From the IMG/VR virus record IMGVR_UViG_3300046008_000898, positions 1 through 47,731 of that record: a stretch of 47,731 nt of DNA; one strand, 5' to 3'. This document shows positions 1 through 47,731 of this stretch, in pieces. The notes beneath the pieces were generated by a model. That model saw only the letters and a list, made by a program, of their open reading frames with translations. It ran no database searches and was not told the DNA's origin. Every line of letters begins with the position of its first letter. Within the stretch, counting starts at the first letter, position 1. This DNA comes from a virus. The position numbers and the translations under genes were made by a program.

Positions 1-137
1 AAACAACGTTCACCGATTTTTGAGTATCCATGAGAGCGTGTACTTTCATGAGCAAAACCACTTTCATCAACATAAACAATGGCTCTGCCTTCAGATTTGT
101 ATTTCTCAATTTTGAGTTTAAATTCTTTGCGCAACAC
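1..137 (-). CDS. IS630-type transposase, second ORF (start of DDE half), partial
   Basis: This is the first part of the DDE catalytic ORF. It starts at GTG one base after the stop of the first ORF, and is cut by the window edge. It encodes LRKEFKLKIEKY and then YVDESGF, which carries the first catalytic Asp. The full version is at 45574-46092. Confidence 0.8.
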   Translation of the reverse strand, partial: MLRKEFKLKIEKYKSEGRAIVYVDESGFAHESTRSHGYSKIGERC

Positions 138-138
138 C

Positions 139-477
139 TCATCTGCCTTGGGATGTTTTAGTGTTTTTTTTTCGACTAACGCCTAATCGTTTCAAGGCAT
201 AACGCATTCCTGAAGCACTTACGCAAAAACGTTCTGCCCGTTCGTAAATGAAATCATCTGGATGTTCTTCTACATCTTTTTTCAAGGCTTCCATATCGAT
301 TTTTTGTGCAGGTCTATTTCGCTTGAATACAGGATCTGGATTGCTTTTCCAGCGCGAAACACTTTCCTTTCCAACGCCAAAACGTTTTGCAGTTTCTTCA
401 TTTGTCAGACCTTCCTTTTCCTTTACCGAAAGCAGTTTTTTTCTGAATTGTGCTGGATATGCTACATTAACCCCCAA
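139..477 (-). CDS. IS630-type transposase, first ORF (HTH half), left copy
   Basis: The 112-residue product is the DNA-binding half of a split IS630 transposase. An HTH of the type EGLTNEETAKRFGVGKESV lies near residues 23-41, then SRWK, then a second helical domain (FCVSASGMRYALKRLGV). Translation probably starts at TTG (475-477). The frame ends soon after an A9 run, while the catalytic part continues in another frame, as in the complete right-hand copy. A catalytic protein would need a ribosomal frameshift at the A run. Confidence 0.85.
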   Translation of the reverse strand: MGVNVAYPAQFRKKLLSVKEKEGLTNEETAKRFGVGKESVSRWKSNPDPVFKRNRPAQKIDMEALKKDVEEHPDDFIYERAERFCVSASGMRYALKRLGVSRKKNTKTSQGR

Positions 478-595
478 ATGAAGGCATTATCTCATCGTAT
501 TATGGTGCGTTAGCTATATCAATCGTTTAAGCCGTTGACAGTGCAACAGCGCAACCGATTTTTCCAAGAAATGATAAACGAGGCAAAACGACAAT

Positions 596-808
596 ATGAG
601 CAGAATTGAACAAGCGGTTATCGACAAAATTAAAACCCGCGCCGATTTTGGCTTAAACAAATACGGCGTTTCAATGATGCGTGATGATTTATCACCTATT
701 GAATGGCTGCAACACGCGCAAGATGAAGCAATGGACTTATGCGTCTATTTACAAAAAATCATGGAAACTATTGATTTTTTACAACCCACACCAGCGAATT
801 ATGAATAA
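596..808 (+). CDS. small MazG-like phage protein
   Basis: A 70-residue protein with the pattern KYGVSMMRDDLSPIEWLQHA followed by DEAMDLCVYLQKIM. From memory this resembles short phage proteins related to MazG/dATP-dGTP pyrophosphohydrolases, where the EWLQHAxxEAxD helix carries acidic metal-binding residues. Such a protein could hydrolyse nucleotides, but it is shorter than true MazG and activity is not assured. It is the first intact gene after the IS, its 3' end overlaps the next start at 801, and in the circular phage it would lie downstream of ssb. Confidence 0.6.
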   Translation: MSRIEQAVIDKIKTRADFGLNKYGVSMMRDDLSPIEWLQHAQDEAMDLCVYLQKIMETIDFLQPTPANYE

Positions 809-965
809 ATCCATTACTATCCGAATGCAACTCGCAAAATTTAAACGTGAGCGCGACGAGCTAATAAAAAAAATCGCCCACGCCGATACAATGATTGAAA
901 TTTTACAACCCGCACTTGATAACGCTATTAAAAATGAATTAGGAAGCGAAAATGGAACAAATTGA
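801..965 (+). CDS. small coiled-coil phage protein, unknown function
   Basis: 54 residues, starting at ATG 801 inside the end of the previous gene. I chose this start over one further upstream because the upstream part only overlaps the neighbour in another frame. The protein is one charged helix (KFKRERDELIKKIAHAD) with heptad-like spacing, likely a coiled coil. It overlaps the next ORF at 952, which suggests translational coupling. I recognise no family. Confidence 0.5.
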   Translation: MNKSITIRMQLAKFKRERDELIKKIAHADTMIEILQPALDNAIKNELGSENGTN

Positions 966-1122
966 AGAAACGCCCACACCTAAAACAATGGGCAATGATG
1001 ATGCAAAATTATTATCTGAAATTTACGACTTGCTGAATGACAAAGAATTGAACACAAATCTCAAAAAACAGGCGCGATATTCACAATTGCACGACGAAGC
1101 TGAAAAACGAAAATTACTTTGA
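952..1122 (+). CDS. small hypothetical protein
   Basis: A 56-residue ORF starting MEQIEETPTPKTMGNDDAK, with ATG at 952-954 and TGA at 1120-1122. It is acidic at the N terminus and helical and basic at the C terminus. It is supported mainly by its tight overlap with the previous gene and by ending just before a strong hairpin at 1141. No domain is recognised. Confidence 0.45.
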   Translation: MEQIEETPTPKTMGNDDAKLLSEIYDLLNDKELNTNLKKQARYSQLHDEAEKRKLL

Positions 1123-1140
1123 AAGAATTTTGACAAATTA

Positions 1141-1174
1141 AATTGAACACACTAAAAATCAAGTGTGTTCAATT
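1141..1174. terminator. 13-bp perfect hairpin between convergent genes
   Basis: AATTGAACACACT (1141-1153) and AGTGTGTTCAATT (1162-1174) are perfectly complementary around an 8-base loop. The hairpin lies between the ends of convergent genes (stops at 1122 and 1186), the usual place for a shared terminator. There is no clear U tract on either side, so termination is inferred from position and stem strength. Confidence 0.6.
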
Positions 1175-1185
1175 GAAAAAATACA

Positions 1186-2436
1186 TTATCCTTTGTTGCA
1201 GCCTTTTGGAATTAACCATGATGTAACTGGTTTTATATCTTTTGCATATTGCCCAACTGGGATAGATTCACCAGTTAAACGCTCAATATCATTAACAGTC
1301 ACTAAGTAACTGTCCAATTTTTTACGAGTAGCATCCTTTGAATTAGGTACAACCCAAGCAATCGCCTGTTCACTTTGACCTGTCCCCCTTACAATAACTT
1401 TCCAGAACGCATCAGGTGTTTTCACTCCGTGAGATTGCACAAAATAATCATCTACTGGGTTATTGCCCCAGATAACACCACCAATAACTAAAAGTTCATC
1501 AATATCGCGGTAGCATTCGATAATTTCTTCTGTTTGCAACCACGCTCCACGATTCATGTTTGCCGCTTGAGGCAAAATGTTGGTCATGTTATTAGTATCT
1601 TTAATAGCTTCTGCTGAATAATCCAAGTGGTTTGCAGGTACTAAATGCCCTCTGTCATAACCTTTACCATACGTTTTTGCAGTGAATTGTTGGCATTGTG
1701 TAGGCATATTTTTATCTAAAACAAACTTCTCAACACGCGGGAATGAACCTGCATCGTGTTGCGCGTTATATTGAAACTTAACTGCACCTCGTTTCTCACA
1801 ATCAAGCCAAATCGTGAAGCCTTCATATTTCAATTCAACAAAATCAGAAGGCAGCGTTATACAGGATGTTTGAGCTAGATTTAAAATTTGCCCTTTGGCA
1901 CATGTCGGTGGAGTGATACATGCCGTTTGAGATGTATTTAAAACTTGTCCGTTAGTACACGTTGGCGGTGGTGGATTGATACACGCTGTTTGAGCTGTAT
2001 TTAAAATTTTTCCATTGCTACATGTTGGTGGTGGCGGATTGATACACGCCGTTTGGGCTGAATTTAAAATTTGTCCGTTAGTACATGTTGGCGGTGGTGG
2101 ATTGATGCACGCTGTTTGAGCTGTATTTAAAATTTTTCCATTGCTACATGTTGGTGGTGGCGGATTGATGCACGCTGTTTGAGCTGTATTTAAAATTTGT
2201 CCGTTAGTACATGTTGGCGGTGGTGGATTGATGCACGCTGTTTGAGATGTATTTAAAATTTGTCCATTAGTACACGTTGGCGGCGGTGTATAAACTGGCG
2301 TTGTAACTGGTGAGTTATGACAATGATAACTGCCTGTTGATTTTTGAGTATGACATCCGCTTGAATCAGTTCTACCGCTATGTGCAAATACTTGAGCCGA
2401 TAACAATGTTAATGTTACAAAAGTTAAAATTTTCAT
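1186..2436 (-). CDS. secreted DNA/RNA non-specific endonuclease with YHYH-like head and Cys-rich tandem repeats
   Basis: 416 residues. A signal peptide (about 1-18, MKILTFVTLTLLSAQVFA) is followed by a His/Cys-rich YHYH-like segment (HSGRTDSSGC...GSYHCH, 19-40). Then come seven tandem repeats of about 21 residues of the type PPPTCTNGQILNTAQTACIN, each with two Cys (about 48-195). The C-terminal half is a NUC1-type beta-beta-alpha-Me nuclease with DRGH near residue 260 (GYDRGHLVPANH) and metal-site context NMTNILPQAANMNRGAW. The likely role is hydrolysis of nucleic acid outside the cytoplasm. It runs against the flanking phage genes, has its own -10 box, and looks like a lysogenic-conversion moron. 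Confidence 0.85.
   Translation of the reverse strand: MKILTFVTLTLLSAQVFAHSGRTDSSGCHTQKSTGSYHCHNSPVTTPVYTPPPTCTNGQILNTSQTACINPPPPTCTNGQILNTAQTACINPPPPTCSNGKILNTAQTACINPPPPTCTNGQILNSAQTACINPPPPTCSNGKILNTAQTACINPPPPTCTNGQVLNTSQTACITPPTCAKGQILNLAQTSCITLPSDFVELKYEGFTIWLDCEKRGAVKFQYNAQHDAGSFPRVEKFVLDKNMPTQCQQFTAKTYGKGYDRGHLVPANHLDYSAEAIKDTNNMTNILPQAANMNRGAWLQTEEIIECYRDIDELLVIGGVIWGNNPVDDYFVQSHGVKTPDAFWKVIVRGTGQSEQAIAWVVPNSKDATRKKLDSYLVTVNDIERLTGESIPVGQYAKDIKPVTSWLIPKGCNKG
1855..2285 (-). repeat. tandem 63-bp coding repeats in the nuclease gene
   Basis: Seven units of about 63 bp (21 codons; the one nearest the catalytic domain is shorter) encode the Cys-rich linker. Neighbouring units alternate between CTNGQILN and CSNGKILN forms and are nearly identical at DNA level (for example the unit around 2047 versus that around 2173). 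This suggests recent expansion by unequal crossover or slippage, so copy number may vary between strains. Confidence 0.9.
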
Positions 2437-2449
2437 TCATCACATCTTT

Positions 2450-2490
2450 AGAATAATTATAAAAAGTGTATTGTTTAGTTTTTATAATCA
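2450..2490 (-). promoter_or_regulatory. probable promoter of the nuclease moron
   Basis: On the minus strand a consensus -10 box TATAAT lies at 2461-2456, about 20 bases before the start codon at 2436. No good -35 is seen at 17 bp. The region is very AT-rich. It suggests independent expression in the lysogen. Confidence 0.4.
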
Positions 2491-2635
2491 GAACTCAAAT
2501 AAATAATTTTTGACATTCTAATCCACGCGGGTTTAACATTGCGCCGCTTTCACGAGAAAGCACTGGCTTAGACACCAGTTTTAAAGAGACGTAACGCCGC
2601 ACGATAGACAAGGCTTTTTTTGTGCCTACAGTTTT

Positions 2636-2661
2636 TTGAAGTTTGCCTTTTATGGTAGAAT
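2636..2661 (+). promoter_or_regulatory. extended -10 promoter for the C4/antirepressor leader
   Basis: TGG directly precedes TAGAAT (2656-2661), forming an extended -10 (TGn-TAGAAT). A loose TTGAAG at 2636 is too close to be a proper -35. Transcription would start near 2667, at the first strand of the C4-like structure. Confidence 0.5.
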
Positions 2662-2755
2662 TTCAGTGTTAGGAGTTGTTGAGAATACCCAATATCAACA
2701 GCAGTTTTCTTTTTAGCTGTGTCTAACCTCCTAACGCCACTTCGGTGGTATTTTT
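2662..2755 (+). ncRNA. c4: C4-type antisense RNA
   Basis: The leader folds as a closed multi-stem junction. GTTAGGAG (2668-2675) pairs with CTCCTAAC (2728-2735), enclosing GTTGA/TCAAC and GCAG/CTGT hairpins. Then follow CCAC-TTCG-GTGG (2737-2748) and TATTTTT. This matches the layout of C4 RNA of phages P1/P7, which is cut from the antirepressor transcript and pairs with it to block antirepressor translation. The position directly before a KilA-N antirepressor gene fits. The assignment comes from structure and context; an Rfam search was not possible. Confidence 0.68.
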
Positions 2756-2778
2756 AGACAAAAATAAAAGGCATTAAA

Positions 2779-3681
2779 ATGAACACATCAATCGTTACAC
2801 TTCAATACAATAACTTCCCTGTCTTATTTCAAAAAGACGCTTCAATAAATGCAACTGCGATTGCAAAGCAATTTAACAAATCACCAAAAGATTATTTGCG
2901 CCTTGATCGCACAAAAGATTACATTGAAGCCGTTAGGAGAAATCGCCTAACGGAAGAAAATCAATTAGTTACAATCAATCAAGGAGGAACACCAGAAGAA
3001 CAAGGAACTTGGATTCATCGTTTTTTAGCAATCGATTTTGCTCGCTGGTTAAATTCTGATTTTGCGGTTTGGTGTGATATGCAAATTGAATCACTGTTAA
3101 AACCCGTCCCAAACGCCTTGCGCGATTTACCGCCAAAAACTTTAACGCCTGCGATGTTGCGTCACATTGAAAAGCGCATTACTCACTTGAACAAAACGCA
3201 AGTGGGTAGCACTTATGCCAGCCTTGGCAGAATGATTAAAGAAAAATTCAACGTCAACGAACGCAAAGCGATTCCAATTCATAAATATCGTGAAGTTTGC
3301 GTGTTGCTTGGTTGTGAACCCGATGAAAAAGCGTTGCAGGGGGAACTTGTTGAACCTGCAAAATTGGAATATCAACCACCAAAAGGCATGGTGTTGATTG
3401 CTGAAAGTGAACTTTCGACATTGCAAGAAAGACGTAAAACCGAATGGAATGGTGACGGTTATGCGTCAATGATTTTGGGTATAAATGACAATTCGCGTTT
3501 AGTCATCAATCCTACGGGAGATGTAACAACGATTATGCGATTAACTGAAAATGATTTTGTCGGAACATTTGAAACGATTGTGCGCGAGTTAAAACTTCGT
3601 GGTTATCATGTTATCCAAGATTGCCCACAAAACAAACTTGAAACGATTGGTAAAATTGTGACGGCGAAATTTGAAGCGTAA
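2779..3681 (+). CDS. KilA-N domain antirepressor
   Basis: 300 residues. The N-terminal third is a KilA-N DNA-binding domain (SINATAIAKQFNKSPKDYLRL, then TWIHRFLAIDFARWLNSDFAVWCD at about 75-98). The rest resembles phage antirepressor/regulatory C-terminal regions. In P1-like systems such a protein inactivates the phage repressor and so promotes lytic growth. It begins 31 bases after the C4-like structure and ends before a terminator at 3692. Because the phage repressor here lacks a cleavage domain, this protein is a strong candidate for the inducing factor. Confidence 0.82.
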   Translation: MNTSIVTLQYNNFPVLFQKDASINATAIAKQFNKSPKDYLRLDRTKDYIEAVRRNRLTEENQLVTINQGGTPEEQGTWIHRFLAIDFARWLNSDFAVWCDMQIESLLKPVPNALRDLPPKTLTPAMLRHIEKRITHLNKTQVGSTYASLGRMIKEKFNVNERKAIPIHKYREVCVLLGCEPDEKALQGELVEPAKLEYQPPKGMVLIAESELSTLQERRKTEWNGDGYASMILGINDNSRLVINPTGDVTTIMRLTENDFVGTFETIVRELKLRGYHVIQDCPQNKLETIGKIVTAKFEA

Positions 3682-3691
3682 CGATTGACGT

Positions 3692-3730
3692 AAAAAAACC
3701 ACGCGCCTGTTTTGGGTTGCGTGGTTTTTG
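3692..3730 (+). terminator. intrinsic terminator after the antirepressor
   Basis: ACCACGC pairs with GCGTGGT, followed by a T run (GTGGTTTTTG). Near-identical to the terminator at 4063-4104, including most of the loop. Confidence 0.85.
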
Positions 3731-3768
3731 TTAAACTTCAAAAAACTAAAACATCAATAGGTTAAAGA

Positions 3769-4047
3769 ATGCCAAAATTAAACATAAATGAATTACTCGA
3801 TGTTCGTCTTTGCAAAAACGATGTTCGCTCAAATGAACCCCCTACACTAATCTTTATTTTTAAAAATGAAAATGTGAGTGAAAACGGAACTTTCGATGAA
3901 GAATTTTTAAACCATTTTTCACAAAAAGAACAGGATGAATTTTTTGAACACTTTGAGCATTTTTGTATCTCTAAAAAGTACGAGAAGTGTTTTTTACCTG
4001 CTTATATGTCATTGAATAATTGGTTATCTAAATTGAATCTGAACTAA
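3769..4047 (+). CDS. hypothetical protein in a terminator-bounded cassette
   Basis: 92 residues, acidic, rich in Phe and Glu (for example QDEFFEHFEHFCISKKYEKC). No signal peptide or membrane segment, and no family recognised. It stands alone between two almost identical terminators, which isolates it from the antirepressor upstream and the late genes downstream. That arrangement fits a moron or a regulator expressed on its own. Confidence 0.6.
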   Translation: MPKLNINELLDVRLCKNDVRSNEPPTLIFIFKNENVSENGTFDEEFLNHFSQKEQDEFFEHFEHFCISKKYEKCFLPAYMSLNNWLSKLNLN

Positions 4048-4062
4048 ATATAATTCATTTTC

Positions 4063-4104
4063 AAAAAAACCACGCGCCTGTTTAGGGTTGCGTGGTTTTT
4101 TTTG
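4063..4104 (+). terminator. intrinsic terminator, second copy
   Basis: Same ACCACGC/GCGTGGT stem as at 3692, with one loop change (TTTAGGG against TTTTGGG) and a longer T run. It closes the 92-residue gene and lies just before the late structural genes. Confidence 0.88.
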
Positions 4105-4166
4105 TGCCTAAAAAATAGGTTCACTTTCGTATGTAAATGAACCACGCATTTCGTCAAGATTACCCC

Positions 4167-4364
4167 ATGACAAATGCCGAAACCCTCTTAGACGAAATTA
4201 CCGCTGCATACCGCGACGCGCTTGCAGGTAAAACTGTCAAATTCAATAATCGTGAATGGACACGTCACGACTTACCCGTTTTGCGTGCTGAAATGCAACA
4301 CTGGTCAAACGTCGTTGCCCGTGAAAATGGCGGCGGTCATAAGCCGATGACGGTGATTTTATGA
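4167..4364 (+). CDS. gpW-like head-tail joining protein
   Basis: 65 residues from ATG 4167 (75 if the in-frame ATG at 4137 is used). Lambda gpW is 68 residues, which favours the shorter form. The sequence TLLDEITAAYRDALAGKTV followed by a basic turn and VLRAEMQHWS matches the gpW pattern of two helices around a small hairpin. gpW adds to the portal to complete DNA-filled heads. The stop overlaps the portal start at 4361, as in lambda-type W-B order. Confidence 0.72.
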   Translation: MTNAETLLDEITAAYRDALAGKTVKFNNREWTRHDLPVLRAEMQHWSNVVARENGGGHKPMTVIL

Positions 4365-5902
4365 GTGGCTACGGTTTTGCAACGGCACACCAAGGCGCAA
4401 GTACAACGGATGCGCGCCTATCAAATTGGATACCCGCAGCAGGTAGCGCGGATTCAGATTTACTGAATGAACTTGTCGCACTAACACCGCGTTCACGCGA
4501 TTTAGTCCGTAATCACCCTGTTGCCAGTGGCGCATTGCAAACGCTCAAAGACAACATCATCGGGCATCAACTCCGTTTGTCGTCACAACCAAAATACCGC
4601 TTACTCGGCAAAGATAGAGAATGGGCGAGCCAATGGGGCAACGCCGTTGAAGACCAATTTTCAACGTGGGCAGATACCACCGAATGCGATGCGTCAAAAT
4701 CACAAACCTTTCACGGTTTAACTTTGCAAGCCTTAGCAGGGGCAATCGTCAACGGCGATGCGTTTGCGATTGTTCACTGGTTGCCACGCCCCAATTCAAA
4801 ATGGGCAACACGTCTGCAATTGATTGAAGCCGATAGGGTTTCAACACCACCGCATTTGGCTTACAACAAAAACATTCGTAACGGCGTTGAAATTGATGAT
4901 TTCGGCGCACCAGTCGCTTACTACGTTCAAAAATCCCACCCAGGCGATAGATTTCGTTTTTTCAATTCAACACAACAAGAGTTTGAACGTATCCCCGCTT
5001 TTACCGAATGGGGACGTAGACGGGTTATTCATTTATTCGACAAAGAACGCGCTGAACAATCACGCGGCAAACCCTTATTTACAGCGGTGTTGCGTGAATT
5101 CAAAGTCAGTGGTGATTATTTAGGCAGTGAATTGCACGCCGCCGCCGCGAATGCCTTGATTGCAGCGTTTATTGAAAGTGATTTAGACCCTGCCGCTGTG
5201 ACTAACTTATTAGGTTCTGACACAGATATTTTGTCGGATTATTGGAAGGATGTTGCAGACAAAACGAACGGTAAAAAAATCAAATCAGGCAGTTTCTTAA
5301 CCTTGCCAATCGGTACAAAAGTCAGTTCTTACAATTCAGGTCGTCCGAATACCGCGTTTAACGGGTTCATGGAATCGTGTATGCGTCACATTAGCGCAGG
5401 GCTAAATATGCCTTACGAATTGCTGATGAAAGACTTTTCAAAAACGAATTATTCCAGTGCCAGAGCCGCCTTATTAGAAGCATGGCGTTATTTTCAAGGG
5501 CGTAGACGTTGGTTAAAAGACACTTGGCTAGACCCGATTTATAACGTTTGGCTTGAAGAAGGCGTGAATCGTGAATTTATCGACGTACCCGATTTTTACG
5601 ACAACAACAATTCCTATGCTTATGCAAATGCCCGTTGGGTGTTTGCAGGTCGCGGTTGGGTTGACCAAGTAAAAGAAGCGCAAGCCTCGAAATTAAGAAT
5701 GGACAGCACGGTTTCAACACTTGAAATCGAAAACGCTGACCAAGGTTTGGACTGGGAAGAAACCTTAGAACAACGCAAACGTGAACGCGACTTAATGGAA
5801 GAACTCGGCTTGCTTGAGGATTATGTCAAAGCCGATAGCACGATAGGCGTTGAAGTCGATGACCCAGCCGATTCAAATTTACCTCAACAAACTGGTCACT
5901 AA
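4361..5902 (+). CDS. portal protein, lambda gpB family
   Basis: 513 residues, close to lambda B (533). Family-typical stretches include LVRNHPVASGALQTLKDNIIG, IVNGDAFAIVHW, the RVIHLFDKERAEQSRGKPLF region, and SAGLNMPYELLMKDFSKTNYSSARAALLEAWR. It would form the dodecameric ring at the head vertex through which DNA is packaged and ejected. The start overlaps gpW by 4 bases, and the protease gene follows 4 bases after its stop. Confidence 0.93.
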   Translation: MSGYGFATAHQGASTTDARLSNWIPAAGSADSDLLNELVALTPRSRDLVRNHPVASGALQTLKDNIIGHQLRLSSQPKYRLLGKDREWASQWGNAVEDQFSTWADTTECDASKSQTFHGLTLQALAGAIVNGDAFAIVHWLPRPNSKWATRLQLIEADRVSTPPHLAYNKNIRNGVEIDDFGAPVAYYVQKSHPGDRFRFFNSTQQEFERIPAFTEWGRRRVIHLFDKERAEQSRGKPLFTAVLREFKVSGDYLGSELHAAAANALIAAFIESDLDPAAVTNLLGSDTDILSDYWKDVADKTNGKKIKSGSFLTLPIGTKVSSYNSGRPNTAFNGFMESCMRHISAGLNMPYELLMKDFSKTNYSSARAALLEAWRYFQGRRRWLKDTWLDPIYNVWLEEGVNREFIDVPDFYDNNNSYAYANARWVFAGRGWVDQVKEAQASKLRMDSTVSTLEIENADQGLDWEETLEQRKRERDLMEELGLLEDYVKADSTIGVEVDDPADSNLPQQTGH

Positions 5903-5906
5903 TTTT

Positions 5907-7121
5907 ATGTCACACGTCATTGATTTTTTAAACAACGGCACGCCTTGGGCAATCACAGAAAGCGCGTTGCAAACGATTCACTCGATTGCCAACGGTGAAA
6001 ACAATCTTGAAGCTGTTTTAAAAGAGCGCGGCAAACCGTTAGACAACACGCACAAAGTGATTACTCGTGGCAACGTGGCAGTTATCCCCGTGCAAGGCGC
6101 ATTGTTCCCACGGGCAAATTTGTTTTCAGAAATCAGCGGTGCGTATTCTGTTGAAATGCTTGCCCGTGATTTACAAGCCGCGCAAGCCGATTCAAATGTG
6201 AAAGCGGTCGTATTGCAAATTGATTCACCTGGTGGACATACCACCATGATTAACGAATTCGCCGCACAAATTAAAGCCTTCGATAAGCCGATTGTTAGTT
6301 ATGTCGTTGGTCAAGCCGCAAGCGCGGCATATTGGATAGCCGCAGCAACCGACAGAATCTACTTAGACAGTACGGCGATCATCGGTTCAATCGGAGTTGT
6401 CGCCGCTTTCTCAAAAAAAGAAAGTGGCACGACTGAATTTGTATCAAGCAATGCCCCAGACAAACGCCCTGACTTAGAAAGCGACACAGGTAAAGCCGTT
6501 ATTCAATCGCTTGTCGATGACATGGAATCAGTATTCATCGAATCTATCATTGCAAATCGCGGTATGTCACGCGAACAAATCACTAATTTACGCGGCGGCG
6601 TTCTCGTCGGCGCAAAAGCCGTGTCAGCAGGTTTTGCCGACGAAATTTCAAACTTAGAGGCGGTTATCGCTTCGCTTAATATGGAGTTCAACATGGATTT
6701 ATCTACATTGAAAGCCGAACACAGCGCGGTGTATAAAGCCGCGTTTGATGAAGGCTTACAGTCACTCAACGCAACAACATTGGTCAGTGATTCAATCACC
6801 GCAGAACGTACACGCATTGCATCTATTTTGTCATGCGAAGAATCAAAAGGTCGTGAATTACAAGCGCAAACTTTAGCACTCGAAACCGATTTGAATGCTG
6901 AACAAGCTGCCAAAATTTTAGCGTCTGCACCAATTGGTTCAAACAGCAAAACACCGCCAGCAGTTCATGACGGCTTTGTTGCCAATATGAATAAATTGAA
7001 AAATCCAAACGTCGGCGTTGGTTCAAATCAAGATACTGGTGAACTGAATACAAAAGATGATAACGCGAAATTGGCGGCATCGATTTTAGGCTTTTTACCC
7101 GCTAACAACATTCGTAAATAA
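5907..7121 (+). CDS. S49 (SppA/ClpP-like) prohead protease with scaffold tail, lambda gpC family
   Basis: 404 residues from ATG 5907. An upstream in-frame start only overlaps the portal gene. S49 features: VLQIDSPGGHTT (oxyanion region) near 100-111, VVGQAASAAYWIAAATDRIY with the nucleophilic Ser, IIGSIGVVA, and RGGVLVGAKAVSAGFADEI. The region after residue about 262 is helical and low in complexity and serves as scaffold, as in lambda C/Nu3. It matures the procapsid by cleaving scaffold and portal. Confidence 0.9.
   Translation: MSHVIDFLNNGTPWAITESALQTIHSIANGENNLEAVLKERGKPLDNTHKVITRGNVAVIPVQGALFPRANLFSEISGAYSVEMLARDLQAAQADSNVKAVVLQIDSPGGHTTMINEFAAQIKAFDKPIVSYVVGQAASAAYWIAAATDRIYLDSTAIIGSIGVVAAFSKKESGTTEFVSSNAPDKRPDLESDTGKAVIQSLVDDMESVFIESIIANRGMSREQITNLRGGVLVGAKAVSAGFADEISNLEAVIASLNMEFNMDLSTLKAEHSAVYKAAFDEGLQSLNATTLVSDSITAERTRIASILSCEESKGRELQAQTLALETDLNAEQAAKILASAPIGSNSKTPPAVHDGFVANMNKLKNPNVGVGSNQDTGELNTKDDNAKLAASILGFLPANNIRK
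6693..7121 (+). CDS. nested scaffolding protein (Nu3-like), internal start
   Basis: An in-frame ATG at 6693 is preceded by GGAG at 6683-6686, a well-placed ribosome binding site inside the protease gene. It would give a 142-residue protein identical to the protease C terminus, matching how lambda Nu3 is made inside C. The sequence has coiled-coil character (ITAERTRIASILSCEES) and ends with a short basic tail (PANNIRK). Scaffold assists capsid assembly and is then removed. The internal start is inferred from the sequence only. Confidence 0.6.
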   Translation: MDLSTLKAEHSAVYKAAFDEGLQSLNATTLVSDSITAERTRIASILSCEESKGRELQAQTLALETDLNAEQAAKILASAPIGSNSKTPPAVHDGFVANMNKLKNPNVGVGSNQDTGELNTKDDNAKLAASILGFLPANNIRK

Positions 7122-7130
7122 GGGGGCGTT

Positions 7131-7499
7131 ATGCCAGCAAGTTATATCTCAACGTCATTTGCACCCAGCAATTTAATTGCAGGTAATTTTGACGAACTCA
7201 AAGGTGAATCTATCACCGTCATCAGCGGTCAAAACCTTTTACGCGGCGCAGTGTTAGGCAAAATCACCGCCAGCGGTAAATACAATTTAAGTTTAAATGC
7301 GGCGGCGGATGGTTCGCAAATACCTGACTTGATTTTGGCTGAAGATTGCAACGCCAGTGCAGGTGATAAACCCGCCATTGCTTATTCGCGCGGCGATTTT
7401 ATCGCGCAAGAATTGGTAATTGGCGCAGGTCACACGATTGCAAGCATCAAAGAAGGTTTGCGCGACAAAAACATTATTTTATTCAATCAACAGGCTTAG
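7131..7499 (+). CDS. head decoration protein, lambda gpD family
   Basis: 122 residues (lambda D has 110). Typical D features: SNLIAGNFDELKGESITV, LLRGAVLGKITASGKY, ILAEDCNASAGDKPAIAYSRGDF. Trimers of this protein sit on the expanded capsid and strengthen it. A GGGGG-rich ribosome binding site (7122-7126) precedes ATG 7131. Directly followed by the major capsid gene. Confidence 0.9.
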   Translation: MPASYISTSFAPSNLIAGNFDELKGESITVISGQNLLRGAVLGKITASGKYNLSLNAAADGSQIPDLILAEDCNASAGDKPAIAYSRGDFIAQELVIGAGHTIASIKEGLRDKNIILFNQQA

Positions 7500-7502
7500 G
7501 TT

Positions 7503-8522
7503 ATGGCAAGTTTATATAGCACAGATGTATTGATGAGCGTAGTGAATTCGCTTGTCGGAAAGCCCCGCTTTTTTTTAGATAAGTATTTCAACGTTGAGCA
7601 AACAGAAGAATCGGAAGAAATTCATTTTGATGTTGTGGATAAAACCCGCCGTCTAGCTCCATTTGTATCACCTGTGACGCAAGGCAAAATCGTTAAAGAG
7701 CAAGGTTTTACGACTAAAACATTTAAACCTGCTTACATCAAAGTTAAAAACCCGTTTGATGCAAACCGTCCGACACAGCGCGTAGCAGGTGAACGCATTG
7801 GCGGCGAATACTCGGCACAAGACAGAATGGGGCAAATTTTAGCGAAAACGTTACTCGACCATATTGAAATGATTGATTTGCGTTTAGAAGTTATGTCTGC
7901 CGAAGTATTGCGAACAGGTGCTTTAACGATTACAGGTGAAGATTACCCAACTGTGAATCTTAATTTTGGTCGTGATGCTACGTTAAGCACAACGCTAACG
8001 GGTGTAAATAGATGGAGTGACGCAACGTCAAAACCACTGACTAATTTATCGAATTGGTCTTTGCTGATGCTGAAAAAATCAGGCGTGATTGCAACCGATG
8101 TCGTAATGGATATTGATTCGTGGTTAGCGTTTGAGAAAAACAGTGAAGTTCAAACGTATTTAGACCGTTTTCGCGGTACGTCAGCAATCGTTGAAGATGC
8201 AACGTTTGTCGAAGGCGCAACACGAATGGCAACCATTAAAAACTTTAACATTTATGTGTATGCGGGTTGGTATTTAGACCCAGCGGATAACATTGAAAAA
8301 CCAATTGTTCCGTCTGGAACAGTGATGATGTTATCCCCTCAAATCATGGGCGTTCGTGCTTTCGGTGCAATTAAAGATGCAAGCGCAGGGTTTAGGGCTA
8401 TGCCCTATTTCTCAAAAGCATGGGAAGAAGAAGACCCTAGCAGCATTATTTTGCTGACACAATCTGCGCCTTTGATTGTTCCGACGCGCGTCAATGCGTC
8501 GTTTGCGGCAACGGTTCTTTAG
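7503..8522 (+). CDS. major capsid protein, lambda gpE family
   Basis: 339 residues, against 341 for lambda E. Family signatures include PRFFLDKYFNVEQTEESEEIHFDVV near the N terminus, RLAPFVSPVTQGK, MIDLRLEVMSAEVLRTGALTI, and GVIATDVVMDIDSWLAF. It adopts the HK97 fold and forms the icosahedral shell. No long N-terminal delta domain is seen, consistent with a separate scaffold. Confidence 0.93.
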   Translation: MASLYSTDVLMSVVNSLVGKPRFFLDKYFNVEQTEESEEIHFDVVDKTRRLAPFVSPVTQGKIVKEQGFTTKTFKPAYIKVKNPFDANRPTQRVAGERIGGEYSAQDRMGQILAKTLLDHIEMIDLRLEVMSAEVLRTGALTITGEDYPTVNLNFGRDATLSTTLTGVNRWSDATSKPLTNLSNWSLLMLKKSGVIATDVVMDIDSWLAFEKNSEVQTYLDRFRGTSAIVEDATFVEGATRMATIKNFNIYVYAGWYLDPADNIEKPIVPSGTVMMLSPQIMGVRAFGAIKDASAGFRAMPYFSKAWEEEDPSSIILLTQSAPLIVPTRVNASFAATVL

Positions 8523-8530
8523 GTTAAGTC

Positions 8531-9055
8531 ATGATTTGCAACCGCGCGATTGAACTCATAAAGCATTTTGAAAGTTTGCATGATGGTGACCTGACAACTA
8601 TTGCATTAGAGCCAAAACAATGCCCAGCGAAAATTTGGACAATTGGTTTTGGTCACGCGTTGCGAACCCTTGACGGAAAACGGTTTTTGAAAGGTGAAGC
8701 AGATAAGGCGCAAGCCTATGAACGCTTCCCTTCCCTAACCGAAGCGCAAGCCACAAAACTCTTAGCGTTTGATTTGGAAAAATTTGAATTAGACGTTAAG
8801 CGTTTTGCAAAAGTAGAACTCAACGAAAATCAATTGGGCGCGTTAGTGTCATTTGCTTACAACGTGGGTTCGACAGCATTCAAAAATTCAACGTTGTTAC
8901 GCAAATTAAATACCTACGATTTTCAGGGCGCGTCACTTCAATTTCGACGCTGGACAAAATCAGACGGCGTGGAATTACGCGGTTTGATTCGTAGACGAAA
9001 TAATGAAAAACGCTTGTTTTTAGGGCAAGAATTTAATTTTGAGGATGAATCATGA
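8531..9055 (+). CDS. endolysin, GH24 lysozyme
   Basis: 174 residues. The fold signature WTIGFGHALR and the C-terminal LGALVSFAYNVGSTAFKNSTL are typical of T4/P1-type GH24 muramidases, which cut peptidoglycan at lysis. The catalytic Glu is in KHFES and the triad C-x5-T is CPAKIWT. The spacing from Glu to Cys is about 16 residues rather than the usual 8, so there is an insertion. No signal or SAR anchor is visible, so release probably needs the holin encoded next. Its place right after the capsid gene is unusual. Confidence 0.88.
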   Translation: MICNRAIELIKHFESLHDGDLTTIALEPKQCPAKIWTIGFGHALRTLDGKRFLKGEADKAQAYERFPSLTEAQATKLLAFDLEKFELDVKRFAKVELNENQLGALVSFAYNVGSTAFKNSTLLRKLNTYDFQGASLQFRRWTKSDGVELRGLIRRRNNEKRLFLGQEFNFEDES

Positions 9056-9216
9056 ATTGGATTTTAGCGCGTTTAAAAGAGCCATCAACCTATTTGGGCG
9101 CATTTGCGGTGGCAAGTGCTTTTTTCAATATCAATTTAACACCTGAACAACAAGAAGCCATTATGCAGTTATCTATTGCACTGGTTGGTGGTGGTTTAAT
9201 CGTCAGCAAAGGATGA
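9052..9216 (+). CDS. small membrane protein, probable holin
   Basis: 54 residues, ATG overlapping the endolysin stop (ATGA). Sequence MNWILARLKEPSTYLGAFAV, then hydrophobic stretches around 14-26 and 38-50 separated by NLTPEQQEAIM. The layout of a short basic N terminus, the 'KEPSTxxG' motif and two weak membrane helices resembles phage holins. Gene order endolysin-holin supports this. No direct functional evidence. Confidence 0.65.
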   Translation: MNWILARLKEPSTYLGAFAVASAFFNINLTPEQQEAIMQLSIALVGGGLIVSKG

Positions 9217-9223
9217 ACAAGAA

Positions 9224-9601
9224 ATGGAATTAACGAAAGAGGGAATGATGAATGAACGCAGGGCAAACCCAACTGATTATAAATGTACAAAACTCGACAC
9301 ATTTCAAAGTATCGCTGTGACATTACAACGCATTGAATCAAAAGTAGATGATTTAAGTGACGAAATGCGAACCATGATTAAGTTGGAGCAACAAGTTTTG
9401 ACGCAATCAAAAGACATTGAACGCTTGAACAAACAGTTAGACGAACTGCACAACCAAAACAAAGTGTTGTCAGATCGTCTTTTAGAATTGCGCTCAAATT
9501 TTGAAAGCCAAAAACAAAGCATCAGCGTTTATGAGCGTATCGGTTGGGCGTTGGCAACGTGTGCCGCCATTGTTGTTGGTAATAAATTAGGAATTTCATA
9601 A
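9224..9601 (+). CDS. coiled-coil, C-terminally anchored protein (XhlA-like lysis accessory)
   Basis: 125 residues (alternative ATG at 9251). A long coiled coil (about 28-100, TLQRIESKVDDLSDEMRTM then LEQQVLTQSKDIERLNKQL) ends in one membrane helix (YERIGWALATCAAIVVGNKLG). This shape is that of XhlA-type lysis helpers or an inner-membrane spanin-like protein. It follows the holin by 7 bases and its TAA overlaps the next ATG. A lysis role is inferred from shape and position. Confidence 0.5.
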   Translation: MELTKEGMMNERRANPTDYKCTKLDTFQSIAVTLQRIESKVDDLSDEMRTMIKLEQQVLTQSKDIERLNKQLDELHNQNKVLSDRLLELRSNFESQKQSISVYERIGWALATCAAIVVGNKLGIS

Positions 9602-9915
9602 TGTTTGACGTGAACGCACTTAATAAAACCATTATCAACGCGCTGGGCGATAACGAATTAGTCACGCTCACAGACGACAACATCAATTATCAAGTGAAAG
9701 GCGTTTTCACAATTGGCACGGCTGACGTTGACGATTCTTTTAATAACAATAATCAGCCTGTGCGCGGTGTTTATACACTCGAAGTCCTAACAAAAGATTT
9801 GGAAGGCGTTGAATTTAAACGCAACAATAAAGTAACCATTAACGACGTTGAATATCGGATTGATGATTCGCCGCTTGATGTTCACGGCATAACAATGATT
9901 ACGCTTAGAAAATGA
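9601..9915 (+). CDS. head-tail connector, gpFII-like
   Basis: 104 residues, mostly beta (INYQVKGVFTIGTADVDD, VTINDVEYRIDDSPLD). The size and the 'KVTINDxxYRIxD' pattern match phage head-tail joining proteins of the lambda FII type (117 residues), which form the interface where the tail binds. Overlaps its neighbours at both ends (TAATG; next ATG at 9912). Sits in the expected place between capsid and tail terminator. Confidence 0.65.
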   Translation: MFDVNALNKTIINALGDNELVTLTDDNINYQVKGVFTIGTADVDDSFNNNNQPVRGVYTLEVLTKDLEGVEFKRNNKVTINDVEYRIDDSPLDVHGITMITLRK

Positions 9916-10610
9916 CAGATTACATTCGTATAAAACTTGATGATTCTGAATTTATGCGTTTTGCGGAGCAGTTCCCCCGCGCCGTTTATAACGCCCAACG
10001 GTCAGCACATCGTAAAACAGCAACGTGGGCAAGAAAGAAACTCGACATTGAATTGGCGCAAGATTATGACGTTGGCAAGAAAGTTTTTTATAACCCACGC
10101 AAACAAAAGCCTGATTATAAAAGTGGCAAGCGTGGCGAAATGCGTAACAGCTCCAGCAATAGTCGAAAAAAGAAAAGTGACTTTTTCAGTACGGTTACGT
10201 CGGGTTCAAACCCATTGCCGTTCAAAGCCAGTGCTGACAATTCGTTTGTTGGTAAATTAACCCAATTACAAAGCGGCGCAAAAGCAGGTAGTCATTTTGT
10301 CGAAAAGGGTTTTGTTGCCACGATGCGAAATAGCTCAAATATCACCGCTATTTTTAAACGAACGGGTGGACATACTGCGTCAAGGGTAATGCTTAGACCG
10401 TCTAAAAAATACCCAAATGGCAGACTTTCAACCAAACAATTTAAAGCAAAAATTGCAATGGAATATCTCCCACTTGAAAAAACGAACACCAAAATGAACG
10501 CGATTGAATCAATTGTTAGTGCGAAATTTAAAGATAACTTTGAAACCAAAATGAGCGAATACATTGCTCGCGGCATCATTGTTGACGACACACAAACAGG
10601 ATTAGATTAA
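9912..10610 (+). CDS. tail completion protein, gpZ-like
   Basis: 232 basic residues. An N-terminal helix, FPRAVYNAQRSAHRKTATWARKK, and a Lys/Arg-rich middle resemble the lambda gpZ minor tail family, which completes the tail at the end that joins the head. Longer than lambda Z (192). Its order between the FII-like and U-like genes is exactly the lambda order. Confidence 0.65.
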   Translation: MTDYIRIKLDDSEFMRFAEQFPRAVYNAQRSAHRKTATWARKKLDIELAQDYDVGKKVFYNPRKQKPDYKSGKRGEMRNSSSNSRKKKSDFFSTVTSGSNPLPFKASADNSFVGKLTQLQSGAKAGSHFVEKGFVATMRNSSNITAIFKRTGGHTASRVMLRPSKKYPNGRLSTKQFKAKIAMEYLPLEKTNTKMNAIESIVSAKFKDNFETKMSEYIARGIIVDDTQTGLD

Positions 10611-11030
10611 ATGACTTATCACGCCCAACAAGCCCTAATCGACAAAATCAGCACGATTCCTGATTTCTTGTTAGTCACGAATTCAAGTTTTTCACCAACT
10701 GACCAAACGATTATGTCACAAACGCCTGCGGTGTGCGTGATTCCAGGTGAAGCGGAATATGAAAACATTATTTCTGGCAATTATTTAATTGTTCACGAAT
10801 TCTACGAAATTCACGTTGTGATTCAACATGAAACCAATGATGCAAACCACACGCTAACTGAAGCCTTAGCGGGTGGTTTGCTATCAAAGGTTTTAACCGT
10901 TGTTAATAAATACCGTCCGACTGGTTATACAGACGGCTTTTCACCTGTTAAGCGTTTGCGTCCGCAATACTTTGAAACCGAAGGCTTTGCAGTTTTTACT
11001 TTAGTTGTATCAATTAAAACAATTTCTTAA
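10611..11030 (+). CDS. tail terminator, gpU/Gp37-like
   Basis: 139 residues, alpha/beta. It begins TYHAQQALIDKISTIPDFLLV and has VHEFYEIHVVIQHETND in the middle, typical of Gp37/tail-terminator folds. It would cap the tail tube when tape length is reached. It starts immediately after the previous stop. The ribosome binding site for the tube gene lies downstream of it. Confidence 0.65.
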   Translation: MTYHAQQALIDKISTIPDFLLVTNSSFSPTDQTIMSQTPAVCVIPGEAEYENIISGNYLIVHEFYEIHVVIQHETNDANHTLTEALAGGLLSKVLTVVNKYRPTGYTDGFSPVKRLRPQYFETEGFAVFTLVVSIKTIS

Positions 11031-11058
11031 AACTACTCCTTTATATATAGGTCACAAC

Positions 11059-11898
11059 ATGGCATTAGATAAACCCTTTAGTTCACAAGACGCAACATTG
11101 CGGATTTTTGACAATAGCACCGCAGGACAACAAACTGCATTAAACACACTGATTAGCGCATTAGAAATACCGAATTTAGATTCTGCTCAAAGACAAGCCC
11201 TTTTTGCAACGTATGTTTCGACCGTTGGCACAAGTGGCACTTACACCGTCACTGCCGCGACAGGCTTACCCAATAGCAACGTTGACGGCGCGTCATCAGG
11301 AACGTGGACGCATACTGCAACAGGTTCAAGCGGCACATTCAGCTCAACCTCATCAAGCGGCACGGCAGCTGCAGGGACATTGACTATTTTAGTCAAAGGG
11401 ACATTGACATCAACCACCGTTGCACCGACTACGTTTGTTTATGCCAAAGGTGCGCCAAGCGCAGCAGGTACAGTGTCAGCCACATTTGTAGCGGGCGTTG
11501 GTAACAGCGCGTTAATTGATTGCATTACCGCTTACGGTGATACAGGCGATAAAACAATCATTAATTCAGCTCAACTCCTCAATCGCCAAGGCACATTTAA
11601 AGGCAAAGGTTCAACAGATGCAGGTGAATGGTCGTTTGATTTACTCGAAAAAGTGGCTGACGCGGGTCAAATTTTGGTCAACAAAGCGAAAGATGACAGA
11701 TCATTGAATGCAAACCGTGTATTTATTCAATCGTTTAATTCCAGCAATGACGGCTCGGAAATGCAACGTTGGTATGCGATCGGAATGGTGACATCGATTA
11801 CGTCAAGCACAAGTAAAGATGCGTTTGTACCGTTAAAAGTTTCGGTTGCTTTGCAAGATGGACAAGTTCGCTCACCTGTTGCTATCGCAGGCATTTAA
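11059..11898 (+). CDS. major tail tube protein, gpV-like
   Basis: 279 residues from ATG 11059. The start at 11005 only overlaps the terminator gene. It has a beta-rich body and a Ser/Thr/Gly-rich low-complexity insert at about 55-125 (TATGSSGTFSSTSSSGTAAA). The C-terminal part (LLEKVADAGQILVNKAKDDRS; MQRWYAIGMVTSITSS) is characteristic of siphophage tail tubes. The insert may form a surface domain on the tube. The chaperone pair G/GT follows directly, as in lambda. Confidence 0.8.
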   Translation: MALDKPFSSQDATLRIFDNSTAGQQTALNTLISALEIPNLDSAQRQALFATYVSTVGTSGTYTVTAATGLPNSNVDGASSGTWTHTATGSSGTFSSTSSSGTAAAGTLTILVKGTLTSTTVAPTTFVYAKGAPSAAGTVSATFVAGVGNSALIDCITAYGDTGDKTIINSAQLLNRQGTFKGKGSTDAGEWSFDLLEKVADAGQILVNKAKDDRSLNANRVFIQSFNSSNDGSEMQRWYAIGMVTSITSSTSKDAFVPLKVSVALQDGQVRSPVAIAGI

Positions 11899-11965
11899 TT
11901 TTTATCGACCGCGTTGCAATGGTGTGACGCGGTACTTTTTAACTTCAAAAATAGGATTCAAAAAA

Positions 11966-12388
11966 ATGGCATTAAAAGACAGTTTTAGCGTTAGCAAACA
12001 CGGCGAAATCACAGCAAAACTTGCATTAAATGACGAAAATGATGCGCCTGAAATTGCGTCAAACGGTAAGCAAGTGATTATTGAATTGCACAATGAACAT
12101 TCAAAAGCCTTCAAATCTGCAAAATTCAAAGCCACGCAATCGTATCGTTTGATTATTCAAAAAGGCAAACAAGATACGCTCGCGGCAGAAGAAGCGCGTG
12201 ACGTGAATATGTTAGCGGCTGCCTTTGTTGACTGGGAAAACATGGAAGGTGAAGACGGTCAACCGCTCGAATTTACGCCTGAAAATGTGCAAAACATCTT
12301 GAAAGAATACCCACACATTCGTCAGCAAGTGAATCAATTTGTGGCGAACTTGAACGAGTTTGTAAAAAAAACGTCGTTGGCTGCATAA
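11966..12388 (+). CDS. tail assembly chaperone G
   Basis: 140 residues from ATG 11966. Acidic, alpha/beta, ending FVKKTSLAA. In lambda-type phages G and its frameshifted form GT bind the tape measure protein and recruit tube subunits. Here the zero frame passes through an A8 run (12364-12371) and stops at 12388. A -1 slip on that run opens directly into the next ORF. Sits between tube and tape genes as expected. Confidence 0.8.
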   Translation: MALKDSFSVSKHGEITAKLALNDENDAPEIASNGKQVIIELHNEHSKAFKSAKFKATQSYRLIIQKGKQDTLAAEEARDVNMLAAAFVDWENMEGEDGQPLEFTPENVQNILKEYPHIRQQVNQFVANLNEFVKKTSLAA

Positions 12389-12792
12389 CCCATGCAAAAA
12401 AGTTGGCGTGGCTTAACACTGCGCCAACTAGCGATAGCAAAGAAAAATCAAAAAGTCGCCTTGAAAATCGCAAGGCGGCTTTGAAATACAAATTATTGAC
12501 ACAAGAAAAATTCAATGAATTTATCAAAACACCTGACATTGATTTTGAATTTCAACATCTAATCGATTGGATTTATGAAATTGGCTTTGCAGAATCAAAT
12601 GGATTTGGTGCAGTCGTGATGAGTTATTCAGAAATTGAAGCATGGAAAAATGCTACTAAAAACGATGCAACACCGTTTGACGTGATGATGATTAGAAATA
12701 TGTCGAATGCTTATATTTCGATGCAAGAAGAAGCAAAAAATTCTGATTGTGAAGACCCGCTAATTGAATTTAAAAAAGAATATGAATACTGA
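12370..12792 (+). CDS. T extension of chaperone GT, reached by -1 frameshift
   Basis: This frame has no convincing start of its own. It is continuous with G after a -1 slip at GTAAAAAAAACG: the frameshifted reading gives NVVGCITHAKKLAWLNTAPTS and continues for about 140 codons. T contains LLTQEKFNEFIKTPDIDFEFQ and a helical C terminus. In lambda the T domain contacts the tube protein. The slippery stretch is A AAA AAA, a standard -1 type. It ends at TGA 12790-12792. Confidence 0.75.
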   Translation, partial: NVVGCITHAKKLAWLNTAPTSDSKEKSKSRLENRKAALKYKLLTQEKFNEFIKTPDIDFEFQHLIDWIYEIGFAESNGFGAVVMSYSEIEAWKNATKNDATPFDVMMIRNMSNAYISMQEEAKNSDCEDPLIEFKKEYEY

Positions 12793-13168
12793 AATTAAGT
12801 TTTACAAAATTGATAATTACGATATTGAAAAGTTCATTTTGAACCGTGAAAACGGTATGCCACAACTTCTTATTTCAGGCATTGAAAAAAACGGTTCAGC
12901 TTTGATTATTTCAAAAGTAGATATTGAAAGGATTAAAAAAGAACGTCCTTATCTTAGAACAAATCTAGTTGGCATTGAAATTCAAGCGGGTGTTGATCGT
13001 GGATACTACACGGGTTATGTCGGCGAAGTTATCAATATCAAAAAGGTAAATGGAATTGAAGCCAACATTTACAAATTCAATGTCATTGAAAAACATGAAA
13101 CCTGTGCATGGTCTCGGGGTTTACTCCCAAATTACAACAACAAAAGTCTTACTGTATCGTTTCAATAA
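12782..13168 (+). CDS. hypothetical protein between chaperone and tape measure
   Basis: 128 residues from ATG 12782, inside the end of T. AT-rich, with Lys- and Ile-rich sequence (IKFYKIDNYDIEKFILNRE). No domain recognised. Lambda has no gene in this slot, so it may be an insertion. It is beta-rich in its middle part (YTGYVGEVINIKKVNGIEA). It ends 14 bases before the tape measure start. Confidence 0.55.
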   Translation: MNTEIKFYKIDNYDIEKFILNRENGMPQLLISGIEKNGSALIISKVDIERIKKERPYLRTNLVGIEIQAGVDRGYYTGYVGEVINIKKVNGIEANIYKFNVIEKHETCAWSRGLLPNYNNKSLTVSFQ

Positions 13169-13182
13169 ATTTGGAATAAAAA

Positions 13183-16100
13183 ATGGCTACTCAAAATCGT
13201 ACAACCCTCGTTATTGATGCTAATACGCAAGGCGCACAAGAAGGCGTTAAGCGTTTGGCTACCGATATGCAAGGCGCAAAACGTCAAGCCACCGATTTGG
13301 CGACTGAATTTAATCGATTAAATTTAGCGATTTCGGGCGGTTCGTCAGCGTTTGGTGCATTGCGTAATTTATTAGGTTCGTTAGGTTTTGGGTTAGCGAT
13401 TCACGATATTGCTAATTACATGGATGCGTGGATGAATTTGAATGCGCGTCTTAAACTCGTTACAAGCTCTTTTCAAGAATTCAAAACCGCACAACAAGGC
13501 GTGTTTGATATTGCTCAATCTACGCGGCAAGGCTTAAAAGAAACAGCGGATTTGTATTATAAAGTTACGGATGCTGTAAAAGGATTTGGGAAAACTCAAC
13601 AAGATGTTTTGCAGCACGTTAAAGCTGTAAATCAGGCAATAATAATTTCAGGTTCTTCACCAGAATCTTCTAAGGCGGCTTTAACTCAATACATTCAAAG
13701 TATTCAAGGGGTCATGCAAGGCGATGAAGCCCGCAGTTTGCGTGAACAAGCACCTCGCCTATTCCGTGCAATTCGTGAAAACATTGAATTTGAAACGGGT
13801 AAATTCGGTGTTTCTCAAATGAAATTCAAACAAATGCTTTCTGATGGACTGGTTGACACTAAAAAGTTATTTGATGCAATGGAACGTGCTGCGCCGCAAT
13901 TAAACAAAGAATTTGAATTACTCCCTTTAACAATCGGTCAAGCATGGACCATGCTTGAAAACCAAATGTTAAAGTTTATCGGCTCACAAGGTGAATCAAC
14001 AGGAATGTTCACGGCGGTGGCGAATGGCGTGAAATTGCTTGCTGATAATATCGGTAATTTAGTCAATGTTTTAGGTGTTGGCGTTGCAAGTTGGGCGGCT
14101 TACAAAGCAATGGTGTTTCTTAACATTGAAGGTATGGTTTCCGCTGGAAAAGCTAATGAAACCCGTTTAGCTGGTATTGCAACAACAACCGCCGCCATTG
14201 AAACAAGCACTGCGGCTGAATTAAATTCAGCTCGAATAAGAATGACGCTAATTGAACGCAACACAGCGGCAATTGCTTTTCAAATGAACGCAGAAAAAGC
14301 CTTGCATTTAGCACGCCTTGAATACAATGCAATTTCTGCAACGATATATAACCCACGCGCAACATTTGACCCGACCGCATGGATAGCTGCCAGAGAAAAA
14401 TTAAATCTTTTGACGCAAGTTACGCATGAAGCAACAGTAGCAACCCGAACAAACGCTGTTTCAATGACTGAGCGAATGGCAGCGACTAACACGCTAAATA
14501 TGGCAACGTTAGCACATACAACCGCAATGCAAGCAAACACGGTTGCACAAGCAGAAGCCGCTTTTGCAGCAAGTTATACAGGCAAAGCCTTCGGATTTTT
14601 AAAAGCAATTGTTATTGGCGTAAAAGACGAAGTTTTAATTTTAACCGCTGTAATGATGCGTAATCCTTGGATTGCGGCAGCAACGGCATTAGCCGCACTT
14701 GCAACTGCCGCGTATGCGTATCGCGATTCGTTGATTGAATTACAAGGTGAACACGTTACATTGGGTTCTGCCATAAAAGCATCGTGGGAAACTATTACAG
14801 AACCATCTAAAAATTGGTTTAATTCAATGGGTAATTATATTGATGAATTACTCAAAAAATTTGAACCATTAACCGAAAAAATCAAATCACTTATCCCGAA
14901 TTCAGTAAGCACTATTAACAACGGATTTGGCTTAGTATCCGATTTCATGATGAACGGCGGATTGCTAAAAATGGCATTTCCTGACATTGGAAAAAGAGCA
15001 GCGGCAAACGATACGTTAATAAAATTACAAGCTGATCAAAAAGCCGCTTTAGACAAAAACGAAAAAGATGCTTATAAAACAAGCAAGGCAACGGATTTAT
15101 TTGAAGGTTTAAAAGGTGATGCGGGTGGATTGAATAACGCCGAAAATCACCAGAAAAAAATTGCTGAAATTTACATGAAAGAAATCCGTATCAATCAAAT
15201 TTATACGGAAGAAATCAAAGCTAATAACGCTGTTTTAATCCAAGCCAAAAAAGACCATAACGTTGAAAATGAAAAAATAGCACAGCAAGCTATTGATGAC
15301 GCGCAAAAAAATCTAATTGCGACAAAATCACTCGCTGACCAGTTAATTCAAAAAGAAAACGATGCGCTTGCTCAATTGAATAAAAAAGATACTGGAAATA
15401 ATGCGCTAGAAAAAGAAATTGCGGCAAAACGCGCACTAATGAAAGAATATCAGTCATTGATGATTGACGAATTAGCAATGAAACATGGTGTTCCACCAAA
15501 TTTAGTTAAAGCAACCGCAACAATTGAATCATCATGGAATCCTGATGCAATCAGTCCTGTTGGTGCGCGTGGATTATTGCAAGTTATGCCTGCAAATTTT
15601 CAACACTTAGGAATCACCCCCGAAGATGTTAAAAATGAAAAAGTAATGACTGACAAATCTATCGCATTTTTAAAAGAAAATTGGATTGCGGCAGGAAAAG
15701 ACATAGAGAAGTTTTGGGTGCTTTGGAATCAAGGACATTTAAACAAAGACAAAGAAACGGGTGCGTTTTCAATGTCGCTACAGGCGGATGAAACACAAAA
15801 AGGATTGCCGAAATTAAAAGAAGCCTATAAACAAGTTGGCGGCGAATTAAGCGCATTAACTGACCTGGAACACGCGCATACAAAAGCATTAACTGAGCAA
15901 GAACAAGCTGCAAAGAAAATTGCTGATTCAAAGCAGCGCATTTATGAAAGCACGGCAATCGGCAAGTATTTAACCGATATGAAAGAGCTTGATACACTTT
16001 ATGGCAACGATAAAAGATCAAATACTTATCAAGAAAACGCTGTAAAAATCGCTGATACATTCTTGAAATCCACCGTTGATTTGAATGCTTACAATCAATC

Positions 16101-19100
16101 TTTGAAAGAAAACGAAAGATTATTTGAACAAACCGCACGCGGGAAATTTGAAAAAACGGACGCGCAACTTCGCGCCTCGCGTAGCGGAATGTCTGAAAAC
16201 GAGTATTTAAATAAGCAAAAAGAAATGGTTGATGCTTATTTGAAAGATACAGGTTTTGAAGTCAAAAAAGACAACAGCGAACAAATCACAAAAGCGTATG
16301 AAAACGAAGTGGAAGCACTCGAAAAAATACGTCGTGAAATCAATTTAAACGATGCCGCGTCTTATGAAGCCGCGCAACGTCAAAAAGGCTTCTCTGACAC
16401 TCAAATTGAAAACCTATTAAAACTACGCAAAGAAGTCCAACTCACGAAATTACAAGATGACATCGGTTTATCCATGCGAGGCATTGCGTCATCATTTGGC
16501 ACGATGTTTAGCAACGTGCTAACGAAAGGAATGTCATTTACCACCGCATTGCGCGATATGTTCAAAAACACCATGTCTAAAATCAGTGATGGGCTAATGA
16601 ATTTTGGCATGACATCAATGATGTCGGGCAATTTCTTAGCAGGTTTTGCGGCAATGGCTGGCAGTGTCGTGTCAGGTTTATTGCAAAGCGTTTTCAAAGG
16701 TAAAGTCACCGATTTAACCACGCCAGAAACGGTATTGTCAGGTAGTGTTTTAGGTTCTGCCAGTTCATCAAATTCGATTAAAAACATCGTCGATACGCTC
16801 AATTCAATCCACGCGACGGAATACCGTGAATTGGCTTCACTCAACGATAACTTTAAAAACTTGGTGGAATCGACAACCAAAGGCACGGCATTAGCGTTGC
16901 GTGACATGGGCGGCGTTAAATACTCCATGAAAGGCATGAACGGGCAATCGTCAAACACGGGCGCAAGTGAAAAACAATTTTTAATGGGATTAGGCACTAC
17001 TGCGATTAGTGCGGGTGCGGCGGCAATTGGCGTTGGAACAAGTGCTGTCACATCGGCGTTAGCTGGTGCAATCGGTGTTATGTCAGGTGTTTCAACTGGT
17101 GTTACGGGGGCATTAGTTGGTTTGTCAGCATCAATTATGAGCGGCGGTTTAGCCGCCGCTGCCGCAATGGGTGGAATTGGCTTACTAATCGGCGGCGCAA
17201 TTTACGGATTATCAAAACTCCTTGGCATTGGCAAAGTCAAATTTGAAGCGGTTGGCGGTGGTCTTATAACCAACGCACAGCAATTCATGATTAAAGGCAT
17301 GGAAGAAAAAACCCAGCTAATGCAGGTTTCCAATTACAGCAAAATTAAGAAAACCGTTACAGGCTGGTTTAGTGATGACGTGACCTATTTTGATGTTATC
17401 AATGGCGTAAATAATCCAATGACTAAATTATTTACGGGTTTCTTTGGGAAAGTTAAAGATACGATATTGCAAAGCACTGACATATTTGGCGAAGATTTAT
17501 TAAATACCGATATTACACTTGCCAAAGCAAAACTAAGCCTTAAAAAAGGCGATAAATACGCAGAAGAAAATCAAAAGAAAATTAGCGATTACTTAAATAA
17601 AGCTTCTGACGATATTGCAATGCAAGCATTCGGTCGCACGATGGCAGATTTTCAAAAGTTAGGCGAAGGAATGTATGAAACCATCACTCGTTTAGCTACT
17701 CAGTCTGTGGTTGCCAAATCAGGATTTGAAAAATTAGGCATGACAGTCAAATTGTCGGGTTTAGGTTTAGTGTCGTTTAGTGATTCACTCGCCAATGCAA
17801 TGGGCGGTTTAAAAGAGATGCAAGCCGCATTTGATGACATTTACAACTCGTTCACAAGCGAAGAGCAAAAGTTAATTGATGCCAAAAAAGCTACGCAAGC
17901 CTTTCTTGATTCGTTAAAAATCCCTGCTGAAAAAGGTGTTACAAAAAGCATCACGACCGATAATCAAGCACTAGAAGTATTAAATTATTTAAAAGGCTCG
18001 CTTGAATCGGTCAGCACAGTTTTGGGCGAGTTTAAATCGGCAACTAACGTAAAACCTGAAAACGACATTACTAAAACCTTGAAAGATTTTGCGGGCTATT
18101 TTTCAGGCGCAACAAAAGATACTTTGCTTGGATTAGGCAAAAACATCACGACTGAATCATTAAAAGCGGCTTTAGTGGGTTCTGGAAAATCGTTAAATGG
18201 CGAAATTGAAGGTACAAAAGCCATTAACTCGCAAATGTGGCAGGGTTTGATTGATTACGCTAAGGCTAATTCTGAATTTGCAATGTCGGAAAAGCAGTTT
18301 GACAAAGCGCGTTGGAATCTACCTTTGGTGAAGTTATTGGATGACTTGGGATTTACATTGCCCGACACAATCGATGGTGTTCAAAAATTTGTCGATGATA
18401 TGCAAAAATCAAGCGATGCAATTTCGGGTAATATCAATCAATTTCACGCCTTAAAATCATCTATCAAAATGGTTACGGCTGAAAATCAGAAATTCATTGA
18501 TGGTTTAAAAAAGGCAATTCCAGAATTTAAAGAATCCATTGAAAAATGGGTGTTAAACAAACAAATTACGCAACTCGGCACGCCTGAAACGCAGTTTAAA
18601 ATTGCACAAGATGAATTCAATAAAACACTTGGTATTTTAAGAGATTCAAGCTCAACACCAGAGCAATTAACACAAGCGATGTCAGATATTACGGGCAGTG
18701 CTGATGCTTACATTTCAAAAATCGAGCAGATGTACGCACGCGGCGAAACTGGCGCAAACTTAATCGAAGGCGTGGTGAATTCGGTTAAAAACTTGCCTAA
18801 AACCGTTTCACTGCAACAGCAAACGGTTGACCTACTCACAAAAATCAGAGATGGCGTGTATGAAATACCCAGCGGAATGGAATTGTTATTTGATCGGTTT
18901 GGTATAGCAAAAGCAGAGTATGAAAAAAATCCAACTGGAAAAAATCAATTAACGTTTGACGCATACACAAAAATGATTTTAACGCTCGACAACGCTTACA
19001 AAAACGGTGCTGATAGCGCGGTCATGAATCGCATAGTCGAATCCATATCTAGTGGAAAAGGATTGGAAGCGGCAATAAAAGTAGTTATTGACCAATCAAA

Positions 19101-20442
19101 CATATCAAACCTTGAAAAAGGCGGTTTGATAAACAACCTAATTAGTGGACTTGACGACACGATATTATCCATTAGCAAGATTCAATTGGATTTCAGCGGC
19201 AAGGAATTACAAGACAGATTAGATTTGATTGTAGCGAGTTTCGGACAATTAACATCCAACGTCTACACCATTTTTGAAATCGACGTACCGCTTAAAAATG
19301 TCAATGATGCTATTTCTGCGGCAAACACATTGATTGACGCTCAAAATGTCATTGGCAGCACCATTTCAAATGTAAAAATCAACATCAAAGACGTGCATCT
19401 TGCTGTTTTGAAAACCCAAGAATTGATAGCCAATCAATTTGAATCGTTGTCGATTGCAGGACTGGTAAAAATTGATTACACGCAAGTTTATGAAAGCATC
19501 CTTCGCATGGGTGAATTGGTATCGTGGCAAAACACATCAACGTCGATTGATGGAAAAGTCAGTGTCAACAATCAAGATGTGTTTAACGCCAATGTTAGCT
19601 TGATTGATTTAGTATCAAAACAAACCCAATCAATGGCAATTAACGGCGCAATTAACATCGATTCAAGTCAAATCAATTCAGCGATAAGCAGCATGAGAGA
19701 GTTGCTTGCATTGCAAAAGTCAGGCACGGCAACGCCACCACCTGTTGCACCTGAAATTCCAGTTGTACCACCACCTGTTGTACCTGAAATTCCAGTTGTA
19801 CCTATAGTGCCTATTGTTCCGCCTACTTTGTCGCCTATACAAGAGTTTCTTACTCCTTATTTAGACGCTATTAAAAGACCTACTGCTGATGATATTAGAG
19901 CAATAACCACAGCTACTGATGCCGAAAGATATGGAATTCAAATTGCCAAAAACATTACTCAATTTTATGAACTAATAACAGGTGGAGCGGATAAGGTTTT
20001 TTATAAAAACGATGTATTTATGAACGGCGGCGTTATGAGTGGCGCATTGCTAACAGAGTTAAATGGTGTTGCTGTACCAAGGGCATATCGAAATTTAGAC
20101 ATTCGTCCATTTGCAAACGGCGGCGCATTCACTAACGGCATCGTTTCAAATCCAACTATGTTTAACATGGGCTTAATGGGCGAAGCAGGTAGTGAAGCCA
20201 TTATGCCATTAACTAATATCAACGGTTCGTTAGGCGTTAGGGCTGTTGCGGCAAACGATTCTAATGTTGATACCACTGAATTGGTTGCAGAACTCAAAGA
20301 AAATAACAAAAATCAAGCAACGCAAATTCGATTACTAACAGCATTGCTTGAAATCAGTCAGGCATCATTAAAAGAAAGCAAAGAGCAAACAGACGTAGCG
20401 CAAACGACGGCGGCTAAAATTAGAATCGGTGCGCGTCAATGA
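13183..20442 (+). CDS. tape measure protein with embedded lytic transglycosylase domain
   Basis: 2419 residues. The N-terminal tape-measure domain (about 60-220) includes LVTSSFQEFKTAQQGVFDIA and MQGDEARSLREQAPRLFRAI. A soluble lytic transglycosylase domain lies at about 766-870, with catalytic-Glu context TATIESSWNPDAISPVGARG and LLQVMP. Hydrophobic membrane-like stretches occur near 1270-1350 (AAAMGGIGLLIGGAIYG). A Pro/Val-rich linker (PPPVAPEIPVVP) lies at about 2181-2215. The protein sets tail length, may form part of the ejection path, and the SLT domain would open the cell wall. Lambda gpH is 853 residues, so the predicted tail is very long. Confidence 0.92.
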   Translation: MATQNRTTLVIDANTQGAQEGVKRLATDMQGAKRQATDLATEFNRLNLAISGGSSAFGALRNLLGSLGFGLAIHDIANYMDAWMNLNARLKLVTSSFQEFKTAQQGVFDIAQSTRQGLKETADLYYKVTDAVKGFGKTQQDVLQHVKAVNQAIIISGSSPESSKAALTQYIQSIQGVMQGDEARSLREQAPRLFRAIRENIEFETGKFGVSQMKFKQMLSDGLVDTKKLFDAMERAAPQLNKEFELLPLTIGQAWTMLENQMLKFIGSQGESTGMFTAVANGVKLLADNIGNLVNVLGVGVASWAAYKAMVFLNIEGMVSAGKANETRLAGIATTTAAIETSTAAELNSARIRMTLIERNTAAIAFQMNAEKALHLARLEYNAISATIYNPRATFDPTAWIAAREKLNLLTQVTHEATVATRTNAVSMTERMAATNTLNMATLAHTTAMQANTVAQAEAAFAASYTGKAFGFLKAIVIGVKDEVLILTAVMMRNPWIAAATALAALATAAYAYRDSLIELQGEHVTLGSAIKASWETITEPSKNWFNSMGNYIDELLKKFEPLTEKIKSLIPNSVSTINNGFGLVSDFMMNGGLLKMAFPDIGKRAAANDTLIKLQADQKAALDKNEKDAYKTSKATDLFEGLKGDAGGLNNAENHQKKIAEIYMKEIRINQIYTEEIKANNAVLIQAKKDHNVENEKIAQQAIDDAQKNLIATKSLADQLIQKENDALAQLNKKDTGNNALEKEIAAKRALMKEYQSLMIDELAMKHGVPPNLVKATATIESSWNPDAISPVGARGLLQVMPANFQHLGITPEDVKNEKVMTDKSIAFLKENWIAAGKDIEKFWVLWNQGHLNKDKETGAFSMSLQADETQKGLPKLKEAYKQVGGELSALTDLEHAHTKALTEQEQAAKKIADSKQRIYESTAIGKYLTDMKELDTLYGNDKRSNTYQENAVKIADTFLKSTVDLNAYNQSLKENERLFEQTARGKFEKTDAQLRASRSGMSENEYLNKQKEMVDAYLKDTGFEVKKDNSEQITKAYENEVEALEKIRREINLNDAASYEAAQRQKGFSDTQIENLLKLRKEVQLTKLQDDIGLSMRGIASSFGTMFSNVLTKGMSFTTALRDMFKNTMSKISDGLMNFGMTSMMSGNFLAGFAAMAGSVVSGLLQSVFKGKVTDLTTPETVLSGSVLGSASSSNSIKNIVDTLNSIHATEYRELASLNDNFKNLVESTTKGTALALRDMGGVKYSMKGMNGQSSNTGASEKQFLMGLGTTAISAGAAAIGVGTSAVTSALAGAIGVMSGVSTGVTGALVGLSASIMSGGLAAAAAMGGIGLLIGGAIYGLSKLLGIGKVKFEAVGGGLITNAQQFMIKGMEEKTQLMQVSNYSKIKKTVTGWFSDDVTYFDVINGVNNPMTKLFTGFFGKVKDTILQSTDIFGEDLLNTDITLAKAKLSLKKGDKYAEENQKKISDYLNKASDDIAMQAFGRTMADFQKLGEGMYETITRLATQSVVAKSGFEKLGMTVKLSGLGLVSFSDSLANAMGGLKEMQAAFDDIYNSFTSEEQKLIDAKKATQAFLDSLKIPAEKGVTKSITTDNQALEVLNYLKGSLESVSTVLGEFKSATNVKPENDITKTLKDFAGYFSGATKDTLLGLGKNITTESLKAALVGSGKSLNGEIEGTKAINSQMWQGLIDYAKANSEFAMSEKQFDKARWNLPLVKLLDDLGFTLPDTIDGVQKFVDDMQKSSDAISGNINQFHALKSSIKMVTAENQKFIDGLKKAIPEFKESIEKWVLNKQITQLGTPETQFKIAQDEFNKTLGILRDSSSTPEQLTQAMSDITGSADAYISKIEQMYARGETGANLIEGVVNSVKNLPKTVSLQQQTVDLLTKIRDGVYEIPSGMELLFDRFGIAKAEYEKNPTGKNQLTFDAYTKMILTLDNAYKNGADSAVMNRIVESISSGKGLEAAIKVVIDQSNISNLEKGGLINNLISGLDDTILSISKIQLDFSGKELQDRLDLIVASFGQLTSNVYTIFEIDVPLKNVNDAISAANTLIDAQNVIGSTISNVKINIKDVHLAVLKTQELIANQFESLSIAGLVKIDYTQVYESILRMGELVSWQNTSTSIDGKVSVNNQDVFNANVSLIDLVSKQTQSMAINGAINIDSSQINSAISSMRELLALQKSGTATPPPVAPEIPVVPPPVVPEIPVVPIVPIVPPTLSPIQEFLTPYLDAIKRPTADDIRAITTATDAERYGIQIAKNITQFYELITGGADKVFYKNDVFMNGGVMSGALLTELNGVAVPRAYRNLDIRPFANGGAFTNGIVSNPTMFNMGLMGEAGSEAIMPLTNINGSLGVRAVAANDSNVDTTELVAELKENNKNQATQIRLLTALLEISQASLKESKEQTDVAQTTAAKIRIGARQ

Positions 20443-21941
20443 AAAATACAAATTTATGGGCGTTGCGTGTCAATGTACTTGATGAAAATAACGATGCAAA
20501 AACACTTTATTTTAGTGATGTGCCTTACATTGATGCCGATCACAATTATTACGAAGACAGAATCCAAAAACCTGCGTTAATACAAGCATCTCCCAGTGAT
20601 GGCGGCGTGTTGCGCGTTTTTTCAAGTCCGTCAATCGGAGAGTTTGAACTAATCAGAGAAAATGATGACATTCAAAATTCAACAGGAAATCTAAATCATC
20701 TAAGTGATTATGCTTTTGACAACGGTGACTTTGAGCTGATTTATGTTGATGAGTTTGGCGTTGAAAATATCTACATGACGGGAAAAATTGAATCGATGCA
20801 CGACAACGATTCGAGCTTGTTTTTAACGGTTAAATCAACAGCGGAAGTGCTAACTCGTCCGCATACCGCAACAAAATATGCAGGTTCAAATTCATTACCT
20901 GCTGGCGTAGAAGGCGTTACTTCTGACATCAAAGGCACAATCAAACCTAAAGTATTTGGCACGGTAACGAATGCCACGCCTGTTTTTGTGAATACCGCGC
21001 GGTTGATTTATCAGTTTTCCGACCGTCCAACTTGCACGGTCAATGCCGTTTATGACAAGGGTTCGCCTTACACGCTTGGCACAACTTACACACAAGCCAA
21101 TTTTTCAACGTTTGAAACGACTGTGCCAACAACGGGGACATTTAACCGCTGTGTGGGTTTTGTGAAATTAGGCACAACGCCACTGGGCACAGTGACAGGC
21201 GATTGCACGGATTCAACGACATTAGCGGGTGATGTATTTGAAGCGATTTTGAATGAATTAACGCCGCCTATTTCGTTAGATGCGACATCAAAGACAACAC
21301 TAAATGCGGTTGGTGAAGTGGGTATTTATGTTAATTCCGAAACCAGCACCACACAGCTCTTAGATTTAATCGCGGCATCGTGCGGGGCGAATTGGTATTT
21401 CATTGGCGATGTGATTCATGCACGCTTGACACAATTAGCCACGACTTCTGTTTTTGATTTAACAGAATCTGAAATTGTTAGCTTTGAGCGTAGCGGCATC
21501 GGTCTTGGTGAGAATAATTTGCCCGTTGAAAGCGTTGTGATTGATTACGCAAAAGTTCAAACCGTCCAACAGGAAACCGAATTATCTACGACAGTTTCAT
21601 CAGCAAAAAAGGCGATATTGTCACAGCAATTTAGAAAAGTGACTGTTAGCGATGCCGCTGTTAAAACACGTCATCCACTCGCCAAACAACTCAAAATTGA
21701 ATCATGTCTGAATGCTGAATCAGATGCAAACGCAGTCGCTACGCGATTATTAAACTTAACAAAAGTACGTTGTGACACAGTAAAAATAACTGCAATCGTG
21801 TATAGCATCCCCGTTTTTGACGTTGGCAGTGGCGTAACGATTTTTTACCAGCGAAATGGCTACCAAGGGCGATTGATGACTGTTGTTGGTTTTGAAATTG
21901 ATACGAAAAGCAAACAGATTAGTTTGAGTGTAATCGGATGA
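20439..21941 (+). CDS. tail tip/baseplate hub-like protein
   Basis: 500 residues. The C-terminal part (VFDVGSGVTIFYQRNGYQGR then LMTVVGFEIDTKSKQISLSV) has the form of hub domains related to T4 gp27. The middle has LLDLIAASCGANWYFIGDVIHARL, typical of tail-tip proteins. It follows the tape measure with a 4-base ATGA overlap and is the likely first tail-tip component. Exact family is uncertain. Confidence 0.55.
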   Translation: MKNTNLWALRVNVLDENNDAKTLYFSDVPYIDADHNYYEDRIQKPALIQASPSDGGVLRVFSSPSIGEFELIRENDDIQNSTGNLNHLSDYAFDNGDFELIYVDEFGVENIYMTGKIESMHDNDSSLFLTVKSTAEVLTRPHTATKYAGSNSLPAGVEGVTSDIKGTIKPKVFGTVTNATPVFVNTARLIYQFSDRPTCTVNAVYDKGSPYTLGTTYTQANFSTFETTVPTTGTFNRCVGFVKLGTTPLGTVTGDCTDSTTLAGDVFEAILNELTPPISLDATSKTTLNAVGEVGIYVNSETSTTQLLDLIAASCGANWYFIGDVIHARLTQLATTSVFDLTESEIVSFERSGIGLGENNLPVESVVIDYAKVQTVQQETELSTTVSSAKKAILSQQFRKVTVSDAAVKTRHPLAKQLKIESCLNAESDANAVATRLLNLTKVRCDTVKITAIVYSIPVFDVGSGVTIFYQRNGYQGRLMTVVGFEIDTKSKQISLSVIG

Positions 21942-22834
21942 AATCGTCGAATATCAACCTAAGTTATCCAAGCCGAATTCATGAATGCACACTGACTTCA
22001 ACAGGTGTATTTGTTCCCAAATTGCCGCTTGAAAACGTTAAAAATCCTGTTTTTAGTCGTGTTGCACGAACCACAACAACGGCGAATTTTTCAATCACCG
22101 TCACATTAGCACAAGAAGAACGCGCTATCGGATGTGTTGCGTTAGCAGGGCATAACTTATCAATCAATGCAAAAGTGCGTTTTCGCGGTTACTCCAGCTC
22201 AGGCACGTTGCGATTTGATAGCGGCTCGGAATTTCGCGCTTATCCGATTTTATTTCCAGTTGAAACGGGGCAGGTCCCATTTGAATCAAATAATTGGTTT
22301 TTGGGGACGGTTGAAGATGACCAGCGCAAAGATTACACCGCGTTAGCAACTTACTATCCCGACGACAATCAAATGTGCAAAACCATTGTGATTGATATTG
22401 TTGACCCGCTAAATCCCAGCGGTTATTTAGAAATTGGATTTGTATTTTTGGGACGAAATTTTGAGCCAAAACACAATCCTGAATATGGCAATTATCAGCA
22501 GGGTTATATTGATTTGAGCGACACGCGACGAAGTGCAAACAACACGATGTATGGCTTCAAAAAACCAAAAATGCGGACTATTTCAGCCGTCTTAGGTCAT
22601 CTCGAAAAATTTGAAGCCTTTGGCGGACTTTATGACGCAAAGCGCGAGGTCGGCTTGACGGGTTTGATGCTGTATACGTTTTCAAAACCAGAATATATCG
22701 GAGAGCTTAACATGACAAGAGATAAGCATTTCTACGCGCAAACAATGATTGTGCGTTTTTCATCGCTTGGAAAAGTGGATTTTGTTTATGTCAATGGTTT
22801 TAGAGTGGATTTACAACTTGAGGAGGTTGTGTAG
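21938..22834 (+). CDS. tail-associated protein, unknown
   Basis: 298 residues, beta-rich (VLENVKNPVFSR-type sequence, then CVALAGHNLSINAKVRFRGY) and resembling a carbohydrate-binding jelly-roll at about 25-170. It lies between the hub-like protein and the fibre, overlapping both. It may bind the fibre or the cell surface. Similar proteins occur in tail modules of non-lambda siphophages. No enzymatic motif is visible. Confidence 0.55.
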   Translation: MKSSNINLSYPSRIHECTLTSTGVFVPKLPLENVKNPVFSRVARTTTTANFSITVTLAQEERAIGCVALAGHNLSINAKVRFRGYSSSGTLRFDSGSEFRAYPILFPVETGQVPFESNNWFLGTVEDDQRKDYTALATYYPDDNQMCKTIVIDIVDPLNPSGYLEIGFVFLGRNFEPKHNPEYGNYQQGYIDLSDTRRSANNTMYGFKKPKMRTISAVLGHLEKFEAFGGLYDAKREVGLTGLMLYTFSKPEYIGELNMTRDKHFYAQTMIVRFSSLGKVDFVYVNGFRVDLQLEEVV

Positions 22835-24264
22835 TGGCAGAATTTGAAGCATCCGTCGAGGTCGGCGGCGACGGTAGTAAATACACCGACAACGACCATT
22901 CAGCAACAGGCTTATTTAACGGCGGTCATATCATTCGACTTGTGCCGATGTTTCAGAACATCGTCAACATTGCGATTTGGGTAAAAAACACAGCAGCAGC
23001 CATTGTGAGTAATGCAGGGCTTGCTCAATCCTACGCCCAAAACGCACTAAATAGCGCAAACGCGGCAGCTACAAGTGTCACGCAAATCAACACAATTGGC
23101 GCAACAACAGGGTTGCAAACAACGGGCGCGGTGGTTGGAACTGCGGCAGCATCCCCGCCCGCAGCAAAACAGGTGTTAAGAGCGACTTCTGCTACATCTG
23201 CGACATGGCAAACACTAATCCCGACAACAACCGCTATTTTAAAAGGTAATAATGCTGGGGATGTGACAGCGGCAACAGTTAGAACCGATTACGCTGAACC
23301 GACAACAGCTTTAGGGACAGGACTTTTAAAAAATACAACATCAACAGGGCAGCACACTATCGCTGCTGCAGGAACTGATTATGCGGGCATTTCAAACACT
23401 AACATATTCACGGTAGTTCAGGATTTTGCCGCGTCAGGTATTACTTTAAAAGGCAGTTCAACAGGTAAAAGTACATTTACATCAGCTAACTCATCAGCAA
23501 CCAACTACACAATTACCTTCCCTGCCTCCACTGGAACGGTACTGACGACAGCATCTGTAGTGACTGTTGCACAAGGTGGAACAGGTGTAGCTACGCTGAC
23601 AGGTTTGGTAAAGGGAAATGGCACGGGAGCATTCACGCCTGTTCAGTCAGGCACGGACATTAAAACAATCAACGGCTTATCCCTTCTGGGTTCAGGTGAC
23701 ATATCTCTCGAATCAGGTAATACTCAAATTTACACAAGCGGCGTTAATTCATGGGTATGTCCCGATGGTGTTACTAAAGTAAGAGTTACGGTTGTTGGCG
23801 GTGGTGGCACTGGAGCAACATCTGATAATTATTCAAACTTAGGCGGTTATGGAGCAGGAACTGCAATTAAATTTAATTTAACTGTTGTTCCTGGTACGAC
23901 ATACACCGCGACTGCTGGGGCGGCTGCGGCAGTTAGAAGTACAATAAATGGAAGTGGGAATTCTGGTGGAAATAGCTCTTTTTCTGGTGGTGCAATTGCT
24001 ACCATTACAGCAGGTGGAGGTTTAACTGAATCTGGTGGTTCAGCAAGTGGAGGGGATTTGAATATGCGAGGCGGTAGCCCTTCACATGGAAATACTGGAT
24101 TAGCGCAGGAAGGTTTAGGGGGTTCGTCATTCTTATCAAATCCAACACTGGGAGCTGCAAACGGATATGGCGGCGGCGCGGGTGGAAGATATGTCACGAG
24201 TGGAAATATAGCAGCATCTTCAAGTTTCACCGCAACTAGCGGTATCGTTATTATTGAGTGGTGA
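22834..24264 (+). CDS. tail fibre protein with glycine-rich tip
   Basis: 476 residues, GTG start overlapping the previous stop. A helical N terminus (IVNIAIWVKNTAAAIVSNA) leads to a shaft with classic fibre motifs (TVAQGGTGVATLTGLVKGNG; INGLSLLGSGDISLE). The C-terminal part (about 305-476) is a glycine-rich domain (VRVTVVGGGGTGAT, GGGLTESGGSASGGD, GGGAGGRYV) ending GIVIIEW. Such tips may fold as polyglycine helices and bind receptors. Likely host-range determinant. Confidence 0.85.
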   Translation: MAEFEASVEVGGDGSKYTDNDHSATGLFNGGHIIRLVPMFQNIVNIAIWVKNTAAAIVSNAGLAQSYAQNALNSANAAATSVTQINTIGATTGLQTTGAVVGTAAASPPAAKQVLRATSATSATWQTLIPTTTAILKGNNAGDVTAATVRTDYAEPTTALGTGLLKNTTSTGQHTIAAAGTDYAGISNTNIFTVVQDFAASGITLKGSSTGKSTFTSANSSATNYTITFPASTGTVLTTASVVTVAQGGTGVATLTGLVKGNGTGAFTPVQSGTDIKTINGLSLLGSGDISLESGNTQIYTSGVNSWVCPDGVTKVRVTVVGGGGTGATSDNYSNLGGYGAGTAIKFNLTVVPGTTYTATAGAAAAVRSTINGSGNSGGNSSFSGGAIATITAGGGLTESGGSASGGDLNMRGGSPSHGNTGLAQEGLGGSSFLSNPTLGAANGYGGGAGGRYVTSGNIAASSSFTATSGIVIIEW

Positions 24265-24268
24265 TTTT

Positions 24269-24667
24269 ATGTTAAAAAGATACGCAATTATTGAAGCCAA
24301 TAAAGTGGTTAATGTCGTTGAATCCGAAAGTGCTGTTGACGGGTTTCACATGGTTTTGATTCCTGACGATGTTGGAATGGGTGACGATTTCGACGGCACG
24401 GATTTTATCAAGCAACCTCAAGCTGTTATTGAAAACCCACTAATCAACGTGATTTCAATGCGTCAAGCAAGGCTGCAATTATTGAGCATGAATTTACTCG
24501 ATGCGGTTAATTCACAAATCAACACGCTGTCACAATCTGCTCAAATCGAATGGGAGTACGCTACTGAAGTTAGACGCGATAATCCGCTTGTAGCGCAACT
24601 GCAAACAAGTTTAGCGATGACTGATAACGACATGAATCAATTTTTTTATGAAGCAGTACAGCTATAA
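24269..24667 (+). CDS. fibre-associated protein (tail fibre assembly-like)
   Basis: 132 residues from ATG 24269. An upstream TTG overlaps the fibre gene and is less likely. It begins LKRYAIIEANKVVNVVESES, typical of short beta N termini found in fibre-assembly or fibre-tip partner proteins. Its C-terminal half is helical (SMRQARLQLLSMNLLDAVNSQ...). This two-part design matches small proteins next to fibres that aid folding or act as adaptor. Role inferred from position and shape. Confidence 0.55.
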   Translation: MLKRYAIIEANKVVNVVESESAVDGFHMVLIPDDVGMGDDFDGTDFIKQPQAVIENPLINVISMRQARLQLLSMNLLDAVNSQINTLSQSAQIEWEYATEVRRDNPLVAQLQTSLAMTDNDMNQFFYEAVQL

Positions 24668-24947
24668 CTTGCTGGTTTCACTTGACCAGTTTTTCAACAC
24701 GCTAATCGGTGGCAATCCTGATTGTACTGTGAGCGGTCACGTTGCAGTCATGAATTGGCGCAAACTCGAAAAGATGATTGATTTCACGTTTGCGCCGATT
24801 GAAGCAAATCATTGTCAGAATTCGCTGTTAGCAGATAACGATTACGACACAACACAAAACTATTTTTTAACGTGCATCGTCGCCACAATCGGCTGTGCAT
24901 TACTTTTTATTCCCATCAAAATTTTAGGAGCTTTCAAAAATGGCTAA
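24648..24947 (+). CDS. small membrane protein of the tail region
   Basis: 99 residues starting MKQYSYNLLVSLDQFFNTL, then IGGNPDCTVSGHVAV. One C-terminal membrane helix (YFLTCIVATIGCALLFIPIKIL). I recognise the N-terminal pattern 'xxSLDQxxNTLxGGxPDxTxSG' as recurring in phage small membrane proteins of unknown function, sometimes near lysis genes. It could be a second lysis or superinfection factor. Overlaps both neighbours. Confidence 0.6.
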   Translation: MKQYSYNLLVSLDQFFNTLIGGNPDCTVSGHVAVMNWRKLEKMIDFTFAPIEANHCQNSLLADNDYDTTQNYFLTCIVATIGCALLFIPIKILGAFKNG

Positions 24948-25323
24948 ATATGCACACATTGATGTTTTAGATGGCGGTTTAAATGTCATCAAAAACAGTT
25001 GTACAAAAATGATTTTATTATCTGCTTACACCACCAATTTCACGACCGCGACAACCACAAATTTAGTTGCCGAAGTCGCTATGACATCCACTGATTTTAC
25101 AATTACAGGTGCTGACGGCGCGGCGCGGGTGTTGACAACAGCAAGCGGCAAATCAGACAGCGCGGCAAATGCCAACGCGCTAGGAACACCCGATTTACAC
25201 ATTGCATTTGTCGATGCGGCGCGGGTGCTTTGGGTAACAGATGAAACATCAAATCAACCTGTGACCGCTGGAAATCCTGTTAATTTTCCGTCGTTGACTT
25301 ACACAGCTAATCAGCCAACTTAG
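24940..25323 (+). CDS. putative virion protein
   Basis: 127 residues, Ala/Thr-rich and beta-forming (STDFTITGADGAARVLTTAS; FVDAARVLWVTDET). The composition is that of tail or capsid surface proteins. AGGAG at 24929-24933 precedes ATG 24940. No family named. It lies among the tail accessory genes. Confidence 0.55.
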   Translation: MAKYAHIDVLDGGLNVIKNSCTKMILLSAYTTNFTTATTTNLVAEVAMTSTDFTITGADGAARVLTTASGKSDSAANANALGTPDLHIAFVDAARVLWVTDETSNQPVTAGNPVNFPSLTYTANQPT

Positions 25324-25330
25324 GTGAAAT

Positions 25331-25738
25331 ATGCTACTAACTGAAATCCAAAACACGGGTTTAACGGATGATGCAGCGATTGTGGAGTATTTCAACACGC
25401 CGTCAGTTGCCGCAAAGGGCAGCATTGAAACCAAGTTAATCAAGCAGTATTTGATTCTTAGAGATTTGAGAGTTGCAATTAAAAACGGCACAAGTGTAGC
25501 GTGCCAGCAAGTGAATTTATCACTCGATGATTTTGAAACGTTTGATTGTTCTAATCCAATGATTTTAGCGAAATTGAGTCAAGTGTTAGATGATTTGATT
25601 GCGGATAATTTAGTTCCTGCATTCGTTCAAGCTGATAAAGATTATATTTTATCTATGGCTGACACATTGATTACACCTGCACAGTCACTGGGTTTAACTG
25701 TGAATTTTGAAACCGTCAACACTGCTTTGAGAGGTTAG
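25331..25738 (+). CDS. hypothetical protein of the tail region
   Basis: 135 residues, largely helical (IETKLIKQYLILRDLRVAIK; MILAKLSQVLDDLIADNLVP). No membrane segment. Starts 7 bases after the previous stop within the late operon. No domain recognised. The context suggests a structural or assembly role. Confidence 0.55.
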   Translation: MLLTEIQNTGLTDDAAIVEYFNTPSVAAKGSIETKLIKQYLILRDLRVAIKNGTSVACQQVNLSLDDFETFDCSNPMILAKLSQVLDDLIADNLVPAFVQADKDYILSMADTLITPAQSLGLTVNFETVNTALRG

Positions 25739-25741
25739 AAA

Positions 25742-26203
25742 ATGGGAACAATGAAATCGGAGCAATCTGCACCCGTACCACTAACAGCAACAGGTTTAGC
25801 CACTTTAGCGGCTGCAACGTATTGTGTGTCGGACACCAAAACCAATACAACTAACCAACCGTATGACGTGATTTTAAATGTCAACGTTAAATGTGCAACA
25901 GGCGGTACGCTTGCAAATCGTCAAGTCGTCGTGTTTGGTCAAGCAAGTTTGGATGGTACGACGTGGCAAACAGGCGCAACAAGCGGCACATCAACGGTTA
26001 ATGAAGGTGACTTAACGTTTTTAGGAACAGTATCGGTTGCTGAACAAAACGTTAGCCACATTAGAAATTTTAGTGTATTGCAAGCGTTTGGCTTCGTCCC
26101 TGCTCATGTGCGATTTGTGATTAAAAATGACATCGGTACAGGTACCTTGCCGCTTGTGGAAGGCACATTATCAACGTCTGAAATCACAATGACGTATGCC
26201 TAG
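25742..26203 (+). CDS. putative virion protein, beta-sandwich
   Basis: 153 residues with alternating hydrophobic pattern (YDVILNVNVKCATGG; NRQVVVFGQASLDGTTWQTG) typical of Ig-like or beta-sandwich virion proteins. Its end overlaps the following adhesin start at 26196. No enzyme motif. Confidence 0.55.
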   Translation: MGTMKSEQSAPVPLTATGLATLAAATYCVSDTKTNTTNQPYDVILNVNVKCATGGTLANRQVVVFGQASLDGTTWQTGATSGTSTVNEGDLTFLGTVSVAEQNVSHIRNFSVLQAFGFVPAHVRFVIKNDIGTGTLPLVEGTLSTSEITMTYA

Positions 26204-27698
26204 CGTTAGCCAGCGAACTGTCCGTACCACACAACCGCAAACCGCAGTCGGAATTGATTGGTCAAATCCGATAACACGCGGTTTAGTTGCGTGTCTTGAT
26301 GCGAATAGACGGGTATTGATAAACGGTAGTGAAACCAGACCACTAACACTGAATAACCCCACTCGCCGTGCGTCACAACAAGAATTTGGTACTGTGACTT
26401 TACAAACGTCGATGCAGGCAATCAAAGCTCCGCCCGTTGCGTCGTCAAACGTTACTATGTTGTCGCTTTTCATTCCGTCCACCGAAGTTACAGAAAGAAC
26501 TTATGGACAGTTAGGGCAAACCGCATCGGGTAATATGTTTTCTGTTGCGTCTGGGGACGGCACAACGGCTGGTGTTGTTAGGTTTAAAATTTATCTTGGT
26601 AGTACGCGAACAATCGGTGCGTCACAAGCGAATGTAGGTGTACCAAACCTTGCAATCGCACGACATATCAATGGGCAGTCACAAAACCTGTGGTTGAACG
26701 GCGTAAAAGATGCTGCCAGCGGTGCATTTACAGGGAATAGCATTAGCTTTGGTTTTTACGGATTTAATGCTTCCAGCGGCACAGGGACATCCATTCTTAA
26801 CGCGGTTTGGAATCGTGCATTAACCGATGCTGAAATCAAATCGTTATCTGAAAATCCTTGGCAAATTTTTGCGCCTGAACGTCGTGTTGTTGCGTTTGAT
26901 GTGCCTGTTGTCAGTGGAGCGGTTGATTTAGTTGGTCAGAATTTAACGCAAAACAACGCAACATCAACAAGTTCAATCACACAAAATCATGCGTTAAATG
27001 GGGCTAATTGCAATCAAGTTGGGATTGTTTCAACTGATGCCATTTCGCAAATCCATAATTTAACAGGCGCGGCATCGGCACAAAATCACAGTTGCTCAAC
27101 GAGTTCAATATCGCAAAACCACGCGCTAAATGGCTCAAATAGCAGTCAGTTAAACACGTCATCAACGGGCGCAATTTCAACCGATTCAACTGTCACGTTA
27201 TCCGCTGAAAACAGCACGCAAAATAACAGTTGTTCAACGGGTTCAATATCGCAAAACCACGCGCTAAATGGCTCAAATAGCAGTCAGTTAAACACGTCAT
27301 CAACGGGCGCAATTTTAGCCGATTCAACTGTCACGTTATCCGCTGATAACAGCACACAAAATCACAGTTGCTCAACGGGTTCGATTAGTCAAGCGCATGA
27401 TTTAATTGGCGAACATTCAACGCAAAATAACGTTAGTTCAACGGGCGCAATTAGCAGTGGCACGGTTGCAATTGATTTAATAGCCGATAACGGCATTCAG
27501 GTTAATTTGTGTTCTTCGGGCGCAATTTCACAAGCACATAATCTAATCGGTGCAAATTCATTACAGCGGCATTTTTGCTCAACGGGTTCAATCAATCCCA
27601 GCGTGGTTTTTGTTTCGTCTGCGTTGCGTCGTTATGTTGTGCCGATTGAAAGCCGAATCTATGTCGTCAACGCAGAAAATAGGAGTTATGTTGTATGA
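26196..27698 (+). CDS. LamG-type domain adhesin with Ser/Asn repeats
   Basis: 500 residues. Residues about 20-240 look like a concanavalin/LamG jelly-roll (WSNPITRGLVACLDANRR; NLWLNGVKDAASGAFTG; ILNAVWNRALTDAEIKSLSE; NPWQIFAPERR), common in phage structural proteins. Residues about 245-470 are short repeats built from SCSTGSISQNHALNGSNSSQ and TSSTGAIS modules. The end (RRYVVPIESRIYVV) is basic-aromatic. The repeat arm may give length or receptor avidity. Confidence 0.7.
   Translation: MPSVSQRTVRTTQPQTAVGIDWSNPITRGLVACLDANRRVLINGSETRPLTLNNPTRRASQQEFGTVTLQTSMQAIKAPPVASSNVTMLSLFIPSTEVTERTYGQLGQTASGNMFSVASGDGTTAGVVRFKIYLGSTRTIGASQANVGVPNLAIARHINGQSQNLWLNGVKDAASGAFTGNSISFGFYGFNASSGTGTSILNAVWNRALTDAEIKSLSENPWQIFAPERRVVAFDVPVVSGAVDLVGQNLTQNNATSTSSITQNHALNGANCNQVGIVSTDAISQIHNLTGAASAQNHSCSTSSISQNHALNGSNSSQLNTSSTGAISTDSTVTLSAENSTQNNSCSTGSISQNHALNGSNSSQLNTSSTGAILADSTVTLSADNSTQNHSCSTGSISQAHDLIGEHSTQNNVSSTGAISSGTVAIDLIADNGIQVNLCSSGAISQAHNLIGANSLQRHFCSTGSINPSVVFVSSALRRYVVPIESRIYVVNAENRSYVV
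27103..27390 (+). repeat. 138-bp direct repeat in the adhesin gene
   Basis: The segment starting GTTCAATATCGC recurs after 138 bp (27103 and 27241) with only a few differences and keeps frame (46 codons). Shorter, more diverged modules flank it. It is consistent with repeat expansion in a receptor-binding arm. Confidence 0.85.
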
Positions 27699-27988
27699 AA
27701 TTCTGGACAAATAACAATGGCAAAATCACAGGAACGAAAGATGTTGATGCAACACTCGATTTCCCGATTGATTTCAGCGCGTGGCTTGAAACGGATAGTT
27801 ATGCAAGTCACACGATAACCAAAACAGGTGATATTGTGATTGTGTCGCACACGCAAAATAACGGCATTATCACGCCAATCATCTCGGGCGGAACGCTTAA
27901 TGAATTAGCCAGCTTTACCATTCAAATCACAACCGTTTCAGGTCGCGTTGATGAAAGGACGTTTTATTTGCGGATTTTGAATCGTTAA
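27695..27988 (+). CDS. small tail protein resembling fibre-tail adaptor family
   Basis: 97 residues. The pattern KDVDATLDFPIDFSAWLETD followed by Ig-like strands resembles small phage proteins of the form 'DPxAVLDYxFDWSxWL' linked to fibre-tail adaptors. It starts inside the adhesin stop and is the last rightward late gene. It probably joins an adhesin to the tail. Confidence 0.6.
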   Translation: MKFWTNNNGKITGTKDVDATLDFPIDFSAWLETDSYASHTITKTGDIVIVSHTQNNGIITPIISGGTLNELASFTIQITTVSGRVDERTFYLRILNR

Positions 27989-28105
27989 GGGCTTTGCCCA
28001 TATTGAAAATTCAACAAGGGCATTGCACACATTGAAAATCAATGCAGCACGAAGGCTTTGCCCCTGTTCAAATCGTTACGGGCTTTGCCCATGTTCAAAT
28101 TATCC
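27989..28105. repeat. cluster of GGGCTTTGCCC repeats
   Basis: GGGCTTTGCCC or close variants recur at 27989, 28018 (degenerate), 28054 and 28080, each followed by ATATTGAAA or MTGTTCAAA. Another copy lies at 28641-28662 within the same minus-strand gene, and a degenerate one at about 28670. The core is a small palindrome. The cluster spans the convergent ends of the late operon and the minus gene. Confidence 0.6.
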
Positions 28106-28860
28106 GCTCGATATTCAAATGGGGCGGATAGCATACCAAAATAGTGGCGGGTTGATTCCATAGTTAAAAGAAGCTCACTTTCTAGCTGCTTAACTTTAAG
28201 CACCTTATTTACGTCAGCGCACGACATATAAAAGTGCATAAAGTCATCGGCGGTTAAGTTTTCAAAATTCCACGCCATTTTTAAACCTTGGGACAAGAAC
28301 CCGCGTAATTTGCCTTGACCTGCCGCGTTGAACAATTCACGAGCAAAGAACCAACCTAAAATCATTATCCCAGCGCGTGCCATTGCGGTTAAGTTTGCGC
28401 CGCGTGGTTTTGGTTTTGCTGTTGGTGCAGTGGCTTGTAGTGTTGTTGTTTTGTGTTGCTCAATAATAACCCATTCATTGCGCTCCAGCATATCGCGCAC
28501 AGTTTGCACAGTAACATCATTTACAAAACCGTCACATTCTACGCGATAGCCTAAGCCGTTATCATGACGCTCCAATGTTGCGACTTTAAAGTTTTTAGCG
28601 TTGTGAATGTCGGAAAATTTAACATTAAAAATAACTAGCAAAGGCTTTGCCCCTGTTGAAACTGTCGAGAGCTTTGCATCAATCGAAACATCAACGCCGT
28701 TTAATTCTGCGATTTTTGCGCGTGCTTTTTCTGCTAATTGTGAATCGTGGCAATCAATCGGCAATCCTTCGGCGCGTTTAATAATGCGTCCACATGATTC
28801 AATCATTCGGGTTTTTTCGCGTTCAATCTTCGCCACTTTTTCTTTTTCAAGGTCAATCAA
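28039..28860 (-). CDS. hypothetical protein at the end of the leftward operon
   Basis: 273 residues from TTG 28860. The frame is open further upstream (to about 28993) with no ATG, so the true start is unclear. It has a charged helical N terminus (LEKEKVAKIEREKTRMIESC), a mixed alpha/beta middle, a Pro/Lys linker (TAPTAKPKPRG), and then a helical and partly hydrophobic segment (ARAGIMILGWFFARELF). Its last codons (GKARNDLNRGKAF) come from the GGGCTTTGCCC repeats. Function unknown. Confidence 0.5.
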   Translation of the reverse strand: MIDLEKEKVAKIEREKTRMIESCGRIIKRAEGLPIDCHDSQLAEKARAKIAELNGVDVSIDAKLSTVSTGAKPLLVIFNVKFSDIHNAKNFKVATLERHDNGLGYRVECDGFVNDVTVQTVRDMLERNEWVIIEQHKTTTLQATAPTAKPKPRGANLTAMARAGIMILGWFFARELFNAAGQGKLRGFLSQGLKMAWNFENLTADDFMHFYMSCADVNKVLKVKQLESELLLTMESTRHYFGMLSAPFEYRADNLNMGKARNDLNRGKAFVLH

Positions 28861-28916
28861 TACGGTTTTTTCAACTTCGTTTTTGATTGCGACAATGTAA
28901 ACCCCACAACCGTCAT

Positions 28917-29081
28917 TTACACGAAATCCCGTAAAACCACCGCCGCAAAAGTTTGAAATGTTACGCCGCCGTTGATTACAAGGTCAGCAATCATTGAGCA
29001 GATAGTGGAAAAGTAAGTATTGATTAAAACGATAACGGCATCATTAAATTTTGTACGGCGTGGTTTTGTTGTGGCTTTCAT
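28917..29081 (-). CDS. small hypothetical protein with good ribosome binding site
   Basis: 54 residues, starting MKATTKPRRTKFNDAVIVL. GAGGA lies just upstream of the ATG on the minus strand. A basic N terminus leads to a hydrophobic helix (AVIVLINTYFSTICSMIADLV). Its end overlaps the upstream open part of the 273-residue frame in the -1 phase. It could be a translational leader or an independent small membrane protein. Confidence 0.4.
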   Translation of the reverse strand: MKATTKPRRTKFNDAVIVLINTYFSTICSMIADLVINGGVTFQTFAAVVLRDFV

Positions 29082-29173
29082 GATTTTATCCTCGGTTTGA
29101 GATAGCTGTATACTCAGCGGGCGTTTAACTTCTTTTGAAGTTGTAAGTATTTTAACGATTCATTTTAGTTTGT

Positions 29174-29377
29174 CTACACAATTGTATTCATTGCTTCTTT
29201 TTTAAGTGTTTCAATTATCCACTTTGACAACTTGCCGCCGTTGCAAGCCGCATAAAATAACGCTTTATCTTCTTTTGTGCAGCGGATGTTTAGAATTGCA
29301 TCGCGTGGAGTTTCGTCAATCATTGCGTAACTGTTGCCATTTATTGCGCCGCGTTTTCTTTCTGTTTGTTGGTTCAT
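29174..29377 (-). CDS. small ribbon-helix-helix-like protein
   Basis: 67 residues from ATG 29377, preceded by GAGGG. A longer upstream start is possible but lacks a good ribosome site. The core DAILNIRCTKEDKALFYAAC, then SKWIIETLKKEA, has the strand-helix-helix spacing of Arc/MetJ-type regulators. It may regulate int or later leftward genes. Identification is by pattern only. Confidence 0.5.
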   Translation of the reverse strand: MNQQTERKRGAINGNSYAMIDETPRDAILNIRCTKEDKALFYAACNGGKLSKWIIETLKKEAMNTIV

Positions 29378-29461
29378 TTTATCGCCCTCAATTTGTTTGT
29401 GTGACAAATTATCGGCGGCTTTATTTGTGTATGCAAACAATTCGCCCCGACTTTGACACAA

Positions 29462-29758
29462 TAGTCACACCGATTCAATAGCGGCGCGATTCAATCAATT
29501 CTAATCAGCCGCAACCAATGCCGACCGCTGTATGCCGCGCCGTTGTTGAATTCACTCCCCCGCCCGCCCGTTATTTGAGCGCAAGCGATTGATTTTATTG
29601 TTTTTTATTTTTTTATTGATTTTTTGTTGGAGAATCCGAAAAGGTACTTTCCACGCACCTACGGCGCAGGTCGAAAGAAACTCCAGTTTTCGACGCTGTA
29701 TGATTTTTAAAAGTTACTTAACTTAACAACCACGCTACTTTCAGCCATTCAAAATAAT
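29462..29758. other. non-coding region beside the integrase; likely location of attP
   Basis: No supported gene. The region is 3' of int and contains AT-rich tracts (TTTATTGTTTTTTATTTTTT near 29596) and GC-rich patches. In lambdoid phages attP commonly flanks int. Since int and both its sides are continuous phage DNA here, any attP in this region is uncut. The core sequence cannot be fixed without attB. Confidence 0.35.
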
Positions 29759-30760
29759 TCAAATATCCAAATCACCAGCATTCATGTTGCAATACCGCTG
29801 TAACGTTTGCCAACTTGAATGCAATGTCACAAGTTGCACTTGTTGAATTGATAAACCTTTTTCAAATAGCACAGACGTTGCATGATGTCGCAAGTCATGA
29901 AAATGCAAATCATCAATTTCAAGCAATTTACAGGCTTGGGTAAAATTTACACCCAGCGTTCTTGATAAGCGTGGAAAAATAAACTCACTGACACGCGGCT
30001 GTTTCATAATGATTTTGAATGCACTGCGCGGCAATTTACATTTTTTCTTAACGCCTTTTTTGCGTGGGTCTTTCAAATCACGCACCCAAATCGTGCGATC
30101 TGTTTCGTTTAAATCATCCCATCTTAAACGTGTGATTTCACTTTGTCTTCGTGCTGAATACACAGCAAACCACATAGCGTACAACATCCATTTGTCTTTG
30201 AAATGGCGTGATAATTTCCACATTTCTTGATTAGTAGGACGACGTTCACGTTGATTAGAATTAGCAATTAAGCCTTCTCGACGTAGCACTTCCCGCGCTG
30301 ATTCAAAAACGCCTAAATCAGTTTCAAGCGTAATAATTCCCGCCATTGTTCTAATGACTGAACCTAACCAAATTAAATCATTGTTGGCAGTTTGAGGGGA
30401 ACATTCTTGATTACGCTCTCGAACGTGAGCGATTAAATCTTTTGCAGTGAGTTTATGAACGTCATATTTTGCAATATCGCGGGTGATAAGTTTGTGTAAA
30501 TCACGAACTTTTGTGCGTCCGTCTGGCTGAAATTCATCAATGTATTTTTGAATCACGTCACCAACAGATAAAAATGGCGTGGTTTTATAAACGCCTTGGG
30601 TTTGCAATTCGACTTCGCGGCGCATTCCCCAATCGGTTGCTAATTTTTGCTTGAGAAAGGTTTTTGTTTCGCGTTTGGTTTGCCCGTTTATTTTTATTGT
30701 GACGGTACAATCAAAAACGGTTTCACCGTTGGCTTTAGTTCTTTTTCGTATTGATGCCAT
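29759..30760 (-). CDS. int: tyrosine-recombinase integrase
   Basis: 333 residues from ATG 30760 (MASIRKRTKANGETVFD). A longer frame up to 30799 is open but would begin inside the operator-like repeats. It has an N-terminal arm/SAM-like domain, then the catalytic domain with Arg in SARRQSEITRLRWDD, Lys in the beta hairpin, HDLRHHA (H-x-x-R), HSSW and Tyr in QRYCNM. It would integrate and excise the phage at attP/attB. It lies in the middle of the window rather than at a phage end. Confidence 0.93.
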   Translation of the reverse strand: MASIRKRTKANGETVFDCTVTIKINGQTKRETKTFLKQKLATDWGMRREVELQTQGVYKTTPFLSVGDVIQKYIDEFQPDGRTKVRDLHKLITRDIAKYDVHKLTAKDLIAHVRERNQECSPQTANNDLIWLGSVIRTMAGIITLETDLGVFESAREVLRREGLIANSNQRERRPTNQEMWKLSRHFKDKWMLYAMWFAVYSARRQSEITRLRWDDLNETDRTIWVRDLKDPRKKGVKKKCKLPRSAFKIIMKQPRVSEFIFPRLSRTLGVNFTQACKLLEIDDLHFHDLRHHATSVLFEKGLSIQQVQLVTLHSSWQTLQRYCNMNAGDLDI

Positions 30761-30762
30761 AA

Positions 30763-30799
30763 GTGCAGATAGTGAGTGCAGATGAAAAACTATCTGCAC
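30763..30799. promoter_or_regulatory. inverted repeat before int, candidate operator
   Basis: GTGCAGATAGT (30763-30773) and ACTATCTGCAC (30789-30799) are perfect 11-bp inverted copies. A third GTGCAGAT sits between them (30776-30783), and ATCTGCACTAT recurs at 31023-31033. The repeats overlap the int leader and may bind a regulator such as the PrtN-like protein or the integrase itself. Confidence 0.55.
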
Positions 30800-30838
30800 T
30801 ATATCAGAATCAAATAACGAAAAATAACGAAAAATAGT

Positions 30839-31024
30839 TAAAAATAATGAAAAATAAAAATAACGCTATTCACGCAAGCCTCTATCGACAGTGACCCAAA
30901 CGGCGCGTTGTCCGCGTTTTTTCTTGATTGCGCGAATTGTACCTGTAATCGTTGTACCAACATTCATTAGCCAATACACAATCGGATACCAAGTGGCTAA
31001 AACAAAGGCTTTCAATAAATTCAT
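30839..31024 (-). CDS. possible small membrane protein
   Basis: 61 residues, MNLLKAFVLATWYPIVYWLM followed by NVGTTITGTIRAIKKKRGQR. One membrane helix and a basic segment. It fits in the gap between the PrtN-like gene and int on the same strand. No family or strong ribosome site supports it, so treat it as tentative. Confidence 0.3.
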
Positions 31025-31048
31025 CTGCACTATGTCCGTGTTAAATAA

Positions 31049-31291
31049 TTAAATTCTGTGTGCTTGTCGTGCTTGAATTGCTGTTTTTTCAACATAATCA
31101 GCGAAATCTTTGGGATTGACAAGCCACGGCGATTTATTGCCAGAAAGCCTAAAAACAGGAAACGGCAAATCATTTGAAGCTGCTTTATTATTAGCTGTTT
31201 TTGGTTCAAGTGCCAAATACTTTGCAGCAACTTCTTCAAGTTTTAAATAAGTGCTTTTGAATTCAACTTTTAAATCATCCGCCGCCGCCAT
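31049..31291 (-). CDS. PrtN-like transcription regulator
   Basis: 80 residues. The pattern YLKLEEVAAKYLALEP, then LPFPVFRLSG and PWLVNPKDFADYVEK, matches the PrtN (pyocin activator) family, a short winged-helix type also close to excisionase-like regulators. In Pseudomonas PrtN activates pyocin genes. Placed before int, this copy may act as int/xis-type regulator. Confidence 0.65.
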   Translation of the reverse strand: MAAADDLKVEFKSTYLKLEEVAAKYLALEPKTANNKAASNDLPFPVFRLSGNKSPWLVNPKDFADYVEKTAIQARQAHRI

Positions 31292-31292
31292 T

Positions 31293-31994
31293 TCAACCTC
31301 TCAAATCCAACACAATTTCACGCAATGTTGCGCTAATTTTCGGATTATAAATATCAGCAAGTGATTCAAGCGTAGCGATTTTGTACTCGATGTTTTCAAT
31401 TGGCTTGGCTTTATTTTCGGCTAATAATTTGGCGAATTTTTCCGCCGCTTCATCAATAATTTGCCAGAGCTTATTTTCTACATTCACTTTGATTTTTGTT
31501 GTAACAGGAAACGCCGCAATTTCTTCTGCTGAAAATGGAGCGCGTGTTTCAAAACCTTCGATTTCAGTAGTTAAAGATTCCTTAATTACTCGTTTTTCAA
31601 TTTCAGCAACTTCCGAATCAGTAAGCGGCATAGCTACCGCTTCAATTGCTTCAACACCCGTTTTTTCGATTTGCTCTAAAACACTTTCTTCGACAATCGG
31701 CGCGGCTTCAACTGTTTCAACAACCGTTTTTTCGTTTTGCGCTAAAGGACTTTTTTCAACGCTATTTTTCAAATACGCTAAACCCGCATTTGAAATTGTA
31801 TAATTGATTCCTTCCGCACCTAAATTTTCACCTTTATGCACATAATTGTTAGCCACCGATTCACGCAACGAATCATTTACCTGCATTTTGGTTAGCCCTA
31901 ATTTTTCAGATAATTCAAAATTGGTTAATCCCGTTTTGTTTTTTGCCAATTCTTTCAAAATCATTTTTTTAATTCCAGTGTGTTTTTGTGTCAT
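31293..31994 (-). CDS. winged-helix protein with acidic tail
   Basis: 233 residues. N-terminal winged HTH (about 8-65: ILKELAKNKTGLTNFELSEK, then LGLTKMQVNDSLRESVANNY). A long acidic Glu/Val-rich middle (VEEAAPIVEE-like; about 80-165) leads to a helical C terminus. It is likely a DNA-binding early protein. The acidic tail may mimic DNA or bind partners. Function unknown. Confidence 0.6.
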   Translation of the reverse strand: MTQKHTGIKKMILKELAKNKTGLTNFELSEKLGLTKMQVNDSLRESVANNYVHKGENLGAEGINYTISNAGLAYLKNSVEKSPLAQNEKTVVETVEAAPIVEESVLEQIEKTGVEAIEAVAMPLTDSEVAEIEKRVIKESLTTEIEGFETRAPFSAEEIAAFPVTTKIKVNVENKLWQIIDEAAEKFAKLLAENKAKPIENIEYKIATLESLADIYNPKISATLREIVLDLRG

Positions 31995-32056
31995 GTTTTT
32001 TTCCTTTTCGTTAAAAAAATGCGCGAATCGAAACCCGCGCGAGTTTAGGAGTGCCT

Positions 32057-32278
32057 CTAAAATTTTTTGTCGATGGTTATCATTGACTGTTTAATCAATT
32101 CGCGGGTTTGGTCAAGCATGGCAATCCATTCTCCCGCCTCGTTTCTGTCAATGTTGCCGTTGATTTCATTTAACGCATAAAGCATTTTCTTTTCAGCCGT
32201 TCGATACGCTTTCACGTTGTCGATGTGACTGATTCGGCGGTCAATCGCTAATTCAAGTTTGCGTTGTTGTTTGTTCAT
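32057..32278 (-). CDS. small helical early protein
   Basis: 73 residues, highly charged and helical (KLELAIDRRISHIDNVKAYR; EWIAMLDQTRELIKQSM). Start overlaps the stop of the P-like gene (32275-32278), so translation is probably coupled. No family recognised. Confidence 0.55.
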   Translation of the reverse strand: MNKQQRKLELAIDRRISHIDNVKAYRTAEKKMLYALNEINGNIDRNEAGEWIAMLDQTRELIKQSMITIDKKF

Positions 32279-33081
32279 AAATCCTCCGCTGTCATTTCAA
32301 ATACTGACATTTCATTTATTTTTTTACGCTCTTCACTTGATAACATCATCATTGCTTGTGCATGAATAGCTTGTTGACGTTCAAGTTTTTCGCGTTTTTC
32401 AAGTACAAGGCGATTCTTTTCTGCTTCTTCTTCGGCTTCCAAAAGTGCTAAAACTTCACGCAATTTTCTTTTCTTTTTTTCGCCTAAACTTTCATCAACT
32501 TTTCCAGATAACAACCCTGCTAAATTCACGGTTGCGGGTTCTGGTGCAGATAACATGATTACGTCTGCGGTTGATTGCGGTAATCGTCCCAATTCAACCG
32601 CTTTATCAACAATGGCTCTGTAGTTCGATTTGTCGTCACCACGCGAAAACGTCCACGTTATAGGTTTCCCCAGTAATTCGTTTTCTTTGCAGATACGGTC
32701 GTAAGCACTTAAAAACGCTTTTTCAGCCGCGAAAAATTGGCGGCTTTTATACAAATCTGAACAAATACACCAAGCCGCTAACATTTCGTCTGAAATAACG
32801 CCGCACATTTGTTCTTCTTTTGGCATTTCTGCCCACGCTTCGGCGGCTGATAAACGTTTATTTCCCAATTCAAGCAAATCACGAATATCTGAAACAGTGA
32901 CGGCAAAACGCGCCGTTTGAATGTGTTTGTCGATAGCAGAAAGTACAAGTTGCAATGGATAGTTTGATAAGGCTTTAAACGCCGCAAACATCGCCGCGTT
33001 TGATAATACTTTTCCACCTGCTTGTAATTCATGTGATACCGCAAAGGCTTCTACGAATTTTGGGTAATCTTGTTGGTTCAT
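32275..33081 (-). CDS. replication protein P-like helicase loader (putative)
   Basis: 268 residues. The N terminus (AMFAAFKALSNYPLQLVLSA then IDKHIQTARFAVTVSDIRDL) matches a helical domain seen in phage replication proteins. The C-terminal third is a charged coiled coil (EVLALLEAEEEAEKNRLVLEK-like). It follows an O-like winged-helix gene with a 1-base overlap, as O-P pairs do. Loader function is inferred, and no ATPase motif is visible. Confidence 0.5.
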   Translation of the reverse strand: MNQQDYPKFVEAFAVSHELQAGGKVLSNAAMFAAFKALSNYPLQLVLSAIDKHIQTARFAVTVSDIRDLLELGNKRLSAAEAWAEMPKEEQMCGVISDEMLAAWCICSDLYKSRQFFAAEKAFLSAYDRICKENELLGKPITWTFSRGDDKSNYRAIVDKAVELGRLPQSTADVIMLSAPEPATVNLAGLLSGKVDESLGEKKKRKLREVLALLEAEEEAEKNRLVLEKREKLERQQAIHAQAMMMLSSEERKKINEMSVFEMTAEDL

Positions 33082-33923
33082 TAGTTCGCTCCAAGTGAGA
33101 ATGCAGGCACAACGAAAGAATCAATCGCATTGCTGTTGTCTTCTGCTAGATAGTCAGGCGGTAAGAAATACTTTGGTGGGTTTGAAAAATCACGATTAGG
33201 CTTTCTTGAACCGTAAGTTTTGTTATAATTCCCACCTGTTGATTTAAAAGATTTTTCAGAATTAAGCCCGTTGACTGTCCAAGTCTTTTCGCGGGCTTTT
33301 TTGTGCGCGTCGTATTGTGAAACTAAGCCGCCTTTTTGATTTGTGTAGGCTTTCAAGAAAGCGTCGATAGAAATACAAGCCGTTGCCCAATATGTGTGCA
33401 TAATCGCCCAATCAAAACATTCTTGCTCTTCCGCTGTTAAAGCCCGAATTTCTAAATTTTCTTCGCTCGCGGTAGTAGTAATAGTTTCTTTTAGGTTATT
33501 TATTAAATAATCATTATTTACTGCTTTATGTTCACTTTCAGGAACGGTCTGTTTTTCAGTTTGAACGGGGGGTTTTTCTTGGAGAACGGTATAGGCGCAA
33601 AAATTCGCGGCGGTTTTGTACAACTCGCTCGTTTGTGCATACAGTTTTTGGTCAGTTAAATCTTGTGATGTTTCAAGCAATCCCAAACCGCGCAATTTTT
33701 TAATGCGGTTCGATACGCTTGATTTTGAATTCAAGCCAAGCATCGGCATTTCAGAAATCAAATGTTTGAAGTTAATCCAAACTTTGCCGTTGAGTTTTTT
33801 AGCTTTCTCGAATGATTCAAAGTTAGCGATGTAGTCAAGCAAGCACCAATCCACTAAATCGGTTTTGGCTTGCATTTGAATACTGGCAATGCCAGCGTGA
33901 TTGATAGTCGTAGAGAATTTCAT
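33081..33923 (-). CDS. replication protein O-like, winged helix
   Basis: 280 residues. N-terminal winged helix at about 20-110 (WINFKHLISEMPMLGLNSKS and VSNRIKKLRGLGLLETSQDL), a linker rich in Gln/Thr/Glu, and a C-terminal helical segment followed by a disordered Gly/Asn/Pro tail. It resembles phage initiators that bind origin iterons. The origin may lie within this gene, but no clear iterons were noted here. Confidence 0.55.
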   Translation of the reverse strand: MKFSTTINHAGIASIQMQAKTDLVDWCLLDYIANFESFEKAKKLNGKVWINFKHLISEMPMLGLNSKSSVSNRIKKLRGLGLLETSQDLTDQKLYAQTSELYKTAANFCAYTVLQEKPPVQTEKQTVPESEHKAVNNDYLINNLKETITTTASEENLEIRALTAEEQECFDWAIMHTYWATACISIDAFLKAYTNQKGGLVSQYDAHKKAREKTWTVNGLNSEKSFKSTGGNYNKTYGSRKPNRDFSNPPKYFLPPDYLAEDNSNAIDSFVVPAFSLGAN

Positions 33924-34099
33924 GCCATTACCCTCTCAACATTTGCACCTTCACCAAATGAAGCACATGACAAAACAATTTCGTATTCATTTTGTAAGCG
34001 TTCAGTGCCGATGTTTTCAAAAAGCTCACCCAAATCAGCTAATGGAATCCCACCGACTGGCAAAGAAACTTTAAAGACGATTTTTTTCTTATCGCTCAT
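33920..34099 (-). CDS. small early protein
   Basis: 59 residues: MSDKKKIVFKVSLPVGGIPL, then ADLGELFENIGTERLQNEY. ATG at 34097-34099 overlaps the previous gene, and the stop overlaps the O-like start (ATGA). Soluble alpha/beta. No family recognised, but the tight overlaps on both sides make it a credible gene. Confidence 0.55.
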   Translation of the reverse strand: MSDKKKIVFKVSLPVGGIPLADLGELFENIGTERLQNEYEIVLSCASFGEGANVERVMA

Positions 34100-34320
34100 G
34101 CCGCCACCTCAAACAAATCAATTGTTTTATCGCAACGGTCGTATTCCACGCAGTTATCTTTATAAAGCCACTCAATCACGTCTTCAATCAAATCAACCGC
34201 AAACGTCAAACCGAAACGTTCAAAAACTTGGTTACGGATTTCTTCCGCCGTGAAATCAAAGTCTTGATTAAAGATTACGTCCGCAATCAAAGAGCGTTCT
34301 TTTTTGGAAAGTGTTGCCAT
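34096..34320 (-). CDS. small early protein, winged-helix-like
   Basis: 74 residues: SKKERSLIADVIFNQDFDFT then AEEIRNQVFERFGLTFAVDL and EWLYKDNCVEYDR. The helix-turn-helix-strand arrangement resembles a small winged helix. It overlaps the next gene. Possible early regulator. Confidence 0.55.
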   Translation of the reverse strand: MATLSKKERSLIADVIFNQDFDFTAEEIRNQVFERFGLTFAVDLIEDVIEWLYKDNCVEYDRCDKTIDLFEVAA

Positions 34321-34323
34321 AAA

Positions 34324-34497
34324 TCACCCGTTCACTTCTGAAAGCATTGCAGGAGATTGAACCCAGTCGAACAACGGGTAAGCATCATGAATTGAACCGA
34401 AAAAATCTTGTGCAATTTCTCGCGCTTTTTCGATAGTTGAAGCATCAACACGGATGGGTTGTTGTGCTGGGTGAATTTGAACTGCGAATTTTTTCAT
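34324..34497 (-). CDS. first gene of the leftward early operon, unknown
   Basis: 57 residues: MKKFAVQIHPAQQPIRVDAS then TIEKAREIAQDFFGS. A short beta strand and helix give it the look of a small alpha/beta protein. Its start lies just after a structured leader (34502-34595) in which the GGGGA ribosome site is paired. This suggests controlled translation. No family recognised. Confidence 0.5.
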   Translation of the reverse strand: MKKFAVQIHPAQQPIRVDASTIEKAREIAQDFFGSIHDAYPLFDWVQSPAMLSEVNG

Positions 34498-34501
34498 TGC
34501 G

Positions 34502-34595
34502 ATTCCCCGATTAAAAACGAAAAGTCCCAGCGCAATGACAAGTGTGATGAATTTACGCTGGGTGTTTTACGCCTGCAAGTTTGCAAGTCGGGGGA
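34502..34595 (-). promoter_or_regulatory. structured 5' leader that may hide the ribosome binding site
   Basis: On the minus strand, TCCCCCGA (34595-34588) pairs with TCGGGGA (34510-34504). The latter holds the GGGGA ribosome site of the gene starting at 34497. Inside is a second 7-bp stem, CCCAGCG/CGCTGGG (34556-34562 with 34526-34532), plus a direct repeat of CTTGCA. The fold looks like a cis-regulatory RNA or attenuator. Pairing is by eye only. Confidence 0.45.
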
Positions 34596-34600
34596 TAGAT

Positions 34601-34629
34601 TACATAAATTTATATAATTAGTCTACAAA
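34601..34629 (-). promoter_or_regulatory. leftward early promoter with operator half-site
   Basis: On the minus strand TTGTAG (34629-34624), a 17-base spacer, then TATGTA (34606-34601). The -35 overlaps TTTGTAGA (34629-34622), the same half-site found twice in the palindromic operator at 35164, so the phage repressor probably controls it. Confidence 0.5.
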
Positions 34630-34650
34630 AATATAGATAACAAAAGGCAA

Positions 34651-34676
34651 TAAAAAACCCACGTCTTAGGTGGGTT
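34651..34676 (-). terminator. terminator of the repressor gene
   Basis: AACCCAC/GTGGGTT stem (34656-34662 with 34670-34676), followed on the minus strand by TTTTTTA. It ends the repressor transcript before the leftward early promoter. Confidence 0.82.
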
Positions 34677-34700
34677 TAGTTAATTTCATTAGAAATTTAT

Positions 34701-35102
34701 TTAGGCGTGCTTTAACTGATTACCAGCATTGCTTGCGCTGAATTTATCAGCCATTGACTGTAAAAACGAAACATCATCAACTGTAATTTGATTTGATTTG
34801 TATTTCTCAAGTGTATCTTCAACAAATGCTCTGACTTTAGGATTTATCTTTTGCCATTCTGCAAAATCAATTACTGGCGGTGCTTGTTTATCACGCGCTT
34901 TCATCTCTCCTTCACCTGTTGCAAGCCATTCAGCATCAACGCCTAATATATCAGCAATTTGCGGTGTATAACCTGAGCGAATTCCTTTTTTGCATAAGTG
35001 TTGAATACTTGTTTGAGAGATTCCAACTGCTTTTGCTAATTTACTTTGGTTATATCCTGCGTTGCTAATCGCCATTTCTAACCGTTCACCGTATGTATTC
35101 AT
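34701..35102 (-). CDS. short cI-type phage repressor (XRE HTH, no peptidase domain)
   Basis: 133 residues from ATG 35102, with GGAGA upstream. A longer open frame reaches into the operator and is not used. XRE HTH at about 5-60 (YNQSKLAKAVGISQTSIQHL, then CKKG...), then DILGVDAEWLATGEGE, typical of phage repressors. The C-terminal region (about 75-133) is short and helical. No S24/LexA Ser-Lys cleavage domain is present, so SOS cleavage is unlikely and antirepressor control is favoured. Confidence 0.85.
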   Translation of the reverse strand: MNTYGERLEMAISNAGYNQSKLAKAVGISQTSIQHLCKKGIRSGYTPQIADILGVDAEWLATGEGEMKARDKQAPPVIDFAEWQKINPKVRAFVEDTLEKYKSNQITVDDVSFLQSMADKFSASNAGNQLKHA

Positions 35103-35141
35103 ACTAAATTCTCCAGTAAAAAATAATGCTTTCAACGCTGA

Positions 35142-35171
35142 TTTATACAGCAATAAACAATACATCTACAA
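35142..35171 (-). promoter_or_regulatory. repressor promoter overlapping the operator
   Basis: On the minus strand TTGTAG (35171-35166, inside the palindrome), 18 bases, then TATAAA (35147-35142). Repressor bound to the palindrome would cover this -35, so autoregulation is likely. Confidence 0.5.
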
Positions 35172-35185
35172 ATATATTTGTAGAT
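35164..35185. promoter_or_regulatory. palindromic operator between repressor and cro
   Basis: A perfect 22-bp palindrome with half-site ATCTACAAATA. Further half-sites TTTGTAGA lie at 35233-35240 (next to the cro -10) and at 34622-34629 on the minus strand. This is the probable repressor/Cro operator. Confidence 0.8.
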
Positions 35186-35213
35186 AATAAACAAAGCGTT
35201 ACCTATTTTTATT

Positions 35214-35242
35214 TTGAATTATTATTTATTTTTTTGTAGAAT
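35214..35242 (+). promoter_or_regulatory. rightward early promoter (cro)
   Basis: TTGAAT (35214-35219), 17-base spacer, TAGAAT (35237-35242). The TTTGTAGA half-site overlaps the -10 box. Cro starts 26 bases downstream. Confidence 0.72.
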
Positions 35243-35267
35243 CGCCGCACTTTGTTATAGAGGCGAT

Positions 35268-35474
35268 ATGAAAGCGATAAATGTATTTGTTAATCACCCA
35301 ATCATAAACGGAAATCAATCAAAGGCGGCGCGAGTTCTTGGAACTAAGCAAGCAAACGTTCATTTTTGGTTGAATCACAAAAAGGGAACAGATATGCCTC
35401 TAAGTCTTCTTCCAAAAGCGGCAGAAGCATTAGGAATGAAACCGTCTGAATTTATTGCACAGGTTTTTGAGTAG
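35268..35474 (+). CDS. Cro-type regulator, YdaS family
   Basis: 68 residues from ATG 35268, preceded by AGAGGCG. YdaS/Cro HTH: NQSKAARVLGTKQANVHFWL, then DMPLSLLPKAAEALGMKPSE. Divergent to the short repressor across the palindrome, as cro is to cI. It would repress the repressor gene and favour lytic growth. Confidence 0.82.
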   Translation: MKAINVFVNHPIINGNQSKAARVLGTKQANVHFWLNHKKGTDMPLSLLPKAAEALGMKPSEFIAQVFE

Positions 35475-35482
35475 GAGTTGAA

Positions 35483-35767
35483 GTGGTGACATTACCAGCA
35501 AGTTTTGTAAAAGCATCGTGGAGAAACACCACACGCTATAACGTAGAAGATGACACTATCGGCGTGGGCTTTAACTTAGATGACGGTAATGTCATTCGCC
35601 TTTCGCTCAATTACGAAAGTGCAAACCATTTGGCTGAAACGCTTATGGAGTGCCTAGTATTGTCCAATCCGAAATATCGTCAGAGATTCCAAGAGTGGAT
35701 GTGTCATAGCATTCAGGTGTGCCAATGTGACCACCAGCCAAATCATCAGCCGCCTGTTGCGGAGTGA
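35483..35767 (+). CDS. hypothetical early protein after cro
   Basis: 94 residues from GTG 35483, after GTAGGAG. The body (NTTRYNVEDDTIGVGFNLDD, then GNVIRLSLNYESANHLAETL) looks like a compact beta-alpha protein. In position it corresponds to cII-like slots, but no cII HTH is visible. Its last 42 codons overlap a minus-strand gene, so the C terminus is less certain. Confidence 0.55.
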   Translation: MVTLPASFVKASWRNTTRYNVEDDTIGVGFNLDDGNVIRLSLNYESANHLAETLMECLVLSNPKYRQRFQEWMCHSIQVCQCDHQPNHQPPVAE

Positions 35768-35885
35768 TGTAATGGTCAATCGCGTCACCATTTAATAAGA
35801 CGTGCCAACGGTTATTTGATGTTCGGTATTCGATGATGAACGTACCGATTTTGGTTTTGTAAGCGAATTTGGTTTGTTCATTCAT
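35643..35885 (-). CDS. small conserved protein of bacterial/phage origin, unknown function
   Basis: 80 residues. The pattern WHVLLNGDAIDHYITPQQAA followed by DDLAGGHIGTP and SDDISDWTIL recalls small conserved proteins in gammaproteobacteria with 'W..L..N...G.Y.SP..AADD...G.TG'. Start at ATG 35885. It converges on and overlaps the plus gene at 35483 by 125 bp. Function not known. Confidence 0.6.
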   Translation of the reverse strand: MNEQTKFAYKTKIGTFIIEYRTSNNRWHVLLNGDAIDHYITPQQAADDLAGGHIGTPECYDTSTLGISDDISDWTILGTP

Positions 35886-35975
35886 GTGGATCTTCTCTGT
35901 TTAATTTGTGATTTGTTTGAAATGACATTTTATCACTGAAAATCCACATGAATGGATAACGATTAAACGCACGCT

Positions 35976-36005
35976 GGCAGACCGTGTGGTTTCGATAAGT
36001 CTGCC
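35976..36005 (+). promoter_or_regulatory. hairpin in the leader of the primase gene
   Basis: GGCAGAC (35976-35982) pairs with GTCTGCC (35999-36005). Further on, CCGCCT (36004-36009) can pair with AGGCGG before a long T run, possibly a partial terminator ahead of the primase start at 36085. The 199-base gap holds no supported gene; the minus-strand frame over it looks like a shadow. Confidence 0.35.
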
Positions 36006-36084
36006 GCCTCGTTGGGTTTAAATTTTTGCCGCTTTGTTTTCTCATCCAATTCTTCAAGGCGGTTTTTTTTTTAACTGGTAAATC

Positions 36085-38475
36085 ATGAAAAACATACAAG
36101 ACGTAATCAATCAGCTTCAATCCAATCATTTACGGATTGAAAACCCCATCATCGACGGAAGAATTCACCGTTGTCTAACTGACATCGACAAAAAGAAAGA
36201 CCGTGGCTGGTATGTGCTTTATGAATTGCGTTGTGATAATGGCGATATTCTTATCACGGGTTCATGCGGTTACTGGCAGGGCAATGAAAACAACGAGTTA
36301 AAAATCGAATTAACAGGTCATGAAGTCAGCAAAGCGGAACAAAAGTTAATCAAACAAAAACAAGCTGAAACCAAAAAACAACAAGACGCTGAAACGAAAG
36401 CACGTCATGAAAAGGCTGCCGCTGAATGTGAAGTGATTTGGAACAACGCCAAACCACACGGCGACAACGATTATTTTCAAGCAAAGCAAATTCAAGCACA
36501 CGGTTTGCGATTCACAGACGAAGGCGCGGCATTAGTTCCCATGTGTGATGTAGCGGGACGGATTCGCAGTCTGCAATACATTTACGATTCACACAGCGAT
36601 TTCGTTAAACAAAAAAAGCGCAACAAAGATTTTCATTACGGTGGCGGCAAAAAAGGCTTTCACCACCTCATCGGCGGCATACCCACAACAGTCTTGTTGG
36701 TAGCAGAAGGCTACGCGACAGCCGCCACTTTGCACGAAGCGACAAATTTACCTGTTGCCGTGTGTTTTGACGCTGGCAACATTGCACCCGTTGTCGAAGC
36801 GTTCCGCAAACGTTATTGGAACAAAATCAACATTCTGATTTGTGCCGATAACGACGATTTGGCTAACTGCATGGAATGCAAAGCCGTCATCAACCTGTCA
36901 GAACATCAAACTACCTGCCCGTCATGCGGCAAGGCGCATAAACGCACCAATTCAGGCGTGAAATCAGCAAATGACGCGGCATTTTTACACAATGCCGCCG
37001 TGATTATTCCCGAATTCCCAAACAAAATTGACCGATTTAATCAATTTTTGAACAACAAAACAAAGTTCAGCGACTTCAATGATTTGTCGATGTTGCACGG
37101 CTTACATACCATTCGCACGCAAATTGACATTTTTTTGGAGCAAAAGAAGTGGAAGTTAAAAAATGAACTGCAAGCCTATGACAAACAGGGCGAAATCAAG
37201 TTAATTGATACCGCCGAAGAAGGGGTAAATCGTTTTGCATTCATTTACGGCACAGACGATACCTTTGATTTTTACGAAAAAAAAGTCATTCCGTTTAAAA
37301 CCGTGGGGCATTTGTTCAAGTCCCGCGACATTTACAAAATGTTTAATGACCACCATCAAAAGCGGGTGTTGCGTCCTGAAAATATCGGCTTTGACCCAAC
37401 GGGATTAGATAAAAAAATCATAGGGAATTTATTTGACGGCTTGGAAACGCAGCCCATTCACGGCAAATGCGAGGCGATTTTAGATTTGCTGATGCACTTA
37501 TGCGGCGGTATGACAGTAGACGGCGTGAAGGATTACAAGTGGATTTTAAAATGGCTGGCTTACCCACTGCAAAACGTGGGCGCAAAAATGCGAACGGCGT
37601 TGATTATTCACGGCTTGCAAGGCATTGGTAAGAATCTGTTTTTTGATTTGATTCTTAAAATGTATGGCAAATACGGGGCAATTATCGGACAGGAACAGCT
37701 TGAATCACCGTTTAATTCATGGGCTAGTCACAAACTGTTTTTAGTGGCGAATGAAGTTGCGCCAAGTAATGAAAAATATCACTCCAAAAACAAGCTCAAG
37801 GCGTTAATTACCGAAGATTCCCTCATGATTCGCTCGCTTTATGTGAACCCATATAGCGAAAGCAATCACATGAACATCGTTTTTTTATCAAACGATTTAA
37901 TGCCTGTGGTGATTGAAGATGACGACAGACGGCACATGGTGATTTGGTGTGGTGAAAAACCTGACCTTGATTTTTTCGAGGATGTTTATGCTGAAATTAA
38001 CAACGGTGGTGTGGAAGCCTTATTGAGTTATTTAACTTACGAGGTGGATTGCACAGGCTTTAATGAACACACCAAACCACTCCTAAATCATGCCAAAAAA
38101 CAACTGGTCAATTTGTGCTTAGACAATGCGTCACTCTTTTTTCAAGAATGGTCACACGAAGAAATTGAAGGCTTGGAATTCGTACCAATTCCTACTCAAA
38201 AACTTTATGAATTGTATCGTGCTTGGTGTAGTTCAAATGGCGTTAAAGCGGCATCGAAAAAGATTTTAATGGCGGTTTTACAGGCTAAAAACAAATGTTA
38301 TTCAGACCGTGCGCGGGTAATTGCTGATTTTGCAAATAGTCAAAACCCGATTTCTGTGACATTTCACGACACTATGCGAAAAATGCCCGAAGGAATGTCG
38401 CAAGGAATTTGGTTAGGTGACTGTCTTAAAAAATGCAATGACGCTATGTCGCGTCTAACTACACGGAATTTATAG
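36085..38475 (+). CDS. primase-helicase with Toprim and DUF5906-type ATPase domains
   Basis: 796 residues. Toprim-like domain at about 195-300 (TVLLVAEGYATAATLHEATN; NILICADNDD). A CxxC...CxxC zinc finger (CMEC...CPSC) sits just after the acidic Toprim motif. The helicase domain at about 500-650 has Walker A GLQGIGKN near 509, HKLFLVANEV, and IVFLSNDLMPVVIEDDDRR, typical of DUF5906/D5-like phage helicases. The C-terminal part (about 690-770) is helical. It would synthesise primers and unwind DNA. Confidence 0.85.
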   Translation: MKNIQDVINQLQSNHLRIENPIIDGRIHRCLTDIDKKKDRGWYVLYELRCDNGDILITGSCGYWQGNENNELKIELTGHEVSKAEQKLIKQKQAETKKQQDAETKARHEKAAAECEVIWNNAKPHGDNDYFQAKQIQAHGLRFTDEGAALVPMCDVAGRIRSLQYIYDSHSDFVKQKKRNKDFHYGGGKKGFHHLIGGIPTTVLLVAEGYATAATLHEATNLPVAVCFDAGNIAPVVEAFRKRYWNKINILICADNDDLANCMECKAVINLSEHQTTCPSCGKAHKRTNSGVKSANDAAFLHNAAVIIPEFPNKIDRFNQFLNNKTKFSDFNDLSMLHGLHTIRTQIDIFLEQKKWKLKNELQAYDKQGEIKLIDTAEEGVNRFAFIYGTDDTFDFYEKKVIPFKTVGHLFKSRDIYKMFNDHHQKRVLRPENIGFDPTGLDKKIIGNLFDGLETQPIHGKCEAILDLLMHLCGGMTVDGVKDYKWILKWLAYPLQNVGAKMRTALIIHGLQGIGKNLFFDLILKMYGKYGAIIGQEQLESPFNSWASHKLFLVANEVAPSNEKYHSKNKLKALITEDSLMIRSLYVNPYSESNHMNIVFLSNDLMPVVIEDDDRRHMVIWCGEKPDLDFFEDVYAEINNGGVEALLSYLTYEVDCTGFNEHTKPLLNHAKKQLVNLCLDNASLFFQEWSHEEIEGLEFVPIPTQKLYELYRAWCSSNGVKAASKKILMAVLQAKNKCYSDRARVIADFANSQNPISVTFHDTMRKMPEGMSQGIWLGDCLKKCNDAMSRLTTRNL

Positions 38476-38488
38476 GTTTTTAAATGTA

Positions 38489-38576
38489 AATGTGCCGAAT
38501 GTGTCAAGTGTCGTAAGTTTGCCTCGCGTATGCGTATGCGCGAATACATAACAACACTCGGCACATTTGACACATT
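38489..38576. other. iteron-like cluster of four AATGTGYCRA sites
   Basis: AATGTGCCGA (38489-38498) and AATGTGTCAA (38498-38507) on the plus strand, and their inverses TCGGCACATT (38558-38567) and TTGACACATT (38567-38576). Both pairs have a 9-bp period. They flank a central segment with two GTATGCG copies. The order A-B...A'-B' does not fit one hairpin and suggests protein binding. Candidate origin, cos-adjacent site or operator of the HTH gene at 38622. Confidence 0.55.
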
Positions 38577-38621
38577 ACCTATTATTCATTTGTTTTTAAA
38601 AGAAAAAAAGATGAGGTTTTT

Positions 38622-39578
38622 ATGAATTACAAAGATTTGGCTACGGAAATTAAAAGGGCAGCAAAAGCAAAAGGAGTTTTTATTGCTGAATTGGCAAGGC
38701 TAACGGATTGCGGTGAAAACTTGGTAACGGATTGGGAAAATGGATTTAAACCTACGCACAACAAAACAGTTAAAGCACTGTTCAAAATTGTAAATCACCT
38801 AAAAATAAACACTGATAATTTTGCTGATTTTGAAACTATAGGCGGAAGAATCGAAGCGTTTAGAGTAAAAAAACAACTAACTATTAGCGAACTCGCTGAA
38901 CTAACAAATCTATCAACGATGTCAATAGGAAATTTTGAGAAAAACAATAGAAAACCAAGCGCAGAATCATTAACCGCTCTTTGCAATGCGCTAAAAGTTA
39001 TGCCAACTGACATTATGTTTGCCGAAAAGAAAACCACCGCACCAATCCGCAACGGTTTAGTTGATTTGCCAAAAAAACTAAACACAAATCAATCTGACGT
39101 TAAAACCATGTCATCAATCGAACTCGTGAAAATCATTAACGACATGAGAGAGGATGGTGTGGCGGAATTACGCCATGACCATTTCATGACAAAAGTAGAA
39201 AAAGTGCTTGGAGCAGATGCCCCAAAATTTCGGGGCATCTATTTAGACGCTTACAAACGCGAAAAACCCTGCTACGACCTACCAAAACGTGAAGCGCATT
39301 TAATGGTTATGTCCGAAAACTACAAAGTTCAAGCGGCTGTTTATGACCGAATGGTTGAACTTGAAGGAAAAATCGAAAATCAACAAATTCAAAATCAAGA
39401 AATTGACCTTCTTTCGCCTGAAGTTTTTGCATACGGAAAAAAATGCAAAGAAATGTTCTCAGGAATTTTAAAACTAAGAGGTTTTGAGTACCAAAATAGA
39501 GTTGATAAAGCGATTTTTAACAAATTTGGAATTGAAGCCTACACGCACAAACAGACACAGCTTCGTTTAGTTAAATAA
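38622..39578 (+). CDS. double XRE-HTH regulator fused to Rha-like domain
   Basis: 318 residues. HTH 1 at about 15-50 (FIAELARLTDCGENLVTDWE), HTH 2 at about 75-130 (LTISELAELTNLSTMSIGNF; ENNRKPSAESLTALC-like). From about 165 there is a Rha-type phage regulatory domain (MSSIELVKIINDMREDG; YKREKPCYDLPKREAHLMVM). The C-terminal helical part (about 255-318) resembles phage antirepressor ends. It thus joins repressor-like DNA binding to an antirepressor-like module. GAGG precedes the ATG. Confidence 0.7.
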   Translation: MNYKDLATEIKRAAKAKGVFIAELARLTDCGENLVTDWENGFKPTHNKTVKALFKIVNHLKINTDNFADFETIGGRIEAFRVKKQLTISELAELTNLSTMSIGNFEKNNRKPSAESLTALCNALKVMPTDIMFAEKKTTAPIRNGLVDLPKKLNTNQSDVKTMSSIELVKIINDMREDGVAELRHDHFMTKVEKVLGADAPKFRGIYLDAYKREKPCYDLPKREAHLMVMSENYKVQAAVYDRMVELEGKIENQQIQNQEIDLLSPEVFAYGKKCKEMFSGILKLRGFEYQNRVDKAIFNKFGIEAYTHKQTQLRLVK

Positions 39579-39590
39579 GCATCACAAAAC

Positions 39591-39617
39591 GCTTTGCCCC
39601 ACTCCCACGGGGCGAGC
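39591..39617. other. GC-rich hairpin before the terminase genes
   Basis: GCTTTGCCCC (39591-39600) faces GGGGCGAGC (39609-39617), with GCCCC/GGGGC paired. It stands out in AT-rich DNA, shortly before terS. It might be a terminator of the regulator gene or part of a packaging site. No T run follows. Confidence 0.35.
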
Positions 39618-39639
39618 TTCTAAACAAGGGGGAAGGGGA

Positions 39640-39957
39640 ATGGATATAACACCAGCACTTTTTGAATATGGCGAAACAATGATGAAAGCCTGTCAAAACG
39701 GATTTGAACTTAAACGTTTTATTGGGTTTTCGTTAATTGAAACGGCAACAGGTTGTGATTTGTATTTTGAAAACTTGAATGACGTGAATCACTACCTTGA
39801 TGCGTGTGATTTGAATGAAGTGGAATTGAGAAAGCATTATGGCTTTGTTACGGACAGTGAAATTGATGGTGAATTTGACCAAAAACGCGCTGCAATCGAA
39901 CAAAAAATAAATCAAGGCGCACGTTTAACTACTACTCTCAAATTGCACAATGACTGA
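39640..39957 (+). CDS. hypothetical protein upstream of terS
   Basis: 105 residues. FIGFSLIETATGCDLYFENL, then an acidic helical C terminus (EIDGEFDQKRAAIEQKINQG). Preceded by GGGGGAAGGGG and overlapping terS at 39950. No family recognised. It may belong to the packaging operon. Confidence 0.55.
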   Translation: MDITPALFEYGETMMKACQNGFELKRFIGFSLIETATGCDLYFENLNDVNHYLDACDLNEVELRKHYGFVTDSEIDGEFDQKRAAIEQKINQGARLTTTLKLHND

Positions 39958-40525
39958 AAAAAACATCGGTACACAACGCGAATTCGCAAAGTTAATGGGC
40001 GTAACAGACGTTCAAGCTCACAATTGGGCGCGTGACGGTAAATTAGTTCTCGAAAATGGCAACAAAAAGCGCGTTATTTTCGACCAATCAAAAGCCAAAA
40101 TCGCCGAAACGGAAGACTTATCAAAAATCAATGTCAAAGCCCGTCATGCGCGTGAACGTGCTGAAAAATTAGGAAATTCTGAACAACCTGAATCACCGCC
40201 TACCGCGCAAGTGGAACAAATCGAAGGTAAAGCCTCAAGCGTTTATCAAACATCAAAAGCAAAGCGGGAAAAATTCAATGCAGCATTAGTTGAGATTGAA
40301 TACAAAAAAGCAATTGGAGAATTGCTCTATGTTAATGACGTGATACTTACACTTTCACGAGTTGCTACCGATTTACGCAGTCAGCTTGAAACCCTGCCCG
40401 ACCGTTTCGCTACGCAATTTGCCGCTGAATCTGACCCAGCAAAAATCCGCTTGCAAGCCGCTGAAACGATTGAACACTTGCTTGCAGGTTTAGAAAAACA
40501 TTTCAAAAAACTGTCAGAATCATAG
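39950..40525 (+). CDS. terminase small subunit, Nu1-like
   Basis: 191 residues, near lambda Nu1 (181). N-terminal winged HTH (TQREFAKLMGVTDVQAHNWA). A central KASSVYQTSKAKREKFNAAL leads to EIEYKKAIGELLYVNDVILT, typical of Nu1/DUF1441-type terminase small subunits. It binds the cos region and recruits the large subunit. The packaging site is therefore expected nearby, within or just upstream. Confidence 0.8.
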   Translation: MTEKNIGTQREFAKLMGVTDVQAHNWARDGKLVLENGNKKRVIFDQSKAKIAETEDLSKINVKARHARERAEKLGNSEQPESPPTAQVEQIEGKASSVYQTSKAKREKFNAALVEIEYKKAIGELLYVNDVILTLSRVATDLRSQLETLPDRFATQFAAESDPAKIRLQAAETIEHLLAGLEKHFKKLSES

Positions 40526-40546
40526 TTTTTTAAACTGGATTCCGCC

Positions 40547-41380
40547 ATGAATGAAATACAAGTAAAGGTTTGCACGAAATGCAAAATTGAAAGACCAATA
40601 TCAAATTTTGGACTAGATAAACGAATAGAGTTTAAAAGATTATCAAGATGCAAGTCTTGTATGAATGAAGCAAGCAGGATTAGAACAAAAAATAATCCAG
40701 ATTATAGTAAAAATTATTATGAGAAAAACAAAGACAGTGTATTGAAGAAAGCTAAGTCTTATAGAGAGCTTAATGCAGAAAAAATAACCAAGTATAGAAA
40801 AAAACAATGGATTGAAAAAAAAGAAATACTTTCAGAAAAAAACAAAAAATATCGCTTAGAAAACAAAGAAAAAATATCTGAACGAATTAAGGTGTATTGC
40901 AAAATTAACGCATTAAAAATATCTGAGCAAAGAAAAAAGTTTTACCATAAAAATATAGAAAAAATACGAGAAAGTTCAAAGGCATACCTTTTAAAAAATC
41001 GTGAAAAAAAATTAAAATATAACCGCAGATACTACAAAAAAAGAGTTGCTGAGGATTGTTTGTATTCGTTAAAAATTAGAACTAGATGCTTGGTATCTAG
41101 CGCATTACGAAATAAAGGTCATACAAAAAGAGCAACTACTACTCAAATTCTAGGGTGTTCTTACGGAGAACTTAAAGTACACCTTGAAAGTCAATTTTTA
41201 GATGGAATGAGCTGGGAAAATAGAAGTGAATGGCATATTGACCACTTCATCCCATTAGCGTCAGCAAAATCAGAATCTGAAATTTTAAAATTAAATCATT
41301 ACTCAAACCTACGCCCAATGTGGGCAATTGATAACATTCGCAAAGGCGCAAAAATGCCGCATGAACATAATTACAAATGA
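40547..41380 (+). CDS. HNH-type homing endonuclease between terminase subunits
   Basis: 277 residues. An N-terminal zinc finger (VCTKCKIERPISNFG, then CKSCMNE), a long basic repeat region built from KNREKK/ENKEKI-like units (about 45-165), and a C-terminal nuclease core (EWHIDHFIPLASAKSESEIL, then NLRPMWAIDN). Much more AT- and Lys-rich than its neighbours, a sign of separate origin. Its stop overlaps the terL ATG. Free-standing HNH genes often sit beside terminase genes. Confidence 0.85.
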   Translation: MNEIQVKVCTKCKIERPISNFGLDKRIEFKRLSRCKSCMNEASRIRTKNNPDYSKNYYEKNKDSVLKKAKSYRELNAEKITKYRKKQWIEKKEILSEKNKKYRLENKEKISERIKVYCKINALKISEQRKKFYHKNIEKIRESSKAYLLKNREKKLKYNRRYYKKRVAEDCLYSLKIRTRCLVSSALRNKGHTKRATTTQILGCSYGELKVHLESQFLDGMSWENRSEWHIDHFIPLASAKSESEILKLNHYSNLRPMWAIDNIRKGAKMPHEHNYK

Positions 41381-43260
41381 CTGAGCAGCAATATACCAAC
41401 GCCAACTATGTCATCGGAAATATATTAGCGAAGGCATTTAAACCAAGAATTCATATAACCGTATCTGACTGGAGCGATTTAAATATCGTATTGAGCGCAA
41501 AAGGTTCAAGTGAAGCGGGGCAATTTCGCACCTCACGCAATGAATTGTTACGCGAACCAATGAATTGTTTTAGCACGCATTCAAAAGTAAATGATGTTGT
41601 TTTGTGCTTTCCAGTGCAATTCGGGAAGACGACGGCGTGCGTGAATATCCTTTCATATTCAATGGTTCAATCACCTTGTCCAATTGGAATTTTCTTGCCA
41701 AATAGCGTGGTAACAGACGCTTGGATAGACCAGAAATTCAACCCTATTTTAGAAAATTGCAAAGTCCTAAGTGACTTGATTCTTGAAAATAGCACACGAC
41801 AAACCAGTAATCGTAGGAATTTTCGTGATTTTCTCGGTGGTGTCTTATTTATCGAGAATGCTAGTAATAGCGTTAGTGCTAAATCCAAAACCGTAAAATT
41901 ACTGATTGTTGACGAAATAGACGAATTTTCCGCGCAATATACCAGTGGCGATGACCCGCTAGAAATGTTAAAGGAAAGGTCAATTACTTACGGTGTGCAA
42001 GCAAAGCGGCTTTACGTTTCAACGCCCACCGTCAAAGGCGTGTCACGGATTGAATATCTTTACAATCAAAGCACCCAAGAACGGTTTCACATTCCCTGCC
42101 CGCATTGTGGACACTGGCAGCACTTGGTTTTAGAAGGCTTTAATTACCTCGCCAATGATTTAGAAAATGTCGTGTATCAATGCAAAGAATGCGAAGGCTT
42201 TATTTACGAACATCAAAAAACAGAATTATTCCAAAAAGCCCGTTGGATTGCTGAAAATCCAACCGCCAAAATGCGCGGTTTTCATGCCAATGCGTTTTAT
42301 GCGCCGATTGGCTTAGGGCTAACGTGGTCACAAATCATTACCCGTTACGAAAGCATTAAAGAAAACGGTTCAAGTCCTGAAATGAAAACGTTTTACAACT
42401 CGATGTTAGCGTTGGCGTATGAAGACTTATCGATGCAAAAAGTACGTTTATGTGGCTTGCAAGATAGAGCCGATAGTTACGCGCTACGCACTGCACCGCA
42501 ACAAGTTGGTGTTATTACAGCAGGGGTTGACGTACAACAAAATCGTCTAGCCGTTCAAATTGTTGGCTGGGGGGAACGAATGCGTTGTTATGTGTTGGAT
42601 TACTTTGAAATTTTTGGCAACCCGTCCAACCCGAAAATTTGGGACGAACTCACGGAAATTTTAAACACCCCAATTGAACGCGCTGATGGCAAGTTACTTG
42701 AAATTCAAAGTACGGCAATTGATAGCGGCTTTAAAACCAATGACGTTTATCAATACACTCGTTCAAAAAGAATCCGTCGCGCAATGGCAATCAAAGGCGC
42801 AAACACGATTCACGCTGACTGGATTTCAAAACCCAAAACGGTTGACGTGACGTATCGCGGTCAATCTGACAGATTCGGCGCAACCGTGTTTCATGTGGGT
42901 GTTCACATCATCAAAGACGATATTTTCTTACGCATTATTGAAGATTCCGACTGTGAACCTGTGGAACGTGCAATGCACTTTTCAGAGGATTTATCACCTG
43001 AGTATTTTGGCGGTGTGGTGTCTGAAACCAAGTCACATAAAACAGGGCGTTATGTAAAAATCAAAGGTGCGCCACGAAATGAACCGCTTGATACGTTGGT
43101 TTATGCGTTTGCGGCGGCACGGCATCCTGAATTGCGTTTGCATCGTTATAAAAAAGAACGCTGGGCAGAATTAACCCACCCGATAACGATAGAACATCAC
43201 GTTGATGAAATTGCCGCGCAAATCAACAGCACCAAAAAATCCTTTTATATACCCGACTAA
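41377..43260 (+). CDS. terminase large subunit, lambda gpA family
   Basis: 627 residues, against 641 for lambda A. Walker A-like CFPVQFGKTTACVN near 77-90, Walker B KLLIVDEIDEFS near 172, a zinc-like pair CPHCGHW / CKECEG near 245-275, and the nuclease domain from about 385 with acidic motifs (ITAGVDVQQNRLAVQIVGWG; STAIDSGFKTNDVY). It cuts concatemers at cos and pumps DNA into the head. Confidence 0.94.
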   Translation: MTEQQYTNANYVIGNILAKAFKPRIHITVSDWSDLNIVLSAKGSSEAGQFRTSRNELLREPMNCFSTHSKVNDVVLCFPVQFGKTTACVNILSYSMVQSPCPIGIFLPNSVVTDAWIDQKFNPILENCKVLSDLILENSTRQTSNRRNFRDFLGGVLFIENASNSVSAKSKTVKLLIVDEIDEFSAQYTSGDDPLEMLKERSITYGVQAKRLYVSTPTVKGVSRIEYLYNQSTQERFHIPCPHCGHWQHLVLEGFNYLANDLENVVYQCKECEGFIYEHQKTELFQKARWIAENPTAKMRGFHANAFYAPIGLGLTWSQIITRYESIKENGSSPEMKTFYNSMLALAYEDLSMQKVRLCGLQDRADSYALRTAPQQVGVITAGVDVQQNRLAVQIVGWGERMRCYVLDYFEIFGNPSNPKIWDELTEILNTPIERADGKLLEIQSTAIDSGFKTNDVYQYTRSKRIRRAMAIKGANTIHADWISKPKTVDVTYRGQSDRFGATVFHVGVHIIKDDIFLRIIEDSDCEPVERAMHFSEDLSPEYFGGVVSETKSHKTGRYVKIKGAPRNEPLDTLVYAFAAARHPELRLHRYKKERWAELTHPITIEHHVDEIAAQINSTKKSFYIPD

Positions 43261-43262
43261 TC

Positions 43263-43547
43263 ATGACTGACAACATTATTGAGCAAATCAAAAGCGCGGC
43301 AAATCAAGGCGCGTTAAATTTTGGACATTCGCCACAAATCGCCAGCGATTTAGCGGATTACATTGCCCATAAAATCATGAAATCTATCGGCGGCGCACCG
43401 TTTTACATTCCAAAAAATGACATTTACCAACGTAATCAGCAAATCAAAGCGGAATTCAACGGTAAAAATAAAGCCGATTTGCTTAAAAAATATGCTGTCA
43501 GTAAATCAACACTACACAGAATCTTAAAAAATCAAGGTGAAAAATGA
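43263..43547 (+). CDS. Mor/C-type transcription activator
   Basis: 94 residues. A helical N terminus is followed by the Mor signature GGAPFYIPKNDIYQRNQQIK and a C-terminal HTH (DLLKKYAVSKSTLHRIL). In phage Mu, Mor and C activate middle and late promoters. Here it follows terL directly and could turn on the structural operon. An activator of this type in a lambda-like packaging module indicates module exchange. Confidence 0.8.
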   Translation: MTDNIIEQIKSAANQGALNFGHSPQIASDLADYIAHKIMKSIGGAPFYIPKNDIYQRNQQIKAEFNGKNKADLLKKYAVSKSTLHRILKNQGEK

Positions 43548-44101
43548 GCATTCATCATTTAGTGGAACGATTAAGCATTAAGCGTGACGTGCCGCCGATT
43601 GCCTTTCTTGATGATGACTTCGATACGGAAGCGTATAAAAAATTACAGCGCACGGCGCAATCACAAATCGGACTACAACCCAAACTCAACACCGTGCAAC
43701 GGGTGAAATGGCGGCGCAAAAAATGGCGAATGCAAAATCCACAAAGCGCGAAACGCTGGCTTGAAAATAACCGTGAAAGAATTCGTACCTATTGGCGCAC
43801 CTATCGACAATCTGAACGCGGCAAACAAGCCACGAAACGTTGGCGGGAAAATAACCTCGAAAAATACAACGCTTATCAGTTGAAGTGGCTGAATGCTAAT
43901 CGTGAGGCGCGAAAAGCACGACAACGCCTTCGCAACGCCGAACGTTATCAAAACGACCCACTTTATAAACAAAAAAAACTCGAAAAAAATCGCCGCGCGT
44001 ATCACAAACACAAAGCGAAACAAATCGAGAAATACGGCATTGAAGGCTACAAAGCGATGCAACACAAAATTTACTTAAAACGAAAGGAAAAATACGCATG
44101 A
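43544..44101 (+). CDS. basic repeat-rich protein, unknown
   Basis: 185 residues, very basic, with repeated W/Y-x-N/R-x-E/R units (KRWLENNRERIRTYWRTYRQ; KRWRENNLEKYNAYQLKWLN). The repeats resemble the central linker of the HNH endonuclease at 40547, but there is no zinc finger or HNH core. It may be a DNA- or RNA-binding relic of a homing endonuclease. Overlaps both neighbours. Confidence 0.55.
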   Translation: MSIHHLVERLSIKRDVPPIAFLDDDFDTEAYKKLQRTAQSQIGLQPKLNTVQRVKWRRKKWRMQNPQSAKRWLENNRERIRTYWRTYRQSERGKQATKRWRENNLEKYNAYQLKWLNANREARKARQRLRNAERYQNDPLYKQKKLEKNRRAYHKHKAKQIEKYGIEGYKAMQHKIYLKRKEKYA

Positions 44102-44301
44102 TTTTTGATTTATACGACGCGCTTTTAATCACAGTTGGCTTGATTTGCGCCGTGTTTGCGTTCGTTGATTACAAAGTAAAAGGTGAAATCGAATGCAAGC
44201 ATTGTTTCGCCGAATTTCAAAGCACGGGAAAACGTAAATGTATCGACTGCGGCTATGAAGAAACGATTAGAAAACCCTATTACCCAAAACACCAACGTTA
44301 G
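44098..44301 (+). CDS. small membrane protein with zinc ribbon
   Basis: 67 residues. One membrane helix (YDALLITVGLICAVFAFVDY), then CKHC...CIDC as a four-Cys zinc ribbon and a basic tail. It overlaps the previous gene. Function unknown. Confidence 0.6.
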   Translation: MIFDLYDALLITVGLICAVFAFVDYKVKGEIECKHCFAEFQSTGKRKCIDCGYEETIRKPYYPKHQR

Positions 44302-44312
44302 GAAAATTCACC

Positions 44313-44747
44313 ATGCCATTTAAAATTCAACGCTTACAAGAAAACGCCATCATTCCACAACGCGCTTATCCATCGGATTCAGGAATGGATTTGCATTGCG
44401 TTGAAAATTTCACCTTGTTAGTTGGCGAACACGCGCTAATTAAAACAGGCATTGCTGTCGAAATGCCAACAGGTTACGAGTTGCAAATTCGCCCCCGTTC
44501 TGGGTTAGCGTTAAAACAAGGCATTACGGTTTTAAATTCACCAGGGACAATTGATGCCAGTTATCGCGGTGAAATTGGCGTGATTTTAAAGAATTTCGAC
44601 AATGAACCGCATTCATTCAAAGCAGGTGACAAAATCGCGCAAATGGTTATCAGCAAAGTTGAATTAGTCGATTTTGTTGAAGTCGATGCCCTGAATAATT
44701 CGGATCGTGGTAAAGGTGGTTTTGGTTCGACGGGGGTAAGTTTATGA
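44313..44747 (+). CDS. dut: dUTPase
   Basis: 144 residues with all five dUTPase motifs: YPSDSGMDL (I), RPRSGLA (II), GTIDASYRGEIGV with the catalytic Asp (III), GDKIAQMVI (IV) and RGKGGFGSTG (V). Full-length trimeric type. It hydrolyses dUTP to dUMP and so prevents uracil in phage DNA. AGGAAAA precedes ATG, and the stop overlaps ssb. Confidence 0.95.
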   Translation: MPFKIQRLQENAIIPQRAYPSDSGMDLHCVENFTLLVGEHALIKTGIAVEMPTGYELQIRPRSGLALKQGITVLNSPGTIDASYRGEIGVILKNFDNEPHSFKAGDKIAQMVISKVELVDFVEVDALNNSDRGKGGFGSTGVSL

Positions 44748-45238
44748 GCAATGTTTTTGCCGCAGTCTGTAATGTTTCTCAAGATGCCACCGTTAGATAC
44801 TTGCCCAGCGGTCAAGCGGTGTTAAATGTCAGCGTCGCTAACAATATCGGATTTGGTGATAAGCAACAAACCGTCTGGATTCGCGTTGCTTTGTGGGGTC
44901 GTCGCGCCGAAGGTTCACTTGTTGGCTATCTCAAAAAAGGACAAGCTGTTTTTATTTCGGGTGAATTAAGCACCAACGAATACACCAAAAACGACGGCAC
45001 AAAAGGGTTTCAACTCGAAGTGAACGCAGATATTTTAGATTTGGTAGGTGGTAAAAAATCCGATAATCAACAAGCAGCTTATGAATCTTATCAACAAGAC
45101 CCATATCCACCCGCCGCTTATGCACCACCCGTTACGCCATTAACACCGCAACAACAATATGAACGCGACATGGCGGCGTATAACGCGCAAAAGCCACAAC
45201 CGCCAAAACCTCACATTGACGATGACATCCCTTTTTAA
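44744..45238 (+). CDS. ssb: single-stranded DNA-binding protein
   Basis: 164 residues. OB fold at about 1-105 (VLNVSVANNIGFGDKQQTVW; IRVALWGRRAEGSLVGYLKK; VFISGELSTNEYTKNDGTKG). A Gln/Pro/Tyr-rich linker ends in the acidic tip DDDIPF, which recruits replication and repair proteins. It overlaps dut by 4 bases. It would coat phage ssDNA during replication. Confidence 0.95.
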   Translation: MSNVFAAVCNVSQDATVRYLPSGQAVLNVSVANNIGFGDKQQTVWIRVALWGRRAEGSLVGYLKKGQAVFISGELSTNEYTKNDGTKGFQLEVNADILDLVGGKKSDNQQAAYESYQQDPYPPAAYAPPVTPLTPQQQYERDMAAYNAQKPQPPKPHIDDDIPF

Positions 45239-45241
45239 GTT

Positions 45242-45421
45242 ATGGAAATTTATCAACCTAAAGGCTCGATGTGTACTAATTGTGTGCATAAAAACAGCAA
45301 ATGTTCACATCTTGATTTCTCAAAAATGAAAGTGATTGCCGTTGTTGAGCATGGCGGCGATTTGTTAAAAATTGTGCGATGCACTGAATTTAAGCGTGAA
45401 AGCAATGACCACCACCGTTGA
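45242..45421 (+). CDS. small four-Cys protein
   Basis: 59 residues: MEIYQPKGSMCTNCVHKNSK, then CSHLDFSKMKVI... and VRCTEF. Four Cys in CxxC-x6-C...C order suggest metal binding. From memory it resembles a recurring family of small phage proteins near ssb or recombination genes. Function unknown. Starts 3 bases after ssb. Confidence 0.6.
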   Translation: MEIYQPKGSMCTNCVHKNSKCSHLDFSKMKVIAVVEHGGDLLKIVRCTEFKRESNDHHR

Positions 45422-45587
45422 ATTATTCCAAAGATTAGACATTCCACAGAAAGACAAACTTTGCGACGATTTAATTAACTTCGGCATCGTTCACGAAATG
45501 AACCCAACCGCGTGGAATCGCACTTTAAAACAAGCGATAAAAAACTCACGCGGCACACTTAAAAACTGTATAGCTAACGCATCATAA
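45405..45587 (+). pseudogene. small phage gene interrupted by the IS
   Basis: Starts MTTTVELFQRLDIPQKDKLC inside the previous gene. The frame runs into the IS at 45571. If this end is joined to 519 (the other side of the left IS copy), the codon at the TA target becomes ATC and the frame continues INRLSR to a stop at 536-538, giving about 61 residues. The last codons seen here (IANAS) come from the IS terminal repeat. Confidence 0.7.
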
Positions 45588-46092
45588 AAAGAGTCTCAAA
45601 ATCGGGTGAAACAAAAAGTTCATCAAGAGAGTATCTGAATTTGTTACGAATAGATTTAATTTGCGCCCAAGAATGCTCAATGGGATTCAAATCAGGTGAA
45701 TAAGTGGGCAAAAATTCAGGAATACAACCCGCTGATAAAATACTTTGCAAAATGTCTTTGCGTTTATGAAATGTAGCATTATCCATCACAATCACGCTGT
45801 TTTTGGGTACTTTCGGTAATAAGTCTTGTGTCACCCAGGCAAAAAAAGTATTAGCATCGACATTGAGTGCAAATAATGCCACCGTCACCAATAAGCCGTT
45901 GAGTAATGCGCCAATGACATTAGTACGACCTTTGGCTCCCCAATTCAATTTACCAAAACAACGTTCACCGATTTTTGAGTATCCATGAGAGCGTGTACTT
46001 TCATGAGCAAAACCACTTTCATCAACATAAACAATGGCTCTGCCTTCAGATTTGTATTTCTCAATTTTGAGTTTAAATTCTTTGCGCAACAC
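45574..46092 (-). CDS. IS630-type transposase, DDE ORF
   Basis: 172 residues from GTG 46092. Catalytic motifs: YVDESGF (first Asp), VIVMDNATFHK (second Asp), and PTYSPDLNPIEHSWAQIKS (Glu). The reading frame is open upstream through TLKHPKADEVLRKEF, showing that it continues from the first ORF by a frameshift at the A9 run. The stop codon lies within the terminal repeat. Confidence 0.92.
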   Translation of the reverse strand: MLRKEFKLKIEKYKSEGRAIVYVDESGFAHESTRSHGYSKIGERCFGKLNWGAKGRTNVIGALLNGLLVTVALFALNVDANTFFAWVTQDLLPKVPKNSVIVMDNATFHKRKDILQSILSAGCIPEFLPTYSPDLNPIEHSWAQIKSIRNKFRYSLDELFVSPDFETLFMMR

Positions 46093-46093
46093 C

Positions 46094-46432
46094 TCATCTG
46101 CCTTGGGATGTTTTAGTGTTTTTTTTTCGACTAACGCCTAATCGTTTCAAGGCATAACGCATTCCTGAAGCACTTACGCAAAAACGTTCTGCCCGTTCGT
46201 AAATGAAATCATCTGGATGTTCTTCTACATCTTTTTTCAAGGCTTCCATATCGATTTTTTGTGCAGGTCTATTTCGCTTGAATACAGGATCTGGATTGCT
46301 TTTCCAGCGCGAAACACTTTCCTTTCCAACGCCAAAACGTTTTGCAGTTTCTTCATTTGTCAGACCTTCCTTTTCCTTTACCGAAAGCAGTTTTTTTCTG
46401 AATTGTGCTGGATATGCCACATTAACCCCCAA
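46094..46432 (-). CDS. IS630-type transposase, HTH ORF
   Basis: 112 residues from TTG 46432, same protein as at 139-477. It carries the DNA-binding domain. The sequence SRKKNTKTSQGR at its end crosses CGA-AAA-AAA-AAC. A +1 (or -2) slip there joins to the DDE frame, so both ORFs can make one full transposase. Confidence 0.88.
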   Translation of the reverse strand: MGVNVAYPAQFRKKLLSVKEKEGLTNEETAKRFGVGKESVSRWKSNPDPVFKRNRPAQKIDMEALKKDVEEHPDDFIYERAERFCVSASGMRYALKRLGVSRKKNTKTSQGR

Positions 46433-46472
46433 ATGAAGGCATTATCTCATCGTATTATGGTGCGTTAGCTAT

Positions 46473-46552
46473 ATCATAGTTTTTTAAGTTTTAAGGTTGA
46501 AATTTTTCGGGAGAGCGGAGAGCAAGTTGTGTAAATGTTAATTTTGCCATTT
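46473..46552. other. short non-coding host DNA beside the IS
   Basis: Host sequence between the IS and the hpnN stop. AT-rich at the IS side (AGTTTTTTAAGTTTTAAGG). No gene or clear terminator is seen. Confidence 0.6.
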
Positions 46553-47731
46553 TCAAACCTTTTTCCCACTCCAAGCAGGCAACACAATCAACGAACAAAT
46601 CACGGTAAAAAATAACCCAATTGATAACAATAAGCCCATGCTCGCCATGCCTTGATGATTGGTAAAAGACAAACTTGAAAAGCTGCACAAAGTCGTAATC
46701 GAACTGAAAATAATCCCACGCGTTGTACTGCTGTGTAACAAATTTTCGTCTTCACTTTGATTAAAATGCAAACGGTGCATAATCAAAATACTGCTATCAA
46801 TCCCCATTCCCAATAACAACGGCAATGCAATCACATTAGCAAAATTAAATGGATTATCTAGCAACACATTTGTCGCACCAGTTAATAACGCGGCGAGCAT
46901 CAAAGGGGCGATAACTAACGCGGTGTGCTTGAAATTGCGGTAAATAATCAAAAGTAATAATGTAATTGCCAAAAATGCGCCACCAAATGCTTGCACAAAT
47001 GCTTTCACTACCGCATCGCCGCCAGCTTCATTCGCAATTGGCAAACCTGAAACGGTGTTGTCAACACTTTGAACTTGTGCCACAAATTCTTTCAAATTTG
47101 CATCGATATTTTGGTCTTTTTCAGGTTGAATTAGCACTTTATAAAATCCATCTTTACTAACCCAACGTGAGCGAATATCCTCCGAAATATCATCAATTCC
47201 AAACGCTTTCGCGTTTAAACTTGTTCGCAAACGTTCCAATGTGTAAGGCAAAAGTCCTAGCATATTTTTTTCAATTGCTTTAAAAAATTCAGGTTCATCA
47301 TTATGCGAGTGCAACAAAATTTCAATATGACTTTGCAATTTTGTGAGAGTTTCAATTTGTGCATTTTGCGTTTTATCCGAAATGACTTGTTTTAATTGTT
47401 CATTGAATTTTACCATCGCGTCACGTTGTCCATGATTTTCGGCTAACGAAACGTTGAAATTTTCAAGTTGATTGCCCAACATTAAATTCAAATCGTCAAT
47501 AATGGCTAATTTTTCATCTTGATTATCAGCAACCAAATTACTCAAGGTAATTGCTTCATGTACGGCAGGTTGCGTTTTCATTTTTGTTGCTAACGCATTT
47601 GCCGCTTCCAAATTGTAAACTAAACCTGTTACAGCAAAAGGCGAATCATTTTTCGCTTGCAACAGTTCTTTAATCGTCGAAACCGATTCACTTTTTGGGT
47701 CACGCAAATTTATCGGATTCGCATCAAACGT
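46553..47731 (-). CDS. hpnN: HpnN-like hopanoid-associated RND transporter, C-terminal part
   Basis: At least 392 residues, continuing past the right window edge; the frame is open at 47731 (FDANPINLRDPKSESVSTI). A periplasmic domain is followed by a transmembrane block from about residue 235: FGGAFLAITLLLLIIYRNFK, LVIAPLMLAALLTGA, ANVIALPLLLGMGIDSSILI, GIIFSSITTLCSFSSLSF and SIGLFFTVICSLIVLPAW. The MGIDSSILIMHRL stretch is typical of MMPL/HpnN RND proteins, which move hopanoids to the outer membrane. This is a host gene. Confidence 0.82.
   Translation of the reverse strand, partial: TFDANPINLRDPKSESVSTIKELLQAKNDSPFAVTGLVYNLEAANALATKMKTQPAVHEAITLSNLVADNQDEKLAIIDDLNLMLGNQLENFNVSLAENHGQRDAMVKFNEQLKQVISDKTQNAQIETLTKLQSHIEILLHSHNDEPEFFKAIEKNMLGLLPYTLERLRTSLNAKAFGIDDISEDIRSRWVSKDGFYKVLIQPEKDQNIDANLKEFVAQVQSVDNTVSGLPIANEAGGDAVVKAFVQAFGGAFLAITLLLLIIYRNFKHTALVIAPLMLAALLTGATNVLLDNPFNFANVIALPLLLGMGIDSSILIMHRLHFNQSEDENLLHSSTTRGIIFSSITTLCSFSSLSFTNHQGMASMGLLLSIGLFFTVICSLIVLPAWSGKKV

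Follow-up and report, generated by a model that had tools for sequence, protein, structure and literature searches.

The window analysed here, the whole 47.7-kb stretch of an IMG/VR virus record, encodes a lambda-type portal, a large terminase, an integrase and a short CI-like repressor. The leader region of its KilA-N gene is situated between a minus-strand nuclease gene and the head genes. The nearest KilA-N proteins occur in Methylococcaceae assemblies (e.g., Methylovulum L091, 69% identity over 90 residues), which points to a possible host in this family. An earlier note on this DNA had read the leader and gene as a C4-like antisense RNA controlling a KilA-N antirepressor. The closing stem, the two inner hairpins, the terminator-like hairpin, the extended -10-like sequence and the adjoining KilA-N gene it described are all present in the sequence; a better promoter-like site (2510-2539), an upstream target hairpin (2562-2579) and a downstream target (2754-2760) had been missed. 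The elements are organized as follows:

2510-2539, plus strand: predicted promoter TTGACA-N18-TAACAT, upstream of the whole leader (consensus scan, 10/12)
2547-2579, plus strand: two a1b1/IsrK-like hairpins, CTTTC-ACGA-GAAAG and ACTGG-CTTAGACA-CCAGT, the second being the upstream target hairpin
2568-2575, plus strand: site a1, TTAGACAC, in the loop of the upstream hairpin (8-nt complement of the a' strand)
2596-2625, plus strand: attenuator/terminator-like segment GCC-GCACGATAGACAA-GGC-TTTTTTT-GTGCC (pattern in relatives, counterpart in P1)
2644-2653, plus strand: TGCCTTTTAT, perfectly complementary over 10 nt to the ribosome site of KilA-N, ATAAAAGGCA, at 2764-2773 (predicted fold, pairing)
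2653-2661, plus strand: extended -10-like TGGTAGAAT, just 5' of the C4-like RNA (sequence only)
2668-2735, plus strand: C4-like RNA, a three-way junction (fold z-score; hit by covariance model R1)
2668-2675 and 2728-2735, plus strand: closing stem of the C4-like RNA, GTTAGGAG and CTCCTAAC
2677-2700 and 2701-2720, plus strand: inner hairpins 1 and 2 of the C4-like RNA, followed by the unpaired a' strand up to 2727
2703-2716, plus strand: putative b', the loop region of hairpin 2, AGTTTTCTTTTTAG (analogy with relatives)
2720-2726, plus strand: a' target-recognition strand TGTCTAA, unpaired, just 5' of the 3' closing strand (complement of a1 and a2)
2736-2754, plus strand: terminator-like hairpin GCCACTTCGGTGGT-ATTTTT, between the C4-like RNA and site a2
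2754-2771, plus strand: site a2, TTAGACA (2754-2760; 7-nt complement of a'), with the presumed b2/ribosome site AAAAATAAAAGG
2779-3681, plus strand: gene for a 300-aa KilA-N domain protein, presumably the one regulated (PF04383, E 1.2e-20; PHROG 129, transcriptional regulator)
34701-35165, minus strand: short CI-like repressor of 154 aa with only a helix-turn-helix (PF12844, PHROG 4)

The extended -10-like sequence was not listed by the promoter scan, which requires a -35 box. By analogy with the P22-type and annotated ant genes found at the same place elsewhere, the KilA-N protein would act as an antirepressor, and we infer that the CI-like repressor is its possible target. Elsewhere in the window, the gene at 38622-39578 encodes a 318-aa regulator that has a helix-turn-helix and resembles Ant in its C-terminal part (PHROG 63, 8235), on sequence a possible second antirepressor.

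The surroundings of the locus have features of their own. The minus-strand gene at 1186-2436 encodes a DNA/RNA nuclease that looks secreted and carries, N-terminal to the catalytic domain, a tandem repeat with a unit of about 21 residues (e.g., PPPPTCTNGQILNTAQTACIN). Downstream of the KilA-N gene, two terminator-like hairpins (3692-3729 and 4063-4100) that are 97% alike stand on either side of a small orphan gene (3769-4047), as if gene and hairpins formed a mobile cassette. Near both ends of the record lie IS630-type copies (1-528 and 45956-46482) of 99.4% identity. A gene for a membrane protein of the MMPL type (46553-47707) comes after the copy at the record's end, and a break or misjoin of the record at this IS630-type element is probable.

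Fold and complementary sites of the leader

The C4-like RNA has a minimum free energy of -18.6 kcal/mol, with a z-score of -2.8 against dinucleotide shuffles and equal stability in 3 of 200 shuffles. The earlier note had assigned the anti-ribosome role to CCUCCUAAC, which turns out to be the 3' strand of the closing stem; its pairing with the ribosome site is worth only -2.3 kcal/mol. As a targeting strand it was likewise discarded: its sole exact complement lies inside the KilA-N gene at 2932 and is not kept in relatives. The extra copy of GTTAGGAG inside that gene (2932-2939) is not conserved in relatives and was taken as chance. Judged by complementarity, the targeting strand is TGTCTAA, probably joined by the loop of hairpin 2.

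The a' strand matches a1 over 8 nt, whereas matches of at least 8 nt are found in 2.2% of shuffles, and it matches a2 over 7 nt (at least 7 nt in 0.8% of shuffles); both together arise at a frequency of 1e-4 in dinucleotide shuffles of both target regions. Site a2 is short (7 nt) and lies within A/T-rich sequence. Against every other leader compared, the window's a' strand gave no match longer than 6 nt. The duplex of the upstream a1 hairpin segment with the b'-a' strand is predicted at -23.2 kcal/mol, with 1.2% of shuffles as good. The energy of the a2b2 duplex in the window is not better than in shuffles (17% as stable), and the contiguous matches of b' to b1 and b2 are of only 5 nt.

A further pairing connects TGCCTTTTAT with the ribosome site. 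In the predicted fold, this perfect 10-nt pairing encloses the C4-like domain (shuffle p 0.023), and the leader might act purely in cis, TGCCTTTTAT folding onto the ribosome site and the hairpins attenuating transcription, without a separate antisense RNA. Only some relatives show similar pairing (the five loci L014, L023, L024, L169 and L174), and the near relatives L010, L090 and L175 do not, whereas the matching of a1 and a2 to a' is kept in most elements. Nor is a long-range fold-back general, the permutation p being 0.009 on the mean and 0.053 on the count of long matches. A purely cis-acting leader is therefore unlikely, but fold-back and antisense RNA could operate together, and the modelled fold-back on the KilA-N ribosome site is a possible second layer of control.

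Covariance models and relatives

In the Rfam search of the window no family scored above threshold, and C4, c4-2 and c4-a1b1 were unmatched. The C4 model (RF01695, threshold 45 bits), which the earlier note had named as a check, gave no match in 2400-3800 even at E 10. This negative is real, since the same model recovers the C4 of P1 at 68.8 bits; it leaves the mechanism unsettled, because C4 recognizes its targets through short strands that differ from phage to phage. At E up to 10, the sole match on the window element was sRNA-Xcc1 (RF02221), whose 22.7 bits are below the gathering threshold of 53. The models of c4-a1b1 (RF03163) and isrK (RF01394) did not match the upstream hairpins, though the two-hairpin shape is present. 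BLAST of the leader returned short chance-level matches against phages and none against plasmids.

A covariance model (R1) was built from 20 relatives (KilA-N-linked and other sRNA-Xcc1 members, and near relatives), with the window left out. Its top match is the window element at 31.5 bits (E 6e-6, the E-values of this model being rough), the next best reaching 13.5 bits. The structure is supported by covariation: both sides change in 16 of 21 pairs, 0-1 of 500 shuffles are as good, and the score lies above all slid versions. The P1 C4 was not found by R1, so that the two lineages are joined by layout and not by sequence score.

Relatives were gathered via the KilA-N protein; among viral contigs, a single-protein query found none, while an alignment query did find relatives. 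Above its Rfam threshold, sRNA-Xcc1 is positioned directly 5' of related KilA-N genes in L091, L016, L027 and L102, and members scoring 67-74 bits that directly precede such genes carry a1/a2 sites. In L093 it lies about 680 bases before the matched domain, ahead of a longer KilA-N frame. Matches to c4-2 (RF02944) occur around related KilA-N genes as well, above threshold and elsewhere in the locus in L014, and just below threshold in L025 and L065. With further sRNA-Xcc1 matches, drawn from 9 genomes or records plus 369 genomes belonging to a single class, the comparison set comprises 48 elements with 40 distinct a' strands, five of the 48, window included, having been added by eye.

An element's own upstream and own downstream sites both match its a' strand over at least 6 nt in 26 of the 40 distinct elements, compared to a mean of 2.8 and a maximum of 9 in 10,000 permuted strand-leader pairings. 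The Rfam-hit elements alone give 23/36 (permutation mean 3.4, maximum 10), a figure free of by-eye choice because these elements came solely from Rfam hits. Where both a sites are present, b' matches the segment after a1 and the segment after a2 over the ribosome site; this matching is clear in most relatives and better in own than in other leaders (p below 1e-4). The attenuator pattern GAYAG...TTTTT...TGCC is found in 22 of 47 elements versus 3 of 180 control windows. Downstream of the elements are genes for KilA-N proteins, P22-type antirepressors, SymE toxins and unknown small proteins; proteins with the P22 antirepressor domain (PF10547) are preceded by the same RNA in, for example, Pasteurella canis. 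Outside the tests, the same sites recur in four named phages (Rac-SA53, Aaphi23, Acinetobacter phage 4316 and Pmp3), where the gene that follows is annotated ant (antirepressor) or KilA-N.

The published view of sRNA-Xcc1 in Xanthomonas/Xylella is that of a trans-acting sRNA with host targets (PMC2996969; PMC12189769); carried over to the window, it would make the neighbouring KilA-N gene incidental. Such an RNA does not predict self-matching flanking sites in constant order and spacing before many different genes, and we regard this explanation of the window element as very improbable. Chance hairpins in an A/T-rich intergenic stretch, with which the only moderately unusual single-sequence fold (z -2.8) would agree, are scarcely credible given the leave-one-out model match, the conserved site order and the permutation tests. 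As to the proposed C4-ant arrangement, the layout holds (self-complementary sites, relatives, P1 control), the Rfam C4 match does not, the element standing nearer to sRNA-Xcc1/c4-2, and the antirepressor role is drawn from analogy.

Other leaders were encountered along the way. In four loci near sRNA-Xcc1 matches (L181, L183, L206 and L207), the RNA with its a1/a2 and b1/b2 sites stands ahead of genes for small toxins of the SymE type (PF08845 in both of those tested), and b' extends over the ribosome site. The antisense RNA known for SymE is SymR, from which an antitoxin RNA of the C4 type would be distinct. A different leader RNA precedes the KilA-N genes of Pseudomonas phages; in it, a hairpin loop is the 9-nt complement of the ribosome site (L005, which is phage D3 orf11, L059, L062, L080, L088, L133 and L134); a base change in phage D3 (GATGAGCGA for GATGAACGA) is matched by a change in the leader hairpin loop. 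The leader of HK97 gene 73 (L007) and that of L008 combine a CCAAGAG/CTCTTGG stem with a strand that complements, over 8 nt, CTCATATC ahead of the ribosome site; this may be yet another kind of antisense element.

Proposed mechanism and comparison with known systems

We propose that the leader at 2510-2779 is likely to be a complete, sequence-divergent antisense module of the C4 type known from P1. Its structure, the a1/a' and a2/a' complementarity and its family membership are secured at the level of sequence, and from them we infer how the module may be expressed and processed and how it may act. A transcript starting from about 2545 would contain the two small a1 hairpins, the attenuator, the C4-like RNA, a2, the ribosome site and the KilA-N gene. 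RNase P trims the C4 RNA to about 77 nt; the C4-like RNA of the window could be freed by termination at 2736-2754, by processing, or arise from its own start. TGTCTAA, probably together with the loop of hairpin 2, would pair with a2 and the KilA-N ribosome site and thereby keep KilA-N from being translated in the lysogen. Competition for the same strand may come from the upstream a1 hairpin or from a short RNA that stops at the attenuator, like IsrK in Gifsy-1. Once the balance is shifted, the KilA-N protein would be made and, as an antirepressor, would oppose the short CI-like repressor, probably leading to lytic growth.

With somewhat less assurance, we favor the broader view that sRNA-Xcc1 and its diverged members constitute a second, portable C4-type lineage with its own flanking target sites, serving KilA-N and P22-type antirepressors in phages and SymE toxins at other genomic places, in some cases with a ribosome-site fold-back lock. 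The logic of P1 C4 would then extend to a phage with its closest KilA-N relatives in Methylococcaceae and to a sequence class caught by no Rfam model. The first target of sRNA-Xcc1, discussed as a virulence RNA in Xanthomonas/Xylella, would probably be the gene just downstream. Moreover, the short a' strand varies from element to element, with 40 distinct cores, and could confer phage-specific immunity; immunity specificity differs between P1 and P7.

The P1 record, our positive control, annotates a1, b1, C4, a2 and b2 ahead of icd and ant, and our complementarity search, run on it, finds TTGACAG and GTTAGTG on either side of C4. The window shares with the P1/P7 C4 (RF01695 with RF03163, c4-a1b1) the three-way junction, the unpaired a' before the 3' closing strand, the upstream a1b1 hairpins and attenuator-like segment (in P1 between b1 and C4: GCGG, a T-run and TGTCC), site a2 with a presumed b2 at the downstream ribosome site, and the regulator gene next to it. 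The c4 promoters of P1 lie at the place that corresponds to the window's predicted promoter. In P1, however, icd lies between the site and ant, while in the window the KilA-N gene follows directly and adjoins head genes; P1 Ant is also a protein distinct from the KilA-N protein, and the window has no match to the Rfam C4 sequence model.

IsrK-anrP of Salmonella Gifsy-1 (RF01394) likewise has a short upstream RNA with a terminator, read-through into the antirepressor mRNA and complementary segments, but it differs by orf45 and translational coupling, and the window lacks an Rfam isrK match. There, the antirepressor mRNA is translated about 140-fold more when the short upstream RNA is given in trans (PMC4825925). 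C4-like RNAs are also known in number from Acinetobacter baumannii (PMC5320573). The c4-2 RNA, a member of the C4 clan, is found in loci of related KilA-N genes, yet its model does not match the window.

The closest counterpart by model score, sRNA-Xcc1, has the same junction, the a1/a2 sites and the adjacency to a KilA-N gene, while hairpin 1 is reduced in the window. It stands outside the Rfam C4 clan and has been published as a virulence-linked trans sRNA. In a Xylella strain, C4 and sRNA-Xcc1 are listed as neighbouring annotations, unlinked (PMC12189769), and in the literature covered, largely open-access and without the 2011 description of sRNA-Xcc1, we found no paper discussing sRNA-Xcc1 as C4-like. 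Placed among these systems on its sequence and layout, the window element is C4-like in working, outside Rfam C4 by score, and a diverged member of the sRNA-Xcc1 group.
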